Shown here in pieces: positions 1 to 64,000 of a stretch of DNA of 64,000 nt. Position numbers and translations under genes: made by a program. Position 1 is the first letter of the stretch. Every line of letters begins with the position of its first letter. This stretch comes from Bacteroidota bacterium (GTDB taxonomy: Bacteria > Bacteroidota > Ignavibacteria > Palsa-1295): NCBI GenBank assembly GCA_018266755.1, contig JAFDZW010000005.1, positions 837,233 to 901,232 of the forward strand, given 5' to 3'. Under the pieces are notes generated by a model. That model saw nothing but the letters and a program-made list of their open reading frames with translations, did no database searches and had not been told where the DNA came from.

Positions 1-53
1 GTACTGTGTCCCCATTTGGATGTACCTGAATGGTTGATATTCACGCTAACCCT

Positions 54-2321
54 ATGAATCGAATGAAACATCTTCGAGCGATTATTTTTCTCTCGATCGT
101 TCTGAGCGCGCTTGGTGTCGGGAGCTTGCATGCGCAGAGCGATACAATTGTGATTTCCCCCGCGCATGGTACCTCAGATCCGTGCGGTTTCCACATGACC
201 GTCAAGAACCGTAATAGCGCCAATGCGGCGATCTTTAAGATCAAGCTTGAGTTACTTTCCGCCGATGGTACCGGCTTCGGCGATCCGTCAGCGCCGTATG
301 TCCCTACGGGGTGGGTTGCCGGGCTCGACCAGAATTCGACGGTCATCGATTCCTTCCAAGCACAGGTGAACGGTATCGCTGCGGGCGCCACACTCAGCGG
401 TTTCAAATTTGCATATTTCAACGACGGTACGCACGAGTATGACGCTCCGAAGACCATCAAGTGGACCACGTACGACAATGCAGACAATCAGCTCTCTACA
501 GGGCAGATCGCACCGACATGCGTACCATTCCAATTCTTCTCGACGTACGACACGGCGACCGTGTTTACCGATCTGAGCGGCTGCGATCCGATGTTCCACT
601 TTACGGTCGGCAATCGTAACGATCTGGCTCGGCCGATCGGGTACATGCGCTTCCAGCTCGTGACCCCGACCTCGGGCACCCTGCGTCCGGCAAAGTGTAC
701 CGCACCGAGCGATTGGGTGTTGGATTCCGTCACGGCGTATTCCGCATACTATCATACCGACAATAATGCGATTGAAACCGGCAATGGCAAAGGTATCTTC
801 AATGTCGGGCTACGAGGCAATACGAACGTCACAAAGCATAGCTTTGCATGGTGGGCTTCGGACGATCAGAACTTCTTCATCGATCGCGATACGATCTTTA
901 ATATTCCGATCCAAGCAACCTGCGTCACCTCCGATAACGACAGCATTACTGCCGACGCCGGTACGAACGGTTGCTTATACACCATGACGGTGCGCAACTG
1001 GCACGTTTCGAACCTCATCGCGCCGGGCCCGATCACAAAGATCGTACTCAAGTCACAAACACCGGGAGTGCATTTCGATGGCGCACCGAACGCGCCGGCA
1101 AAATGGACGAAGACAGTAACCGCAGATAGCATCGTCTATGCGGCCGATAGTGTCAAACGCGGTATTCCGGGCGGCATCATCAGCACGCAGTTCAGCTATT
1201 CGGTGACTGGCTCGACCACCACTCCGTTCACGATCGGTTGGCAGACGTACCGCCCGCAAGGACTCATTAGCTCGGGTTCCTATTCATCGACATGTGAAGT
1301 ACAGCAGCCGCGCGGCGACTCCTTGAAGGTCGATGCTGGTGCGAACGAGTGCGATTTTGTCGCCCATGTGATCAACTTGCACAATACGCCTGCATCGAAT
1401 ATCGGCAGCATTTCGCTTTCGATCCCGAGCGGGACGGGTCAGTTGATTGGGGTTGCCAGCTCGTCGGGCTGGAACATTGCCAGTGTATCGCCCACCGAAC
1501 TGAAGTATAGCGAAGCGGGCGCTCCGCAGACTACCGGATCGACGCAGGACCTTACCTTCACACTGAAGCCAAAGACTGCCGGCCAGCCGGTTACTCTTAC
1601 TTGCAAGACGAATGACGAATCGAGCACACAGGTGTGGACCGGTACCGCCGATATCACGTGCTCGCCGGCTCCAACGCCGTGCGATACGGTAACCGAAGGC
1701 TTGATTGCACCGATCGACTCCTGCTACCATTCGTTTACCGTTGCAAGCCGCGGAGGCGCAGACATCACCTCGATCACGTTTGCACCGAACCCAACGGCTT
1801 GGAAAGTCGATAGCATTCTTGCCACGCCGTCTAACTGGACGTCGTCGATCGACGCGAACGGCGTTGCAACGTTCACGTCGACGAGCGGGATCTTGTCCAA
1901 CGAATCGTTGGGCGGGTTCAACCTCAAATTCCAAGGAAACGATACGCCGGATAACTTCACGGTGACCGTCACTTCGACCGATCGCAACAATCATGCATGT
2001 ACGAATTCCATTGCGCTCACATGCAGCTCGCTTGCCGTGCCCGTCACACCGGAAGCCGATGCGCGCCTGGCAAACATCTCACTCGTTCCGAACCCGAGCC
2101 GCGCAAGCAGCGTACTGACCTTTACAGTCAACTCGCAGGAACGTGTGTTTGTGACCGTGTATGATGAGTTAGGAAAGACCGTGAAGGTCGCGACGAACCA
2201 GGTCTATACCTTGGGTTCGTACTCAGTTCCGCTCGAACTGGGTTCGCAGCCGGCGGGCAATTACTATGTTCGCATCCAGACTCCGTACGGCATCGTCACG
2301 AAGCGCCTGATCAAAGAGTAA
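54..2321 (+). CDS. Secreted modular protein with type IX (Por) sorting domain
   Basis: A signal peptide (MNRMKHL then a hydrophobic core ending at HAQ) points to export. The body holds about five tandem modules of 110-150 residues. Each has a Cys followed by an alternating hydrophobic run, an Asn-rich turn and a conserved Trp (for example GCDPMFHFTVGNRN and GCLYTMTVRNW), which suggests Ig-like beta domains. The last ~83 residues (from SLVPNPS, through YDELGK and GNYYVRI, to KRLIKE) are a type A T9SS sorting domain, so the protein is probably anchored at or released from the cell surface. ATGs at 30 and 63 are alternative starts; 54 gives a normal signal-peptide n-region. Function of the modules is unknown. 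A strong terminator follows at 2347. Confidence 0.85.
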   Translation: MNRMKHLRAIIFLSIVLSALGVGSLHAQSDTIVISPAHGTSDPCGFHMTVKNRNSANAAIFKIKLELLSADGTGFGDPSAPYVPTGWVAGLDQNSTVIDSFQAQVNGIAAGATLSGFKFAYFNDGTHEYDAPKTIKWTTYDNADNQLSTGQIAPTCVPFQFFSTYDTATVFTDLSGCDPMFHFTVGNRNDLARPIGYMRFQLVTPTSGTLRPAKCTAPSDWVLDSVTAYSAYYHTDNNAIETGNGKGIFNVGLRGNTNVTKHSFAWWASDDQNFFIDRDTIFNIPIQATCVTSDNDSITADAGTNGCLYTMTVRNWHVSNLIAPGPITKIVLKSQTPGVHFDGAPNAPAKWTKTVTADSIVYAADSVKRGIPGGIISTQFSYSVTGSTTTPFTIGWQTYRPQGLISSGSYSSTCEVQQPRGDSLKVDAGANECDFVAHVINLHNTPASNIGSISLSIPSGTGQLIGVASSSGWNIASVSPTELKYSEAGAPQTTGSTQDLTFTLKPKTAGQPVTLTCKTNDESSTQVWTGTADITCSPAPTPCDTVTEGLIAPIDSCYHSFTVASRGGADITSITFAPNPTAWKVDSILATPSNWTSSIDANGVATFTSTSGILSNESLGGFNLKFQGNDTPDNFTVTVTSTDRNNHACTNSIALTCSSLAVPVTPEADARLANISLVPNPSRASSVLTFTVNSQERVFVTVYDELGKTVKVATNQVYTLGSYSVPLELGSQPAGNYYVRIQTPYGIVTKRLIKE

Positions 2322-2332
2322 TCAATAATCGA

Positions 2333-3760
2333 TCAATGTTTGGAAGAGGCCCGACGGGAACGTCGGGCCTTTTTTTCTATCGCTTCTTGGAGCAGTATGC
2401 CAAGCGACGGATGGGTGTGTAGTCGGTGTGCAAAGACGTCACGAACGAGTTCGGAATCGGGATTGCCGGAAATCACATCCTTCAATGCATAGAACCCGTA
2501 TACTTCATCTTCACCGGTCTTGAGATTCATTCCGCGACGGCTCATATGCTTGATCGCCCGCTCGACAAGTTTTTCAACGTATTCGTCCTCGCTATCGTCG
2601 AATAGTTCAAGAATAACCTCCATAAACCGAAGAAAGAGATCGACACTGAGCCCATAGGCTGCCCCTGCATTTTGACGCTGCGCACGACGCAGCGAACGTC
2701 GTGCATGCTCGAGTTCGTGACGCAACAGATGCATCAGTGTCTCGTACATCGAGCCGGCAGCAGCAATAGGAGACGGCGACACATGCCGATAAGCCGGGAA
2801 ACCGGTTTCAAGGATTTCTTCCGCCATCGTAAATTCACGGATCTCGATCGAGACTCGTAAAAACCGACTCAGGTGAAACGAATATAACGAGAACAACCGA
2901 ATGCCGTGCAGCTTCCATTGTTCGCGATACCGCTCATACGCCATACGATAATCGCCTTTGACGAAGGCGACCGCCGCACCGCGCAACTCCAGTTTTTTTC
3001 GCTCGCCCTGCGAGAGGCCCGACGGGAGTTTGTCGACCAGTTCGAGGAGCTTGTGATTATAGTGTTCCAACTGTTCCGGATCGCTCACGATCGACACATA
3101 AAACATCGAGTAGGCGTAGTAGAGGTAGTATAACGCCGCGATGCTCGTACCGGCCTCGACACGCTCGCGTAAGCAGTCGATCTGGCTGAGCCAATGCATG
3201 TCCCCTTCGGGGCTGCGCTTGCGCTCAGGGTCCAGGATAAATGCATACAGCGATCCGATCAGTTCGTACACCTCTATCAACAATTCTTCCTGCGGACCTT
3301 TCGACACGAGCGTGCGCTCCCACAGTACCAACGCCGTTTTGTATGCACGGCGGCTGAACATGGACGAACTCGTACTGATCATCAGATGAAGCAGGCGTGT
3401 ATAGAAGTCATGACGTTCGAGCTCACTGACGTCTTCACGCTGAATCGCCTGCTCCAAGGTGTGCAAGGCTTTGCGGTAATGCACATCGAGACCTCGGGCG
3501 ACCAACATACCCAACAGATCGAAGCCTCCGCCCGGAGCGAGCGTCTCATAGCATCGCTCCAGCAGCTTCGACTGGACGGCGTATAGATGCGAAGCGGTCA
3601 TCTCGAGGTTCACCGCAGCAGCACGCATCGGCTCTTCGCTTCCAGGATGGTCGAGAATCGCGTGCAGAATCGTTGCTTGCTTGCCGCGTACAGGAATCGC
3701 CGCAAGTTCTTTGCGTTCATCTTCTGAAATTGCAGCAACTAACTCTGTGAGCAGGCTCAT
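2333..3760 (-). CDS. Helical-repeat protein, paralogue P1 of a three-member family
   Basis: The 475-aa protein has no signal peptide or membrane segment and should be cytoplasmic and largely alpha-helical, TPR-like in its central part. It shares a diagnostic N-terminal pattern with genes at 51676 (P2) and 54220 (P3). This is an acidic segment before GKQ (IPVRGKQATILHAIL), then a HLYxxxSxLLERCY element (HLYAVQSKLLERCY) and APGGGFDLLGML. P1 is the most divergent of the three. Its basic tail (KKARRSRRASSKH) is encoded by the terminator of the convergent gene. I recognise no named family, and no function can be assigned. A helical scaffold or regulator is conceivable but unsupported. Confidence 0.8.
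   Translation of the reverse strand: MSLLTELVAAISEDERKELAAIPVRGKQATILHAILDHPGSEEPMRAAAVNLEMTASHLYAVQSKLLERCYETLAPGGGFDLLGMLVARGLDVHYRKALHTLEQAIQREDVSELERHDFYTRLLHLMISTSSSMFSRRAYKTALVLWERTLVSKGPQEELLIEVYELIGSLYAFILDPERKRSPEGDMHWLSQIDCLRERVEAGTSIAALYYLYYAYSMFYVSIVSDPEQLEHYNHKLLELVDKLPSGLSQGERKKLELRGAAVAFVKGDYRMAYERYREQWKLHGIRLFSLYSFHLSRFLRVSIEIREFTMAEEILETGFPAYRHVSPSPIAAAGSMYETLMHLLRHELEHARRSLRRAQRQNAGAAYGLSVDLFLRFMEVILELFDDSEDEYVEKLVERAIKHMSRRGMNLKTGEDEVYGFYALKDVISGNPDSELVRDVFAHRLHTHPSLGILLQEAIEKKARRSRRASSKH
2347..2376 (+). terminator. Rho-independent terminator inside the opposing gene
   Basis: A perfect 10-bp stem (AGGCCCGACG / CGTCGGGCCT) with a GGAA loop is followed by seven T on the plus strand. 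It ends the 54-2321 transcript. It lies wholly within the last codons of the convergent minus-strand gene that stops at 2333. No T-tract follows in the minus direction. Confidence 0.9.
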
Positions 3761-3783
3761 GAAACGACGTACATCTAATGGTT

Positions 3784-3818
3784 GAACCGCCTCCTCTCGT
3801 GGTCATACGGGGCGGTTC
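3784..3818. repeat. Inverted repeat between DUF1501 gene and P1
   Basis: An 8-bp perfect inverted repeat (GAACCGCC / GGCGGTTC) with a 19-nt spacer lies in the 134-bp gap between the DUF1501 stop and the P1 start. No T-tract follows on either strand, so a terminator is not convincing. It could be an mRNA structure or a binding site. Confidence 0.3.
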
Positions 3819-3894
3819 ATCGTTCTACATACTGGAGCCGTCGGAAATTCCGCGGCATCCCGGCAATACTGTTTCGATCGGGGGAAACTCTTGC

Positions 3895-5568
3895 CTAATG
3901 AATAATCGTCATCGACTTTGTCTCGACCATTCCTCCGGCATCGAGCCGGTAGTAATACGTACCGCTTGACAAACGGCCGGCATCGAACATGACACGGTAC
4001 GATCCGGCACCGTGATATCCGTCGCTCAGCGTCGCAACGTGCTCGCCACGCGCATCGAAGAGTTCGAGCAGCACCCGCGTACCTGCTGCAAGATCGAAGC
4101 CGATCTCGGTGGTCTCGCGTACGGGGTTCGGGTAGTTCTGGTGCAGTATGAACTGCGGACTGCTCAAGCGCGAAACCGCATCGACGGGGTTCTTGATCAG
4201 GTTTTGCATCGTCCCAACCCCATTGAGCGGGAATTGCAGCGTAAAGTCGTCGGTCTTCGTGAACGCAGACTGGTTCAGTACCGCCTTACGGAATGCGTCG
4301 TTTGCACCGAACCATTGGGTCAGTAGTGCGGCATATACTTGGCGAAAATCGAATTGTGCGGTGAGGTCGCCGTAGATATCGAGCGGACGAACACCGCTTG
4401 TGGTAAGGTTCGGGTTGTCGCCGTAGAGTCCACCGTTGATACCAGCTCCGAACACGAACATCGGAGCTGCTGTACCGTGGTCTGTTCCGTGCGATCCGTT
4501 GGGGATCACACGACGGCCGAACTCGGAATAGGTCATGCCCACCACACGGTCGGCGTACCCCATATTCTCTATGTCTTTCTGGAAGGTCGCAATCGCCTCG
4601 GCAAGCTGCGAGAGCAAGTATCCCTGGCCGGTGATGGTTGGGTCCTTCGTATTCTGGTTGACGTGCGTATCGTATCCGCCTTGTTGCACGAAGTACACAC
4701 GCGTCTTCAACCCCGCATTAATGCACCACGCAACTTTCTGGAGTTGGACAGCTAACGGATTGTTCGCATTGTACGCGACAGTGTTCTTCGTGGCGTTCGG
4801 ATGTGTCGTCTTGTTGAAGAGATCGGTAAATCGCTTGCCGTAGACGTCGGACTGCTTCAAGATCTCGTGAACGTACGAAAGCTCCGTGCCATAGTTCGAC
4901 GATGGGAATGGGTCGTCGGCATAGTCCGTCGCTGACGTATAGTTGCTTGGGTCGGAGATCGCGATGGATTCGACGGCCGTGTCGCCTTGGAACAGCAGCG
5001 TGGTCGCCGAGCCGATCGAGATCGCCGGCGGATCGTTCGGGTCAAGGCTTGCACGCTGATCCTGCAAGTAGCGGGCTACCCAGCCGGTCGAGACGACGAG
5101 GTTCGAGTCGCTCGCCGAATTCCAAATATCCGTCGCACGGAAGTGGGAACGGTCCGGATTGGCATATCCGACGTTTTGGATTACCGCCAGTTTGCCGCTC
5201 GACCAGAGATCGAAGTAGTTCGTTGCCGTCTTGCCATCTGTCTTGATGCTCATGCTCGGGTTGAGCGCCATCGACGAGCTCAGTTGGAACGGTGTCAACA
5301 GATTCTTTTCCGTGTAGAGGAAGCCTACTTCCTTGCGGCTATCGTAATAGACCTGATCTTGAAACGGGATGACGGTATTGAGTCCGTCATTGCCGCCTTG
5401 CAGGTTGATGATCACGAGCACACGGTCCGTGTCGGTTTGCGAATTTAGAATTGCGTCGAGGAGCGACGACTTCCCGAATGCACGACCGGCAAGGCCGCCG
5501 ATACTGAACGGGACGCTCGCTGCAGCGAGCCCGAGCGGAATATGCTTTACAAAATCGCGACGTTTCAT
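3895..5568 (-). CDS. DUF1501 family protein with twin-arginine signal and T9SS sorting domain
   Basis: The protein opens with a twin-arginine export signal (MKRRDF followed by a hydrophobic stretch to AFGKSS). The body matches the DUF1501 family, which has an alkaline-phosphatase/sulfatase-like fold. Landmarks are LVIINLQGGNDGLNTVIP near residue 50, GWVARYLQ, the internal YDTHVNQ and the EFGRRVIPNGSHGTDHGTA motif. Residues from about 470 (QNYPNPVRETTEIGF) to the end form a type A T9SS sorting domain. It starts 15 bp after the DUF1800 gene, the usual partner of this family, so the two form an operon. The substrate of DUF1501/DUF1800 pairs is not established. Confidence 0.92.
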   Translation of the reverse strand: MKRRDFVKHIPLGLAAASVPFSIGGLAGRAFGKSSLLDAILNSQTDTDRVLVIINLQGGNDGLNTVIPFQDQVYYDSRKEVGFLYTEKNLLTPFQLSSSMALNPSMSIKTDGKTATNYFDLWSSGKLAVIQNVGYANPDRSHFRATDIWNSASDSNLVVSTGWVARYLQDQRASLDPNDPPAISIGSATTLLFQGDTAVESIAISDPSNYTSATDYADDPFPSSNYGTELSYVHEILKQSDVYGKRFTDLFNKTTHPNATKNTVAYNANNPLAVQLQKVAWCINAGLKTRVYFVQQGGYDTHVNQNTKDPTITGQGYLLSQLAEAIATFQKDIENMGYADRVVGMTYSEFGRRVIPNGSHGTDHGTAAPMFVFGAGINGGLYGDNPNLTTSGVRPLDIYGDLTAQFDFRQVYAALLTQWFGANDAFRKAVLNQSAFTKTDDFTLQFPLNGVGTMQNLIKNPVDAVSRLSSPQFILHQNYPNPVRETTEIGFDLAAGTRVLLELFDARGEHVATLSDGYHGAGSYRVMFDAGRLSSGTYYYRLDAGGMVETKSMTIIH

Positions 5569-5583
5569 GTTCGTGGTCTCCGC

Positions 5584-7311
5584 TTATGCTAAGTGATATT
5601 CCGCAAGTAACATGATCTTGTTGGTCATCTGGCGCAGGGCGCTCAGTTTGCCAGTGTCGTCGAGTGTTCCCCACTCGTATGTGTTCGGCGGCATCTGGTT
5701 CTTGATGTACTGAAGCGCCAGTGGCCCGAGCGGCTGTGCGCATAAGAACGTCGAGAGTTCGGCCAGCATCGAATCGAAGTCCGTCCCGTAGTTGGAGAAC
5801 TTCTTCGCCCACGTGAGAAATTTTGTATCGTCGAGCGTGGTAGCAGTGTACGGTCTTCCGTTACCGTCGGTGCCTGCCGTTGGGATCGAGTGGTTCTGGC
5901 TGACCGTCAGCGCAGCAGCCAACACGTTTCGGATCGGAAGCGTGGTGGTACTGATCCAGTTATGATACCCCGGCCACCCCTTCACATTCGGTGGGTCGAG
6001 GATGTACTGCCCCTGCGCATACGTATATGCATACAAGTAGCCGGCCGAGAGTTCATCGACCGGAAGATCGAACTGGCGGATCATCCCGACAATGTGTTCG
6101 ACCGGCGACTTCGGCATTGCGCCGATGTTCACCGCGTCGAAGAAATGCTCGCTCTTGAAGAGCTGCGAGAGCACGTCCTTGATGCTCCACTTCACCATAA
6201 ACGTATCCACCATCCCCTGAATCACCGCCTGGGTCGCAGCATCCTCCATGTTCGGCTCGTGGTAGACAAAGTACTGGTAGAGCTTCTTGCACATGAACCA
6301 GGCGATGCGCTCGCCGCGCTGCGCGAACATCGTATCGATCAGCTCACGATCGTAGGTAACCGTCGGTGCATACTTGGCAACAGCATCGAGATTGTAATAG
6401 ACATGCTGGCCTGTCGTGGGATCGTCGTAGATGTGCTGGAAGCTTGAATCGTGGTTCGAAATTGTGTACCGTGTTGGCAGGATGTTTGGGGCCGGTGCCT
6501 GGGTATCAACGTCCCAACCAGTGAGGATATGGGCAATGGCCTTTACGTCGTCTTGAGTGTAATTCGGCGTAACACCGTCTTTAGCCCAGACAGGTCCCAT
6601 TGTGAACAGCTCCTGCAATTCTCGAGCGTAATTCTCGTTAGGGTTCCTTCCAATGTTGTAGATTCCATCAAGGTACCGGAGCATCGCTGGATGAACCGTG
6701 ACATCCTTCACCATCTGCTTGAAGTCGCCCCAAGCATGTTGGCGGAAGTAGTCGAGGTAGGAATACATCAACTGCGGGTAATAGACCTTGGTCTCTTCGA
6801 CACAGAAGTGATTCATCCAGAAAAGCGTCATCTTCTCGCGAAGCATCGAAGCTGGCTGAGCCATCTGTGCGGTCCAGTGCGAACGGATATCGCGCATGTA
6901 GCCTTGATAGCGAATCATTTCCGCTTGGCTGGAGTCGGGCTGGACGTGCAGCCACTTATCGGAGTCGGTCGGCGGCGTCACCGGAGCGAGCAGCGAATCA
7001 TTGAGCAGCGCGTCGACGACTGCAGAGTAAGTCTTGCCTTGAGCTGCAGCAACTTCAGCAAGTGTCGCTCCAAACCCGGCACGTCGGTAGAGATGGCCGA
7101 TCGTCGTTGCGTTCCAATCGTTCGGTCCTGGATTCCACGGACTGATCGTCGACTGAATCTTCAAACGGCTTCGGTTGGCAGCGGCGCGGATGTTTTGTGG
7201 TGTTGCGGTGAGTGTGTTCGGTGTGTTCTCCTGAGCGAGCACCTCGTTCGAGAGTACAGCGGTCGCAGCAGTACTGATACCCGCTGTCCGAAGAAATGAG
7301 CGTCTATCCAT
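5584..7311 (-). CDS. DUF1800 family protein, Tat-exported
   Basis: A twin-arginine signal (MDRRSFLRTAGIS) leads to a cleavage-like VLAQ. The DUF1800 signature is visible: HLYRRAGFG near residue 75, then MTLFWMNHF, the YLDGIYNIGRNPNENYARE segment, a GWD element and PPNVKGWPGYHNW. A strong Shine-Dalgarno (AGGAGG, 6 nt from the ATG) sits upstream, which is unusual for this window. The protein lacks a T9SS tail; its operon partner at 3895 has one. The pair is common in Bacteroidota, Planctomycetes and Acidobacteria. Its biochemical role is unknown to me. Confidence 0.92.
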   Translation of the reverse strand: MDRRSFLRTAGISTAATAVLSNEVLAQENTPNTLTATPQNIRAAANRSRLKIQSTISPWNPGPNDWNATTIGHLYRRAGFGATLAEVAAAQGKTYSAVVDALLNDSLLAPVTPPTDSDKWLHVQPDSSQAEMIRYQGYMRDIRSHWTAQMAQPASMLREKMTLFWMNHFCVEETKVYYPQLMYSYLDYFRQHAWGDFKQMVKDVTVHPAMLRYLDGIYNIGRNPNENYARELQELFTMGPVWAKDGVTPNYTQDDVKAIAHILTGWDVDTQAPAPNILPTRYTISNHDSSFQHIYDDPTTGQHVYYNLDAVAKYAPTVTYDRELIDTMFAQRGERIAWFMCKKLYQYFVYHEPNMEDAATQAVIQGMVDTFMVKWSIKDVLSQLFKSEHFFDAVNIGAMPKSPVEHIVGMIRQFDLPVDELSAGYLYAYTYAQGQYILDPPNVKGWPGYHNWISTTTLPIRNVLAAALTVSQNHSIPTAGTDGNGRPYTATTLDDTKFLTWAKKFSNYGTDFDSMLAELSTFLCAQPLGPLALQYIKNQMPPNTYEWGTLDDTGKLSALRQMTNKIMLLAEYHLA

Positions 7312-7416
7312 TTGCTTCCTCCTGTGCCGGAATCACGTGCCTCCGGATTCCGGCAACGGTTTTCGTCCTTTAGTCTGTCTTGATGCCAGACAGTCATGAT
7401 ATGATAAACAAATATA
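7312..7416 (-). promoter_or_regulatory. Promoter -7 element and structured leader of the DUF1800/DUF1501 operon
   Basis: On the minus strand TATATTTG (7416-7409) fits the Bacteroidota -7 consensus TAnnTTTG; no good -33 element is visible. The implied leader of about 90 nt contains two hairpins: a 6-bp stem at 7375-7393 and a 9-bp perfect stem (GCCGGAATC / GATTCCGGC) at 7326-7354. The second lies just before the AGGAGG ribosome-binding site. This could modulate translation, which is inference. Confidence 0.5.
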
Positions 7417-7462
7417 CGGATGAAATTTTGCTTTCTTGAGGACATTGCCCCGCCCAGCTAAA

Positions 7463-7494
7463 TTTGGATTCTCGGACTCGCCGTCATATATTTG
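7463..7494 (+). promoter_or_regulatory. Bacteroidota-type promoter
   Basis: TTTG at 7463-7466 and TATATTTG at 7487-7494 are separated by 20 bp. This matches the -33/-7 consensus of the Bacteroidota primary sigma factor. Transcription should start near 7500, about 38 nt before the ATG at 7538. Confidence 0.7.
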
Positions 7495-7537
7495 ACGCCA
7501 CATCATTATCTCTATTTCACCCAACACACCATCAATC

Positions 7538-8101
7538 ATGAAAAAAGTACTCATAGCCAGCGTGTTCGGCGGACTCACGCTGTTCGTCTGGGGCGCAATC
7601 TCTTGGATGGCATTCCCATTCCATGGCGACGACCTTCGACCACTAACCAACGAAGATGCAGTCGTTGCAGCATTCAAGGCAGGAAATGCGACGACAGGCA
7701 CATACCGACTCCCCAGCATGGCCCGCGACGCGAACAAGGACGCGGTCATGGCCAAAACAAAAGCGGGTCCGGTGGCGATTATCCAGTACACGGCCGAGGG
7801 CTACGACCCGATGAACCCGATGTATTATGTCAAAGGTCTGCTGATCTATATCATCGCCATGTGGATCGCTGTGATGATGCTCTCGAAAATATCGTACTCG
7901 CTGGCCACCTACGGAAACAGAGTGCGGTTCATGATGATGATCGGCGTGATCCTTGCCGTCGCCTGCCGCTTGAACGACTGGGCCTTCATCGGATATCCGA
8001 CGAAGTTCACGCTGCTCTTCGCGGCAGACGACATCATCGGCTGGACACTAGCCGGCTTGGTCGTCGCTCGCTTCACGAAGCCGGAACTGGCGAAACGATG
8101 A
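7538..8101 (+). CDS. Small integral membrane protein of unknown function
   Basis: The 187-aa protein has an N-terminal hydrophobic segment (VLIASVFGGLTLFVWG). An extracytoplasmic stretch of ~70 residues follows, with a KTKAGPVAIIQYTAEGYDP element. Two or three further membrane helices follow (LLIYIIAMWIAVMML, FMMMIGVILAVACRL and the IIGWTLAGLVVARF region). I recognise no named family. It has its own promoter at 7463 and is transcribed divergently from the DUF1800/DUF1501 operon. A 17-bp perfect hairpin separates it from the convergent TonB-receptor gene. Confidence 0.8.
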   Translation: MKKVLIASVFGGLTLFVWGAISWMAFPFHGDDLRPLTNEDAVVAAFKAGNATTGTYRLPSMARDANKDAVMAKTKAGPVAIIQYTAEGYDPMNPMYYVKGLLIYIIAMWIAVMMLSKISYSLATYGNRVRFMMMIGVILAVACRLNDWAFIGYPTKFTLLFAADDIIGWTLAGLVVARFTKPELAKR

Positions 8102-8111
8102 TGGGAATTCG

Positions 8112-8152
8112 GAGATCAGAAGTATGAAGTGCGAATTCATACTTCTGATCTC
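8112..8152. terminator. Perfect 17-bp hairpin between convergent genes
   Basis: GAGATCAGAAGTATGAA (8112-8128) pairs perfectly with 8136-8152 around a 7-nt loop. It sits 10 bp after the stop at 8101 and 2 bp before the opposing stop at 8154. There is no T-tract, so it may act as a transcript-end stabiliser or weak bidirectional terminator. It resembles the hairpin at 32426. Confidence 0.6.
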
Positions 8153-8153
8153 G

Positions 8154-10511
8154 TTATATATGCACTTCTACTTTGAATTGCAGATTCCTCGGTTCTTCCC
8201 ATGCTGCACCGCTGAAGTACGAGCCTTTGATCGGATGTACGTTGTCGAAGATATTGCCGAGATAGAGCGAAGGCTCGATCTCCCCGCCGCCGGGAATGAA
8301 GAACGTGTACCCGATCGAGCAGTTGACAATCCATGACGGTGTCGTGTGCGCTCCCTGATTGAGATCGAAGAGGCCAGACGAGTATGCGAAGGACTCGTTT
8401 CCGTTCGACAACCCCGAACTATACATTGCCGTGATATTCGCGAACCAACTCGACGGTTCGTAGTTGATCGAAGCAACAAGCGACAGTCGTTGGTCGTGAT
8501 CGAGGTCGCTCACGCTTCCCAAATCCGCGATCGGCAAGAAACCGCCGGTGACCGCACCCGAACCATAAGCGTGAATGATCGACGCATTGATATACCCGCT
8601 CAGCGGATCGTTCACCGGGTTATACGATAATCCCATTTCGATGCCGGTCACCTTGACTGCTGCGATATTTACAGACGTCTCGATCGCACTCGACCCGATC
8701 GTCTCGTCGTCCACGCCCGGTAATTGCACCTTTCGGAAGATATCCGCTTTCAGGTGCAATCCGTTTTCGAACGAATGCAGCACGCCGAGTTCGTATGCAT
8801 CGTCACGCTCGGCAAGCGTTGGCGTCGTATTGCTGCCAGTCGCGACAGCAAGCGCCCGTAGTTCTTCGATGTTGGCAGGAATAAAATACTTGCCATACGA
8901 CAGGTAGCAGGTTGTCGCATCGTCAAGGTACAGATTCCATCGCAGTCGCGGGCTCACTCCGCGTTCAGCATCCCGATCGGGTGCAATCTGTTGATCGTAG
9001 CGCACGCCTACATCGAACCGTGTCCATTCGAACGGGTGGTATTCCGTTTGCACGAACACGCCCACGTCGGTGCCATGAAAGTTAGTGCCGAGTGTTCGGC
9101 CGATTGTGCCGCTCGTATCGAGTGCGTCGAATCGCCCGTCTCCATTGGTGACGGATGCGTTAAGCCCTGCACTCAGAAGCAATTCGTGTGAGAACCGATC
9201 GTTCCATTTCAGTCGAATGCCGTAATTGGTATAGTTACGATCCTGCGCAATGGCGTACCCGTTGACAGTATCGTCTGCAAAGTGAAACGAACGAGGGTCG
9301 ATGCGTCCCGGCGTGAACGTCAGGTTACCCTCGCGGGCAAACGCGCCAACGAACAGATCGGATTCGCGATCGTTCTCACGGCTGATCGTGTGGAAATACG
9401 AAAGTGTCTGAAAACTATTGTAGGTATTCTGCAGATCGGACTTCACACCTTCGTTCACCGGATCGAACGGGATTTGTGTGTACGTCTTTGCGTAGTTCAG
9501 ATTCGACGTGATGTAATCGTTTGGGCCGAGCAGATAGTCGATCTTTGCATAGCCCGAATAGTCGAAGCCATGATCGTGGTAGATATATGGGAGCGGCGCA
9601 TCGAGCCTGCGGTCGCTTTCCTGCCGATTCCCCGAAAGGAAGACGCCGAGGTCTCCGAAGTGATTGCTCAACGAGATTGTCTGCCCGTTCGCGTTGATCG
9701 GTCGAAGCGTTCCGGTCCCGATGCCGAGCGAAGCAGGTGCGGAGTTGTCGCGCCCGAGAAATGTGCCGGCGTACGTTTCCACATCGAGCCGGGCCGAGCC
9801 GCTCGGAACACGATTGACGAGATCAATCACGGCAGCGGTCGGTCCGCCATATTCCGCCGGCAATGCGCCGGTATAGAACGTGGCATGATCGATGACCTTG
9901 TCTTCAACGACTTCATTGAACCCACCAAATACCCCCGGCGGAATGAGGATCCCATCGACATAATATGCATACTCCGCATGCTGACCACGGATGTGAATTT
10001 CTCCGGACGGCGCTTTTGCGGCACCGAGAATATTCTGTTGCAGCACGCTCGACATCCGCGATGTCGGCGATAAATGCTGCCGCTCGAGATCGACCACCTG
10101 TACACCGCTACGCACATCGATCGCCGTCAGTGTCGGCGCTTCTTGCTCGGCGCCAACGACAACTTCCTCCTGTAATTGTTCTGCCAGATATACAGTATCG
10201 ACCGTATGTCCTGCCGCAAGTCTCACGGAGTCACGATACGAATGATAATTGACAAAACTAACGGTCAGGGTATATGTACCCGGAGCAATATCCTCGAATT
10301 CTGCGTAGCCCGTCGCATCGCTCAGTCCGCCTTTCACAAGTGATGCCCCTCGGTGGAGCGAGACACGCGCAAGCTGGATCGGCTGACGATGTGACGAATC
10401 GAGAACAAGGACTGAATAATGAAGATGTTCGGCAACTGAACCCGATGCCCGCGACGCGGGAGCTCCGGTTAACAACAATACAAGAACTGATAGAAAATTA
10501 AATGCTCTCAT
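8154..10511 (-). CDS. TonB-dependent outer-membrane receptor
   Basis: The protein is about 785 aa. After a signal peptide (MRAFNFLSVLVLLLTG) comes a carboxypeptidase-regulatory-like Ig domain at about residues 30-110 (SSHRQPIQLARVSLHRG, GYAEFEDIAPGTYTL). The plug domain follows (GEIHIRGQHAEYAYYVDGI, FYTGALPAEYGG), then a long beta-barrel with many aromatic-ended strands, ending LQFKVEVHI. It should import a siderophore, metal complex or similar ligand using TonB energy; the substrate is not evident. ATG 10511 is preferred over an upstream TTG. A small CxxC membrane protein is encoded 87 bp upstream on the same strand. Confidence 0.92.
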   Translation of the reverse strand: MRAFNFLSVLVLLLTGAPASRASGSVAEHLHYSVLVLDSSHRQPIQLARVSLHRGASLVKGGLSDATGYAEFEDIAPGTYTLTVSFVNYHSYRDSVRLAAGHTVDTVYLAEQLQEEVVVGAEQEAPTLTAIDVRSGVQVVDLERQHLSPTSRMSSVLQQNILGAAKAPSGEIHIRGQHAEYAYYVDGILIPPGVFGGFNEVVEDKVIDHATFYTGALPAEYGGPTAAVIDLVNRVPSGSARLDVETYAGTFLGRDNSAPASLGIGTGTLRPINANGQTISLSNHFGDLGVFLSGNRQESDRRLDAPLPYIYHDHGFDYSGYAKIDYLLGPNDYITSNLNYAKTYTQIPFDPVNEGVKSDLQNTYNSFQTLSYFHTISRENDRESDLFVGAFAREGNLTFTPGRIDPRSFHFADDTVNGYAIAQDRNYTNYGIRLKWNDRFSHELLLSAGLNASVTNGDGRFDALDTSGTIGRTLGTNFHGTDVGVFVQTEYHPFEWTRFDVGVRYDQQIAPDRDAERGVSPRLRWNLYLDDATTCYLSYGKYFIPANIEELRALAVATGSNTTPTLAERDDAYELGVLHSFENGLHLKADIFRKVQLPGVDDETIGSSAIETSVNIAAVKVTGIEMGLSYNPVNDPLSGYINASIIHAYGSGAVTGGFLPIADLGSVSDLDHDQRLSLVASINYEPSSWFANITAMYSSGLSNGNESFAYSSGLFDLNQGAHTTPSWIVNCSIGYTFFIPGGGEIEPSLYLGNIFDNVHPIKGSYFSGAAWEEPRNLQFKVEVHI

Positions 10512-10598
10512 AATACAAGTGCACAAGGGCGTAATGATAGCGTACTATATGATCGAACCTGCACCATCTCGATACAATGGTGCGAACAGACGGGCGTA

Positions 10599-10910
10599 TC
10601 AAAGCGACCGTTGTGGCGGGCCGCGAAGTTCGATCGTGTTGTGAGAGTGTACAGCGACGCCTTCGACATTGGGCGAAGACGCGGCGGCGAGAATGAAATT
10701 CAGATGCGATGGAGCAATAACCGGCTCCCACATATCGGAGAGTGGCGTGGATTCCAGATCGCAGGATGCACACGCCGGATGTACTTCGGTTACGCCGTGT
10801 ACATCAATGCTATGTGTATGAAAATAGGGCGAGGCGAGACGAAACACTACCAGCACCACAATGAGCGCGGCAGCGATCGTTCTGACCCAACGTATGTCCC
10901 TATTAATCAC
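10599..10910 (-). CDS. Small membrane-anchored protein with His/CxxC motifs
   Basis: The 103-aa protein has one N-terminal membrane helix (TIAAALIVVLVVFRLA). It continues with FHTHSIDVHGVTEVHPACASCDLE, written here only to show the clustered His residues and the CASC motif. The His/Cys cluster could bind a metal. It lies just upstream of, and co-directional with, the TonB receptor, which suggests a shared metal-related job; this is inference. The opposite-strand frame has no comparable features. I recognise no family. Confidence 0.6.
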   Translation of the reverse strand: MINRDIRWVRTIAAALIVVLVVFRLASPYFHTHSIDVHGVTEVHPACASCDLESTPLSDMWEPVIAPSHLNFILAAASSPNVEGVAVHSHNTIELRGPPQRSL

Positions 10911-10946
10911 CTATCTGTATAAAAAGATACTCTCATGCATGCGTGC

Positions 10947-12848
10947 CTATCCAAAATACCGTTTCTCCCATAAGAATAGATTCAGTAGCGACCAGAGCTG
11001 CTGCTCGTTCTTGCGGGTACCGGCGATGTGTTCGGATTGGAGCTGTTTGATGTAGTCCGTATCGAAATGCTCGCGTGCAATTCTGCTCGACGCAAGTTGA
11101 TCGTCGAAGAGCGGCTTCCATTCCTTCTTGAGCCACTCGGCGACCGGCGCGGCGAAGCCTTGCTTCTTTCGGTAGATGTGCTCGTGCGGCAGGATGCCTT
11201 CGGCAGCCTTCTTCAGAATGTGCTTCGGCTCGTTGTTGGGGCCGAGCTTTATGCGAGTCGGCATACGGAATGCGTACTCGACGATGCGATGATCGAGGAA
11301 CGGCACTCGTGCCTCGAGACTCGGCATCATCGAAACCTTGTCCACGCGCATCAGAAGCATCTGCGGCAAGCGCTGCTGAAACTCAAGGTACATCATCCGC
11401 TGCGGGTAGTCGGCATTCGGATATCTCTCGTTCACTTCCCGGTGCCATGCGGCTGGATACTTGAAGGTCGAATGCGTCTGCTTAGAGTAGTCACGGAAGA
11501 GCAGCTTCTTATGCTCTTCGGTCAGCGATACGGCCCCACCCCAGAAGAACTCCTCGCCTTCGGCGTATCGGCGAACATATTCGCGCATGAGCGGATGCTT
11601 CGCAAACGGCTTCATCCCATAATAGGCAAGCTTCCGTGCGAACAGCGGCACAGCATGCTTCCAGAACCGCTGGCGAAATCTGAGATCGCGCAGCATCCAC
11701 GGGTAGCCGATAAACTCTTCGTCCGAGCCCTCGCCGACCTGTACAACGATCGTGCCACTATCGCGCGTGAGCTTCGAGACGAAGTAGAGCGGGATACAGA
11801 CCGGATCGCCGTTCGGCTCGTCTTCGTGATAGGCAAGATCGGAGATGACATCACGAGCCATCTGCTGATCGACAAGGATCTCGTGATGATTCGTTTTGAA
11901 CTTTGTCGCGATCTCGTGCGCGTATTTGAGCTCGTTGTATTTCTCGAGATCTCGGAAGCCGACGGTAAAGGTCTCGACCGGCCGGTCCATCAGCTCGCTC
12001 ATGAGCGCAACGTTCAGGCTCGAATCGATTCCACCGGAGAGGAATACACCGAACGGCACGTCGCTCATCATCCGGTCTTTTATACTTCGACGCAACAGGA
12101 ATCGGAGATCTTCGATTGCTTTCTCTTCGGTGAGCGATTCATCTACCTCACCAGCATCGAGCAGTGACCACCAACGCTTCTTCTCAACATCACCATTCGC
12201 ACGAACACGGATCGAGCAGCCCGCTTCAAGTTTGAAGATGCCCTCGAACATCGTCTCGGGCGCCGGCGGCATCAGCAGCGTCAGATAGTGCGGGATGGCA
12301 CCTTCGTTGAGCGACTTCGAAACTGCGGGATGCTGCAATAACACCTTAATCTCGCTCGCCCAGAGGAATCGCCCGTTCGGATTGGTGTAGTAGAGCGGCT
12401 TGATGCCGAGGCGGTCACGGATGAGGAATATCTCTTTCTTCTGTTCATCCCAGATCGCCACAGCGAACATGCCGAGAAACTTCGTAAAACATTCCTCACC
12501 CCATTCTTCGAACGCGTAGAGGATCGTTTCGGTATCGGAGCGGGAGTGATACTGATAGCCTTTGGCTTCGAGTTCGGCGCGAACTTCGAGGTGGTTATAG
12601 ATCTCGCCGTTGAAGGTGATGGCGAATCGTCCGTCTTTGGTCACCATCGGCTGGTGGCCTGCGGGCGAGAGATCGACGATGGCAAGTCGGCGGAACGTCA
12701 GTCCACATGTGCCGTCGCGCGAGATGAAATTCCCGGCATCGTCCGGGCCGCGATGAATCATCGCGTCGGACATCCGCGTCAGGATGGCCTCGCTCGTCGT
12801 CGGGTTTGCCCGAAAACCGTACTCGTAAACGCCTGCAATTCCGCACAT
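10947..12848 (-). CDS. asnB: Asparagine synthetase, glutamine-hydrolysing
   Basis: MCGIAGVYEY gives the N-terminal nucleophile Cys2 of the class II glutamine amidotransferase domain, which runs to about residue 210. Family landmarks are HRGPDDAG, LAIVDLSPAGHQPM and RDRLGIKPLYY. The C-terminal synthetase domain has the PP-loop FLSGGIDSS near residue 265 and VQVGEGSDEEFIGYPW. It makes asparagine from aspartate, ATP and glutamine in the cytoplasm. At 633 aa it is of normal length. It appears monocistronic. Confidence 0.96.
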   Translation of the reverse strand: MCGIAGVYEYGFRANPTTSEAILTRMSDAMIHRGPDDAGNFISRDGTCGLTFRRLAIVDLSPAGHQPMVTKDGRFAITFNGEIYNHLEVRAELEAKGYQYHSRSDTETILYAFEEWGEECFTKFLGMFAVAIWDEQKKEIFLIRDRLGIKPLYYTNPNGRFLWASEIKVLLQHPAVSKSLNEGAIPHYLTLLMPPAPETMFEGIFKLEAGCSIRVRANGDVEKKRWWSLLDAGEVDESLTEEKAIEDLRFLLRRSIKDRMMSDVPFGVFLSGGIDSSLNVALMSELMDRPVETFTVGFRDLEKYNELKYAHEIATKFKTNHHEILVDQQMARDVISDLAYHEDEPNGDPVCIPLYFVSKLTRDSGTIVVQVGEGSDEEFIGYPWMLRDLRFRQRFWKHAVPLFARKLAYYGMKPFAKHPLMREYVRRYAEGEEFFWGGAVSLTEEHKKLLFRDYSKQTHSTFKYPAAWHREVNERYPNADYPQRMMYLEFQQRLPQMLLMRVDKVSMMPSLEARVPFLDHRIVEYAFRMPTRIKLGPNNEPKHILKKAAEGILPHEHIYRKKQGFAAPVAEWLKKEWKPLFDDQLASSRIAREHFDTDYIKQLQSEHIAGTRKNEQQLWSLLNLFLWEKRYFG

Positions 12849-12947
12849 AAGGTGTTGCTAACACGATACGGACAGAATTCGTCACGGTTACGAGGATTGG
12901 AATTCAGATGCTTGCTGGACACTCGGGCCGATACAATTGCGACGCGC

Positions 12948-13475
12948 TCAAAACGGCTTCCACGTGATCGTGTTGAGCATGCGAATCACTTTGGTCCGGG
13001 GGACTTCAATGATTGCAGTATCGACGAAGAATAATGGAACGGTCGGCACCGCGTCGGATTCGACAGCCCCCGTACGAACGATGGAAACCGGACGAGCCCT
13101 TTTCGTTGCGATTCGTACAGGAGAAAAATACTGAAAGAACGCCGATATCGTGTCGTGAGCGATCGTTACAAGTTTCTTATCCGCGATCGTGTCAGATCGG
13201 AGATACATGCCGGTCAGCTTCGCCAGAATCCGAATCGAATCGGTAAGCCCATCGACTGGGACAATACGATAATATGCCCCATCATTCGACGGCTGCGAAA
13301 TCCAAACCACCGCCGTATCAACACTCATCGATATTGTCATCGAGTCGGAAAACTTCGTCGAATGGACCGGACCATCACCTCCGTTATCTTCGACATTCGT
13401 GCACGAGACTGCACCAATCAAGACAGTTAGTAGTACCCACAAAAGATGTCGACTTCGATGTGTTGGAAGGTTCAT
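12948..13475 (-). CDS. Hypothetical lipoprotein
   Basis: The 175-aa product has a lipoprotein signal peptide ending in the lipobox IGAVSC, so it should be membrane-anchored. The rest is probably beta-rich and repeats hydrophobic stretches bounded by Asp (DSMTISMSVDTAVVWIS, VPLFFVDTAIIEVP). No family is recognised. It lies downstream of the sigma-factor gene but beyond that gene's terminator, so it is likely transcribed separately. Confidence 0.7.
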   Translation of the reverse strand: MNLPTHRSRHLLWVLLTVLIGAVSCTNVEDNGGDGPVHSTKFSDSMTISMSVDTAVVWISQPSNDGAYYRIVPVDGLTDSIRILAKLTGMYLRSDTIADKKLVTIAHDTISAFFQYFSPVRIATKRARPVSIVRTGAVESDAVPTVPLFFVDTAIIEVPRTKVIRMLNTITWKPF

Positions 13476-13531
13476 TGCTTACCTGGATCAGTACTCACAA
13501 CAAACGTGCAGGATGACAAAAAGATACAAAT

Positions 13532-13559
13532 AAAAAGGGGCGACCAACCAGTCGCCCCT
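13532..13559 (-). terminator. Terminator of the sigma-factor gene
   Basis: Read on the minus strand, a 9-bp perfect stem (AGGGGCGAC / GTCGCCCCT) with a 6-nt loop is followed by TTTTTATT. It lies 26 bp after the stop of the sigma-factor gene. Confidence 0.88.
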
Positions 13560-13584
13560 CACAGAAATCTGAGATGCTATTCCC

Positions 13585-14448
13585 TTATCCCAGGAAGTTG
13601 CGCAGCAACTTCGTCTTGTGTGCGTGACGCAGTCGGCGGATTGCCTTTTCCTTGATCTGGCGCACGCGCTCGCGTGTAAGATTGAAGCGGGCGGCGATCT
13701 CTTCGAGCGACATTGCCGGCTGATCGTCGAGTCCGTAGAAGAGCTCCAACACTTCGCGCTCGCGAGCCGAAAGCGTCGTCAGCGCACGCTTTACCTCGAT
13801 GCGGAGCGAATCGCCCATCAAGATATTATCGGGCGACTGCTGTGCGGGATCGTGGAGCACGTCGAGCAAACGGTTGTCGTCGCCCTGTGCGAACGGCGCA
13901 TCTACCGAAAGGTGACGGCCAGAGATTTTGAGTGTCTCGGACACCTCGACAGCGCTCATGTCGAGCTTCTCGGCGAGTTCTGCCGCCGTTGGCTCGCGCT
14001 CGAACTCCTGCTCGAGCTGGGAAAACTTTTTGCCGATCTTATTGAGCGCACCGACACGATTGAGCGGCAGACGAACAATACGCGATTGCTCGGCGAGGGC
14101 TTGAAGGATCGACTGACGAATCCACCACACCGCGTACGAGATGAACTTGAAGCCGCGTGTTTCGTCGAAACGCTTTGCGGCCTTGATCAGGCCAAGATTA
14201 CCTTCGTTGATCAGATCGCCGAGCGAAAGACCCTGGTTCTGGTATTGCTTGGCAACCGAAACAACGAAACGAAGATTGGCCTTGACCAAGATCTCCATGG
14301 CCTTCTGCGAGTCTGGCCCGCTGGCACGGATCCGCCGTGCGAGATCGATCTCCATCTGAGAGTTCAACAGATCCATTCTGCCGATCTCTTGCAGATACAT
14401 ATCGAGCGATTGGCTTTCGCGGTTCGTGTATTGTTTGGAAATGCGCAT
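13585..14448 (-). CDS. rpoD: Primary RNA polymerase sigma factor, short Bacteroidota type
   Basis: The 287-aa sigma-70 protein lacks region 1.1 and starts with a short region 1.2 ([15 protein letters not shown]). Region 2 contains the [20 protein letters not shown] core and the [14 protein letters not shown] element for -10 recognition and melting. Region 3 and a region 4 helix-turn-helix follow ([20 protein letters not shown]). This compact form is typical of the Bacteroidota housekeeping sigma factor, and the window carries matching TAnnTTTG promoters. It lies 72 bp downstream of a PIN-domain gene and has its own terminator. Confidence 0.95.
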
Positions 14449-14520
14449 ACGTCTGTATTTCCTGAAGGCTCGTTAGGTAACTGGATGTATTACCGAAAAA
14501 GGGGTTGGTTTGTTCCGCGA

Positions 14521-14922
14521 TTATTGTGCATTTCCGGGAACCTCCTCGGGCATCGAAACCACCGGAACCGCTCCCAGAGCGGCGTAGCGGTCATGCAGCG
14601 TTCGTGTGAGCACCACGAGCTTCGACGCACGAGCCATCCCGAGCACCATCATTTCGCGCTCGGAAATATCCGGATGCATCGAACGCAACTCGGCGAACGG
14701 CTCTGCAGTACGTGCATTGAACCCAAGTACCCGCACCGCCATCAGCATCGACTTGATCGCTGCGCGCTCCGGTGCGCTCGCTGCTTGCGCAAACAACTCT
14801 AGTGCATTGTACATCGTCGTATAACAACTCCCCGCTTGCAGTGCACGACGCAGCACCGAAGGCGATTCGCTTCGGTGTGTCAGATAGTCTCGGAGAATAT
14901 CCGTCTCGATCAGGAATTGCAT
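14521..14922 (-). CDS. PIN-domain protein, possible toxin
   Basis: With the ATG at 14922 the product is 133 aa. It begins FLIETDILRDYL, the first PIN strand with catalytic Asp8, followed by MYNALELFAQA with Glu42. The third acidic position aligns with Glu90 (SEREMMVLGMA) rather than the usual Asp, and LTRTLHDRY supplies Asp111. The site is therefore slightly atypical but may still bind metal and cleave RNA. A small gene ends 4 bp upstream, the usual geometry of a VapBC-type antitoxin-toxin pair. The sigma-factor gene follows 72 bp downstream. Confidence 0.75.
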   Translation of the reverse strand: MQFLIETDILRDYLTHRSESPSVLRRALQAGSCYTTMYNALELFAQAASAPERAAIKSMLMAVRVLGFNARTAEPFAELRSMHPDISEREMMVLGMARASKLVVLTRTLHDRYAALGAVPVVSMPEEVPGNAQ

Positions 14923-14926
14923 GTGC

Positions 14927-15169
14927 TCAGGGGTTCGTGGCAAGCGATCCCTCGGCCGAAAGTGCCAACGCGACGATATCGACCGGAAGCTGCTGCACCA
15001 GTGCAATCCGCTCGACCTCGCTTCGTGAATCGGCATCGCGGTCATCCCAGACGACGAGTTGTACACTCATCCCATCCTCGAATGCCGCATCTGCCGTATC
15101 GAGATGGATGCTCCAGCCGGAGCCGGTGCGGCGTAGCATTCCGTGTGTGTGAATCGGGCGATCGTTCAT
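14927..15169 (-). CDS. Small partner of PIN protein, candidate antitoxin
   Basis: The 80-aa protein has a beta-rich first half (HGMLRRTGSGWSIHLDT, then FEDGMSVQLVVWDD). This loosely recalls the swapped-hairpin or DUF104-type antitoxin fold. An acidic/helical second half follows (RSEVERIALVQQLPVDIVA). It is not a recognisable VapB. Its role rests on position: the PIN gene begins 4 bp after its stop. Confidence 0.55.
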   Translation of the reverse strand: MNDRPIHTHGMLRRTGSGWSIHLDTADAAFEDGMSVQLVVWDDRDADSRSEVERIALVQQLPVDIVALALSAEGSLATNP

Positions 15170-15288
15170 TGTGCGCTGATGCTGGGGCTAACCGGAGCCT
15201 TCCGTACATTCGTTCCGAATGGCTCTACTCAAGAATTGCGAAGATTTTTCCACCCGGTTGCTGTTCTTGAGTGTCTGTTAAGACACGT

Positions 15289-15834
15289 ATGCTCAAAGTA
15301 CTTCACCAACTCCGATCGTCGGTGCTGATCCAGAACCCATGGTGGCAATACCGCCTCGACGCATACGAACACCCGGATGGCAGCGAAGGTGAATTCCACT
15401 ACGTGCATACACCGGGCTCGGTGTTCGTAATCGCCGTCACTGACGATCAAAAGTTCGTGTTGACGAAACAATACCGATATCTGAACCGCCGCACGAGCAT
15501 CGAATTCTGCGGCGGCGGAGTGAAGGCGCACTTGGGCATTGAAGGGTCGGCACGCGCCGAGCTACAGGAAGAGACAGGGTTCGAGTGCGGTTCGCTTACC
15601 CAAATCGGCTCGTTCAATCCGATGAACGGTGTGACCGACGAGCTCTGCACCGTATTCGTCGCCCGCGATCTGAAACCTGTTCCGCCGAAGCCCGATACAA
15701 CCGAGGAGTTCGAGATTTGTGTCTGTTCTCGCAGCGAATGCGTCGAACTGATACGCTCGGGCGAACTCTGGGACGGGATGACCCTTGCAGCACTTGCGCT
15801 CTTCGATGCGCATACTAATCGTATTCAACCATGA
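15289..15834 (+). CDS. Nudix hydrolase, ADP-ribose pyrophosphatase-like
   Basis: The 181-aa protein has a Nudix box near its middle (GGGVKAHLGIEGSARAELQ followed by EETGF). The metal-binding EExG half is intact. The first Glu and the Arg of the consensus are replaced by Leu and Ala, so activity may differ from the family norm. The layout (N-terminal beta domain, then the Nudix fold, SFNPMNGVTDE after the box) resembles ADP-sugar pyrophosphatases. A GTG at 15271 is an alternative start. The stop overlaps the next ATG (ATGA at 15831), so the two are translationally coupled. Confidence 0.85.
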   Translation: MLKVLHQLRSSVLIQNPWWQYRLDAYEHPDGSEGEFHYVHTPGSVFVIAVTDDQKFVLTKQYRYLNRRTSIEFCGGGVKAHLGIEGSARAELQEETGFECGSLTQIGSFNPMNGVTDELCTVFVARDLKPVPPKPDTTEEFEICVCSRSECVELIRSGELWDGMTLAALALFDAHTNRIQP

Positions 15835-16892
15835 GATCAATCGTTACGCAGATGAAGACGCTTTCCCTTATCGTGCTTGCTGCCCTCTGTTCGGTGCATG
15901 TGGCCAATGCCCAGAAGCTTCAGTATGTCGCAGGTACCAGCTTTCATGTCCAGGTCGATGAAATGCTGAAGCTGACCCAATTTCTGACCCAGGTCGATAG
16001 TTCTCTGGTCGAGCCCAGCTTTCGGTTTACGACGTATCATTTCACGGAGGTGATAAAGGAAGTCCGACCCGATGGCAGTGCACTCGTCGGCTCCACGCTG
16101 GACTCGTTCACCACGAAGATCTTTGTTGGCTCGGTAAAGGATCGCAACGAGTACTTTCGCTTCAATTCGAACAACGAATACGACCTCGGCAATCGTCTGA
16201 AAGACCCTCGCGCACTGCCGAGAGCCCAGTATCTCGGGCAAACGCTCGAATATGTGCTCGATGCGAACGGCCTCGTGCACCATTTCGTGAACCTCTCGTC
16301 GTTTCAGGCCGCGACGATCGGACGTTCGTACGACTACGATATGATGCATGCGATGATGGCGTTTGCGGATTCGCTGCGGGTCGGGCAATTGCTCGAGATG
16401 GGCAACGGCGTTTTTGCCGCCATCGCCAACCGTGGCAAGGTAGCCTTGCCGTACACGGTTACCGAGATCCACCTGACAAAAGAATTGAGCACCAAGGTCG
16501 CGGGAAGCAAGATCGGCTTCACGGCGCGTTTTGTCGATCCGCCGGCGAAGACCGATTATCTCGAAGGTATTTCGTACCCGATCAATGTCAAGGATTTCAA
16601 GGGTGGCTCGTTCGGGAGCGTCTCGTTCAAGAGCGGGATCGTGACCGCAATGGAAGAAACCGATACCGCATCGATGCAGCTATTTCTCGATACGGAGCAG
16701 TTTACGAATTCAATCTATCGAACCGTTTCGATTAAACGAACACCGAACACCGTTCTGCATGGCGTGGATATCAATATTCGCGAGATCAACGATTCGACTA
16801 CCAGCCTGCCGCAAACTCACGGCAAGACCGGACCCGATACGAAGTCGGAGCCCCACCCGCTCGAGCCGATTACGACCCCGCCCGGCCACTGA
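15831..16892 (+). CDS. Exported envelope protein of unknown function
   Basis: The product is 353 aa, or 346 from a second ATG at 15852 that begins the signal peptide proper (MKTLSLIVLAALCSVHVANA). The mature part is beta-rich and ends in a Pro-rich tail. Its organisation resembles the next gene's lipoprotein: a threonine-rich amphipathic N-terminal strand series, a central FADSLRVGQLLEMGNG-type segment and a late SIKRT strand. Both may be DUF6263-like. It overlaps the Nudix gene by 4 nt (ATGA). Confidence 0.75.
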   Translation: MRSIVTQMKTLSLIVLAALCSVHVANAQKLQYVAGTSFHVQVDEMLKLTQFLTQVDSSLVEPSFRFTTYHFTEVIKEVRPDGSALVGSTLDSFTTKIFVGSVKDRNEYFRFNSNNEYDLGNRLKDPRALPRAQYLGQTLEYVLDANGLVHHFVNLSSFQAATIGRSYDYDMMHAMMAFADSLRVGQLLEMGNGVFAAIANRGKVALPYTVTEIHLTKELSTKVAGSKIGFTARFVDPPAKTDYLEGISYPINVKDFKGGSFGSVSFKSGIVTAMEETDTASMQLFLDTEQFTNSIYRTVSIKRTPNTVLHGVDINIREINDSTTSLPQTHGKTGPDTKSEPHPLEPITTPPGH

Positions 16893-16930
16893 GTTTGGCA
16901 CATCGATCAAACGGCGTATTTTCCGCGATA

Positions 16931-16964
16931 TTGGCATCCAGACGCTAAGTCTGACGTATCTTTG
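16931..16964 (+). promoter_or_regulatory. Bacteroidota-type promoter
   Basis: TTG at 16931-16933 and TATCTTTG at 16957-16964 are separated by 23 bp, within the range for the TTTG/TAnnTTTG promoter class. The predicted start lies near 16971, about 33 nt before the ATG at 17004. Confidence 0.65.
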
Positions 16965-17003
16965 TACAACTATTTTCACGTATCGTATTTTACGCTTTCT
17001 TAG

Positions 17004-18068
17004 ATGCAACGATCAGTGCTGCACGCTTTCCTCTGTATCATTCCTTCGCTCGTACTTTCGCTCACCGGCTGCGCAAAAAAAGGGTCCGATGCACCCGGCA
17101 ATGGCGCGACAGTATTCGATAGCAGCGAGAAGGCATCACCGGTCGCTGTCAACGACGCGAACCACCGCTTCTATTTCCGTCTGAAGGCCGGCGATACATA
17201 TCGCTACAAGGTGCAGATCACCTCGACTGCAGATGCGCAAAACGACGATCACCTTTATAAGCAGTTTCCTGCTTCCGAAAAGGCAACGAGCGTAAATACC
17301 TACTATATCCGCCAGACGGTGAAAGAGGTCACGAAGGATTCGACGATCGATTTCTCGATCACGATGGATTCTGTCTCGCTCCGATTGGATAAGGATACGC
17401 TTCATGTCCGGTTTTCCTCGAACGATCCGGCAACGCGCAATGACCCGAGATTCCAATCGTACATGTCGGTCATCGGCATGACATTCGGCGTGAAGCTCAA
17501 CAAACTTGGCGATGTGCTGGAAGTTTACAATACGGCGGACTATGTGAATAAGGCGATGAAGACATTCCCCGATTCGCTCAACACACCACAGAACCGCGAG
17601 ACGATGAAGAAGCAGATCGAAAGCACGGTCGCAGAGTACCTCGGGCGCACGATGGTTCGTTTCCCGGATCGCGTGATGGCGAAGGACTCGTCGATCGTCG
17701 TCAGCCGCGAGGTCAATGCTCCGATCTGGAATCAGATCTCGTTCCCGATGCGTCTCGATGGCAAAACCGTCATGGACGGCTTCCAGGAGCGCTCTGGGAA
17801 AGTGCTCGCAAGCTTTACGACCAAGAGTACGGTCACGCCGATCAAGGATACCCTGCAGGATCCGGCAGCCCGCGCAACGCTTGGGAACATGAAAACGAAC
17901 GTGACGGAAAATGTGCTGGTCGAGGACGCAACCGGAATGCTTGTGCATCGTGAGATTGTCGACGAGCGTGGCTGGGAGTTCAAGCTCGAAGCGCTCAAGA
18001 AACCGGAAAACTACTTTAAGACCCGTCGCGCCAGCAGCGAACATACCACGGTGGATCTGCTGAAATAA
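17004..18068 (+). CDS. Lipoprotein, DUF6263-like
   Basis: The 354-aa product has a lipobox (LSLTGCAKKG). Its mature domain begins with YFRLKAGDTYRYKVQITST, typical of beta-rich envelope proteins that some databases group as DUF6263; that label is tentative. It has its own promoter at 16931 and precedes the GAF/GGDEF gene by 25 bp, so the two may be co-transcribed. It resembles the upstream exported protein in length and strand pattern. Confidence 0.75.
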   Translation: MQRSVLHAFLCIIPSLVLSLTGCAKKGSDAPGNGATVFDSSEKASPVAVNDANHRFYFRLKAGDTYRYKVQITSTADAQNDDHLYKQFPASEKATSVNTYYIRQTVKEVTKDSTIDFSITMDSVSLRLDKDTLHVRFSSNDPATRNDPRFQSYMSVIGMTFGVKLNKLGDVLEVYNTADYVNKAMKTFPDSLNTPQNRETMKKQIESTVAEYLGRTMVRFPDRVMAKDSSIVVSREVNAPIWNQISFPMRLDGKTVMDGFQERSGKVLASFTTKSTVTPIKDTLQDPAARATLGNMKTNVTENVLVEDATGMLVHREIVDERGWEFKLEALKKPENYFKTRRASSEHTTVDLLK

Positions 18069-18093
18069 GACGAACGTTCACTTGCGCTCTTGA

Positions 18094-20280
18094 ATGAACG
18101 ACGCACCGGAATCATATCACGACGAATCTTCCGACGAATCGTCGTCGCCGAAGCGGGTTCGCTTTGACGATTTCGAGATCGAGCACGACGCACCGCATGC
18201 AGCCGATCGCGGCAGTGAGGGGGGCAACTTCCTCAAAAATGCGGTGCCGCGCATCAAGAACCTCTCCGGGGATCTGCTCGGCGGCCGGAAGAAGAAACTC
18301 TTCGGTTCACGCGCCGAGGCTGCAAGCGCCGACGAGCACGCGGAAGAGATCCCATTCGATCCTCTCGCTGCTCCGTATTTCTCCGACGAAGAGCAATCGT
18401 TGATCCGAGTGCGAAAGATGCCGAAGTCCCCCGCGCCCGAACCACGCGAACCGCAGGCACCGCCGCCTCCGACGCCAACCCCAACGCCTGCGCCCATCGT
18501 CATCGAAGAAGAGGAAGAACTCGTCATGGAAGTGACCGAGGACGAGGCTAACGACGACTACGAGAGCGCATCGGAAACAGAAGAAGAGATGCTGCTCGAA
18601 CCGGACGAAGCATTACTCGAAGAAGAAGAGGTCGTCATACTGGATGACGATGCCTCGCCCGAAAGCAATGTCAGCGAACCGCGTCGCGCCGAGACGCCGC
18701 TCGATCCTTCCGTCAGAGTGTATCTCGATACGCTTCGTCGCTTCGATTCTCGTCCGCGTCGCGGCGGCGAGATCCGCGACCCTCGCAAAGATTTTGTGCT
18801 CTTACTCTCGGAGCTGCTCGACCTGCTTCGCGATCATACCGGCGCTCAAAGTGCGCTCTTCTTCTGGGTCAATCATAAGAAGCAGCATCTCGTGCTCGAG
18901 TGCGCCTCGGTCGACGACTTTGCGTTCCACCATTTGCTCAGCGAACGCCGCTACCCCATCGAGCACGATGCCGTAAGCAAAGTTGCGCTGCGCGGCGAGC
19001 CGCAGCTCATGCAGAGCATCCCGCCGCAGGCCGAATACGACCTGATCCCATACTACTCCGAGCAGATCGGTATCCGCTCGTTCGCAGCAATGCCTGTGCT
19101 CTTTGCGGATGCCTTGGTTGCGGTGCTTGCCGTCGATTCGCTCGAAGAAGAGCAGTTCAATGCCGAGACGCTGCGATTACTGACGGAGTATAGCGGCCTG
19201 ATCTCGGGGCTCGTCCGCTCGTATATCGAATCTTACGATCTTCTGACCTCGGCACGGACACTCGAATCGGCCAGACGACTCTATAACCTTGCCGGTGCAG
19301 ACCTCAGCGGCCGTCCGCCGCGCGAAGCCGCAAAGACCGGCGAATATATTCTCCGCGCTCTGAGCGAAGCTGCCGGTGAACTTGTCGAATGGGAGTGGTT
19401 CTCGACTATCGCATTCGACGAAGGACAGCGAACTTGGGGCATCCAGCATTTGCAGGCGAAAGCCAGCGAAGGCTACATCGGACCAAGGACGCAAATCGAT
19501 CTTGCAGAAAGTATCGTCGGCAAGTCGCTGCAGACCGGCAACAGCATCCGCATCGATGAACTCACGCGGCAAAGCACGCGCTTTAGTGTTCAAGAAGATC
19601 GCGACCGTGCCGCCGGACATTCGTTTCTCGTGATCCCGATCAGGACTGCAAACAAGAATTACGGGGCGCTCGCGATCGAACACAGCGAAGCCGGTCGGTT
19701 TACGGATGTAGATATCGAGACGCTCGAGCATCTGACGCGCAGCGCTGCGGCGGCTCTCGAGATATTCTCTCTCTCGCAGATCGTCAGCGACCGTTCGCTG
19801 ACCGACCTACTCACTGGCTTGCTCAACAAGCGCGGCTTCGAAGTTCGGTTCGGCGAGGAGCTTGCCCGTGCAAAAGAATATAACGAAGCGCTCTCGCTCG
19901 TCATGTTCGAGGTGGACGACGTGGCGCAATACACGAGTCAATTTCCCCAGGAAGACCTAGACACCATCGTCTTGTCGCTTGCGAAAGTACTTGGGTATCT
20001 GAAGCAGCCGTACGATGTGCTGGCCCGTGTCGGCGAATTTTCGTTTGCGGTACTGTTGTCCCGAATGATCGACGAGGAAGCATATCTCTGGAGCGAAAAA
20101 GTCCGGCAGAAAATCGTCAGCGAAGTGATCGCCATCGGCCGCAAGAGTTTTTCGGTCACGGCCAGTATCGGCGTCGTCGGCGCACGCAGCAACTCTACTC
20201 GGGAAGACCTCATGGTCTGTGCCCGCATGGCGCTCGATAAGGCAAAAGAGCGCGGCGGCAATGAAGTGATCGTGTACTGA
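18094..20280 (+). CDS. GAF-GAF-GGDEF regulatory protein with degenerate GGDEF motif
   Basis: The 728-aa cytoplasmic protein starts with ~210 low-complexity residues: Ser/Asp/Glu-rich, then a Pro-rich APPPPTPTPTPAPI stretch, then a strongly acidic segment. Two GAF domains follow (about 235-370 and 400-555; GIRSFAAMPVLFADALVAVL is typical). A GGDEF domain spans about 565-728, with canonical SLTDLLTGLLNKRGFE and SVTASIGVVGA. At the active-site loop, residues 645-651 read RVGEFSF instead of RYGGDEF. Diguanylate cyclase activity is therefore unlikely; a sensory or binding role is more plausible. A perfect bidirectional terminator follows. Confidence 0.9.
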   Translation: MNDAPESYHDESSDESSSPKRVRFDDFEIEHDAPHAADRGSEGGNFLKNAVPRIKNLSGDLLGGRKKKLFGSRAEAASADEHAEEIPFDPLAAPYFSDEEQSLIRVRKMPKSPAPEPREPQAPPPPTPTPTPAPIVIEEEEELVMEVTEDEANDDYESASETEEEMLLEPDEALLEEEEVVILDDDASPESNVSEPRRAETPLDPSVRVYLDTLRRFDSRPRRGGEIRDPRKDFVLLLSELLDLLRDHTGAQSALFFWVNHKKQHLVLECASVDDFAFHHLLSERRYPIEHDAVSKVALRGEPQLMQSIPPQAEYDLIPYYSEQIGIRSFAAMPVLFADALVAVLAVDSLEEEQFNAETLRLLTEYSGLISGLVRSYIESYDLLTSARTLESARRLYNLAGADLSGRPPREAAKTGEYILRALSEAAGELVEWEWFSTIAFDEGQRTWGIQHLQAKASEGYIGPRTQIDLAESIVGKSLQTGNSIRIDELTRQSTRFSVQEDRDRAAGHSFLVIPIRTANKNYGALAIEHSEAGRFTDVDIETLEHLTRSAAAALEIFSLSQIVSDRSLTDLLTGLLNKRGFEVRFGEELARAKEYNEALSLVMFEVDDVAQYTSQFPQEDLDTIVLSLAKVLGYLKQPYDVLARVGEFSFAVLLSRMIDEEAYLWSEKVRQKIVSEVIAIGRKSFSVTASIGVVGARSNSTREDLMVCARMALDKAKERGGNEVIVY

Positions 20281-20295
20281 CGAATGATGCAGTTT

Positions 20296-20336
20296 AAATA
20301 GAAACGGCGCAGGATCACCCTGCGCCGTTTCTATTT
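20296..20336. terminator. Bidirectional terminator, 18-bp perfect stem
   Basis: AAATAGAAACGGCGCAGG (20296-20313) pairs perfectly with 20319-20336 around a 5-nt loop. A/T-rich stem ends supply U-rich 3' ends in both directions. It separates the convergent GGDEF and gatA genes. Confidence 0.85.
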
Positions 20337-20358
20337 ATGAAGATCGCCCTTCGATGAC

Positions 20359-21693
20359 TTATCGCTTCAACTCGGCCAGCACATCCACATGGATCTTGGA
20401 TGCGAGAGCGAAGAGCGTCGACTCGTCAAAATCCTTCGTGATGAGTTGCGCGCCGATCGGAAGACCGTTGCGGTCGCGTCCAACCGGAATACTCGCGGCA
20501 GGACAGCCTGCAATATTCGCACTCACCGTATAAATATCGTTGAGATACATCGACAGCGGATCACTGACTTTATCCCCGAGCTTGAATGCTGTCGTCGGAG
20601 TTGTCGGGGTCAGTATCGCATCCACCTCGGTAAATGCCTTCGTGAAATCCTCTTTGACGAGTCGGCGCACCTTCTGCGCACGCTTATAGTATGCATCGTA
20701 GTATCCGCTCGAGAGCACATACGTCCCAAGCATGATACGACGCTTTACCTCGCGTCCGAAACCTTCGCTGCGGGAGCCCACATACGTATCGGCAAGCGAG
20801 TGTGCACCACTCGTACGATACCCATACCGAATGCCGTCGAACCGCGCGAGATTGCTCGACGCTTCTGCCGTTGTCAAGATGTAGTACACTGCGATCGAGT
20901 ACTTTGTATGCGGCATCGAGATCGGCACGAGTGTGCATCCTGATGCGACCAGTTTCTGTTTCGTCGCCTCGATCGCGTCGCGAACATCGGGCTCGATGCC
21001 CTCGCCGTAATACTCGGCAGGAATGCCGATCCGCAATCCCTTCACCTCGCGGCTGATGGCCTTCGAGTACTCATCGACCGCTACATCCGCACTGGTTGCA
21101 TCGCGTTCGTCGCGACCCGCCATTACTTCCAGCGCCGTTGCGGCAGACTCCAACGTTCGCGAGAATGTCCCGACAGTATCGAAACTCGAAGCAAAGGCGA
21201 CAAGCCCATAACGCGAAATGCGGCCATACGTCGGCTTTACGCCGACGGTACCCGTGAAGGCCGCAGGCTGGCGGATAGAGCCGCCCGTATCTGTTCCGAG
21301 CGCAACGTCGCACGCACCGATCGCCGCAGCAACGGCGCTGCCACCCGACGATCCGCCAGGAACGCGCGAGATATCCCACGGATTGAGTACCGCTCCGAAT
21401 GCTGAGTTCTCGTTCGACGAGCCCATCGCGAACTCGTCCATGTTCGTCTTTCCAACGACCGATACTCCCGCATTGACAAGCCGCTCGACACAGGTTGCAT
21501 GATAGAGACTCGTGAACGGCTCAAGAATCTTCGATGCACAGGTCAGGCGTGCGTCCTTGATCGCGAGCACATCCTTCACGGCGACGCTCATCCCCGTAAG
21601 TCTCCCGTTCGAAACAGGCTGGATGGGCGCGTCAAAGACCTGTAGAAAACAGTTGTACGTCTCGTTGAGCGACTTGATCGTTTCAAAATTCAT
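20359..21693 (-). CDS. gatA: Asp/Glu-tRNA amidotransferase subunit A
   Basis: The amidase signature is complete. The Ser-cis-Ser-Lys triad is Lys40 (MSVAVKD), Ser115 (VPGGSSGGSA) and Ser139 (GTDTGGSIRQPA). GatA hydrolyses glutamine and passes ammonia to GatB to amidate misacylated Glu-tRNA(Gln) or Asp-tRNA(Asn). At 444 aa it is shorter than the usual ~485, with a trimmed N-terminus. gatB and gatC are not adjacent. Its ATG overlaps the stop of the upstream Nudix gene (ATGA), making it the last gene of a minus-strand operon. Confidence 0.93.
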   Translation of the reverse strand: MNFETIKSLNETYNCFLQVFDAPIQPVSNGRLTGMSVAVKDVLAIKDARLTCASKILEPFTSLYHATCVERLVNAGVSVVGKTNMDEFAMGSSNENSAFGAVLNPWDISRVPGGSSGGSAVAAAIGACDVALGTDTGGSIRQPAAFTGTVGVKPTYGRISRYGLVAFASSFDTVGTFSRTLESAATALEVMAGRDERDATSADVAVDEYSKAISREVKGLRIGIPAEYYGEGIEPDVRDAIEATKQKLVASGCTLVPISMPHTKYSIAVYYILTTAEASSNLARFDGIRYGYRTSGAHSLADTYVGSRSEGFGREVKRRIMLGTYVLSSGYYDAYYKRAQKVRRLVKEDFTKAFTEVDAILTPTTPTTAFKLGDKVSDPLSMYLNDIYTVSANIAGCPAASIPVGRDRNGLPIGAQLITKDFDESTLFALASKIHVDVLAELKR

Positions 21694-22196
21694 GCGTCGT
21701 TGATCTGCGACCTATCGGCCGCGTTATTCGATCGGGTAAACACTTGCGGAAACGGCACGTCCCCTTCCGCATTCAAGATGTACGTATGAACATACGTCGT
21801 GCCTTCTTTGTGCGTTGGAAAGATGAGGCGTTCGATTGCCGCATCGAGCGGCAGCCATTCGAATGCCTGATGCTCTTCAGAGAGAATAACGTCGTAGTCC
21901 GGGTCGACCAACGCTAGAAATACGGGCACATTCAAAACTTGGTCGCGTTTCACACTATAGAACGACGCGACGTACGGCACGGCCCACATGGTCTCGGGAC
22001 GAAGCCCAGTCTCCTCGAGCATTTCCCGCAACGCCGCATCGACTGCCGTCTCGCCGGGGTCGATCCCTCCGGTCACGACCTGCCAACAATTCGGGTACAC
22101 CGGCTCGTCGGCAGAACGATGCAACACCAAGTACTCCGTTCGTCCGCCCAAGCGGCGGGCGATGTGGAGTTGGATCATGATCGGCGAGTGCTGCAC
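21690..22196 (-). CDS. Nudix hydrolase, NudB-like
   Basis: The 168-aa protein has a perfect Nudix box (GGIDPGETAVDAALREMLEE followed by TGL) and a short N-terminal strand set (YLVLHRSADEPVYPNCWQV). This resembles dihydroneopterin triphosphate / dATP pyrophosphatases. The exact substrate cannot be told from sequence. It lies 6 bp after the VOC gene and overlaps gatA by 4 nt, so the three are co-translated. Confidence 0.9.
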   Translation of the reverse strand: MQHSPIMIQLHIARRLGGRTEYLVLHRSADEPVYPNCWQVVTGGIDPGETAVDAALREMLEETGLRPETMWAVPYVASFYSVKRDQVLNVPVFLALVDPDYDVILSEEHQAFEWLPLDAAIERLIFPTHKEGTTYVHTYILNAEGDVPFPQVFTRSNNAADRSQINDA

Positions 22197-22202
22197 GCGG
22201 CG

Positions 22203-22577
22203 TTACCTCAGATACTGGGCGAATTCGACCGGATTGTCATCCGGATCGAACGTCACAATAAACCGACAAAAGCCCGGGGCTTCGTGGATGCCGCCGTCGA
22301 ATGTCACACCTCGCGCCGAGAGCTCTGCGAGGGCTTGTTCGATGTCATCAACTTCAAAGACGAGATTCATTCCGGCAGTGCGGTCGCCTTTCGGCGGAGC
22401 TGCTTCATAGCCACCGAACACAGAAAGACGAAATCCGCCGATGCCGCATGCGAATAAATTTGCTGCCGGAATTTCTTCGAGTAGCGGTAGGCCGATCTTC
22501 TCCAGATAAAATTCGCGCGCCCGGGCAACATCGCTCGTGCCAAGCACTGCATGACGACATCCTTTGATCGTGGACAT
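22203..22577 (-). CDS. VOC (glyoxalase/bleomycin-resistance) superfamily protein
   Basis: The 124-aa single VOC module has paired beta-alpha-beta units: GCRHAVLGTSDVARAREFY at the start and MNLVFEVDDIEQALAELSARG in the second half. The terminal PDDNPVEFAQYL carries the usual metal-site Glu. The substrate is unknown. It is the first gene of a tight run with the Nudix gene and gatA. It begins 70 bp after the dacB stop, across a 25-bp tandem repeat. Confidence 0.88.
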   Translation of the reverse strand: MSTIKGCRHAVLGTSDVARAREFYLEKIGLPLLEEIPAANLFACGIGGFRLSVFGGYEAAPPKGDRTAGMNLVFEVDDIEQALAELSARGVTFDGGIHEAPGFCRFIVTFDPDDNPVEFAQYLR

Positions 22578-22604
22578 ATCCTTGTATTAGAACTGCGGTG
22601 AAGA

Positions 22605-22665
22605 CTCTTGTGCTGAGTGCGACTACCGGTTCTTGTGCTGAGTGCGACTACCGGTTCTTGTGCTG
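22605..22665. repeat. 25-bp tandem repeat duplicating the end of dacB
   Basis: Two near-identical 25-bp copies (22605-22629 and 22630-22654; one mismatch at the first base) precede an 11-bp partial third copy (22655-22665). The unit contains the last codons of dacB (QHKNR and the stop), so the repeat copies the gene's 3' end into the intergenic space. Confidence 0.9.
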
Positions 22666-24489
22666 CCCGGATGTTTCCGGCGCCATCAACGACGGCGGAG
22701 CCGGATCGCTCGGCGTCGGGCCATACTTCGCAATGTAATCGGAATAGCGGAAGCTTGCCAGTTTCTGCACAATCTGGTTCTGGATCCCTTTATACTGTTT
22801 CACCCCGCCATGCATGTCCTGCATCGTGATGAAATACGCAGCGAGCTGTCCGTCCTGAGTCGAGACATATCCGGCGAGCGCCGTCACCGCGTTGAGCGTA
22901 CCGGTTTTGCTTCGTGCATTGAATTGCGCAGGGGTCCCCATCATGCGCGCACGTGTGGTCCCGTCATAGCCAGCGATCGAGAGTGTCGAAACGAAGTCGT
23001 TATACATCTGGGGTCTGGTGCGAATGCCGTGCAACAGGTCGATCACCGTCGTGGCCGTCGTATGGTTCTCGTGCGAGAGGCCCGAACCGTCGGCACAATA
23101 CCCATTGCGGCAGTTTACATTCAGCACGTTCATCCACGAGCTGATGAGCTTGCGGCTGCGTTCCGGTGCACTCGTAGCCGATACATCGGCGATCGACGAC
23201 AGCTTTCGGAACATCGACTCTGCAAGGTAGTTGTCGCTTCGTTTGTTCGTGACCCGAAGAAGATCGATAAGCGGTGTTTCCTTTGCGGCAAGCGTCTTGT
23301 ATTCCGTCACACCCCTCGGCGGTTCGCCGCTACGAGCCGTGCCGGTGACACGAATACCATTCTCCTGCAAGCGCCACTTCAACAACCCGGCCATCGCTTG
23401 CGGGACGTTGTGGATCGGCACATTGTATGTACGGCATAAGCGAGCGGGGATGAGTCCGCTAATCACAACCGTCTGTACCGGATCGTTCGGGCCTCCGCTC
23501 GAGCTTAGATGCAGCGTGTACTGCGAGCGGGTCCGTACTCTGACCTTCTTCCATTTTGCATGACGACCCCGACCGATCTTCACGCGCTTGTAGGAGGTGA
23601 CAGCCGGCGCACTCGTCGATGCACGATTGACGATGCGAACGTTGACGATCGGAGGATTGACGGAAACGTGTACTCCGGCACCCTTCTTGGCACCGGCACT
23701 CACGCGAACGGAGATCACGTTACGATCGATAAAGAAATTCGGCGAGCTCGAGAGAAACCCCGGGGTGCCCTCGTCCTCTTCTTCCTCGCCCAATGCATCG
23801 GACGCTGAATCTTTTTCTTCGTCTTTTACGGAGGGGTCGAGCAGTCCGGCAGACGAATCACCGCCACCCGCCAAGTTGGGCGCAGCCTCCATGTGCTCGT
23901 CGAAATAATGTTTTGCATCGGGCGTGAGGATATGATCTTCCGACAGATCGCTCACGATATCTCCTTCGATCTGTGTCACGCCTACCGCTTTCAACCTCGT
24001 CGCGAGTTCGTCGAAATCGCGGACGGCAAGCGTCGGGTCGCCACTCGGCCGAAGGTAGACGTTGCCGATGACGGATCCGCCTTCGACACGCGCACTTGGC
24101 AAGAGTTCGAGCCTGGTGCTGAACTTGTAATCGGAGCCGAGCGCCCACAAGGTTGTCGATGTCGTGAACAGCTTCTGCACGGAAGCAGGCATCACCGGAA
24201 GATCGGGGTTGACGGCATACACCGGATGAATGCGATCGTCCGGCTCGAAGAAGACCACCTTGCATGCAGGAGTCATTCGTTTATACTTCGTCGCGGGCAG
24301 TATCGACGCAAGCTCCTCGCGCAGACCGTTGAGCGCAACGGCAGTATCGCAGTTACAACCGGTGAAGTTAACATTCAGAGGAGTGTGAATGGAATCGAAC
24401 AGGACAGGCTGTGCCTTGAGCGACGTTGCTGCCAATAGCAGCGACAATGCAATATATCTCCAGCGGTTCGTTGGCTTCAAACTGGTCAC
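22648..24489 (-). CDS. dacB: D-alanyl-D-alanine carboxypeptidase/endopeptidase (PBP4 type)
   Basis: All three penicillin-binding motifs are present: SVQK (Ser103-Lys106), SDN in TNKRSDNYLAESMF, and KTG in RSKTGTLNAVTALAGYV. The 613-aa protein has a signal peptide ending LKAQ and should trim or cleave peptidoglycan cross-links in the periplasm. An acidic insert (about residues 215-245, KDEEKDSASDALGEEEEDEG) sits in the PBP4-specific domain and is unusual. It begins 12 bp after alaS and is in the same operon. The C-terminus lies inside a 25-bp tandem repeat. Confidence 0.93.
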   Translation of the reverse strand: MTSLKPTNRWRYIALSLLLAATSLKAQPVLFDSIHTPLNVNFTGCNCDTAVALNGLREELASILPATKYKRMTPACKVVFFEPDDRIHPVYAVNPDLPVMPASVQKLFTTSTTLWALGSDYKFSTRLELLPSARVEGGSVIGNVYLRPSGDPTLAVRDFDELATRLKAVGVTQIEGDIVSDLSEDHILTPDAKHYFDEHMEAAPNLAGGGDSSAGLLDPSVKDEEKDSASDALGEEEEDEGTPGFLSSSPNFFIDRNVISVRVSAGAKKGAGVHVSVNPPIVNVRIVNRASTSAPAVTSYKRVKIGRGRHAKWKKVRVRTRSQYTLHLSSSGGPNDPVQTVVISGLIPARLCRTYNVPIHNVPQAMAGLLKWRLQENGIRVTGTARSGEPPRGVTEYKTLAAKETPLIDLLRVTNKRSDNYLAESMFRKLSSIADVSATSAPERSRKLISSWMNVLNVNCRNGYCADGSGLSHENHTTATTVIDLLHGIRTRPQMYNDFVSTLSIAGYDGTTRARMMGTPAQFNARSKTGTLNAVTALAGYVSTQDGQLAAYFITMQDMHGGVKQYKGIQNQIVQKLASFRYSDYIAKYGPTPSDPAPPSLMAPETSGQHKNR

Positions 24490-24501
24490 TCCCTGTTGGT
24501 A

Positions 24502-27075
24502 TTACGATAGCATTCCTCGAATAATTCCTCCGGCCGCTGCAAGAGCTTCCGATAGCTTCGAAGGATCCTTCCCGCCCGCTTGTGCAAAGTTTGGCCTGCC
24601 GCCTCCTTTGCCGCCCACGATTTCGGCGACCGCTCCGACGAGCTTCCCTGCCTGGATCTTTTTCTCTTTGGCGACATCATCGCTGACAAGCGCGACAAGC
24701 GACGCCTTGCCGTCGATCTCGGAGCCAAGTACGATTACCGCCCCGCTGCCCATCGACGACTGTACCATCTCTGCAAACGACTTGAATTCTTCCCCATCAC
24801 TCGAGGCAACGAGCTTCGTCGAAAGACGAATCTTCGTGCCTTCGAGCACAGCGGTCGATCCGACGATCGAGGAGGCTTCGTCCTTGCGCGACGCAAGATT
24901 TAGCCGGGCGATCTCCTTCTCGAGCTTTCGTTTCTCTTCTTCGAGTCGTTCACGCTCAGCCGTCAGGTCGGTGATCGTTGCAAGCTTCTCGCTGATATAC
25001 CGCTCGATGCCCCGGCCGGTAACAGCCTCAATACGTCGGGTTCCGCTGGCAATGCTGCCTTCATGCACAAATTTGAACAGGCCGATCTCAGCTGTGTTCG
25101 GAACATGGGTCCCACCGCAAAACTCGCGTGAGAACGGACCGAAGTCAACCACATTCACGTGTGTCCCGTACTTGTCGCCGAAGAACATGAGCGCACCCAT
25201 CTTCTTTGCATCGTCGAACGGAATGTTGCGATGATGCACGAGCGGGGTCGCCTCACGAATTTTCTCGTTGACGAGCGCTTCGATGTCTCGCAGTTCTTCG
25301 TCGCTGACTTTTTGATAATGCGAGAAGTCGAATCGAAGCCGATCCTCCGTCACGAGCGAACCGGCCTGATGGACATGTTCGCCAAGAATAAGGCGCAGCG
25401 CGGAGTGAGCCAGATGCGTCGCGGAATGATTGCGCATGATGTCGTAGCGGCGGATCGTATCGACCTCGGCCGTCACAGACGCACCTTCGGTAATAATCGC
25501 CTCTTCACGCTCGATCACATGTCCGATAGCCGTACCGCCGGCGAGCTTGCGGACGTCGACGACCTTGTACGGGTCACCGCTGATCATCAGAATTCCGACG
25601 TCCGAAATCTGTCCGCCGGACTCCGCATAGAATGGCGTCTTGTCGAGGACGACCAGATCGTCGTGCGCAAAGATAACCTTCGCCTCGGCGGCCATCACAT
25701 CGTAGCCGAGGAATTCGGACGACACATTGAGCGATTCCGTGCTGGCAATCTCGTGGTGCTTTTTTGCCGCATGCACACGTTTGCTACGCTCCTTCTGCTC
25801 GTCGAGCAGCTCGGCGAAACGCTTCATATCGACAGTAAGCGCTCGTTCACCGGCGAGCACCTGTGTCAGATCGATCGGGAAACCGAACGTATCGTAGAGT
25901 TTGAACGCATCGTCTCCGGCGATCGTCTTCTTCCCACTGGCGGTAATATCGTCGAACATTGCAAGACCACGGTCGAGCGTTGTATTGAAGCTATCTTCTT
26001 CGGCCTTGATCACCTTGAAGACAAGATCTTTTCGCTCGCGAAGTTCTGGGAATGCAACACCCATCACTTGTGCGACGACACCGGACAATTCACAAATGAA
26101 CGGCTGCGTAAACCCAAGCTTTCTGCCATAGCGGGCAGCGCGTCGAAGAATACGACGCAATACATATCCGCGCCCTTCGTTGCCGGGCAAGGCTCCGTCG
26201 GCGATGGCACAGCTGAGCGCTCTGACGTGATCGGCGATCACACGCATCGCAATATCTGTCATCCCTCTATCTTGCAGTTCATCAGAATTATAGGGGATTC
26301 CAGATTTCTCCGACATCCACTTGATGTACGGCGAGAACACATCGGTATCGTAATTCGAGTATTTGTTCTGCATCACGGCGCAGACGCGCTCGAAGCCCAT
26401 GCCCGTATCGACGTGCTTTGCCGGAAGGTCCTCCAGCGATCCGTCGGGTTGACGATTGTGCTGAATGAACACGAGATTCCAAATCTCGACAACGTCCGGC
26501 GAGCCGGCATTGACAAGCGGACCGCCGGATTTATCCGGCGTCTTGTCATAGTGAATCTCCGAACACGGTCCGCACGGCCCCGTCTCGCCCATCTCCCAAA
26601 AATTATCTTTTGCGCCGAACTTCTGAATATGGGTGGGGTCGATATCGGTTACCTCCGCCCATAATCGAGCCGCTTCATCATCGGTCTCGAAGACCGTTGC
26701 GTAGAGGCGGGTTTTATCAAGCCCCCATACTTTCGTCAGGAGCTCCCATGCCCAGGCGATCGCTTCCTTCTTGTAGTAGTCTCCGAAGCTCCAGTTGCCG
26801 AGCATCTCGAAGAGCGTGTGATGATAGGTGTCGTGACCGACTTCTTCGAGATCGTTGTGCTTGCCCGAGACACGCAAACATTTCTGCGTATCCGCCGCGC
26901 GCGTATAGGGCCGAACTCCCTCGCCGAGGAAGACATCCTTGAACTGGTTCATTCCGGCGTTCGTAAAGAGCAGCGTACGGTCGCCGTGCGGAATGACGGG
27001 CGCGCTCGGGACGACGGTATGTCCCTTCGATTTGAAGAAATCCAAAAAGCTCTGTCTGATCTCGCTCGAGGTCAT
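24502..27075 (-). CDS. alaS: Alanine-tRNA ligase
   Basis: The 857-aa protein has the full AlaRS layout. The class II catalytic core comes first (FTNAGMNQFKDVFLG, HHTLFEMLGNWSFGDY, GCP-type ETGPCGPCSEIHYD). The tRNA-recognition domain, the editing domain with zinc ligands HSATH and CGGTH, a coiled-coil (ERERLEEEKRKLEKEIARL) and the Gly-rich C-Ala domain (GKGGGRPNFAQAGG) follow. It charges tRNA(Ala) and clears Ser/Gly misacylation. It heads an operon with dacB, 12 bp downstream. Confidence 0.97.
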   Translation of the reverse strand: MTSSEIRQSFLDFFKSKGHTVVPSAPVIPHGDRTLLFTNAGMNQFKDVFLGEGVRPYTRAADTQKCLRVSGKHNDLEEVGHDTYHHTLFEMLGNWSFGDYYKKEAIAWAWELLTKVWGLDKTRLYATVFETDDEAARLWAEVTDIDPTHIQKFGAKDNFWEMGETGPCGPCSEIHYDKTPDKSGGPLVNAGSPDVVEIWNLVFIQHNRQPDGSLEDLPAKHVDTGMGFERVCAVMQNKYSNYDTDVFSPYIKWMSEKSGIPYNSDELQDRGMTDIAMRVIADHVRALSCAIADGALPGNEGRGYVLRRILRRAARYGRKLGFTQPFICELSGVVAQVMGVAFPELRERKDLVFKVIKAEEDSFNTTLDRGLAMFDDITASGKKTIAGDDAFKLYDTFGFPIDLTQVLAGERALTVDMKRFAELLDEQKERSKRVHAAKKHHEIASTESLNVSSEFLGYDVMAAEAKVIFAHDDLVVLDKTPFYAESGGQISDVGILMISGDPYKVVDVRKLAGGTAIGHVIEREEAIITEGASVTAEVDTIRRYDIMRNHSATHLAHSALRLILGEHVHQAGSLVTEDRLRFDFSHYQKVSDEELRDIEALVNEKIREATPLVHHRNIPFDDAKKMGALMFFGDKYGTHVNVVDFGPFSREFCGGTHVPNTAEIGLFKFVHEGSIASGTRRIEAVTGRGIERYISEKLATITDLTAERERLEEEKRKLEKEIARLNLASRKDEASSIVGSTAVLEGTKIRLSTKLVASSDGEEFKSFAEMVQSSMGSGAVIVLGSEIDGKASLVALVSDDVAKEKKIQAGKLVGAVAEIVGGKGGGRPNFAQAGGKDPSKLSEALAAAGGIIRGMLS

Positions 27076-27155
27076 GCGTAGGAAAGGTTTGGTCGCGGTT
27101 TATAGATAGGCTATAAAACAAATCCGGCGAATAGGGTTTCTCCCTGCTTCGATTG

Positions 27156-27293
27156 GTAGTGGCTCTGTTTTGAAATGGGTTCAAAAACTGTCATTCTGAG
27201 CAAAGCGAAGAATCCCTCGATGAAACGCAGTCAGGCTCCACCAAAGGGATACTTCGCTTCGCTCAGAATGACAAGTGTACATTGAACCACTAC
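27156..27293. mobile_element. MITE-like palindromic element, copy A
   Basis: The outer ends GTAGTGGCTC (27156-27165) and GAACCACTAC (27284-27293) form an imperfect terminal inverted repeat. Inside lies an 85-bp imperfect palindrome (27189-27273) with 29-nt arms that start TGTCATTCTGAG, differ at two positions, and read toward AGAATCCCT. No coding capacity. The element shares architecture with copy B at 51319 and a half copy at 56154. The TGTCATTCTGAG core is a known type of dispersed intergenic palindrome in many bacteria. Confidence 0.75.
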
Positions 27294-27556
27294 TGTTCGA
27301 TCGTTGATAGAAATACACCTGCCATCGAAATTCTATTTGTTTTCATAAAAATGCTGTCTTTTGAAAGAAATCGGAACCATCGGACTTAGACTGTCATTGT
27401 AGATACCGCATCTTGATCAACGTATTGCCAGCATTATTTGAGTTGGCGGAGTGCCGCCGTGTGAATACACATTGATACATATGGATCGCTTCGGTGCCGA
27501 TACTTCACCGGTGGTCGATCAACGATAGCTCTTCATTCTATTCATCGCTACAACCT
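27294..27556. other. Non-coding stretch upstream of the haem lipoprotein gene
   Basis: With copy A of the repeat, this fills the 481-bp gap between alaS and the lipoprotein gene. I see no RNA gene, no convincing promoter matching TAnnTTTG and no reading frame with coding character. It presumably holds the promoter of the gene at 27557. Confidence 0.5.
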
Positions 27557-29005
27557 ATGAAACGACTGACGCTCTGGAGCATGCTCCTTCTGTGTGCCCT
27601 TTCATCCATCCACTGCTCGAAGAAAGCCGAACCGGGCGCGATTGCGACCGATGTCTCGCTGGTACCGATCAAACCGGTGCCGCTTCCCGATCCCGGCATC
27701 CCCAATTTCCATTTTCCCGAACCCGAGGCCACGATCGATCAGTGGATCAACTCGAATGACATGCCGAAGGAGTATCTGCATTCGTGGGGTATCTGGACCG
27801 CGTTGAATGCAAATTCGGGCCAAAAGTATAACGGCGAGGATCTCCGTGTCTTCGAAACATGGCTGACGCCCGACGACATGGCCGCAGCGATCAACGCAAA
27901 ACAACAGAAAGCACCGATCGCCCTCGAAGCTGTTCCTCGCAACCGGGGGACGCTCAAAGATCCGAATCAGTCCTTGCATGCCAGACACATGCACAAACTC
28001 AAGCTCGGACAGGAAATCCCACAGCCGGTGCAGAACCGCATTCTCGGTTTTGTAAAGTACGACCCAACCGCTGCGCAATTCACGATCGACAATACCCTGC
28101 TCGATTCGACCACATTGCAGTCGATGATCAACGCGGGTAAGACCGATATCCCGGATTTCCCAAACACGGCGATCACCACAAAGCCGGTATTTAATATCAT
28201 TACAAAGAGCACCCTCGACTCGAACGGCGGATACTACAAGCTGCCGGTATGGTCGGGCCCGAACGATACGTCGATTGGTTATCCGTCATCCGCATGGCCC
28301 GGAAGTGTCTGGGTCGATCCGAAAAATCAGGGCCAGGGACACGGTGGTGTTGATACCGGACAAGGACGTTCGCCGCAGAATACGTATAATCTCGACGAGT
28401 TCGTTCACTTCAAGCTGGATAAGAAATCAGCGTCCTACATTAAGGCCTCGTATGGCATCGATGCGAACGAAGGCGACTATGCGATTCTCGTTGCCATGCA
28501 TGTGACGTCACGCGAGATCAAGCGATGGACATGGCAGACGTTCTGGTGGGCGCCGAACGCCGATGCGCCGCCGGCTCCGAGCTCGAAAGCAATTGCCGAT
28601 GCCCGTCCGTCGCAACTCACCGGTGCGCCGCGACATTATGCGATGGCTGTTGCATACACCTTCATCGATCCGAACCAGCCGTATACCAACGGCAACAACA
28701 TCGGAACATCGATCTATACGTTCAATCCGTATCTCGAAGCAGGCTTCGATACATCCGTCTTTTACGAAAAGGCAATCGTCATGACGAAGGGTAAGCCTAT
28801 CGTCAACGATGTCGGTGTCCATACGAATTGTATGAGCTGTCATGCGCTGGCGAATTTCAACCCCGGCAATCTCGTCCCGACCGGACCGGGTTATATGGCA
28901 GATACATATATCGATATGGATGGCAAGCGATTCAAAGGCGTCCTGAAGCTCGACTTCTTATGGTCGATCCAGGGCAACATTATCGAGGACTCTACGAAAA
29001 AATAG
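27557..29005 (+). CDS. Single-haem c-type lipoprotein (first of pair)
   Basis: Starting at ATG 27557 gives a 482-aa lipoprotein (lipobox LSSIHC). One haem-binding CMSCH motif lies near the C-terminus (residues 425-429). The large N-terminal part is of unknown type, with Trp-rich stretches (WTWQTFWWAPNADAPP) and PHxP-like segments. It should be anchored in the periplasm or outer membrane and carry electrons or act in oxidative chemistry. The next gene, 3 bp downstream, encodes a second lipoprotein of the same plan, so they probably form a complex. I know related cytochrome-family proteins only as uncharacterised. Confidence 0.82.
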   Translation: MKRLTLWSMLLLCALSSIHCSKKAEPGAIATDVSLVPIKPVPLPDPGIPNFHFPEPEATIDQWINSNDMPKEYLHSWGIWTALNANSGQKYNGEDLRVFETWLTPDDMAAAINAKQQKAPIALEAVPRNRGTLKDPNQSLHARHMHKLKLGQEIPQPVQNRILGFVKYDPTAAQFTIDNTLLDSTTLQSMINAGKTDIPDFPNTAITTKPVFNIITKSTLDSNGGYYKLPVWSGPNDTSIGYPSSAWPGSVWVDPKNQGQGHGGVDTGQGRSPQNTYNLDEFVHFKLDKKSASYIKASYGIDANEGDYAILVAMHVTSREIKRWTWQTFWWAPNADAPPAPSSKAIADARPSQLTGAPRHYAMAVAYTFIDPNQPYTNGNNIGTSIYTFNPYLEAGFDTSVFYEKAIVMTKGKPIVNDVGVHTNCMSCHALANFNPGNLVPTGPGYMADTYIDMDGKRFKGVLKLDFLWSIQGNIIEDSTKK

Positions 29006-29008
29006 CCG

Positions 29009-30601
29009 ATGAAGAAGCTCATCCCGATCCTGACGCTTGCAGCAACGCTGGGCGTCACCTCGTGTTCAAAGAAAGCAATGGAAGGTGACGCCGAGCCCGG
29101 CGTCCCTTCCGAGCTTGCAACTCCTGCAGAGTTTGTAAGCACCATTCCCTCCGACATTGATACGTCGCTGCAGAACCAGTATATGGCGAACCACGAGATC
29201 GCGAAGTCGCAACGGCTTCACGACCTTTTCTCATGGCGCTCGTTTCTGGCGATCAACTGGCCTGTCGATGCGAAAGGCGATCCGCAGCCGAAACTCACCG
29301 ATGCCGGCCAGCCGCGCTGGACGGGGTGGTCCGAGGCGTTCAACGTGTTCCGCGATAGCGGCCAGCACCCGTTGCCGTGGGGAGCAAACCGGTTGCCACC
29401 GTCGTGGATCGTTAAAGGGTTGCAACGCAAACAACTCAATGCAAGCGCTGATGGAGCGCATAGACGGATTCTTTTCCTCAACAACAAGACTCTGCCTATC
29501 CACGGCAAGCAGACGGTTGCGAATGAAGTCGATCAGGCGTTTACCGGACCGATGTTCGATCAGAACGGGAATCTCGTTCGCTACGAAGTCCTGCTCAATA
29601 AGCAAGAATACGATTACATCGTGGCGAACGAACTCTATAATTGGGACGGCCAGATTGTGTTCTCATCGAAGCATGACTCTCTGGCCGACTTCCCGTCCGG
29701 TATATTCCAGGACAAGGATTCGGTCGGAGCAATCGAAATCAAACTCGCCTGGAAAGTACTCGATCCGAAGAAGGACATCGCATCGCGCTACTTCAGCATG
29801 GATGCGTACGTCTATAATCTCGACAGCACTTGGAGCGATGTCAAGGTAGGCCTCGTCGGAATGCACATCAGCCACAAGTGTGCTTCGGGCAAACAGTGGT
29901 TATGGTCAACGTTCGAGCAAGTAGATAATGTCGAAGTCAATGAGCTCGCGGCAGAAACCGATTCGTCGAAACTGCCGAAGAAGCCGTCGTTCTACGACCC
30001 GAATTGTCCGTCGTGCCCGGTAAACGTCTTCGTCGATTCGACGCAGATCCCCTATACCAATCCGGCCGAGTATATTAAATATTCGATCCCGAAGGATAAA
30101 TACATCCCAAACGGGGGCGGTGCGTTCATCGCGCAGGCACAACGTGTTATCCCGATCCCGAAGGCATTGCAAGAACTCAACCATCGCATTCAGAAGATGC
30201 TTGCAGCGCAGGGATCGGTCTGGCAGTACTACGAACTCATCGGCACGCAGTGGCCGAAGCACCAGTTCGTGCCGCCGGCACCGAACACGTATGCTGCGCT
30301 GCCGCGGAGCGTCGACAACAAACCGGGCGGCGATCCCGAACCCGTCTTCCTGACGAACATGACGATGGAAACATATTTCCAACTCGGCAATCAAAGCGCC
30401 TCGAATATGATCGAGAATGCAAACGCCCCGGCAAACGTCTCGCAGGAGCGATACGTATTCGGCACCGAAAGCTGTATGGGCTGTCACTCGTCTGCGGGTC
30501 TTGCCGTCGGTAAAGATTCCAGCGGCAATCCGATCTTCGCTCCCCAGCTCTCGGCCGATTTCAGTTGGCTGCTCAATACCAAAGCGACCTGGAAGCGATA
30601 A
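29009..30601 (+). CDS. Single-haem c-type lipoprotein (second of pair)
   Basis: The 530-aa product has lipobox GVTSC and a C-terminal CMGCH haem motif (residues 489-493). A CPSC pair lies near residue 335 and could bind another cofactor. The segment VGLVGMHISHKCASGKQWLW with STFEQVDNVE resembles a widespread uncharacterised cytochrome-c-like family. It is adjacent (3-bp gap) to the first haem lipoprotein and has the same domain order, with a large novel N-terminal domain and a small haem tail. Function unknown; a surface oxidoreductase is possible. Confidence 0.82.
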   Translation: MKKLIPILTLAATLGVTSCSKKAMEGDAEPGVPSELATPAEFVSTIPSDIDTSLQNQYMANHEIAKSQRLHDLFSWRSFLAINWPVDAKGDPQPKLTDAGQPRWTGWSEAFNVFRDSGQHPLPWGANRLPPSWIVKGLQRKQLNASADGAHRRILFLNNKTLPIHGKQTVANEVDQAFTGPMFDQNGNLVRYEVLLNKQEYDYIVANELYNWDGQIVFSSKHDSLADFPSGIFQDKDSVGAIEIKLAWKVLDPKKDIASRYFSMDAYVYNLDSTWSDVKVGLVGMHISHKCASGKQWLWSTFEQVDNVEVNELAAETDSSKLPKKPSFYDPNCPSCPVNVFVDSTQIPYTNPAEYIKYSIPKDKYIPNGGGAFIAQAQRVIPIPKALQELNHRIQKMLAAQGSVWQYYELIGTQWPKHQFVPPAPNTYAALPRSVDNKPGGDPEPVFLTNMTMETYFQLGNQSASNMIENANAPANVSQERYVFGTESCMGCHSSAGLAVGKDSSGNPIFAPQLSADFSWLLNTKATWKR

Positions 30602-30760
30602 CAGATCGAACTTCGTTCGATCGCCTCGGATGTTGACGATCGAACCGGTGAAAACGCCCCGGGGCCGATACGGATACCACCGTGTCGGTCCCGGTCTGGT
30701 TTTGTACATTAGATAACCTACGTGAGATAGAGTTACGTAGCTTCTTTGTGGCCACATCCT

Positions 30761-30788
30761 AAACGAAAGAATCCGCCGAAGCGGACTC
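30761..30788 (-). terminator. Terminator of clpS
   Basis: On the minus strand an 8-bp stem (one mismatch) with a TTCG tetraloop (30769-30788) is followed by TTTCGTTT. It lies 27 bp after the clpS stop. The rest of the 214-bp gap to the convergent lipoprotein gene shows only small weak inverted repeats. Confidence 0.7.
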
Positions 30789-30815
30789 TCACTCAAACCT
30801 CAGTATTGCGAGCGT

Positions 30816-31154
30816 TTAGCTTAGGATCTGTGTATGCAGTGCGATCTCTTCGAGTACGGAGCTCACGCGCAGACATTCGCCCATATCGCCGTCGAACACT
30901 ACTGATTTGCCTTTGGTATGGACCTCCCAGGCATGGGCTTCGGCACGGTCGCGGGTGGTGCCGGTGGCTTTGCAGATCTGGCCGATCACCTCGTGGAACG
31001 TATGGAAATTATCGTTGAATAGCATGACCTTCAGCGGAAGATCGATCGATACGATGACGTCTTCTTCGCTGTAATCTTGTGTGAGCGATTCGGCCCGCAC
31101 TACCTCGGTGTGCGGCCAGAACACGGTTGCCAGATCAATTTCGTACTTTCCCAT
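30816..31154 (-). CDS. clpS: ATP-dependent Clp protease adaptor ClpS
   Basis: The 112-aa protein has the ClpS core: KVMLFNDNFHTFHEVIGQI (Asn/Asp N-end pocket region), then HAWEVHTKGKSVVFDGD and a terminal helix-strand. ClpS delivers N-degron substrates to ClpA/ClpC for ClpP. The N-terminal ~40 residues are an extension (VFWPHTEVVRAESLTQDY) of unclear role. clpA is not adjacent. A terminator follows at 30769. Confidence 0.92.
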   Translation of the reverse strand: MGKYEIDLATVFWPHTEVVRAESLTQDYSEEDVIVSIDLPLKVMLFNDNFHTFHEVIGQICKATGTTRDRAEAHAWEVHTKGKSVVFDGDMGECLRVSSVLEEIALHTQILS

Positions 31155-31183
31155 CTCTCTGGATGCTATAACACAGGTTTTGG

Positions 31184-31211
31184 AAAAAAGTCGCCGGCCA
31201 TTGGCCGGCGA
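31184..31211 (-). terminator. Orphan terminator-like hairpin
   Basis: TCGCCGGC / GCCGGCGA (31191-31198 and 31204-31211) followed on the minus strand by CTTTTTTCC looks like an intrinsic terminator pointing toward clpS. No minus-strand gene precedes it before the divergent trpS. It may stop antisense transcription or attenuate the clpS leader. Confidence 0.5.
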
Positions 31212-31258
31212 TCAGGGGCCAGTAATTAATAGCCGGTAGAATTCGCATCAAACAATTT

Positions 31259-31286
31259 CTGGCTACTGAATACTGGCTACTGACTA
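31259..31286. repeat. 14-bp tandem repeat upstream of trpS
   Basis: CTGGCTACTGAATA is followed directly by CTGGCTACTGACTA (one difference) and the start of a third unit. It sits 65 bp before the trpS ATG and could be a slippage-prone or dispersed intergenic repeat. Confidence 0.7.
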
Positions 31287-31350
31287 CTAATTCGGAACCC
31301 GAACTCGTTATCTGCCATTACAATAAACTCAAGTCGTTAACCAAATAACC

Positions 31351-32406
31351 ATGTCAGAAACTGTAGAGACATCCGTACACGATCGTGCCTATATCCGCGC
31401 CGAAGAGCTCGACGCGGTCTATGGCCAGCGCAAACCGCGCATCCTTTCGGGGATGCGCCCGACCGGGAAACTCCATCTCGGCCATTGGGCAGGCGCGCTC
31501 GAATCGTGGGTGGCTTTGCAGGATAAGGCGGAGAACTTCCATCTGATCGCCGATTACCACGTGTTGACGACCAACCGCGACACGTCGAAAATCGACGAGT
31601 TCACCCGCGACATGACGCTCGACTGGATCGCCTTCGGGATCGATCCAGAGAAGTCTCCGATCTTTCGCCAATCGAAGGTGAAAGAACATGCGGAGCTATT
31701 CCTGATTTTCTCGATGCTGATTACCAAGGCGCGCCTCGAGCGCAATCCGGCGGTGAAAGATCAGGCTCGCGATCTCGGTATCGGCGAAGGCATCACGTAT
31801 GGTCACCTCGGGTACCCCGTACTCCAGGCGGCGGATATCTTATTGTACCGCGGAGAGCTGGTGCCGGTCGGTGAAGACCAGATTCCGCACGTCGAGATCA
31901 CGCGCGAATTTGCGCGCGATTTCAATTATCTGTACGGCAACGTCTTCCCGGTGCCGAAGGCATACGTCTCGAATTACCCGAGGCTTGCGGGCACCGACGG
32001 CAAGCGCATGTCGAAGTCGGTCGGCAATACGATCCTGCTTTCGGACTCGAACGACGAGACATGGCTGAAAATGAAGACGGCCGTAACCGATCCTGCGAAG
32101 GTTCGCAAGGGCGATCCCGGCAATCCGGATATCTGCCTGGTGTATTCGTATCACCAGAAATGGAATCCGAACGAGACCTCGGATATCTATGCCGGTTGCA
32201 CGAGCGGCGCACTCGGTTGCGTCGATTGCAAAAAGCGCATTACCGAGCGGATCAACGAAGAGTTTGCGCCGATGCGCGCAAAACGTTCGGAGCTGGCGAA
32301 CGAGCCGGAGTATGTACTCCGCGTGCTCGAACGCGGCGAAGAACAAGCCCGCACCCAGGCTGAGATGACAATGAACGATGTACGAACAGCCATGAAACTG
32401 GGGTGA
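31351..32406 (+). CDS. trpS: Tryptophan-tRNA ligase with predicted Fe-S cysteine motif
   Basis: The 351-aa class I synthetase has HLGH (residues 42-45) and KRMSKSVGN. The C-terminal part contains four cysteines spaced C-x20-C-x6-C-x2-C (Cys262, Cys283, Cys290, Cys293). This is close to the C-x22-C-x6-C-x2-C set that holds a [4Fe-4S] cluster in Thermotoga maritima TrpRS, where it helps recognise the anticodon. The enzyme charges tRNA(Trp) in the cytoplasm. The gene is divergent from clpS and followed by a 15-bp hairpin. Confidence 0.95.
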   Translation: MSETVETSVHDRAYIRAEELDAVYGQRKPRILSGMRPTGKLHLGHWAGALESWVALQDKAENFHLIADYHVLTTNRDTSKIDEFTRDMTLDWIAFGIDPEKSPIFRQSKVKEHAELFLIFSMLITKARLERNPAVKDQARDLGIGEGITYGHLGYPVLQAADILLYRGELVPVGEDQIPHVEITREFARDFNYLYGNVFPVPKAYVSNYPRLAGTDGKRMSKSVGNTILLSDSNDETWLKMKTAVTDPAKVRKGDPGNPDICLVYSYHQKWNPNETSDIYAGCTSGALGCVDCKKRITERINEEFAPMRAKRSELANEPEYVLRVLERGEEQARTQAEMTMNDVRTAMKLG

Positions 32407-32425
32407 GCGAAGTTGAAACGGTGAA

Positions 32426-32467
32426 GTCGGAAGTCGGAATCACGAACGTTGAATTCCGACTTCTGAC
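32426..32467. terminator. Hairpin after trpS
   Basis: GTCGGAAGTCGGAAT (32426-32440) pairs with 32453-32467 (15 bp, one G-T pair). No T-tract follows. The loop-side GAATTC and arm ACTTCTGA match the hairpin at 8112, so the two belong to one family of gene-end palindromes. Confidence 0.55.
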
Positions 32468-32512
32468 ATTCTCGTGTTGATTTTGCTTGTGCTTCCGGTT
32501 CGAGCAATTGAT

Positions 32513-33457
32513 ATGAAACGTTACATACTTAGTGCGGCCGCGATTCTGTGCGTAGTCCTTCCATCCATTCTACGAGCACAGTCGGGCTGGCAGATCCAGC
32601 TTCCGCCTTCACTGAAGCATCTGTATTCCGTCGATTTTCTCAATCGCAACGTCGGCTATGCCTGCGGGCAAGCGGCGGTGCTCTATACCAGCGATGGTGG
32701 CACCACATGGGCCGAACAGACGATCCCTACGAAATACAAACTCTATTCGATTTGTGCGATCGACGCAAACTATGCGATGGTCGCCGGACGCGATGGCACG
32801 ATCCTTCGTACCACCGATGGCGGACAGAATTGGTCACAGCAATTGTGCGAGGACACGAAAGTGATGCCGCTCAAAAGCACGGCGTTCGTCGATTCGCTCA
32901 CCGGCTGGATGGTCGGGTGGTACGGAACGATCATTCATACGGCAAGCGGCGGAAACAAATGGACGAAGCAGGTTTCGCCAACGAATGTCTTTCTCAATAA
33001 GATTGCGGCAGTCAACAAGAGTACGGCGGTTGCGGTTGGCGAGTACGGCGTCATCATTCGCACAACCAACGAAGGCAAGACGTGGCAGACGCTCATGAGC
33101 GGCACGCGCGATTCTCTCTATGGAGTTTGCGTGGTCAAACAACACCCGAACAAACTCTTTGCGGTCGGCGATCGCGGCACGATCGTACGTTCGAATGACG
33201 GCGGAGCAACTTGGGATTGCGTCATGAGCCCAACGCAGAAGGGTTTACTCGATATTACGTTTGCGGACGAACAGCATGGCATCGCCGTCGGCGCTGACGG
33301 CACAATCATCCATACCGACGACGGTGGCACAACATGGACCCAGGAGCACTGCCCGGTTCAAACACACCTCAACAGCGTTTGCATGGTCGATGCCTACCAT
33401 GCCACGATCGTGGGCGTCAATGGCACGATCCTTCACACCACAACCGGCGGCAAGTAG
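32513..33457 (+). CDS. Secreted Ycf48-like seven-bladed propeller protein
   Basis: A signal peptide (MKRYILSAAAILCVVLPSI) precedes seven repeats of about 42 residues with the pattern VGxxGTIxxTxDGGxTW (for example VVAGRDG-like, FAVGDRGTIVRSNDGGATW and IAVGADGTIIHTDDGGTTW). They should form a seven-bladed beta-propeller of the Ycf48/BNR type. There is no T9SS sorting domain, so it may stay in the periplasm or reach the surface otherwise. ATG 32513 is preferred because the upstream TTG would bury the signal peptide. Ligand unknown. Confidence 0.88.
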   Translation: MKRYILSAAAILCVVLPSILRAQSGWQIQLPPSLKHLYSVDFLNRNVGYACGQAAVLYTSDGGTTWAEQTIPTKYKLYSICAIDANYAMVAGRDGTILRTTDGGQNWSQQLCEDTKVMPLKSTAFVDSLTGWMVGWYGTIIHTASGGNKWTKQVSPTNVFLNKIAAVNKSTAVAVGEYGVIIRTTNEGKTWQTLMSGTRDSLYGVCVVKQHPNKLFAVGDRGTIVRSNDGGATWDCVMSPTQKGLLDITFADEQHGIAVGADGTIIHTDDGGTTWTQEHCPVQTHLNSVCMVDAYHATIVGVNGTILHTTTGGK

Positions 33458-33480
33458 ACTGCCCCAGCAGATTTTAGCTG

Positions 33481-36400
33481 TTAGCGGACTACATTCAACC
33501 CCGTTGTCACTGCGCTCGTTGACGTTGTTAACCGGAGGATATAGTGTCCGGGTACCAGCGTGCGCGTCGAGATCAGGAATTTGTGTGCCCCTGCCGGTAG
33601 AACTTCTCCGTTCAACGCCACCATGCGTTCGCGTCCGAGATCATCGTAGAGCCGAAGCTCGGCATGCGTGGTTGCGCTCAGTTGAACGGTTGCAACCGTC
33701 TCGTCGACAACGGGATTTGCCGACAGCTCAAGTGCAACGCCGCTTGAAGTGTTCTGCTGTTCGACTGCGTCCGGTGCGTTCGTCATTTCAATCCAGTACC
33801 ACGGACTTTGTAGCTTTGTTTGATCGATCACGAAGGCAAACTGGTTTCGCGTGAGGTCATGCACGGCATCGAATGCTCGACGTGTTGGCATGCCTGAGGA
33901 ATCGAGCGGATGCACCACAACCCGCATCGAATCGCTCCGCAAGAAGCATTGCAGATTCTGAGCACTCATCAGCACCGGATCCGTCCCGTAGTGTTGAGCG
34001 ATCCCAAGCGAATCCGCGTCCCACACCCATCCGGTGTTTTGCGACCGCGACCCGATCGTCAGAAACAGATTTGCTGTCGTTGCAAGCGTCGCCGTGTCCA
34101 TCGATAGAACAGACATCGAGAGCAAGTCGGTATTTGCATCGTCACGAGTGAGCCACAGTGGACCAAATTGTAATGTATCAAAAAGGAAGTATCCCACGGC
34201 TGCCGAATATCTTGGTGTTTGTGCCGTCATCCATCGGCGCTGACCGTCCCACGTGAGCTCGCCGGTTTCAGATACTTTTACGGCAGTATCATCGGTCGTC
34301 CGATTATACGGGTACTCGCTCGCCAGCTTCTCACTCGGTGCGCTAAAGCTCTGACGTACTTTATACAGTGCACCGATGCCGGTAGAAAGACTCCCCGGAA
34401 CACCGAACGGATGCAAGAATCTTCCGCTGAGCCCAGTCAGCGAAATACTCTCGTCGGTATGTGTCAACTTCAGATCGACCGACGACGGTGCGATCCGGAA
34501 GTCGCGGAATGCTTTGCTCGACGAGGGGAACATCGACAGCAATGCATCGTTTCCTGCAACGCTGTAGTAATCGGTACGGAAAGCATAATCCGAATCGAGT
34601 ACCTGGCTCGCTGTGCCCCAATAACTGAAGAATATTGCATCCCAATCTTGCAGCGAGGCGTATGATGACAGCAGCGTCGGAATCTCTTGGCACTGTTGGT
34701 TGATAAATGGCACCAGATAGCTTGACATCACGAACGGCTTCCCTTCCAATGCTTGCGCTTCAACCGTACCGAGTACCGAGTTGCCTACATCACTCGTAAG
34801 GGAATTTTGGATACAGATGTAATCCGACGTTCCAGTTCGTGGGTACGCATAATCGTGATTGATCCCACCGCCAGCGTAATCGCTGGTGCGGTTTGCATAC
34901 GCATCGAGATATGTCCCCCACCACGTCGGACAATAGTTATTTACCATTATCGCCGACTTGATACTATCGCGGATATATGCATGAATCGGATTAAAGTATG
35001 CTTGCTGGAGCGAATCGTAGAATAATCCAAGATCGCGAACACGCTGGAAGGGCGTGGTTGTCGGTGAAGCGAATGCGACACGCGCGACGCTCGAAGTTGC
35101 AAGATGCTCCCCTGCACGTAAGCCTTCCTCGCGGGTGCGATGGATACTTATTGCATCGAACTGCAGGTCACATAGATGTGCGCCGAAATAGATTCGAAAA
35201 TCCTGCGCATCGGAGCCGATGGCGCGAATTGTATATGTATACTTTCGCCATGCGGTGTCAATCGGCACCGAGGCGACAAACGTGGCGGCATACGACGGCA
35301 CGTCATAAAACACAGGATAGACCGTATCCACGAGCACGGGCGCAGCGGACGAATACTTTACCCTCGCCCAAAAGCTAAACTCGTAGAGACTATCTTGCTT
35401 GAGACGAACGGACGTATTTGTGATGTACGCATCCCCAAGTGTTGGGTTCACACTCAACGATTTCAGATGAACCAACAAATTATACTGCGAGTCGACACCG
35501 CCGGCAAGCGAGGCCGTGCCGCCGCTCGCTCCGTTCGATGCAATGAACGTCCAGGCACTCGATCCGATATCTTCGAAGCTTCCATTGTCAAACAAGTTTG
35601 TACCATTTACCGCAGGGCCCGCATAGGCGGCTGCCAATGCTCCTTCCGACCCGTACTTCTTCAGTAAATACTGTGAGAAGAGCGTATCGAGATGGCGAGA
35701 CTCGTTGTAGGTAATCGTTGCCGATCCGTTCGGATAGACGTTCGCCTGATCCTTGAAATTTATATAGCCATATCGCCATGCCGTCGTCAGGCTGTAATAC
35801 TGATTTTCTAATTCGATTGATGCGATCGCCGGATCGTCGGCGAGTCGGAGACCTGTCAATGGATTGACGTGGGTCAGCAATGTCTTCGCCCAGTCGCGGT
35901 AGAGTTGACGGGCACGAGCATCGTAGAAGTGCCGGAATATGCCATACACCCACCCACTATCGCTATTGATCACGCCTTCCGCCGGGACGAAGGAATGCAC
36001 ACCACGAAGCGTTAGAAACGTATAGATTCCCTGTTGTTTGAGCTCGTAGAGCAGTGTGTCGAAGTTCGCAACATGTGGTTGGTAGAGGTTGAACGAACTC
36101 TTGGCATCCGAATAGACCAGTCCATAGTTATAGTCGTTCACGATGAAGCGAATCGCATTGAATCCAAGCTTTCGCAGGTGTTTCGAGAATCGGCGTGCGT
36201 GCGCTTGATCCATAAATTGAGCGCCCCATGCGATCTCGGTGCCATACAGACGGATACGCTGTTGATTCGCAGTGCCGGCATGCAACACGAAGTGTCCGTC
36301 TTGCGGAGTGATCCGGTCGGTGATCGGCGTCGCTTCCGTACTAAACGGCAACAGACCGGTCATCGACGTGTCGGCATTTGAGATCGTAAACGGATAGCTC

Positions 36401-36492
36401 GACCGCAGTGGTTGAGCGTGCACGCTACATCGGCCGGCGATCAATGCTACAACCAATACACATGCGAAGCGAAATATCAATCTTCTCTTCAT
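33481..36492 (-). CDS. Giant secreted glycosidase-like protein with T9SS domain (downstream copy)
   Basis: The 1003-aa protein has a signal peptide ending VHAQ, then a (beta/alpha)8 GH-A clan-like region at about 60-300 (LGFNAIRFIVNDYNYG, LTGLRLADDPAIASIELEN). A carbohydrate-binding-like jelly roll follows at 300-450 (NLFDNGSFEDIGSSAWTF), then the second half of the hydrolase region (LEGKPFVMSSYLVPF, LQDWDAIFFSYWG), beta domains and a T9SS tail (LSANPVVDETVATVQL). Where relatives have NEN at the acid/base, this copy reads ENQ. The nucleophile position reads SSY. It may be inactive or act differently. It starts 2 bp after its paralogue. Confidence 0.85.
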   Translation of the reverse strand: MKRRLIFRFACVLVVALIAGRCSVHAQPLRSSYPFTISNADTSMTGLLPFSTEATPITDRITPQDGHFVLHAGTANQQRIRLYGTEIAWGAQFMDQAHARRFSKHLRKLGFNAIRFIVNDYNYGLVYSDAKSSFNLYQPHVANFDTLLYELKQQGIYTFLTLRGVHSFVPAEGVINSDSGWVYGIFRHFYDARARQLYRDWAKTLLTHVNPLTGLRLADDPAIASIELENQYYSLTTAWRYGYINFKDQANVYPNGSATITYNESRHLDTLFSQYLLKKYGSEGALAAAYAGPAVNGTNLFDNGSFEDIGSSAWTFIASNGASGGTASLAGGVDSQYNLLVHLKSLSVNPTLGDAYITNTSVRLKQDSLYEFSFWARVKYSSAAPVLVDTVYPVFYDVPSYAATFVASVPIDTAWRKYTYTIRAIGSDAQDFRIYFGAHLCDLQFDAISIHRTREEGLRAGEHLATSSVARVAFASPTTTPFQRVRDLGLFYDSLQQAYFNPIHAYIRDSIKSAIMVNNYCPTWWGTYLDAYANRTSDYAGGGINHDYAYPRTGTSDYICIQNSLTSDVGNSVLGTVEAQALEGKPFVMSSYLVPFINQQCQEIPTLLSSYASLQDWDAIFFSYWGTASQVLDSDYAFRTDYYSVAGNDALLSMFPSSSKAFRDFRIAPSSVDLKLTHTDESISLTGLSGRFLHPFGVPGSLSTGIGALYKVRQSFSAPSEKLASEYPYNRTTDDTAVKVSETGELTWDGQRRWMTAQTPRYSAAVGYFLFDTLQFGPLWLTRDDANTDLLSMSVLSMDTATLATTANLFLTIGSRSQNTGWVWDADSLGIAQHYGTDPVLMSAQNLQCFLRSDSMRVVVHPLDSSGMPTRRAFDAVHDLTRNQFAFVIDQTKLQSPWYWIEMTNAPDAVEQQNTSSGVALELSANPVVDETVATVQLSATTHAELRLYDDLGRERMVALNGEVLPAGAHKFLISTRTLVPGHYILRLTTSTSAVTTGLNVVR

Positions 36493-36494
36493 AC

Positions 36495-39400
36495 CTATTG
36501 AACTTTGACGATACGTTTGTTGCGAACACCGGTGGGTGTCTCAACGATCATGGAATATACGCCGGAGGAAAGCCCCGACATCTCGAACGGAATGTTCAGC
36601 ATGCCGGATGCCGACGCTCCGTCATAGAGCGACTTCGCTGTTCTGCCAACCGCATCGACAAGCGAAATGCGAACACGTCCGCTAACGACGGAGCGAATCG
36701 TTGCCGTCGCTGCATGGACGATCGGATTAGGGAATACGTCAACGGAAGTTTCCGCTGCGGTGATTGTCTCACCGATTGACGCCGGATCGACCGTACTGCT
36801 GAGTGTGACCGCATACCACGGGGTACGTGTCTGAGCCTGGTCAAGCACGACGGTGATACTCCCTGTTTGTGGTAATCGAATACCGACAATGTCAGCATTC
36901 GCGATCGGCGCTCCGCGTCCATCGAGCGGAGTGAGTCGAAGCGTATCCTTTGTTGTCTGCAGCACGAGTGTCACGGTCGCTGCCGACATGACCGTCGGTG
37001 CGGTGCCGAAGTTTTTGCCGAAGCCATTACTATCTACCCAGACGATCCCCGTATTTTGTGCACGGGTCGTGAGTGAGAGAAACAGACGAGCCGAACTATC
37101 GATCGGTTGTCCGTCGGTGCTCAGTAAAGCAAGCGAAAACTGCTCTTTGCCGGCGGCCGCATCGGTTCGCGCAAATCGGAGCGCTCCGATCACGGTTGTA
37201 TCGCGCCCGAACAATCCGCACGCACCGAGAATCATTGGCGTCGTAATCGTAAATAAGCCGTTCGTTTGATCCCAGTACAGCTCCTTCGTATCGCATGTTT
37301 TTGCGGCGGAGTCGGCAAGATAGGGATACTCGGCAGCTTGTTTGTGCCGCGTACTATTAAACGATTGACGCAGGCCGAACTGTGTAAACACATTATTTTC
37401 GAGCGGCCCTTCGACGCCGAATGCACCGCGCGCTGGGGTAAAGACGGGAGAGAGCCAGACGTCGTCCGCATCGTGGAGTAACGAATCCGAAAACCCTGCG
37501 GAGGAAACCAATCCGTTGCGAAAGAGCGCGCTGGCCACGGGCGCGAGCGCGAGCGTCGCAGGATTATTGACGATCGAATTAAAACTCCCCCCAGCCTTGA
37601 ACGGATTAATCAGACTATCGGCAAATAGCTCGGAGCGAGATGTGCTGTACGGACCGAAAAATATCCCATCCCAATCCTGATACGCCGCCCACGCCGGTAG
37701 AAGCAGCATTTGCTCGCTATTGTACTGGTTCGGCCACGGGATCTGAAAATCACCAAGCATCATCGCTTTCCCCTGCACCGAACCGGCCGCCAGAATCGGA
37801 AGAACCGAGCCGGTCTTACTCTTCGTCATCGAGGTGTTTCGTATCATCCACGTTGAATCGGCATACGTTTTCCCGGCCCGTGCACTAAGAAAGTCATTGG
37901 CCTCGTGCATGATCATGACATCGCTGCCCGACCCGGTATACACATCCGGAAGTTGCACCCAATAATTATGCTGACGATGGTTTACCAGTCCGTGAAATTT
38001 CAGCGTATCCTTTACAAGGCTGTCCATCGACGCAAAGAATGTTTGTTCGAGTGCATTATAGAATGCCAACTGATCGCGAACGCGCTGCAACGGTTGCGAC
38101 CGAAGGGTACCATCGTTGTGTAATCTCAGCACCGTTGCGGTCGAGAGATGTTCGTTCGGACCAAGCGTATTTTCGGCACGCATACGCACCGATACAGCAT
38201 CGAGCCAAACATCACCGAGTTCGTTGCCGCACTGGATCGAGATTTGGTGCGTACCGGAGGCCGTTGGCCGCAGGACGAATGAGTATTGCCTCCACGAAGT
38301 ATCGATGGTTTGCATCTGAGAGATGCCCCCACGTCCACCCGCCGTAGCATTGACATACGAAAGGGTGATGCTACGACTTGTCTTTCCGGGAAGGTTCTTT
38401 GCATCGTAGTTCATTTTCGCCCACAGTGTTAGTGTGTACAATGTATCCTTCCCCAGATACGAACTAGAGTTCGAATAAATCACGTCCGCAGGCGCGGGAC
38501 GGGCAGAAAGCGAATTGATCCTGATCTTTTCGAATATGGACGAATCCACGCCACCGTCACCAGTAACAGCCACCGCCGTGGCCGAGGAACGCAATGTCAA
38601 GACCCATGCATTCGAGAATACGTTTTCAAAACTTCCGTTGGTCAATAGTTCTTTATTCGACACAACGATATTACCACCCCAGGCATTCTTCAGTGCCTGA
38701 TCGGTGACATATTTCGACTGTAGAAACGATGCATACAGTGTATCGAGACGACGTGAGTAATTCCAACTAATCGTGTTCTTCCCTTTATTGTAATTATTCT
38801 GGTCGATATAGATCAAGCGGTCGAGCGAATTCCAATAGTAATAGAGACTGTGTTCATAATTATACTCGATCACTGCAAATGCGGGGTCGTCGGCATACCG
38901 TAGTCCTGTCAGTGGGTTGCGGTGTGTGAGCAATGTCCGAGCCCATTCGCGCTCGAGCCGCGCTGCGGCAGGATCGATCAGCGGTGCAAGCACGGCGGTC
39001 GGATAGACCGAATCCGGGTACATCAGACCGTCCCCCGCAAGGTAACGGTGATTCGTTAGCAACGTGAAGTCCGTATAGATCCCATTTCGCTTGAGTTCGG
39101 AGAACAACGTATCGAACTTCGCCAGTTGTAGAGGATTCACGACATACGACGACTTGTTGATCTGCCCTGCCGAGTCACGATATTTGAAGAAGCTCGCATC
39201 GTCGATGTTCGTATAGTCGTTGTTTGCAAAATGGACACAGTTGAACCCAAGTTTTCGCAATCGCGCAGCGACCGTCCGTGCGTCCGGTGACGGAAGAAAC
39301 TGCGCATTCGCAAGAAGCGACGTACCGAAAAACCGGATACGCGTGCCATCGGTACCGATAATATGACCTTCGGGACTACGCATGCACGCGCCGTGCGCAC

Positions 39401-39560
39401 CGGCGAACTGAGTGCTATCCGATGGCAACGCAAGGGAAGCGACCGTGTCGCGTGACGGCATAGTGAAGGGGTATGGCCGGGCGATGGTTTGCGAACGCGC
39501 ACTCGTGGCAAACGCTACTGCAATACAAAGCAGCAGCCACGGGTAACTTGTTGGTCTCAT
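36495..39560 (-). CDS. Giant secreted glycosidase-like protein with T9SS domain (upstream copy)
   Basis: The 1021-aa paralogue of the next gene has the same order. It has a signal peptide (to ARSQ), a TIM-barrel-like part (LGFNCVHFANNDYTN, LTGLRYADDPAFAVIEYNYE), a CBM-like jelly roll (ELLTNGSFENVFSNAWVL) and AYQDWDGIFFGPYS. C-terminal beta domains and a type A T9SS tail (VFPNPIVHAATATI to KRIVKVQ) complete it. The acid/base region keeps a Glu (NYEHS), but the presumed nucleophile site reads GDF. Polysaccharide binding or cleavage outside the cell is likely, but the family assignment is by motif memory only. Confidence 0.85.
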   Translation of the reverse strand: MRPTSYPWLLLCIAVAFATSARSQTIARPYPFTMPSRDTVASLALPSDSTQFAGAHGACMRSPEGHIIGTDGTRIRFFGTSLLANAQFLPSPDARTVAARLRKLGFNCVHFANNDYTNIDDASFFKYRDSAGQINKSSYVVNPLQLAKFDTLFSELKRNGIYTDFTLLTNHRYLAGDGLMYPDSVYPTAVLAPLIDPAAARLEREWARTLLTHRNPLTGLRYADDPAFAVIEYNYEHSLYYYWNSLDRLIYIDQNNYNKGKNTISWNYSRRLDTLYASFLQSKYVTDQALKNAWGGNIVVSNKELLTNGSFENVFSNAWVLTLRSSATAVAVTGDGGVDSSIFEKIRINSLSARPAPADVIYSNSSSYLGKDTLYTLTLWAKMNYDAKNLPGKTSRSITLSYVNATAGGRGGISQMQTIDTSWRQYSFVLRPTASGTHQISIQCGNELGDVWLDAVSVRMRAENTLGPNEHLSTATVLRLHNDGTLRSQPLQRVRDQLAFYNALEQTFFASMDSLVKDTLKFHGLVNHRQHNYWVQLPDVYTGSGSDVMIMHEANDFLSARAGKTYADSTWMIRNTSMTKSKTGSVLPILAAGSVQGKAMMLGDFQIPWPNQYNSEQMLLLPAWAAYQDWDGIFFGPYSTSRSELFADSLINPFKAGGSFNSIVNNPATLALAPVASALFRNGLVSSAGFSDSLLHDADDVWLSPVFTPARGAFGVEGPLENNVFTQFGLRQSFNSTRHKQAAEYPYLADSAAKTCDTKELYWDQTNGLFTITTPMILGACGLFGRDTTVIGALRFARTDAAAGKEQFSLALLSTDGQPIDSSARLFLSLTTRAQNTGIVWVDSNGFGKNFGTAPTVMSAATVTLVLQTTKDTLRLTPLDGRGAPIANADIVGIRLPQTGSITVVLDQAQTRTPWYAVTLSSTVDPASIGETITAAETSVDVFPNPIVHAATATIRSVVSGRVRISLVDAVGRTAKSLYDGASASGMLNIPFEMSGLSSGVYSMIVETPTGVRNKRIVKVQ

Positions 39561-39596
39561 AGAGCGTTATCTCCGAGGGATTGCAGAAACGAAGCG

Positions 39597-40274
39597 GTGA
39601 GATATAGCAATACATTCCTTCGGGCGAAAGTTTCCGGCGTCGTGGCGGCGTTGCTCCTTCTTGTGCCGCATATAGCACCGCCTCGTGCCCAGCCGGCCGC
39701 CATTGCTCCAATCGCCAAACCTCTTCCACAGGTCACCGTCTCGCTCGACGCTTGCGGCTTTATTCCTTTTAGTCAAAGCTACCGGCTTAACTATCAGTCG
39801 AAACTGATGGGGCTGCCGATCGAATGGACAGGGACGCTCGGTTTCCCGATCAACGAAAGTGTTTCGAGCCAGATCGAGCTCCGGTACCGGCGTCGTACGG
39901 CGGTATTCCTGAATGATGTTTCTGTCCGCCAACTTGAGATCACGCCGGGTGTGAAGACGTATCTGGAAAAGCAGCATGAAAAAGACCTCCGGCTATTCGG
40001 CACGTTCGGTTTGGTGTTGGCCGAAAGCATCGTCAGCGGCCCGCTGCAATCGACAACCGACGGAACGGATATTATCACCGTCGATGTGTCGAAGAGTTAT
40101 TATAATCTCGGTCTTGCGATCGGACTCGGACTGGAGTATGAACTGACGCCGGTTTCGACGATCCATGGCGGACTTCGCTTCGGCATCTACCTTCTCGATC
40201 CCGTTTCACGCGGCGGACTCGGCGATGCGGGTGGAATCTCGCTCGGGCTCGGGTATCAATATTCTGTTTTCTGA
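39597..40274 (+). CDS. Outer-membrane beta-barrel protein
   Basis: A GTG at 39597 gives about 225 aa with a signal peptide (RAKVSGVVAALLLLVP to PPRAQ). The mature part alternates hydrophobic/aromatic strands (SYYNLGLAIGLGLEYELTP, ISLGLGYQYSVF) and ends in a terminal Phe, the usual outer-membrane barrel signature. The frame is open further upstream but would overlap the divergent gene starting at 39560. The start is therefore uncertain and the shared promoter region is short. Function unknown, perhaps a porin-like or structural protein. Confidence 0.75.
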   Translation: MRYSNTFLRAKVSGVVAALLLLVPHIAPPRAQPAAIAPIAKPLPQVTVSLDACGFIPFSQSYRLNYQSKLMGLPIEWTGTLGFPINESVSSQIELRYRRRTAVFLNDVSVRQLEITPGVKTYLEKQHEKDLRLFGTFGLVLAESIVSGPLQSTTDGTDIITVDVSKSYYNLGLAIGLGLEYELTPVSTIHGGLRFGIYLLDPVSRGGLGDAGGISLGLGYQYSVF

Positions 40275-40493
40275 AGCGTGGGAATAGATTCGTCTTCGCA
40301 TGTCTGCTCATTTTTTCTATGAGATTATGTCATCTGTTACGCGATAAGTGAGCAAAGAATTGGACAGCCAATGCGGTCGGCGCGAGCGTATCAGCTCGAC
40401 TCGGATTGTAAGAAGGATGATCTGAGATGTCGCTTTGAAGCATCAGACATCAAGTGTTGAACTTTCCTCCCCCGCTCGGCTTTGTAATGCTCG
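40275..40493. other. Non-coding gap
   Basis: 219 bp between the barrel gene and the small lipoprotein gene. I see no promoter matching TAnnTTTG, no RNA gene and no strong terminator hairpin. Confidence 0.4.
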
Positions 40494-40958
40494 ATGAAGT
40501 CACTGTTCGGCCTCGTATGCTCTTTCGCGGTGGCGGTGGTGCTCGGCTCATGTCATGAGGCGACCACACCGTCTGCATCGCCGCATCTTCCGGCCGTCGT
40601 GCAGCCGCTCTCAGGGACGTTCCATCCTCTTGGCAGCACGGCCTATCCCGATTCGCTTGCACCCGTCTTTCCGAACCCGTTCAATCTGGTGACGGGCGAC
40701 TCGGTAATCAATGTGTTCTTCTCGCTCAAGGATACGGCCGATGCCATTTTGCTGATCCAGAATCCGTTTGGCGACAGTGTTGCCGTCTTCCGCGACGCAC
40801 ATTTGGGCGGCGGCGGTTATAGCGGACAATGGGCGCCTGTGAACGCAGCCGGCGAACGGCTCCGCGAAGGGCTGTATTTCATCACGCTCCGTGTCCAGAA
40901 CTCCGCGCAATCGCGCGACTTCATCAATTCCGAACTCTTCTCCATCGAAGCTAACTGA
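40494..40958 (+). CDS. Small lipoprotein with FlgD/T9SS-tail-like Ig fold
   Basis: The 154-aa product has a lipobox (VVLGSC). The mature domain contains PVFPNPFNLVTGDSVINVFF and a GYSGQWAPVNAAGERLREGL turn followed by YFITLRV. This is the fold seen in FlgD-like Ig domains and resembles T9SS sorting modules. Here it forms the bulk of a lipoprotein rather than a tail. Its stop overlaps the next start (TGATG at 40956), so the two genes are translationally coupled. Confidence 0.8.
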   Translation: MKSLFGLVCSFAVAVVLGSCHEATTPSASPHLPAVVQPLSGTFHPLGSTAYPDSLAPVFPNPFNLVTGDSVINVFFSLKDTADAILLIQNPFGDSVAVFRDAHLGGGGYSGQWAPVNAAGERLREGLYFITLRVQNSAQSRDFINSELFSIEAN

Positions 40959-41896
40959 TGCTCGTACGAATGACCCGACTCGTTTCATTTATTTCGCTCA
41001 CGATCTTACTCACGCTTGCACACTCCACCCATGCTCAGGAGAAGTATATCAGCAAGGGCGAACAGATCGCACGCTTCCCGCTGCATTTCAATAATGGGTT
41101 CCTCTTCGCGAGCGCTCCGGTGATCGATACACTGCTCGATGGCAGACCGGATACGATCGTTCGCAGCTTCTTGATCGACCCGCGCGCCTCGAATGACGGA
41201 AGTTATCTTCCGGCAGACTCCAGCGAAACACAGCTTGGTACACGTAATGTGTATGTCCCTGTGAGCACACAGCGCACGATGATCTGGAAGCTCGCGCCAA
41301 GTCTGGCAAAGTATAATTTCAAGAAGGCGGACACTGCGTTTCGTGGCGTCATCGGCTACGGTATCTTAAAGCAGTACGTCACGGTAATCGATCTTGCCGA
41401 TCGCGTCATGACATTGTATGCGCTCGATCCGAGCCCCGATCTCTCGAAGCGACTCGATACGGACGCAATTCATGTCCCGTATTTCGACGATGCAATCCTG
41501 AAATATTGTCATTGCAATTTCCCGACGATCTGGCTCGAACCCGATGCTGCACCACTATTACCCGGACGTTGGCATCTCTCACTCGCAGACCGGCAGTCTG
41601 TGATCTACGAACAGTCGCTCCCCGGCAAGCTGAAGAAAAAGATTAACGACGCCATGCTGCAAGATTCACTGGCCGGGAAGACCGATCCGTTCGCAGGTAT
41701 TCAGATATCGAAGTTCGTGCTCGGCGGCGTCAATCTCGCGAAGCTCGAACCACATCGTCCGATCGACAATTTACCCGATATTTTCAAAGACCTCTCGGTC
41801 ACCGTCATGGGCACAGTCGCCATGGATGTCTTACGACACTTTCCGGCAATCATCATCGACCCGACAAGGGGAAAGATTTTGCTCTGTAACTACTGA
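40958..41896 (+). CDS. Secreted protein with retropepsin-like pattern but no DTG
   Basis: The 312-aa product has a signal peptide (ISLTILLTLAHSTHAQ). Two segments resemble the second half of retropepsin-like lobes: FRGVIGYGILKQYVTVIDLA and MGTVAMDVLRHFPAIIIDP. The place where an active-site DTG would sit reads IDPRASNDGSYLP. It is probably not an active protease. The resemblance is by pattern only and moderate. It overlaps the upstream lipoprotein gene by 1 nt. Confidence 0.7.
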   Translation: MLVRMTRLVSFISLTILLTLAHSTHAQEKYISKGEQIARFPLHFNNGFLFASAPVIDTLLDGRPDTIVRSFLIDPRASNDGSYLPADSSETQLGTRNVYVPVSTQRTMIWKLAPSLAKYNFKKADTAFRGVIGYGILKQYVTVIDLADRVMTLYALDPSPDLSKRLDTDAIHVPYFDDAILKYCHCNFPTIWLEPDAAPLLPGRWHLSLADRQSVIYEQSLPGKLKKKINDAMLQDSLAGKTDPFAGIQISKFVLGGVNLAKLEPHRPIDNLPDIFKDLSVTVMGTVAMDVLRHFPAIIIDPTRGKILLCNY

Positions 41897-41937
41897 TTGA
41901 ATACAGTGTTTATTGGGTGATCAGATTCGATACGGCC

Positions 41938-43482
41938 ATGAAGATTTTCGCCTGTGTTGCTCTCGGTATCACATTGCTTGCCACGAATGTGGCGGCCCAG
42001 CAATGGACGACTCCGGTTCGGGTCAATCACGATAAATCGTTGGCGTCCCAGCGTTCGCCGATGATGAAGATCGGCAGGAACGGAAACATCTACGTCGCAT
42101 GGGTCAATACGATTTCCGGCAGCGGTGGGCCAATCCAGATGTCGGTCTCGGCCGATGGCGGCGAGACATTCACCAACGACGTTTCCGTCTGTGCCGACGC
42201 CAACTGCAATGCCGACTTTCAACGCACCGCGCAGTTCGTGCTCGATACGAAGGATCATATTCATATGATCTGGATGGGCAATCGGGTTAAGAATCCCAAA
42301 ACGAACCAGCTTCAGCCCGATATCTGGTACACGCGTTCGATCGACAACGGTGCGACCTGGACTACTCCGGTCTCGATCAGCGGCGCGGACGATTCATCAA
42401 TCTATGCACAGGACTTTCCGTCGATCGCGTGCGATTCGTCGGACAATCTCTACGTCACCCATCTGGACTCTCGCGAGACACAGCGGCAGCAAAACTCGAA
42501 CGTACATCTCTACTTCACGAAATCCACGGACGGAGGGACGTCGTGGAGCGCAAACAAGAAGATCGAATCGTATACCGGAGTATCAAGCGGCGGCACCTGC
42601 GAGTGCTGCACCGAGAACATTGCATCCTCACCGGACGGACACCTCTATGTCGTCTTTCGATCGAACATCAGCGATCTGCGCAACATTTGGCTTGAGCGAT
42701 CGGAAGATCGGGGCGAGACGTGGGCACCGGCACTGAAGGTACAGAACGGCGATTGGCATATTAGTGAATGCCCTGTATCCGGACCCAGCTTGACTTTGGG
42801 ACCTGATGAAACTGCCTACATATCCTGGCGCGACGCACGCGACGATTCCGGCTCGAATAAAGCACATATCTATCTGGCTCAAATACCGTCTGGTTCGACT
42901 GTAATCCCAGCGAATAGGCAAATGGACGAGCCTCTGCAAATGCTCGCGAACTATCCGTCGATTGCGACATACGAAAATGGGAAGTACCTTGCAATCTTCT
43001 ACCAGAATACCGCCGCGGGAAATGACACGATGCGATATGCAGTGTATTCGGGCGGAACACCTGTCGTAAAGAACTGTCCTCTTCTGAGTGTTAAACGCGG
43101 ACAATTTGCAAACGTACTGTTTGCACCTGACGGAACGCGATACCTCAGCTGGCAAGATTTAAGAGACGATGCCGGCGATATTTATTTCTGCAAAGAAATC
43201 TCGCCCCTTTCCACTGCATCGGTGGAAGTCGCACCGCTGACGAAGCCGTTCTCTGTTCGTCCCAACCCGATTAGCGGACCGAACAAGACGGTCACGATCG
43301 TTACCGACGCAACACACGGCACGTTCCGCTTAGTCGATCTCAAGGGCAATACGGTGAAGCTCTGGAAGCTCAACGAATCGACTGGGATGAAGGTCGACCT
43401 CTCCGGCTTCGCCGCAGGATACTACGTCGTCGTCTTCGAGCACGACGGCAGGACCGAGTCCAACAATATCGAAATCCGTTAA
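41938..43482 (+). CDS. Sialidase/BNR-repeat-like secreted protein with T9SS domain
   Basis: ATG 41938 gives 514 aa with a signal peptide ending NVAAQ. Repeated Asp-box-like units (SADGGETFTND, SIDNGATWTTPV, STDGGTSWSA, SEDRGETWAP) indicate a sialidase-type six-bladed propeller. A CECC cluster sits between blades, as in other Bacteroidota homologues. The C-terminal ~80 residues (FSVRPNPISGPNKTVTI to ESNNIEIR) are a type A T9SS domain. Catalytic residues of true sialidases are not evident, so glycan binding is as likely as cleavage. Its stop codon overlaps that of the convergent TolC gene. Confidence 0.85.
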   Translation: MKIFACVALGITLLATNVAAQQWTTPVRVNHDKSLASQRSPMMKIGRNGNIYVAWVNTISGSGGPIQMSVSADGGETFTNDVSVCADANCNADFQRTAQFVLDTKDHIHMIWMGNRVKNPKTNQLQPDIWYTRSIDNGATWTTPVSISGADDSSIYAQDFPSIACDSSDNLYVTHLDSRETQRQQNSNVHLYFTKSTDGGTSWSANKKIESYTGVSSGGTCECCTENIASSPDGHLYVVFRSNISDLRNIWLERSEDRGETWAPALKVQNGDWHISECPVSGPSLTLGPDETAYISWRDARDDSGSNKAHIYLAQIPSGSTVIPANRQMDEPLQMLANYPSIATYENGKYLAIFYQNTAAGNDTMRYAVYSGGTPVVKNCPLLSVKRGQFANVLFAPDGTRYLSWQDLRDDAGDIYFCKEISPLSTASVEVAPLTKPFSVRPNPISGPNKTVTIVTDATHGTFRLVDLKGNTVKLWKLNESTGMKVDLSGFAAGYYVVVFEHDGRTESNNIEIR

Positions 43483-44945
43483 GGCGCCGGGTAGGCGATC
43501 TTTTTATCCGACTCGAAATCGTAGAGCGTCGCTCGCCGTAACCGGAAATAGCTGAGCCAATAGCTTTGCTCGGTGAGGATGAGTGACTCTCGCGCTTTGT
43601 CTTTTGCATCTTGCGCCAGCAGCAGTTTGGTGACGTCGTACTTTCCTATTAGATAGCGGTTCTTAGCCAGGATATATTGTTTCTGCGCGATGGTATCCGC
43701 TTTGAGCGATAGTCTTAATTGCTCTTGATTCTGTACGAATCGCTCCACTTGTGCCTCGACGTCTTGATCGAACGACTTGCGCTGCAACTCCAGCGACGTC
43801 CTTGTGCGATCGAGATCTTCCTCTGCCGCAGCAACGGCATTGCGTCCCTTTCCCCACTGCCACAGCGGAACAGTAAGATCCAACCGGGCCGACTGCTGAT
43901 TGAGCGGATTCTTATAAACATCTCCAACCTGCGAGCCGGTCTGGTTATACCCATAGCTCGCAGTAATAGTGGCATTGAAACCGGTGGCGAGTTGCTGTTG
44001 GCGAAGATTCCGCTCCGCATTATGCTCTTGTAGAGAATACCCGAGCAGATCGCTACGATTGTTGTGTGCCTCGGCCATTGCAGTTTCAAGCGCAACACGC
44101 ACTTCGGGCAACTCCTCTGCCGGGACGATCCCGTCGATATCGTCGTCGGACGTTCCGAGCGATGTCGCGAGCGACCGAAGTGCGATCTTCATATCCAACT
44201 GAGCCGACGCTCGCTGCGTCTTGGCATTGGCGAGTGCAAGTTCGCTTTGCAGGAGATCGTTCTCGTCGATCTTCCCCACCTCAAACCGCCCGCGCGAGAT
44301 CGTCAGCAACGTATCGTTGATCGAGACATTTAGCTCTGCATTATCCACACGCATTTGCGCGACATACACGTCGAAGAACTTCTGTGTCACGTCGATCATC
44401 GCATCTTCCATGTCCTCGTTGTATTTCTTCTGCGCCTGCTCATATTGCAGGTCGTTCGCTCGGTTATCCCACCAGAGCGTATTGAGTTGGAAGAGCGGCT
44501 GACGGATTCCGACGACGATCGGAGATGAACGCCAATAGGTCGAATTCTCCGTTCCGAAGAGATCGGTTCGACTGAGCGACGAACTCACGAATATCGACCC
44601 GCCGGTGAGCACGAGCGGTTCGGTAAGCGATAGTGACAGCGAAGAGTTTGCCTGGCTTTGCGCAAGGTATGCTGTCGTTCCGTCGTTCTGCACGATCGGA
44701 TTAATGGCTCGCTCATAGTCCGGCGCCGTGCCTGTCAGTAGTATCTGCGGCAACAATCCGCCGTTAAACGAACGGTACATAAATGTACGGCTACGGAATA
44801 GCTGGCGAGCCATCTGCGCATTCGGGCCGTCGCTGCGCGAACGGTCGATGCATTCTCGGAGTGTGTATCGCTTCGGCGTTGCATCGGACGAAGCACTTCC
44901 AACGGCAAGGAGGATGAAAACGAACAGGAATATCTGTTTATTCAT
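43479..44945 (-). CDS. TolC-family outer-membrane efflux channel
   Basis: ATG 44945 gives 488 aa with a signal peptide (QIFLFVFILLAVGSA). Two long helical-hairpin repeats are visible, rich in Gln/Glu/Arg heptads (YEQAQKKYNEDMEDAMIDVT; ELALANAKTQRASAQLDMKI), with strand segments between them (ITASYGYNQTGSQVGD). This is the OEP/TolC fold. It overlaps the permease gene by 8 nt and completes an adaptor-permease-channel operon. Substrate unknown. The stop codons of this gene and its convergent neighbour share bases at TTAA. Confidence 0.92.
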   Translation of the reverse strand: MNKQIFLFVFILLAVGSASSDATPKRYTLRECIDRSRSDGPNAQMARQLFRSRTFMYRSFNGGLLPQILLTGTAPDYERAINPIVQNDGTTAYLAQSQANSSLSLSLTEPLVLTGGSIFVSSSLSRTDLFGTENSTYWRSSPIVVGIRQPLFQLNTLWWDNRANDLQYEQAQKKYNEDMEDAMIDVTQKFFDVYVAQMRVDNAELNVSINDTLLTISRGRFEVGKIDENDLLQSELALANAKTQRASAQLDMKIALRSLATSLGTSDDDIDGIVPAEELPEVRVALETAMAEAHNNRSDLLGYSLQEHNAERNLRQQQLATGFNATITASYGYNQTGSQVGDVYKNPLNQQSARLDLTVPLWQWGKGRNAVAAAEEDLDRTRTSLELQRKSFDQDVEAQVERFVQNQEQLRLSLKADTIAQKQYILAKNRYLIGKYDVTKLLLAQDAKDKARESLILTEQSYWLSYFRLRRATLYDFESDKKIAYPAP

Positions 44946-46290
44946 AGCGCAGGGCTTCGATTGGATCCTGATGCGCAGCACGGCGCGCGGGTACGATACC
45001 GAAGACGAGACCGACACTCACGGCAACACCAAACGAGATGACAACGGAGATCGGTGTAACGATCGTGTTGACGCTTGCGAACGTTCGGATCGCGAAACTC
45101 ATCGCAATGCCGAACACGATCCCGATAATGCCGCCTGCCAGACAGAGAGTGACCGCTTCGCTCAGAAATTGAAAGGTTATATCGCGGCTCCGTGCGCCAA
45201 TGGCCCGGCGCACGCCGATCTCGCGTGTGCGTTCGATCACCGAGGCGAGCATGATATTCATAATACCGATCCCCCCTACGACAAGCGAGATCGACGCGAT
45301 GGCACCGAGCACGATATTAAAAATATCTTTTGTGCGCTGTTCCTGTTTTAGAAGCAATTCCGGCACCTCCACTTCAAAATCGATCACTCGGTTATGGCGT
45401 CGTTCGAGCATCCGCGTGATCGTCTCGGCGATCTGAGAAATATGTTCGGTGGATGCAACACGGACGGTGAGGCGGTCGAGTTGATTATAATTCTCGCTCG
45501 GCTTCGATGTTTCTTCGTCCTCGTCGGTTTCACGCTGCGCATCGGTTACCATCTTACGAGTCAGCAGTGAGCGGTTCTTAAAGCGCAACAACGCAGTGGA
45601 GACCGGAGTGTAGACATCCATATTATAATCGCGGATCCCAAGGTGTTTGATATCCGCTTCACTGATGTTGCGTTCGCGCAATATCCCGACGACCGTCAGC
45701 CAGACATTCCCACATTTGATGCTCTTGCCGATCGGTTCATCCTGCGGGAAGAACTTTGCACGAATACCACTGCCGATGATACACACCGGTGCCGCTTCGT
45801 CGATCTGTGCACGGCTGAAGTGCTCACCTTGCGAAAGGCTAAAATCGGACAATGAGAAATATGACGGTTCTACCCCGACGAGTTTCGCCGTCCGTTTATA
45901 TCCGTTTCGGAGAACAGTTAGATCATCGACGATCTCCGGGCTGACGTCGGTAACCTCCGGGATTACCGCACGGATTCCTCGTGCATCCTCCATCGACAGT
46001 CCCGGCGAAAAGCGTTTCTTCTCTGCTTTCTTTGCGTCGTCATCCTTCGAGGTTTTGCCTTCCGACTGTTCGACAATGGGCTTGATGACGATATTGTTCG
46101 CGCCGAGGAGCTTCATCTGCTCGAGGATCTCTTGCTCGGCTCCGCGCCCTACGGATAACATGGCGATCACCGAACCGACACCGAAGATAATACCGAGCGA
46201 TGTGAGCAACGCACGCAGCTTATTCGCCGCGATTGCCTGCCATGCGATCGCAACGGTATAGCTGAAATTCCCGGGGAGCTTCAACTGCAT
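44938..46290 (-). CDS. MacB-like ABC transporter permease
   Basis: The 450-aa protein has the MacB/FtsX membrane plan. One N-terminal helix (ALLTSLGIIFGVGSVIAML) leads to a ~220-residue periplasmic domain (MacB_PCD). Three C-terminal helices follow, with the VERTREIGVRRAIGARSRDI coupling segment (VGGIGIMNIMLASVIERTRE) and a PARRAAHQDPIEALRYE tail. No ATPase domain is fused or encoded beside it. It begins in the stop of the adaptor gene (TGATG overlap at 46288). Confidence 0.93.
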   Translation of the reverse strand: MQLKLPGNFSYTVAIAWQAIAANKLRALLTSLGIIFGVGSVIAMLSVGRGAEQEILEQMKLLGANNIVIKPIVEQSEGKTSKDDDAKKAEKKRFSPGLSMEDARGIRAVIPEVTDVSPEIVDDLTVLRNGYKRTAKLVGVEPSYFSLSDFSLSQGEHFSRAQIDEAAPVCIIGSGIRAKFFPQDEPIGKSIKCGNVWLTVVGILRERNISEADIKHLGIRDYNMDVYTPVSTALLRFKNRSLLTRKMVTDAQRETDEDEETSKPSENYNQLDRLTVRVASTEHISQIAETITRMLERRHNRVIDFEVEVPELLLKQEQRTKDIFNIVLGAIASISLVVGGIGIMNIMLASVIERTREIGVRRAIGARSRDITFQFLSEAVTLCLAGGIIGIVFGIAMSFAIRTFASVNTIVTPISVVISFGVAVSVGLVFGIVPARRAAHQDPIEALRYE

Positions 46291-47576
46291 CAGCTCGGTT
46301 GGGTAGTCTTGGCAGAATCAATCTTGGGGAGTGTACGAACGGTCGCACTTCGTCGCCTCTCTTCTGACGGTACGGAGAGAAATACCCGGTCTTTTTCACT
46401 TAGCCCCTGGACTATCGTTGCTTCGTTCTCATTCGTTTCTCCGACCTGTACTTGTTGTTTTACGATCTGCCCACCGTCCTTTTTATAGACAAACGTTTGC
46501 GAGCCCTCAGGGTGCAGACACTCCAGCGGGACATAGAGCTTGTTCGGCAACGTCGAGACATAGATCGTGTTGCTCGTCGTCATCGAAGGGCGAAGCGTGG
46601 TGTCTTTCTCGCGGATGAGTATGCGAACCTCAAACACCTTGGAGTCGGAGTTCGGGCGTTGTTCGCCGATATTGGCAACGCTCGTCACTTCGCCGGTATA
46701 CTTCTTGCTCGGGTCGGAGTCGAGTCCCAATCGGACCTGCATTCCCACCTTGATCTTTTGGATATCCACCTCGTTCACGTACGTGACCGATTCCATCGTA
46801 TCGAGGTCGGGGATGGTTGCCACGGTCGGACTCCACTCGTTGATCTGCGAGCCAACCGTCCTCTTTTTCCCGTTCCATTCTCGATAGTATACCACGATGC
46901 CGGGAGCGGGAGCGGTGATGCGAAATTGCTGCATGACTTCCGTCATTCGTTGCAGCTTCTGCTGTTCGCGTGCGAGATCGGCGCCGACGGTCTGCATCTT
47001 CGCGACCGCTTGTGCTACCTTTGTTTGATAGTTCGTCTTCGATTGTTTAAGCTGTCGCTCGGTTTTTTCAAAATCGAGATCGACCTGTTTACGAACTGCC
47101 GGGGCTTCGTAGACCGACTGCTCCTTCAATAACTTCGATTGCTGCTCGGCAAATTCGAGTGTAACGATATCTTCGCGGGCTTGTGATAATGTGAGTGCAG
47201 TATCGAGACGGGCAGAATTGTATTCGGCTTGGGCTTTTTGGATTGCAAGCTCGCCATCCTTCATCTTACTCGCAACGTCGGTTTGGTCGATCTCAGCGAC
47301 AAAATCGCCGGTCTTGACTTGTGTCCCTTCCGCAACGAGATTCGAAATCTTCATTTGCCAGATGCCAATCTGCCCAACGCCTTGCGGGCCGCGAATATCT
47401 TTGGAGTTCTTCGCAGAGAGCTCGCCCGTCGTCGTGACAGTGATCATGAACTCCCCTCGCTTCGGCGAAACGAGGACTCCACCACTATCTTCCGCCGGCG
47501 CTTTGACGGCAAACCACCAAATGCCGAGCGCTGCGACTGCGACAAGGCCGAGGATCATCCACACTCTTCGTTTCAT
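46290..47576 (-). CDS. Efflux RND/MacA-type periplasmic adaptor
   Basis: ATG 47576 gives 428 aa. An N-terminal anchor helix (WMILGLVAVAALGIWWF) precedes the first lipoyl half (GQIGIWQMKISNLVAEGTQV). A long coiled-coil hairpin follows at about 100-210 (DLAREQQKLQRMTEVMQQ), then the second lipoyl half (APGIVVYYREWNG) and beta-barrel and membrane-proximal domains. The permease start lies in its stop codon. Together with the TolC protein it forms a tripartite exporter. The reading frame extends upstream, but only this ATG puts the anchor at the start. Confidence 0.92.
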   Translation of the reverse strand: MKRRVWMILGLVAVAALGIWWFAVKAPAEDSGGVLVSPKRGEFMITVTTTGELSAKNSKDIRGPQGVGQIGIWQMKISNLVAEGTQVKTGDFVAEIDQTDVASKMKDGELAIQKAQAEYNSARLDTALTLSQAREDIVTLEFAEQQSKLLKEQSVYEAPAVRKQVDLDFEKTERQLKQSKTNYQTKVAQAVAKMQTVGADLAREQQKLQRMTEVMQQFRITAPAPGIVVYYREWNGKKRTVGSQINEWSPTVATIPDLDTMESVTYVNEVDIQKIKVGMQVRLGLDSDPSKKYTGEVTSVANIGEQRPNSDSKVFEVRILIREKDTTLRPSMTTSNTIYVSTLPNKLYVPLECLHPEGSQTFVYKKDGGQIVKQQVQVGETNENEATIVQGLSEKDRVFLSVPSEERRRSATVRTLPKIDSAKTTQPS

Positions 47577-47706
47577 AGACGCGATGACGCTGATGAACGT
47601 GTAATAACAACCGAATTCGCACAAATGCCTGAACCGACCTAACCAAACAACTGCAATAAATAGCCGTAGATATCCGAAAGTTTCACGGTCGGCAGACCGT
47701 TTTGTT

Positions 47707-48033
47707 TCAATCGTGCTGCTCGTATGCGCGGTGTGCGCTCGAGAAGAACAGGAGGACTTCGGCGTCGGCCGACCCAACATTCCGAAAATAATGCGGGATG
47801 CCGCGCGGCGCGACAGCGCACTGCCCCGCAACCATGCCAAATACCTCGTCACCGATGACCTCTTCGACGGCCCCACGGATTACATATGCCGCTTCTTCGC
47901 AATTCGAATGCGAGTGAGAAGCACTCGTGGCACCCGGCGCGATGATCATTCGGGCAACGGACAACTCCGCCGCATTGCCGAGTTCACCGTTTACGAGCCA
48001 TTCGATAGAGCCGTAGGGTTGCGCGAGAAGCAC
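47707..48033 (-). CDS. Cupin-domain protein
   Basis: The 108-aa single-domain cupin has both motifs. Motif 1 is ASHSHSNCEEAAYVIRGAVE (metal-binding His, His, Glu) and motif 2 is VAPRGIPHYFRNVG (His). It likely binds a metal and a small ligand; no reaction can be named. The start is a GTG at 48033, since no ATG exists between it and the upstream in-frame stop. It follows the DUF2442 gene by 37 bp. Confidence 0.85.
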   Translation of the reverse strand: MLLAQPYGSIEWLVNGELGNAAELSVARMIIAPGATSASHSHSNCEEAAYVIRGAVEEVIGDEVFGMVAGQCAVAPRGIPHYFRNVGSADAEVLLFFSSAHRAYEQHD

Positions 48034-48070
48034 TTGGTAACGCGATTGGTACCGAACTGTATTGTACCTA

Positions 48071-48349
48071 TTAAGAAATCATACCCAAGTATAAGTCCCA
48101 AACGGGAAAGATCATCTCATAGTCATTCCAGTTCAGATTGCCATTGATAATCTCAAACTTCTTAAACTCCGACTTGCGACGATACTTCTTATAAAGAGGG
48201 TTTGGAGCATTCGAAAGGAACATATCAAGATCAACGACACGCTTGGTGCCATCAGAAAATACAACCTGAATACGGAATCCATCAACGTATGCTGCATCGA
48301 CTACGCTGATTTCGGAGTTAGTTGTAATCTGTGGATGTTGCCTTTTCAT
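48071..48349 (-). CDS. DUF2442 domain protein
   Basis: The 92-aa protein matches DUF2442: GFRIQVVFSDGTKRVVDL, then FEIINGNLNWNDYEMIFPVW and DLYLGMI. DUF2442 proteins commonly pair with DUF4160 proteins, and such pairs have been suggested to be toxin-antitoxin-like modules. Its ATG overlaps the DUF4160 stop (ATGA). Which partner would be toxic is unclear. Confidence 0.88.
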   Translation of the reverse strand: MKRQHPQITTNSEISVVDAAYVDGFRIQVVFSDGTKRVVDLDMFLSNAPNPLYKKYRRKSEFKKFEIINGNLNWNDYEMIFPVWDLYLGMIS

Positions 48350-48651
48350 TTCAAGCTCCGGCTAATTTTTCGACTCTTCACTGACTTCCCAAGTACAAAG
48401 AAGTCAATCCAACTCTTGACGATATTTGCAGCCTCGTGTTCTACCAACTCTTTGAAATGCGCAAGATGACTTCCTCGCAACGGACGTCGCCCCGGCACAC
48501 GTAGAATTCGTATCGACGTAATCTCACCATTGACAAGTAAGATCTCTGCCTTGCTCTCACTACCTTGATACTCGCCGTGCACATGTACAGGCTCGTGTTC
48601 GTTCGCGTAGAAAAACACGACAATTCCAAAATACTCGTAGAGTTTCGGCAT
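48346..48651 (-). CDS. DUF4160 domain protein
   Basis: The 101-aa protein has the DUF4160 signature: LYEYFGIVVFFYANEHEPVH followed by VHG, and AEILLVNGEI. It lies 7 bp after the E1 dehydrogenase stop and overlaps DUF2442 by 4 nt. This small module is thus inserted directly behind a central-metabolism gene. A function is not established. Confidence 0.88.
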   Translation of the reverse strand: MPKLYEYFGIVVFFYANEHEPVHVHGEYQGSESKAEILLVNGEITSIRILRVPGRRPLRGSHLAHFKELVEHEAANIVKSWIDFFVLGKSVKSRKISRSLK

Positions 48652-48658
48652 CTTCTTC

Positions 48659-51241
48659 TCACCAGAACATCGGCCACTTCGCCGGGTTCGATTCGCTCAT
48701 GAGCTGGTAGATGCAACGGAAGATATCGTCGGTGTTCGGCTTCGAGAAATAGTCTCCGTCGGAGCCATATGCCGGACGGTGCGCCTTCGACGTGATCGTG
48801 AGCGGTGCCGAGTCGAGATGTTTGTACCCTTCCTGCTTTTCCAGCACTTCCTGCAGCATATATGCCGTCGCACCACCGGGCACATCCTCGTCGAGGAAGA
48901 CAATGCGATTGGTCTTGGCGAGCGACTGCGAAATCATTCCATGGCGATCGAACGGAATCAGTGACTGCACGTCGATCAGCTCGACCGAGATACCGAACTT
49001 CGCGAGCTCGGCCACCGCTTCCTGCGCCACGCGACAGCATGCACCGTACGTGACAAGCGTAACGTCCGTTCCTTCGCTCAATACTTCCGGCACACCGAGC
49101 GGAAGTGTGTGCTCTCCGATGTTATCCGGCAGGCGTTCTTTGAGACGGTATCCGTTGAGCACTTCCACAATGAGCGCCGTGTCGTCGGATGCAAGCATTG
49201 TATTGTAAAATCCGGCAGCCTGCGTCATGTTGCGCGGAACCAGCACATACATTCCTCGAAGCGAACCGAGAATCATCCCCATCGGCGAACCGCTATGCCA
49301 TACTCCTTCCAGGCGATGGCCGCGCGTACGAACAATGACCGGCGCCTTCTGCCCGCCCTTGGTGCGCCAGCGGACGGTCGCGAGATCATCCGACATGGTC
49401 TGTAATGCAAACAGCAGGTAATCGAGGTATTGGATCTCGACGATTGGCCGCAAACCACGCATTGCGGCGCCGATGCCCTGCCCGAGGATCGTCGCTTCGC
49501 GGATGCCGGTGTCGGTAATGCGAATCTCGCCGTACTGTTCCTGAATGCCGTCGAAGCCTTTGTTGACGTCGCCGATCTTTCCGATATCCTCGCCGATGGC
49601 GAACACTTTCTGGTCGCGTGCGAACGCAGCATCAAAGCATGCGCGCATGATTTCGCTACCATTGATCGAAGGCGAGGCATCGGTAAACATGGGCTTCACT
49701 TCCGGGACAAGCAATGCCGATTCTGTCGACTCGCTATAGAGTTGCGATGTGTACTCGTCTTCTGCGCGGGCGATACGAGAAGCAACCCAGGCTTTTAACG
49801 TGGTGCCTGCCTGACTCGGCTCGATATTCCCGAGTCGTATTCCCTTGCGCGCCGCTTCAAGCACATCGCGGTGCAACGGTTCGCGAATGGCGTCAAGCTC
49901 CTGCTTCACTTTCAGTACTTCAGCGCCAAGCGATACTTCACTCGCAAGCTCGCCAAGCGTCGCGCTCACCGCCACGAGATCCGTACGGATGGGAGCAAGA
50001 AATGCTTCCCATGCGGCTGCCTTTGCAGCATTGACGATCTCGTCGTCCTCTTTGTCGATGGCATCGAGTTGCTCTGCCGTCGCAACCGAAGTTGAGATCA
50101 TCCACTCACGCATCTTGCGCACACAATCGTGCTCCTCTTCCCATTTCAGACGCTCTTTCGACTTGTAGCGCTCGTGCGAGCCCGACGTGGAGTGGCCCTG
50201 CGGCTGGGTAAGTTCATTCACATGGATTAGCGCGGGTATATGTCGCTTGCGAACGTCAGCGACGACCGCTTCGTATGCATTGCAGAGGGCGGCGTAGTCC
50301 CATCCCTTTACAACGCGAATGATGTATCCTTCGCCATTCTCCTCGCGGAAGCCGTCGAGAATCTTGGAAATAGACTGCTTCGTCGTTTGATACGCAGCTG
50401 GGACGGAAATGCCATACTCGTCATCCCATACGGAAATTACCATCGGGACCTTCAGTACGCCTGCCGCATTGATCGATTCCCAGAACAACCCTTCGGACGT
50501 GCTCGCATTACCGATCGTACCGAACGCAACCTCATTGCCTTTGCGTGAGAAGTTCGTAAGCGAATGTAGATCCTTGTTATTGCGAAAAAGCTTCGACGCG
50601 TAGGCAAGTCCCACCAGACGCGGCATTTGTCCGCCGGTTGGTGAAATGTCGGCTGACGAATTCTTGATCTTCGTCAGATCGCGCCATGATCCGTCCTCAT
50701 TGAGCGAGCGCGTAGCAAAATGGCCGTTCATCATGCGGCCGGCGGATGCGGGCTCTGCGTTGACGTCCGGATGAGCGTAGAGCTGGGCGAAAAACTCCTG
50801 GATCGTGCTCGTACCGGTCGCAAACATAAACGTTTGGTCACGGTAATAACCCGAGCGCCAGTCGCCCTCGCGAAATGCTTTGGCCATGGCGATCTGTGGG
50901 ACTTCCTTGCCGTCCCCGAAGATGCCGAACTTTGCCTTGCCGGTGAGCACCTCGCGCCGGCCGAGCACACTCGCCAACCGCGACTGGTGTGCGATGCGGT
51001 AATCGGCGATGATCTGCTCGTGCGTATAGGATACCGTCTGCGGCGCAGCGACAGCCGGGGATTTGAGGACAATATCCTTCACGGAAACGGCCGGTTTGCT
51101 AACCGAGCGTTTCGCGTACGCAGGTTTCCCGAAGCCCGGTTTAAAGTTATCCGTCTTCCCGAATCCCTTTTTCCCATATCCTTTCTTCTCGAAGCCCTTC
51201 TTTTTGATGGTCAACTTCGGCGGCGCAAGCTTTTTTGCCAT
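48659..51241 (-). CDS. Fused alpha-beta 2-oxoacid dehydrogenase E1
   Basis: The 860-aa protein joins an E1-alpha-like domain (about 70-440; thiamine diphosphate region GTIGNASTSEGLF, then VWDDEYGISVP) to an E1-beta domain (about 530-860; IGEDIGKIGDVNKGFDGIQ, LQTMSDDLATVRWRT, FLDEDVPGGATAYM). It should decarboxylate a 2-oxoacid for an E2/E3 complex; pyruvate or branched-chain acids are possible. The alpha GDG-like motif reads GNA, a small departure from fused relatives as I remember them. An unusual ~55-residue Lys/Gly/Phe-rich N-terminal extension (KKGFEKKGYGKKGFGK) precedes it. Confidence 0.93.
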   Translation of the reverse strand: MAKKLAPPKLTIKKKGFEKKGYGKKGFGKTDNFKPGFGKPAYAKRSVSKPAVSVKDIVLKSPAVAAPQTVSYTHEQIIADYRIAHQSRLASVLGRREVLTGKAKFGIFGDGKEVPQIAMAKAFREGDWRSGYYRDQTFMFATGTSTIQEFFAQLYAHPDVNAEPASAGRMMNGHFATRSLNEDGSWRDLTKIKNSSADISPTGGQMPRLVGLAYASKLFRNNKDLHSLTNFSRKGNEVAFGTIGNASTSEGLFWESINAAGVLKVPMVISVWDDEYGISVPAAYQTTKQSISKILDGFREENGEGYIIRVVKGWDYAALCNAYEAVVADVRKRHIPALIHVNELTQPQGHSTSGSHERYKSKERLKWEEEHDCVRKMREWMISTSVATAEQLDAIDKEDDEIVNAAKAAAWEAFLAPIRTDLVAVSATLGELASEVSLGAEVLKVKQELDAIREPLHRDVLEAARKGIRLGNIEPSQAGTTLKAWVASRIARAEDEYTSQLYSESTESALLVPEVKPMFTDASPSINGSEIMRACFDAAFARDQKVFAIGEDIGKIGDVNKGFDGIQEQYGEIRITDTGIREATILGQGIGAAMRGLRPIVEIQYLDYLLFALQTMSDDLATVRWRTKGGQKAPVIVRTRGHRLEGVWHSGSPMGMILGSLRGMYVLVPRNMTQAAGFYNTMLASDDTALIVEVLNGYRLKERLPDNIGEHTLPLGVPEVLSEGTDVTLVTYGACCRVAQEAVAELAKFGISVELIDVQSLIPFDRHGMISQSLAKTNRIVFLDEDVPGGATAYMLQEVLEKQEGYKHLDSAPLTITSKAHRPAYGSDGDYFSKPNTDDIFRCIYQLMSESNPAKWPMFW

Positions 51242-51318
51242 GTCCAACAATCGCTACAAATTTGCGACGTGGTAACAAAAAACATGCGAGTTCTATTCGC
51301 GGTATCCTGTGGTAGGTA

Positions 51319-51469
51319 GTGGCTCAGTAATGACTATAGTTGTATAGTCATTATCATGTCATTCTGAACGAAGCGACGACTCTTTTTGGCGGAGCCTCAC
51401 TGCGTTTCGTAAGGGATTCTTCGCTTCGTTCGGAATGACATCGTCTGAATACCATGTAAACTGAGCCAC
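51319..51469. mobile_element. MITE-like palindromic element, copy B
   Basis: The element is 151 bp with perfect 10-bp terminal inverted repeats GTGGCTCAGT (51319-51328) / ACTGAGCCAC (51460-51469). A 10-bp hairpin AATGACTATA / TATAGTCATT with a GTTG loop (51329-51352) lies at one side. The core (51357-51440) is an imperfect palindrome starting TGTCATTCTGAACGAAGCGA. It is related to copy A at 27156. It fills most of the gap between the E1 gene and paralogue P2. Confidence 0.78.
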
Positions 51470-51532
51470 ACCCATCGCTCGGTAGTGTGTACTCGTACGG
51501 CAATGAAGAAAATTGTTGGGGTAATAATGAAA

Positions 51533-51570
51533 GAAGCGGCGCAACACACAGGTCGTGGGAGCGCCGCTTC
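51533..51570 (-). terminator. Probable terminator of paralogue P2
   Basis: GAAGCGGCGC / GCGCCGCTTC (51533-51542, 51561-51570) has an 18-nt loop. On the minus strand it is followed by TTTCATTATT, 106 bp after the P2 stop. The distance and loop size make it moderate. Confidence 0.55.
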
Positions 51571-51675
51571 GTTCGTTTGTATTACATGTCCCGTGGCAGG
51601 GACGTATCCTCACATGTAGCAACAGCCGAGCAAGCAGAATATTACTCCTGGGACGCGGCGTGATTATTGAAATTC

Positions 51676-53094
51676 TTAGTCGAAGCTTGTAGCAGATGCA
51701 ATCGTCTTGCAAACGTGCTCCAACAACGTACCGTACATACCAAATCTTCCGCCGGTGTAGAGTGCGTACGCCTCCACTAGTTCCGGTGGAACCGGGGTAC
51801 CGTAGGCCGCGAAGCGGACGAATGCGCGCAACACCAGGAAATATTTGCCGGCGTTATACCGTGAAACGCCCAAATGCTTCGACCGCAGAAACTGTTGCGC
51901 TCGGTTACACAGGACATCGACCATCTGAATATCGCCGCGCAGCGCGAACGATGCACACTCGACCATGCGGATACGCAGATCGGTGAACATACTCTGTTTC
52001 ATCTTCGAGTTCATTCCGTAGGCCTCATTCAAATATGGCAACACCTCGGCGGGTCTCCCTTGCAGATTCAGTAGTAGTGCGCGTATGAGTGCAATATTCG
52101 CCGATGCGTAATTCGGTAATACATAGGGTAGAAACACGCAGTGCTCGGAGAGAATCTGTTCTGCCTGCTCGAGTTTCCCATTGACGATCGCGAGTTCTGC
52201 ATAGCGCAAGAGAAAGAACGGCTCGTCCCACAATTCGTGCTTCGCGCCGAGCCTGGTATAGAGCGAGTGATATACTTCGAATGCCTCGGCCGGTTTGCCG
52301 GCGGCCATCAATCCATCGGCCGACAAAAACTCAAGTCGTAGCTGCTCAATTTCGACGAACGGAATATCGATCGTCCGCAATAGCTTGCGGGCTCGTTTGA
52401 GTGAGCCAATATACGCGTCGGCATCGTAATATCTCCAGAAATGCAGATGCGCATGGATCAGTGATTCAAAGTAGAGACAGCGGGTGTCACGCTGTGTCGC
52501 TACCTTCTGCGAGTAGGCAGAAATCATACGTTCGATCGATGCCATCGTCTTGGTTGGATTGGACGTATGTCGCGCAAGAAACGGAAGTTCTGCGGCAAGT
52601 TCGGCGCCTTCGAATACCAACAGTTCTGTACGATCACGTTTGACGGCAACAGCAAACCGCTCGCGGCAGCGTTTGATCAGCGCTTGCTCATGCGGATATC
52701 GCGCAAATCGGTGCAAGAGGATGCTCGCACCGAAATAGAATTCTTGTATGGCATGCTGGTCCTTCGACCGGAGCACCTCGCTTTCGACACGGCGAAACTC
52801 ACCTCGGAAGATCGTCGGTAGCTGTTTGCGAGCAAGCAGGCGCAGCAACGGCAATCCCCCTTCGGGCGCAAATACGCGAATCGCACGCTGCAGTAGTACG
52901 GACGATATTTGATGACGATGAGAAGTCGAAAGCGAGTCGAGCTGGGTATGCTCATACTTTGATCCGCCCTTCACCCGATACACACGCAGCGCCGCTTGCA
53001 GAACCAGGTTCTGCTTTCCTTCCACGATTAGTTCACGAACACGTTCGAGTTCGTCTGGGTACAGGGAATCGATAAACCGCTGCAACTTGAGCAT
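51676..53094 (-). CDS. Helical-repeat protein, paralogue P2
   Basis: ATG 53094 gives 472 aa and aligns with P1 and P3: MLKLQRFIDSLYPDELERVR, VEGKQNLVLQAAL, HQISSVLLQRAIRVFAPEGG, then LRYAELAIVNGKLEQAEQIL. Near the end is LYTGGRFGMYGTLLEHVC, which matches P3. No signal peptide or membrane helix is seen. The central and C-terminal parts look like helical pairs of TPR type. It is followed by a repeat element and preceded by the YeiH-type transporter gene. Function unknown. Confidence 0.82.
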   Translation of the reverse strand: MLKLQRFIDSLYPDELERVRELIVEGKQNLVLQAALRVYRVKGGSKYEHTQLDSLSTSHRHQISSVLLQRAIRVFAPEGGLPLLRLLARKQLPTIFRGEFRRVESEVLRSKDQHAIQEFYFGASILLHRFARYPHEQALIKRCRERFAVAVKRDRTELLVFEGAELAAELPFLARHTSNPTKTMASIERMISAYSQKVATQRDTRCLYFESLIHAHLHFWRYYDADAYIGSLKRARKLLRTIDIPFVEIEQLRLEFLSADGLMAAGKPAEAFEVYHSLYTRLGAKHELWDEPFFLLRYAELAIVNGKLEQAEQILSEHCVFLPYVLPNYASANIALIRALLLNLQGRPAEVLPYLNEAYGMNSKMKQSMFTDLRIRMVECASFALRGDIQMVDVLCNRAQQFLRSKHLGVSRYNAGKYFLVLRAFVRFAAYGTPVPPELVEAYALYTGGRFGMYGTLLEHVCKTIASATSFD

Positions 53095-53169
53095 AACGAC
53101 GCAGAACGATACATGCAAGTGGGGGGAAAGACATGCATGGCGGATCGGCTGCGGGCAGCGGCAAACCGC

Positions 53170-54123
53170 CTACTGCGCAAAGGCCAAGACGGCCCAAAGG
53201 GAAACGCTACCAATCACAATCCATAACAATACGCCCTCGACGAACGGCCGAATGCCGACGGACTTCAGCGTCTTGCGCGAGAGTCCGCTGCCGATCAAGA
53301 AGAGCGTCAACACCAACCCGGTCTTGGCGGTGGATACAAGACCATCGTAGATCGTCGGCCCGAGGTCGACATACGTCCGCACGACCGAGGCGATCACGAA
53401 TAGGAATATAAAATACGGTATTTTTATCGACTTCTTCGAACTTTTGAATAGGAAGGAGGTCGCAAGCGCGAGCGGCACGATCCAGAGCGCACGTGCAAGT
53501 TTCACGGTGGTTGCGATTTTCAGTGCTTCGTCGCCGAACTTTGCTGCGGCGCCAACGACAGAACTCGTGTCGTGAATCGCAATCGCTGCCCAGATACCGA
53601 ACTGTGTTTGCGTGAGTTGAAAGTAGTGGCCGATGATTGGAAAGATAAACAACGCGATCGAATTCAGAACGAATACCGTCCCGAGCGCCACGGACATTTC
53701 CTTTTCGCCCGCATCCATCACCGGACCGACCGCTGCGATCGCACTTCCTCCGCAAATCGCTGTGCCACTGGAAATGAGGTGCGACGTCTTGGGCTCGATC
53801 TTCAGCCATTTACCGATGAGATACCCAAGGCCGAGCGTCCCGAAGATCGTAACAATCGTGAACAATATTCCCGAACGTCCTGCTTCGAGGACATTTCCAA
53901 AGTTCATACTGAAGCCCAACCCGACGACCGAAACCTGCAACAAGATCTTCGTTGCCTTGCTATTGTGTTTGGCGAATGGATGACCAACTGTCAGCGCGAT
54001 CGCGATGCCAAGAGCCAACGCAATCGGAGGAGATGCCCAAGGAGTCAGACAAAAGACGACGGCAAGAATGAAGATGATCCGGTTCACGGCTCGGGGTGAT
54101 TGGTGATATGGCACTGACAACAC
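53170..54123 (-). CDS. YeiH-family putative sulfate exporter
   Basis: The protein of about 318 aa has some ten membrane helices. It carries YeiH/UPF0324 signatures: GTAICGGSAIAAVGPVMDAG and IAIHDTSSVVGAAAKFGDEA, with a long C-terminal hydrophobic part (LVLTLFLIGSGLSRKTLKSV). The family is described as putative sulfate or anion exporters; direction and substrate are not certain. The start is unclear: GTG codons at 54123, 54114 and 54087 are all possible, and no ATG lies in the relevant region. The region before them holds the P3 terminator. It lies between paralogues P2 and P3. Confidence 0.87.
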   Translation of the reverse strand: MLSVPYHQSPRAVNRIIFILAVVFCLTPWASPPIALALGIAIALTVGHPFAKHNSKATKILLQVSVVGLGFSMNFGNVLEAGRSGILFTIVTIFGTLGLGYLIGKWLKIEPKTSHLISSGTAICGGSAIAAVGPVMDAGEKEMSVALGTVFVLNSIALFIFPIIGHYFQLTQTQFGIWAAIAIHDTSSVVGAAAKFGDEALKIATTVKLARALWIVPLALATSFLFKSSKKSIKIPYFIFLFVIASVVRTYVDLGPTIYDGLVSTAKTGLVLTLFLIGSGLSRKTLKSVGIRPFVEGVLLWIVIGSVSLWAVLAFAQ

Positions 54124-54171
54124 GAATACTGTCGGTTCGGATTCGCTCGGAGCACGAACGACACAAGAAAC

Positions 54172-54200
54172 GGACAGAGGGTGAAGATCACCCCCTGTCC
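54172..54200 (-). terminator. Terminator of paralogue P3
   Basis: A 12-bp stem with one mismatch (GGACAGAGGGTG / CACCCCCTGTCC), 5-nt loop, is followed on the minus strand by GTTTCTTGTG. It lies 19 bp after the P3 stop and argues that the transporter gene starts downstream of it. Confidence 0.65.
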
Positions 54201-54219
54201 GCACATGTGTTGTGCTGCC

Positions 54220-55644
54220 TTAGAGAACGTCCTCGAGCGGGACGTTTAATTTTTTCCGTGCAAATTGCAGGAGTTTACCGAACGCGCCATACTGCGCTGA
54301 GGTGAACAGGGAGTAATACTTGATCCGTTTATCCTTCACACGTTTGCCGAGAGCAACGTACTTCATGAACGATTCCAGGATCAGGAAATAATGTCCTTCC
54401 ACATCTTTCTTCAACGACATCTTTCGCGTACGCAGCAACTGGATGCCGCGCGAGATTACTGCCTTGACCAGGTCGTGCTCGCCGCGCAGCACGTAGCATG
54501 CGCATTCGAGATACCGGCATTGCAGATCGAGCGCGAACGTATAGTTGCGTCGGCTGTTGAACCGCTGTGCCAGTTCGACATAGCGCAACCCTGCATCCGG
54601 ATCGTCCTTGAAGATCGCTAAGAGCGCCAGCAGGATCGCAGCCCGGACCGCACGATGGGTCGGGAAGATGTAAAAGAGATGCTGCAGCCGTTCGTCGATG
54701 ATCTTCTGCGCATGCTCGAATTCGCCGATCGTAATGGCAAACTCGGCAAGGCGAAGATTCAACGCGGAATCGCGCCAGAGCGGGCTATCGGCCGGCAGCT
54801 TCTCGAAGAGCATCACGAACCGTTCGTACGCGCGGCCATACTCGCCGCGAGTCGCGAACAGATCGGCGGACCGCAGTTGCATCGCCACTGCTTCGTCGCG
54901 ATGAACGGCCTGTGTCAGACCCGCAACAACTTCGTTCGCCTTGCGATACCAGCCTTCGACAACTGACGGATCCGTCCCCTTCTCCAATTCGTACGCTGCA
55001 TGCGCAAGCGCAAGATGAAAGCGGCAAAGATCGTCGCCATCCCGATCGATCGCTGCATCGAACTTGACGAGTTTTTCGTCGAGTTTCTCTGCGGACGATT
55101 TGCCCGGAGACGACTTATTCTCGGCAAGCTTTAGCTGGATTGGCGCCATGACCAAATCCATCAACAGCGTTGCCTGTCGCTTATTCTTTGAAAGGCTCAG
55201 GTAGGATTCCCGGCATTGTTCCAGAAGGTCTTCTTCGATCAGACGCGAATCCAAGCGGCCGATGAGCACCACGATCGAGTAGTAATACTCGCGCTGCTGC
55301 TCTACCGTAAGATCCGGAAGAAGTACCTTTTCCTGCTTTCGGAATTCTTCGCGGAAGAGAACCTGCAGGTCCTTCGCCGCTAAGAATTCGAGAATAGCAA
55401 GTCCACCCTCGGGTACGAGCGCCGTGTAACAGCGCTCAAGCATCACCGAGCATATTTCGTACAGATGCTCACGGCTGATATTCGGTAGGAAATTCTCTTC
55501 CGAGGCTTTCCCAGTGTCCTGGCGGTACCGCCCAAGTGCAAACTCCAGCACCTGTGCTTGTTTACCCACCGCGCGAATAGCTCGGACCCGTCTGAGGTCC
55601 TCGCCCGTGAGACTGTCGACCAGTCTAAATAGTTTTTGTGACAA
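54220..55644 (-). CDS. Helical-repeat protein, paralogue P3
   Basis: A TTG at 55644 gives 474 aa (SQKLFRLVDSLTGEDLRRVR). This start is chosen because it aligns with P1 and P2 and because a TTG/TATATTTG promoter lies at 55682-55711, inside the longer open frame. Shared motifs are AVGKQAQVLEFALGRY, HLYEICSVMLERCYTALVP, RLAEFAITIGEFEHAQKI and SLFTSAQYGAFGKLLQFA. It has no signal peptide and is probably a TPR-like cytoplasmic protein. It lies upstream of the transporter gene but is separated from it by a terminator. Function unknown. Confidence 0.82.
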   Translation of the reverse strand: MSQKLFRLVDSLTGEDLRRVRAIRAVGKQAQVLEFALGRYRQDTGKASEENFLPNISREHLYEICSVMLERCYTALVPEGGLAILEFLAAKDLQVLFREEFRKQEKVLLPDLTVEQQREYYYSIVVLIGRLDSRLIEEDLLEQCRESYLSLSKNKRQATLLMDLVMAPIQLKLAENKSSPGKSSAEKLDEKLVKFDAAIDRDGDDLCRFHLALAHAAYELEKGTDPSVVEGWYRKANEVVAGLTQAVHRDEAVAMQLRSADLFATRGEYGRAYERFVMLFEKLPADSPLWRDSALNLRLAEFAITIGEFEHAQKIIDERLQHLFYIFPTHRAVRAAILLALLAIFKDDPDAGLRYVELAQRFNSRRNYTFALDLQCRYLECACYVLRGEHDLVKAVISRGIQLLRTRKMSLKKDVEGHYFLILESFMKYVALGKRVKDKRIKYYSLFTSAQYGAFGKLLQFARKKLNVPLEDVL

Positions 55645-55681
55645 TGTATCCCGTGTAACACCGCCTATTAAGCGGTTATTA

Positions 55682-55711
55682 CAAATATACGAAGAAATCG
55701 CCCGATTCCAA
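55682..55711 (-). promoter_or_regulatory. Bacteroidota-type promoter of P3
   Basis: On the minus strand TTG (55711-55709), a 19-bp spacer and TATATTTG (55689-55682) match the -33/-7 consensus. The transcript should start near 55675, about 30 nt before the TTG start at 55644. Confidence 0.7.
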
Positions 55712-55750
55712 TACAAAACCGAGAACCTTAGGAATTGGATGAGCGGAATA

Positions 55751-56035
55751 CTACCGCCAGACGATCTCGGTCAACTCGTCCGAACCGGTGAAGGAATGTA
55801 TCTTTTGCAGTATCTCGTGGCTGCGCATCGTCAATTCATATTTCCAGACGGAGGACTCGACACGCACGATGATGGAATTCCCTTTGATGCGTTCGGGGAC
55901 GGCAATGTCGGCAACTTTATCCCCGACGATCTCGCGCCAATGCGTCAGCGCTTCATAGCGCTTCGCATTCTCCTGCAACCCATAGGTATGCAGTGTGCGC
56001 TCGAGAACATCGGTAATCGACTTTGGGAATTTCAT
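55751..56035 (-). CDS. DUF721/DciA-like protein
   Basis: The 94-aa protein matches the DUF721 core: LTHWREIVGDKVADIAVPER, then NSIIVRVESSVWKYELTM and the RSHEILQKIHSF segment. DUF721 includes DciA, a helicase-loading factor in many bacteria, and the family often lies beside recF. Here it follows dnaN and recF on the same strand, with one T9SS gene between. A DNA-replication role is plausible but not shown. A -7-like element lies 11 bp upstream. Confidence 0.85.
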   Translation of the reverse strand: MKFPKSITDVLERTLHTYGLQENAKRYEALTHWREIVGDKVADIAVPERIKGNSIIVRVESSVWKYELTMRSHEILQKIHSFTGSDELTEIVWR

Positions 56036-56045
56036 TGTAGCTATG

Positions 56046-56053
56046 CAAACATA
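56046..56053 (-). promoter_or_regulatory. Possible -7 promoter element of the DUF721 gene
   Basis: TATGTTTG on the minus strand fits TAnnTTTG. The nearest TTG elements are at 11 and 25 bp, outside the best spacing. The implied leader would be only a few nucleotides. Confidence 0.4.
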
Positions 56054-56153
56054 CGAACCCTACACAATGAGCCATAAACAATGCAGACACCACAATTTCA
56101 TCCACTCCGTAAAGTGGCACGGACTCTTAGTCCATGCATCTTTCGTCCGCCGG

Positions 56154-56205
56154 TCATTCTGAGCCCATTCGCTTCGCTCAGTGTAAACTCCGCGAAGAAT
56201 CCCTT
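56154..56205. repeat. Half copy of the TCATTCTGAGC dispersed repeat
   Basis: TCATTCTGAGC and CGCGAAGAATCCCTT match one arm of copies A and B. The arm is interrupted by a short insertion that itself contains GCTTCGCTCAG, part of the opposite arm. No second full arm is present. It lies in the 313-bp gap between the DUF721 gene and the T9SS gene at 56349, which has no other gene. Confidence 0.7.
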
Positions 56206-56243
56206 TCGCAGAGCCGCAGTATCTCCACGCCACGACCCACCCG

Positions 56244-56270
56244 TAGGGGCGAGGCACGCCTCGCCCGCTC
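56244..56270. repeat. Short palindromic intergenic repeat (GTAGGGGCGAGGC type)
   Basis: TAGGGGCGAGG, loop CACG, CCTCGCCC gives an 8-bp stem. Sequences of this type occur as dispersed repeats in many bacteria; that is from memory. Confidence 0.6.
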
Positions 56271-56292
56271 TCAAAGCCACCACCAAACAAAA

Positions 56293-56320
56293 CGGGGCGA
56301 CTCCTCCCGAAGCCGCCCCG
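56293..56320 (-). terminator. Terminator of the T9SS gene at 56349
   Basis: A 10-bp stem with one mismatch (CGGGGCGACT / AGCCGCCCCG), 8-nt loop, is followed on the minus strand by TTTTGTTT. Between it and the gene stop, CGTTACT occurs three times in a short span. Confidence 0.75.
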
Positions 56321-56348
56321 CTCGTTACTCGTTACTTTCGACTCGTTA

Positions 56349-57227
56349 CTACTCCTGATGCACCAGCTTCACCGTCTTCACCTCGCCAAAGCCGGTCGAG
56401 ATGCGGGCGTAGAGTGTACCGCTCGGCAAGCCAGTGCCATCGATGTGGATGGTGTGCAACCCCGGATCGAGCGAGCGGCCCTTGGCGTCGCCCCAGACCA
56501 TTCGGCCCAATGGGTCGTAGATCGAGACGGATACGTAGGTCATGCGGTTGAGCGTGACGTTCAACGAGAGGTCTTGCGTGAACGGATTTGGAGAACTACT
56601 GCATGCACCCAATCCGAGTCCTGCTACAGATGGCAATGGGTCGTTCACCGAACGTGTCAGCAGGAAGCCAAGACCAAGCGTGTCGAGGCTTGGGTCGATC
56701 GTATCTAACTGACCTGGAACGGCGCCGTTGCGAAGCCAGGTATTGTATCGTGCATCGATGTCAAATTGAAGCTGATCGCGTAATCCCCGATCGTCGCAGT
56801 TCGAGTCAGCTATTAAGTACTTTTCGATTGCGATTCCGGCATTTGTGATCCGGTACGGTTCAACGCCGTACGTGCTTGCCATAGTCAGGACGCAGTTACA
56901 GAAGTACTTTGGGTTGGTCTTGTTCAGAAACAGGACGGAGATAAGCCACTCTCGAAATCTATTCCATCTCGTTGAATCATCGAGGTGAATATTGGAGACG
57001 TCCGCCAGTAAATTCGTGAACACATTCGCGGTATGATCGTCAATCGGGGCACACGACTCAACATATCTTGTAAGTGAGTCGAATTGCATTTGATATTCAG
57101 CCTGGGTTTGTGGCTGCCCGGCTTCCCACTGCCTCCACCGCTCGCACGAATCGAGATCCATAGCCGCCACAGATGAGTGGGATGTGGCAAGAATCGTTAA
57201 GAGCAAAACGAATAATGAAATCTTCAT
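56349..57227 (-). CDS. Secreted protein with T9SS sorting domain, between recF and dciA-like gene
   Basis: The 292-aa product has a signal peptide (ISLFVLLLTILATSHSSVAA) and a helical, Cys-containing N-terminal domain (CERWRQWEAGQPQTQ, ESCAPIDDHTANVF). Its T9SS type A tail spans about 205-292 (CSSSPNPFTQDLSLNVTL to VKLVHQE). The N-terminal domain is unrecognised. Its place inside a replication gene cluster is odd. It has its own terminator, and AT-rich DNA separates it from recF. Confidence 0.82.
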   Translation of the reverse strand: MKISLFVLLLTILATSHSSVAAMDLDSCERWRQWEAGQPQTQAEYQMQFDSLTRYVESCAPIDDHTANVFTNLLADVSNIHLDDSTRWNRFREWLISVLFLNKTNPKYFCNCVLTMASTYGVEPYRITNAGIAIEKYLIADSNCDDRGLRDQLQFDIDARYNTWLRNGAVPGQLDTIDPSLDTLGLGFLLTRSVNDPLPSVAGLGLGACSSSPNPFTQDLSLNVTLNRMTYVSVSIYDPLGRMVWGDAKGRSLDPGLHTIHIDGTGLPSGTLYARISTGFGEVKTVKLVHQE

Positions 57228-57382
57228 GGTACTAATGAATATCCCAGATTCTGCGAATCAACTGTAAACGAATATACACTGATTTTTCTATAATTCTTCT
57301 CCCGAACCACCGATAAGGGTTCAAGCTCTCTACCCCGTCGAGAATGTGAGTGTTTCCTACAACGTCAATTCCAATGACGATG

Positions 57383-58531
57383 CTACCATATCTGCCCTTC
57401 GCCGATCCTAATCAGCCGGTTCGCATGATCGCCGCTGGCCAGGAGCGTATCGAACGACTCTCGGGTCGTGGAGGTGATGAATGTTTGCCCGTACTGCGGC
57501 GAGCTGATGAGTTCGAGCAAGCGGGCGGCGCGGTTGGCGTCGAGTTCGGAGAATACGTCGTCGAGCAGGAGGATCGGCGTCTCGCCGGTCGCGTCGCGTA
57601 GGTACTGATACTCCGCAAGCTTCATCGAGACAAGCAACGTCTTGTGCTGCCCCTGCGATGCGAACTTGCGGGCTTCGCGTTTGTCGTCGATCAACATCAT
57701 CAATTCGTCGCGGTGTGCGCCGACGAGTGTCGTACCACGCCGAAGCTCTTCACTTTCACGGCGATCGAACTCGCGTTCGAGCAACGGTCGGAACCCGCCG
57801 AGTTCATACGGCTCTTCAATCCCCAGCGGACAGTACCACAATGATGGTTTCTCGTTGCCTCCGGAAAGCTCGGCATATCGAGCTTCGAGGAAGGGACGAA
57901 ATTCTTCGACAAACGCCGCACGACGGGCCATCACACGCGCAGACCGTTCGGTGACGACTTCGGTCCAGGGTGCAAGCTGTGGCCGTGCAACCGACGCAGG
58001 CGTATTGCGTTGCTTGAATTCGAAGAGCAAGGAGTTGCGATGCTTCACGGCCTTCTTCAACTCGATCTCGTCTTCGAGGTACAGACTGCTTGCCTGCGAG
58101 AGCACCAACGATAGAAATCTGCGACGATCGTCTGGCGAACCGCTGGTGATGATCTTATCGTCGGGCGTCAGTGCGACAACCGGGATGCGCCCGATAAGGT
58201 CGCTCGAACGGCGGAGCTTGTCGGAATTGACGAGAATCGTTTTGCGTGCCGGTGGCCCGGCCGTGTACTCGACCTGAACGCCAAGCGGCACGCCGTTATC
58301 GGACGTAAAGCGGGCGTCGATACTATACATGCTCGCCCCCGTCTGCACGAGCACGGCATCGGCAGCATTCGTAAAACTCTTGGTAAGCGCTGCAACGGAA
58401 AGCGACTCAATGACGGAGGTCTTCCCCGCTCCGTTCGGACCATTAATAATATTGAACTTCGCACCGAACGCCTCGAGCAGCGTATCGCGATGATTACGGA
58501 ACGAGGTGATATGGAGGCTGTCGCATCTCAT
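57383..58531 (-). CDS. recF: DNA replication and repair protein RecF
   Basis: The 382-aa SMC-like ATPase has Walker A GPNGAGKT (residues 31-38), signature FASQGQHKT and Walker B ETPILLLDDVFSELD near residue 325. RecF loads RecA at single-strand gaps with RecO and RecR. It starts 103 bp after dnaN, across a nested palindrome. dnaN-recF adjacency is classical for the origin region. Confidence 0.96.
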   Translation of the reverse strand: MRCDSLHITSFRNHRDTLLEAFGAKFNIINGPNGAGKTSVIESLSVAALTKSFTNAADAVLVQTGASMYSIDARFTSDNGVPLGVQVEYTAGPPARKTILVNSDKLRRSSDLIGRIPVVALTPDDKIITSGSPDDRRRFLSLVLSQASSLYLEDEIELKKAVKHRNSLLFEFKQRNTPASVARPQLAPWTEVVTERSARVMARRAAFVEEFRPFLEARYAELSGGNEKPSLWYCPLGIEEPYELGGFRPLLEREFDRRESEELRRGTTLVGAHRDELMMLIDDKREARKFASQGQHKTLLVSMKLAEYQYLRDATGETPILLLDDVFSELDANRAARLLELISSPQYGQTFITSTTRESFDTLLASGDHANRLIRIGEGQIW

Positions 58532-58555
58532 TCGGGAGTGAGTGATCTACAATTC

Positions 58556-58616
58556 AGTAGCGCCGACTTCAGTCGGCGCAAGTTCATGAACTGCTCCGAC
58601 TGAAGTCGGAGCTACT
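58556..58616. repeat. Nested palindrome between dnaN and recF
   Basis: Outer 21-nt arms starting AGTAGCGCCGACTTCAGTC pair with one mismatch (58556-58576 / 58596-58616). Each arm is itself a hairpin (CGCCGACT-AGTCGGCG; GCTCCGACT-AGTCGGAGC), and the centre holds the 12-bp palindrome AGTTCATGAACT. This allows alternative cruciform or RNA folds. It occupies most of the dnaN-recF gap. Confidence 0.85.
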
Positions 58617-58634
58617 ATCGGGGGCAACGACTCG

Positions 58635-59750
58635 TTAGGCGGACAACCGCACCGGCATGACGAGCATCAATACTTCGAACGCGCCGCTTTCGCGGGGCTC
58701 GAGGATCACGGCACGAGTCGGTGTCGAAAACTTGAGCGTTACTTCCGATGCATCGAGATGTGCCAATGCATCGTCGATGAACTTTCCATTGAAGCCGATC
58801 AGCAAGTCGTCGTTTGAGTAATCGCAGGCAATGTGTTCTTCGGCATTCGAACCCTCTTCGGCATTGTCGGCAAGAATGACGAGCTCGTCCTTGTGCAACT
58901 GCATTCGGATCTGACGTGTATCGGGATCGGCGAAGATCATCACGCGTCGGTTCGACGATTGCAGGGGCGCACGGGAAATGGTCATTGTCTTCTCGTTCTC
59001 ACGCGGAATAACCGCTTCGTAGTTCGGGTACTGTTCGTCGATCAAACGTGAAAGAATCGAGGTCGAATCGTTCTTGAACTCGATCTGTGTCGCACTGAAG
59101 CTGATCGTCACCGTATCGTCGTCGCCGAACGATTTCGCAACGAGGTTCACTGCCTTGGCCGGCACGATGACATCGCGTTCGCCATCGCTTTTGAGCTCGG
59201 GGTTCGTGATCTTCACCAACCGATGCCCGTCCGTCGCGACACATGTCGTGCCGTCGGGCGAGAACTGGAACAGCAAGCCCATCATTGCGGCACGAAATTC
59301 ATTCGAGCTTGCGGCGAAGATGGTCGAGGAGATCATCTTCTTGAGGTCGCCGCCTTTCGCAGTGATCGATCCCTCGGGCTTGAACTCTTTCATCATGTCC
59401 GGCAGATCGGTATCTGCGAACGTCGCCATGGTATAGTTACCTTGGGCGCTCTGCAACTGGAGGCGGCGGGTTGTTTTGTCCAGCGTCGCGTTGAGGTCAC
59501 CATCGGGCAACGAGCGGATGATCTCGGCAAGTCGCTTCGCATTGGCGGCAATAACGCCGTCGGTCTTGGCGGCAACTTCGATCGATGCACGAACCGAGAC
59601 TTCGAGATCGGTCGCCATGAGCGTCAGGCGCTTCGCCTTGAGCTCAAGCTGAATATTCTCGAGCTGTTGCAGGGTCGACCGGCTCGGAACGACTGCCGTG
59701 ACCGTAGGAAGAATATGCTGCAGATCCGCAATACTTGCCGAAAATTTCAT
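58635..59750 (-). CDS. dnaN: DNA polymerase III beta sliding clamp
   Basis: ATG 59750 gives 371 aa, the normal length, as three repeated clamp domains. Landmarks are MKFSASIADLQHIL at the start, LPDGDLNATLDKTTRRL, FAASSNEFRAAMMGLLF, CVATDGHRLVKI, LIDEQYPNYEAVIPRE and the C-terminal VLMLVMPVRLSA. The clamp tethers polymerase III to DNA. The frame is open far upstream, but the extension overlaps the promoter region and the divergent gene and is not coding. dnaA is not in the window. Confidence 0.96.
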   Translation of the reverse strand: MKFSASIADLQHILPTVTAVVPSRSTLQQLENIQLELKAKRLTLMATDLEVSVRASIEVAAKTDGVIAANAKRLAEIIRSLPDGDLNATLDKTTRRLQLQSAQGNYTMATFADTDLPDMMKEFKPEGSITAKGGDLKKMISSTIFAASSNEFRAAMMGLLFQFSPDGTTCVATDGHRLVKITNPELKSDGERDVIVPAKAVNLVAKSFGDDDTVTISFSATQIEFKNDSTSILSRLIDEQYPNYEAVIPRENEKTMTISRAPLQSSNRRVMIFADPDTRQIRMQLHKDELVILADNAEEGSNAEEHIACDYSNDDLLIGFNGKFIDDALAHLDASEVTLKFSTPTRAVILEPRESGAFEVLMLVMPVRLSA

Positions 59751-59789
59751 TGGGGTGCCGTTGCTGGTGAATGCACAAATATTAGAATG

Positions 59790-59797
59790 CAAATTTA
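59790..59797 (-). promoter_or_regulatory. Possible -7 element of dnaN
   Basis: TAAATTTG on the minus strand fits TAnnTTTG, 40 bp upstream of the dnaN ATG. No good -33 element is evident. The 219-bp gap to the divergent gene at 59970 shows no other clear signal. Confidence 0.4.
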
Positions 59798-59969
59798 CTA
59801 CTTTTTGGCCCATCCTCTGTGAGAAGTTCATCGGGCCCGAATTCAGAAAAAACCTCGGAACCTGCTCGAACTCAATACAGGCTCTCCGAGTTACCAATAC
59901 ACTCTTTTTACCCCGGAAGATCGGGCAGCTCTGCCCGAAGTTGTTGTGTTTCTTTCCCAATCGCTCATT

Positions 59970-62012
59970 ATGAAAACCACACTCGTTATGCTTTGCTGCC
60001 TTGTCTGTGCAGCAGGGAGTTCGTTCGCTCAAGGCTTCGCAAAATTCATCATCAGCCCCTCGCTCGTCCAATTTCAATCTGTCAATATCGGCGACTCGCT
60101 CGACAAGACGATCAGCTTTATTGTCGATTCGTCTGCGCCGAACGATGTGAACGTTTCGATGTCGAACCCGAAGCTTGCAAGTTATAGCTATGTCGGCCCT
60201 TCGTCGTTCACCGTAAAGAAAGGCTCGACCTACTCGCTTACCGTTCGCTTCAAACCGGTCGCACTCGGTGCGCAGCGCGACACAGTATTCGCGACACACA
60301 ACGGCGATACTTCCATCTTCAAAAGTCCGGCACGTATTACTTTCGGCGGACAAGGTTTGCCGAAGGATACATTCCCGCGCATTCAGGTGACGTCGCAAAT
60401 ACAAGGTCTCAATTTCGGAATCGACAGCATGGGCACCGTCACCACAAAGACATTCTATGTCATCAATGTGTCGGACACACAGCGAGTGCTCACCGGCACC
60501 GTAGGCAACCCAAAGACCACAAACTTCTCCTTTATCGGGGCAGCGGGCAACTTCTCGCTCAATAAAGGCGACAGCATGAAGGTGACGGTCGCATTTAGCG
60601 CACCGAACAAGGCCGGATTATACCGCGATACGCTGACGATCACGAGCAACTCGAACTCGTCAAACTCGACGATCAAACTCTCGATGTTTGCGACCGTCCC
60701 CGGACCGGATACCGTCGCACGCATTTCGATCCTGCCGTCGAACCGTTTCCTCGTGCTTGGACCGGTATCGGTCGGCAAATCGAAGCAACAAACGGTCACG
60801 ATCAAGAACACTACCAACGTGGACCTTCAGCTCTCGGGGAACGTCAGCAGCACGAACCACAGTAAATCGTACTCGATCGTAAGCGGAGCCGGACCGTATT
60901 CGATCAAGAAGGGCGACTCTGCACATGTCGTCATTACCTTTGCACCGGATACGATCGGCAATCGCATCGATACGTTGATCGTCACGAGCAACTCCGACCC
61001 GTCAAACCAGAAATTCAATATTCTCATGGTCGGGCAAGGGACAGCGCCGGATATATTGCCGCGCCTGGCGCTCAGCGGCGTCCAACAGAGCAACGGCGCT
61101 ATTCGGCTGAACTTCGGCACGTCGGGAATCGGTGTCCCGACTTCGCGGACGTTCACGATCTCGAACACGACCGACTCGAAGATCGCAACGCTGATCGGTA
61201 CAGTCGGAACCCCGGCAAAGCCTCAATTCGCCGTTACCGCAGGCGGTGGTGCGTTCACGCTCGACTCCGGAAAGGCACAATCCGTCACCGTGACGTTTAC
61301 TCCGACTGCCCTCGCGCAAGTATCGGATACGCTAATCCTCACCTCCAACGATTCCACCGCGAAGCTCGTGCAAATCATTCTGACCGGCTCCGGTCGGTTA
61401 GATACGATGGCCAAGATCACACTGAGCACTACGACGATCGACTTCGGAACCGTAGCGGTCGGTGCGCCCGCAGTTATGCGTAGTTTCACGGTCACGAACA
61501 GCTCGGATACGGCTCGTTCGTTGAACGGATCGGTCAGCTACCCGATCGCTCCGTTCCGACTCGAAAGCGGCGGCGGTGCATACTCACTCCTCAAAGGTGC
61601 CTCGGCGAACGATACGGTTGTGATGACTCCGGTCGTGCCCGGTACATACGACGACTCGATCGTGGTCACGTCGAATACGGATGCGTCTACCAGTCGCTTG
61701 GTGATCCATTTGCATGGTGTTGTACTCGCCGATGCGGTACCTGACTCACGCATTGTCGAACATGTTTCGCTCTATCCGAATCCGGCTCAGCGTTCGACAA
61801 CGCTTGCTCTTACACTCGCCGAGAATACGCAGATGCACGCAACGATCTACGATCTGCTCGGTAATGCAGTGAAACACTTCGAGGCGACTCAGCTCACTGC
61901 GGGATCAAACAGTCTTCTGCTCGAACTGGAAGGATTGCATACCGGCTCGTATCTGCTGAAACTGCAATTCGACGACGGGACGAGAGTGATCCGGTTTGTC
62001 GTGTCGAAATGA
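59970..62012 (+). CDS. ASH/choice-of-anchor repeat protein with T9SS sorting domain
   Basis: ATG 59970 gives 680 aa with a signal peptide ending SSFAQ. Five repeats of ~115 residues follow, each with a LxFGxVxVGxxxxxTxTxxN-like start (VQFQSVNIGDSLDKTISF; IDFGTVAVGAPAVMRSFTV) and a late GxYRDTLTITSN-like strand. These are ASH/HYDIN-type Ig modules. The C-terminal ~85 residues (SLYPNPAQRSTTLALTL to VIRFVVSK) are a T9SS domain. It is likely a surface or released structural/adhesive protein. A perfect 17-bp terminator follows. Confidence 0.9.
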   Translation: MKTTLVMLCCLVCAAGSSFAQGFAKFIISPSLVQFQSVNIGDSLDKTISFIVDSSAPNDVNVSMSNPKLASYSYVGPSSFTVKKGSTYSLTVRFKPVALGAQRDTVFATHNGDTSIFKSPARITFGGQGLPKDTFPRIQVTSQIQGLNFGIDSMGTVTTKTFYVINVSDTQRVLTGTVGNPKTTNFSFIGAAGNFSLNKGDSMKVTVAFSAPNKAGLYRDTLTITSNSNSSNSTIKLSMFATVPGPDTVARISILPSNRFLVLGPVSVGKSKQQTVTIKNTTNVDLQLSGNVSSTNHSKSYSIVSGAGPYSIKKGDSAHVVITFAPDTIGNRIDTLIVTSNSDPSNQKFNILMVGQGTAPDILPRLALSGVQQSNGAIRLNFGTSGIGVPTSRTFTISNTTDSKIATLIGTVGTPAKPQFAVTAGGGAFTLDSGKAQSVTVTFTPTALAQVSDTLILTSNDSTAKLVQIILTGSGRLDTMAKITLSTTTIDFGTVAVGAPAVMRSFTVTNSSDTARSLNGSVSYPIAPFRLESGGGAYSLLKGASANDTVVMTPVVPGTYDDSIVVTSNTDASTSRLVIHLHGVVLADAVPDSRIVEHVSLYPNPAQRSTTLALTLAENTQMHATIYDLLGNAVKHFEATQLTAGSNSLLLELEGLHTGSYLLKLQFDDGTRVIRFVVSK

Positions 62013-62032
62013 GAATACACACCTCCATTTCT

Positions 62033-62072
62033 ACAAACGCCACCGGCTGTCTTAGCAGCCGGTGGCGTTTGT
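62033..62072. terminator. Bidirectional terminator, 17-bp perfect stem
   Basis: ACAAACGCCACCGGCTG (62033-62049) pairs perfectly with 62056-62072 around a 6-nt loop. The A/T-rich outer ends supply short U-runs both ways. It separates the convergent ASH-repeat and acetyltransferase genes. Confidence 0.85.
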
Positions 62073-62096
62073 GCAGAAACAAATCGCACATGATTG

Positions 62097-62543
62097 TTAT
62101 TGCTGCGAGGGTTTTGGCGGCGACTGAGGGCCGATCCACATGAAGTGATCCGGATATGTCAGCGGTGCAAAGCCGAGCGGCCGATAGACCTCATGCGCAT
62201 CTCTCGTCGCAAGGCACCAACGGCGGACGTCGACAACGTCGGGGTGTTCCATCGCGAACCGTACCATCGCACGGGCGATCCCCTGACCGCGATAGGATTC
62301 GTCGACGATCACATCCGAGACCCAGGCAAACGTCGTGCGGTCGCTGACAAGCCGCATGTAGCCGACTTGCATATCGTTATCATACGCGCCAACGACTAAC
62401 GCAGAAAACTCCATCGCTTTCAGGACGCGTTCGTAGGATACACCGGGTGACCAATATGCATTCGAAAGCCATTCATGCACGCGCGGCATGTCCAGTCGCG
62501 ACCGGTCGTCGCTAATGATATACTGACCAAATTCCAGATTCAT
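62097..62543 (-). CDS. GNAT-family N-acetyltransferase
   Basis: ATG 62543 gives 148 aa. The GNAT core is clear: VVGAYDNDMQVGYMRLVSD, then WVSDVIVDESYRGQGIARAM (acetyl-CoA loop RGQGIA), and CLATRDAHEVYRPLGFAPL. It transfers acetyl groups to an unknown acceptor. It lies downstream of ndk but beyond the ndk terminator. Confidence 0.9.
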   Translation of the reverse strand: MNLEFGQYIISDDRSRLDMPRVHEWLSNAYWSPGVSYERVLKAMEFSALVVGAYDNDMQVGYMRLVSDRTTFAWVSDVIVDESYRGQGIARAMVRFAMEHPDVVDVRRWCLATRDAHEVYRPLGFAPLTYPDHFMWIGPQSPPKPSQQ

Positions 62544-62591
62544 AGACGAAGAAAATGAATAAAGCGAACAGGTATCGTACGCAAACGAACG

Positions 62592-62619
62592 AAAAAGGCG
62601 GCACGATGGCCGCCTTTTT
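62592..62619. terminator. Bidirectional terminator after ndk
   Basis: AAAAAGGCGGC / GCCGCCTTTTT with a 6-nt loop has T-runs in both directions. It ends ndk on the minus strand, 22 bp after its stop. Confidence 0.88.
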
Positions 62620-62640
62620 TCCCATCGGTAATTGCAGAGC

Positions 62641-63072
62641 TTAGAGACCGAGATCGGCCAACTCGCCTTCGGTAAAGAAGAATGCGATTTCGCGCAGGCC
62701 GTTCTCGACCGAGTCCGAACCATGGACGGCGTTCTCGCCCTTGCTCGAGGCATAAAGTTTGCGGATCGTACCTGCAGCGGCTTCCGCCGGATCGGTCGAA
62801 CCGATCACGCGGCGCCACTCGGCAATCGCATTCTCCTTCTCGAGCGCGATCGGCACACAAGCGCCGCTCGACATGAACTTTACGAGTTCGCCGTAGAACG
62901 GACGCTCGCTGTGGACTTCATAAAATTTGCCTGCCGAGCGCTCGTTGAGGCGCGTCATCTTCATTGCAAGGATCTTGAAGCCTTCCTTCTGGATATGAGC
63001 AACGATATTGCCGATATTGCCGGACTTGACGCCATCGGGCTTAATAATGCAGAGTGTACGTTCGATCGCCAT
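62641..63072 (-). CDS. ndk: Nucleoside diphosphate kinase
   Basis: The 143-aa protein has the NDK fold with catalytic His117 in ENAVHGSDS. The nucleotide-binding start is [17 protein letters not shown]. It equilibrates nucleoside triphosphates by a phospho-His intermediate. Length is normal. It has its own terminator and is probably monocistronic. Confidence 0.97.
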
Positions 63073-63165
63073 AATAGTACGTGTAATTCGTGAGCTGATA
63101 GATGCCCTGATGGCGGACTGCGCACATCCGGCGGCCCTGAAACACCGCTTTGCGGGAAGGAAGTT

Positions 63166-64000
63166 CTAATGCTTCACAACCGTTGCCGTCTTGAGGAATG
63201 CGGCCCACTTCCGTTCTTCCTCCGGCGTGATTACGGCGCGTTTGACGCCCCAGAACGCCATGAAGAGGTCATGCGAACCGTTGACGATACGCCAGACCTG
63301 CGATTCGGGCTCTTTCTCATTCGTCTCAATCTTGAAAAGTATCCACGGATATGTTGCGGCCGTATCGCGTTCGATCACGGTGAGTTTCGCGCTCGGCGCG
63401 GCGGTTTTCGCTTGCGTGAAGAGTTGCTTCATCTCGTCGGCAACCGTGCCGATCGCCATCCCTCGATAGGTGGTGACCGTCCCGATCTCTGACCAGTGAT
63501 CGAGTGACTCGCCGCCGCGTGTCAGTTCGATCACTTTGACGCCGTCTCCTTCTTGGGTATTCATGACCTTCCATCCTTCGGACTCGGGCCATGTCAACTG
63601 CAACTCCTCGGGTCTGCCCATCGCTGCCATCGACGCACTGTCTGAGCAGTATTGCCGCAAGAACCGGTCGGCACGTTGATCACCGAGCGATTTGGCCTCG
63701 CGAAGGTCTTCGCAGCCGCCATCCTTATCGCCGACCTGCAATCTCGCCTGCGCACGCATGAAATATGCGGACGCATTACCCGGCTCCAGCTTGATGCTCG
63801 TCGTCAAGTCGGCAAGCGCATCCTGTGGTCGTTCGAGTTGCAATTTTGCGATAGCACGGTTGGAGTATGCTCTTGCAAAATCAGGTTTGAGCGCAATCGC
63901 TTTATCGAAGTCCGGTATCGCGGATTCGTAGTCTTTGATGCGAATCTTGGAAGTTCCACGATTATAATACGCATCGATGTAGTTCGAATCCATCGAGATT
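63166..64000 (-). CDS. TPR-repeat protein, 5' end beyond the window
   Basis: At least three TPRs are visible (YIDAYYNRGTSKIRIKDYES; ARAYSNRAIAKLQLERPQDA; ASAYFMRAQARLQVGDKDGG). A C-terminal domain of ~170 residues follows (WKVMNTQEGDGVKVIELTRG, WRIVNGSHDLFMAFWGVKRA) that I do not recognise. The frame stays open to the window edge, so the N-terminus, possibly with a signal peptide and more TPRs, is missing. It likely mediates protein-protein contacts. Confidence 0.85.
   Translation of the reverse strand, partial: ISMDSNYIDAYYNRGTSKIRIKDYESAIPDFDKAIALKPDFARAYSNRAIAKLQLERPQDALADLTTSIKLEPGNASAYFMRAQARLQVGDKDGGCEDLREAKSLGDQRADRFLRQYCSDSASMAAMGRPEELQLTWPESEGWKVMNTQEGDGVKVIELTRGGESLDHWSEIGTVTTYRGMAIGTVADEMKQLFTQAKTAAPSAKLTVIERDTAATYPWILFKIETNEKEPESQVWRIVNGSHDLFMAFWGVKRAVITPEEERKWAAFLKTATVVKH

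Follow-up and report, generated by a model that had tools for sequence, protein, structure and literature searches.

P1, P2 and P3, three genes on the minus strand of the window (the whole stretch of DNA analysed here, 64,000 nucleotides long), encode paralogues of an undescribed cytoplasmic protein family of about 470 amino acids, in which each protein consists of an all-helical N-terminal module of about 115 residues followed by a TPR solenoid that runs to the C-terminus. Most probably its members serve as local regulators of genes or as adaptors; our literature search found nothing on the family. All three open reading frames were found on the minus strand, where the initial annotation had placed them, and their likely starts were taken from an alignment of 29–30 family members: P1 lies at 2333–3760 (475 aa, ATG start at 3760), P2 at 51676–53094 (about 472 aa, ATG start at 53094, with the reading frame open to a TTG at 53118) and P3 at 54220–55644 (about 474 aa, TTG start at 55644, with the reading frame open to 55716).

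In BLASTP comparisons, P2 and P3 share 30% identity across 464 aa (E 7e-67) and P3 and P1 share 23% identity across 447 aa (E 2e-20), and the match of P2 to P1 is significant only over the N-terminal 109 aa (E 6e-7). The shared N-terminal core that had been described, with its GKQ..., S.LLERCY-like and P.GG..LL motifs, is present, but the homology spans most of the protein and not this core alone. The C-terminal blocks reported for the closer pair are also there, as LYTGGRFGMYGTLL in P2 (51721–51762, minus strand) and LFTSAQYGAFGKLL in P3 (54268–54309, minus strand), while the copy number of three has to be corrected, as the genome holds six copies, three of them beyond P1, P2 and P3. In the tree, the additional copies group apart, in an “RPLQFRG” clade shared with proteins from two further genomes (G002 and G005), P1 pairs with a same-genus protein (support 100/100) in a deep clade apart from P2 and P3, and P2 and P3 form a second clade with another same-genus protein (support 100/100). 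Because the P1 and P2/P3 clades each hold a same-genus relative, the split between them is old, and the synteny with the same-genus genome G001 agrees with this; a recent tandem or local amplification of P1–P3 is ruled out by the tree.

The family is small and patchy in its distribution: a search of 391 genomes from the class yielded full-length members in 13, spread over six families, with the remaining hits being generic TPR fragments, and the relatives’ genomes contain members in 7 of 41 cases (own genome counted). There are up to six copies per genome in the window’s own family, about 5–6 in several relatives and usually one elsewhere, which bears out the lineage-specific expansion that had been proposed. 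A scan of named genomes gave one relative, from a metagenome bin (MAG) labelled “Bacteroidetes bacterium”. A phage, plasmid or defence origin was considered and rejected, with nothing found in phages, plasmids, PHROGs or PADLOC.

The proteins had been thought to lack recognisable domains, and this view has to be abandoned, since the TPR_19 match of P2, the matches to consensus TPRs and the AlphaFold model of P3 all indicate a TPR solenoid body. Residues 270–324 of P2 (52147–52311, minus strand) match Pfam TPR_19 (PF14559) with E 2e-5 and 25.3 bits, which passes the cut-off of 25; P3 gives sub-threshold TPR matches only, P1 gives no TPR match in Pfam at E ≤ 1, and a bpX4 match in P1 was dismissed for falling under its own cut-off. 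Consensus TPR chains match the family weakly, and searches of NCBIfam, PADLOC and PHROGs with the family proteins returned no match. The AlphaFold model of P3, obtained with 30 aligned relatives, is an all-helical solenoid of successive helix pairs (pLDDT 89.4, pTM 0.89). A Foldseek search of the PDB with this model ranked TPR proteins and helical-repeat proteins of related type highest; Rap, NprR and AimR were among the leading matches (e.g., 4gyo, TMt 0.69), and no PDB match reached E ≤ 1e-3. Judged by the repeat matches and the predicted model, P1–P3 belong to the TPR superfamily and most likely do not represent a fold without precedent. They share with TPR_19/TPR_14 proteins the helical-pair solenoid; unlike them, they have strongly diverged repeats, a private N-terminal module and a conserved C-terminal N/E/R set. 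The most conserved polar residues are located in the N-terminal module and in a C-terminal repeat (N387, D/E397, R401, R423). The family proteins carry no signal peptide, as had been noted for the three copies.

The N-terminal module, the family-specific part, occupies 55312–55644 in P3 (about residues 25–135, from the AlphaFold model), 52765–53094 in P2 and 3425–3760 in P1 (the latter two from alignment A9), all on the minus strand. When the N-terminal 116 residues of P3 were modelled alone with AlphaFold, a confident structure made of helices only was obtained (pLDDT 91.2). The module (about 115 aa) has no relative in Pfam, NCBIfam or the PDB, Foldseek found nothing under E 4, and its net charge ranges from -7 to +15 among members. 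An N-terminal HTH was considered and is not supported by Foldseek, Pfam, NCBIfam or hhalign: HTH profiles gave noise-level scores only (HTH_28 E 0.11, HTH_6 E 0.08), and hhalign against sigma region 4, with 19 domains of the same genome as reference, gave a probability of 1.1%, although the best local register falls on the expected helix-turn-helix. The same genome (G000, 3.5 Mb) contains about 30 sigma-70 region 4 matches, and therefore many ECF-type sigma factors for its size.

Around P3 and P2, the minus-strand stretch 51676–58531 holds, head to tail, recF, a secreted protein gene, dciA (DUF721), P3, a Cons_hypoth698 permease gene and P2, where DciA, just upstream of P3 (55754–56035, minus strand, PF05258 E 3e-19), and the YeiH/UPF0324-type permease between P3 and P2 (53170–54204, minus strand, PF03601 E 1e-55) are given as context only. 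A conserved P3-permease-P2 operon was considered and rejected, as the permease of G001 sits elsewhere and not beside the relative. The order dnaN-recF-dciA-member, in which P3 is the member here, is kept in G001. This placement could suggest that P3 or P2 takes part in DNA replication or repair, as the order is common to two genomes of the genus; however, the other members are located in unrelated places and most genomes of the class are without the family, so that we regard such a role as very improbable. On the minus strand at 48662–51250, an 863-aa fused 2-oxoacid dehydrogenase E1 alpha/beta (E1_dh and transketolase domains) is encoded. Upstream of P1 (3895–7311, minus strand) lies a DUF1501 gene with a weak match to the secretion tail PF18962 (below the cut-off), beside a DUF1800-like gene. 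P1 and P3 are separated from the next gene by only 17–18 bp, and the upstream neighbours of P1–P3 are on the same strand and not divergent. In several genomes, secreted proteins starting with a QLDDGxGNYS-like motif are encoded near members (L058 3858–4646, L103 8444–9292, L151 784–2775, L154 470–3379). The motif TATTCTTAC is absent from the window.

Of 28 family members, 9 have an upstream neighbour that is divergent and whose product has a predicted signal peptide, while for other genes the figure is 29 of 290 (Fisher p 0.0025); these counts lack phylogenetic independence, and the predictor used for signal peptides was crude. In five genomes from four families, all within one sister clade (G034, G052, G197, G341 and G374), the gene divergent from the member encodes a DUF6252 lipoprotein; for G374 this assignment is based on similarity between ORFs, as the copy directly beside the member is a fragment and an intact one lies close by. 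In the 70 nt upstream of members, the commonest 7-mer is TTCTTAC, tied with ATTCTTA; TTCTTAC occurs within this distance in 7 of 29 members as against 1 of 244 other genes, and in 500 random draws of 29 upstreams no 7-mer was shared by 7 sequences. In G034, G052, G341 and G374, the same 7-mer sits in the gap that separates the member from the DUF6252 gene, and G197 has a near match, ATCCTTAC. In the relatives’ loci L108–L113, ATTCTTAC lies between family members and the divergent DUF6252 lipoprotein genes, with the element occurring twice in G052, and when DUF6252 genes are not beside a member, the element is upstream in only 1 of 10 cases in this sample. The element and the divergent pairs of the sister clade fit a locally acting, perhaps autoregulated, regulator, and the element could also be a plain, clade-specific promoter. 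It was not found upstream of P1, P2 or P3, and these have no divergent neighbour, and therefore the regulatory reading is extended to them by homology alone.

Taken as a whole, we tentatively favour P1–P3 as cytoplasmic TPR paralogues acting as gene-linked regulators through a partner-binding groove and an N-terminal effector module. The groove of the TPR solenoid would bind a partner protein or peptide, the N-terminal module would act as an effector on nearby transcription units, and in relatives these units would often be genes of secreted or lipid-anchored surface proteins that are transcribed divergently from the member. The lack of a detectable HTH in this module counts against regulation. 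A bolder version, which we consider unlikely, is a new one-component regulator of Bacteroidota, in which an N-terminal effector module of uncharacterised fold would sit on a TPR sensor, autoregulate via a ATTCTTAC operator and control a divergent surface-lipoprotein gene (often DUF6252), with six copies in the lineage. A quite plausible competitor, to which we give somewhat less credence than to the gene-linked regulators, is that P1–P3 are TPR adaptors or scaffolds with no role in gene regulation, which would assemble or chaperone partners, for instance components of the surface or of secretion whose genes lie close by. In favour of this reading, TPR solenoids serve generally as platforms for protein binding, a DNA-binding domain was not found by Foldseek, HMM or hhalign, and both here and in G001 P1 is flanked by a DUF1501 gene and a gene for a secreted protein; against this, the neighbours of P2 and P3 are unrelated to secretion, and regulation is suggested by the divergent gene pairs of relatives and by their conserved intergenic element. 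Of the two roles first suggested, a scaffold or a regulator, the latter is indirectly favoured by gene context in relatives, which supplies the only clue to function, and by the cis-element. What emerges is a TPR family that had escaped annotation, marked by a private N-terminal module and with testable partners (the divergent lipoprotein gene and the short intergenic element); if its members are not regulators, it is one further TPR adaptor family.

A phylum-wide scan gave further TPR-type fragments and a second unnamed family of about 485 aa (L060, L089–L092, L095, L120–L122; alignment A11), which is present in several Bacteroidota families and has its own N-terminal module with a DYLLRNELRLL-type motif. 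From profile similarity, this family is probably related to that of P1–P3: the two are colinear over 391 columns (hhalign E 1e-15), C-terminal module included, whereas the N-terminal modules alone are unmatched (20 columns, probability 29%) and their motifs differ. Two unrelated TPR proteins, used as controls against the P1–P3 family, gave E 9.5e-6 (138 columns) and E 0.075, a comparison that is not fully fair because each control is one sequence only; with one member of the second family taken alone, E was 1e-6.

Among known systems, the RRNPP regulators (Rap, NprR, PlcR, AimR) invite the comparison. Their receptors are described as proteins of 250–500 aa with TPRs and a directly adjacent gene for a secreted propeptide of 10–100 aa (PMC10075063), with an HTH or a three-helix bundle at the N-terminus (PMC9765709). 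P1–P3, with 472–475 aa and a TPR body, match the published receptor signature (PMC10075063), and Rap, NprR and AimR are among the nearest-scoring solved shapes, so that peptide-pheromone receptors of the Rap/NprR/AimR kind had to be weighed. However, no structural match reached E ≤ 1e-3, global TM-scores among TPR solenoids are unspecific, the gaps after P1 and P3 are short, and no credible propeptide gene lies beside the window copies (downstream side scanned, upstream side by inspection); as this gene is missing, P1–P3 are not considered RRNPP systems, and we hold such an identity to be the least probable of the readings discussed. The N-terminal module is helical in P1–P3, with no Foldseek or HMM support for an HTH. 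Thus, P1–P3 differ from RRNPP proteins in having no detectable HTH, no propeptide gene and no significant sequence or structure match, and in their host, which is Bacteroidota and not Bacillota, while they resemble them in size and in the arrangement of an N-terminal helical module followed by a TPR solenoid. By analogy, P1–P3 may work like RRNPP regulators; a regulatory function would make them an architectural counterpart, within Bacteroidota, of the TPR regulators of Bacillota.
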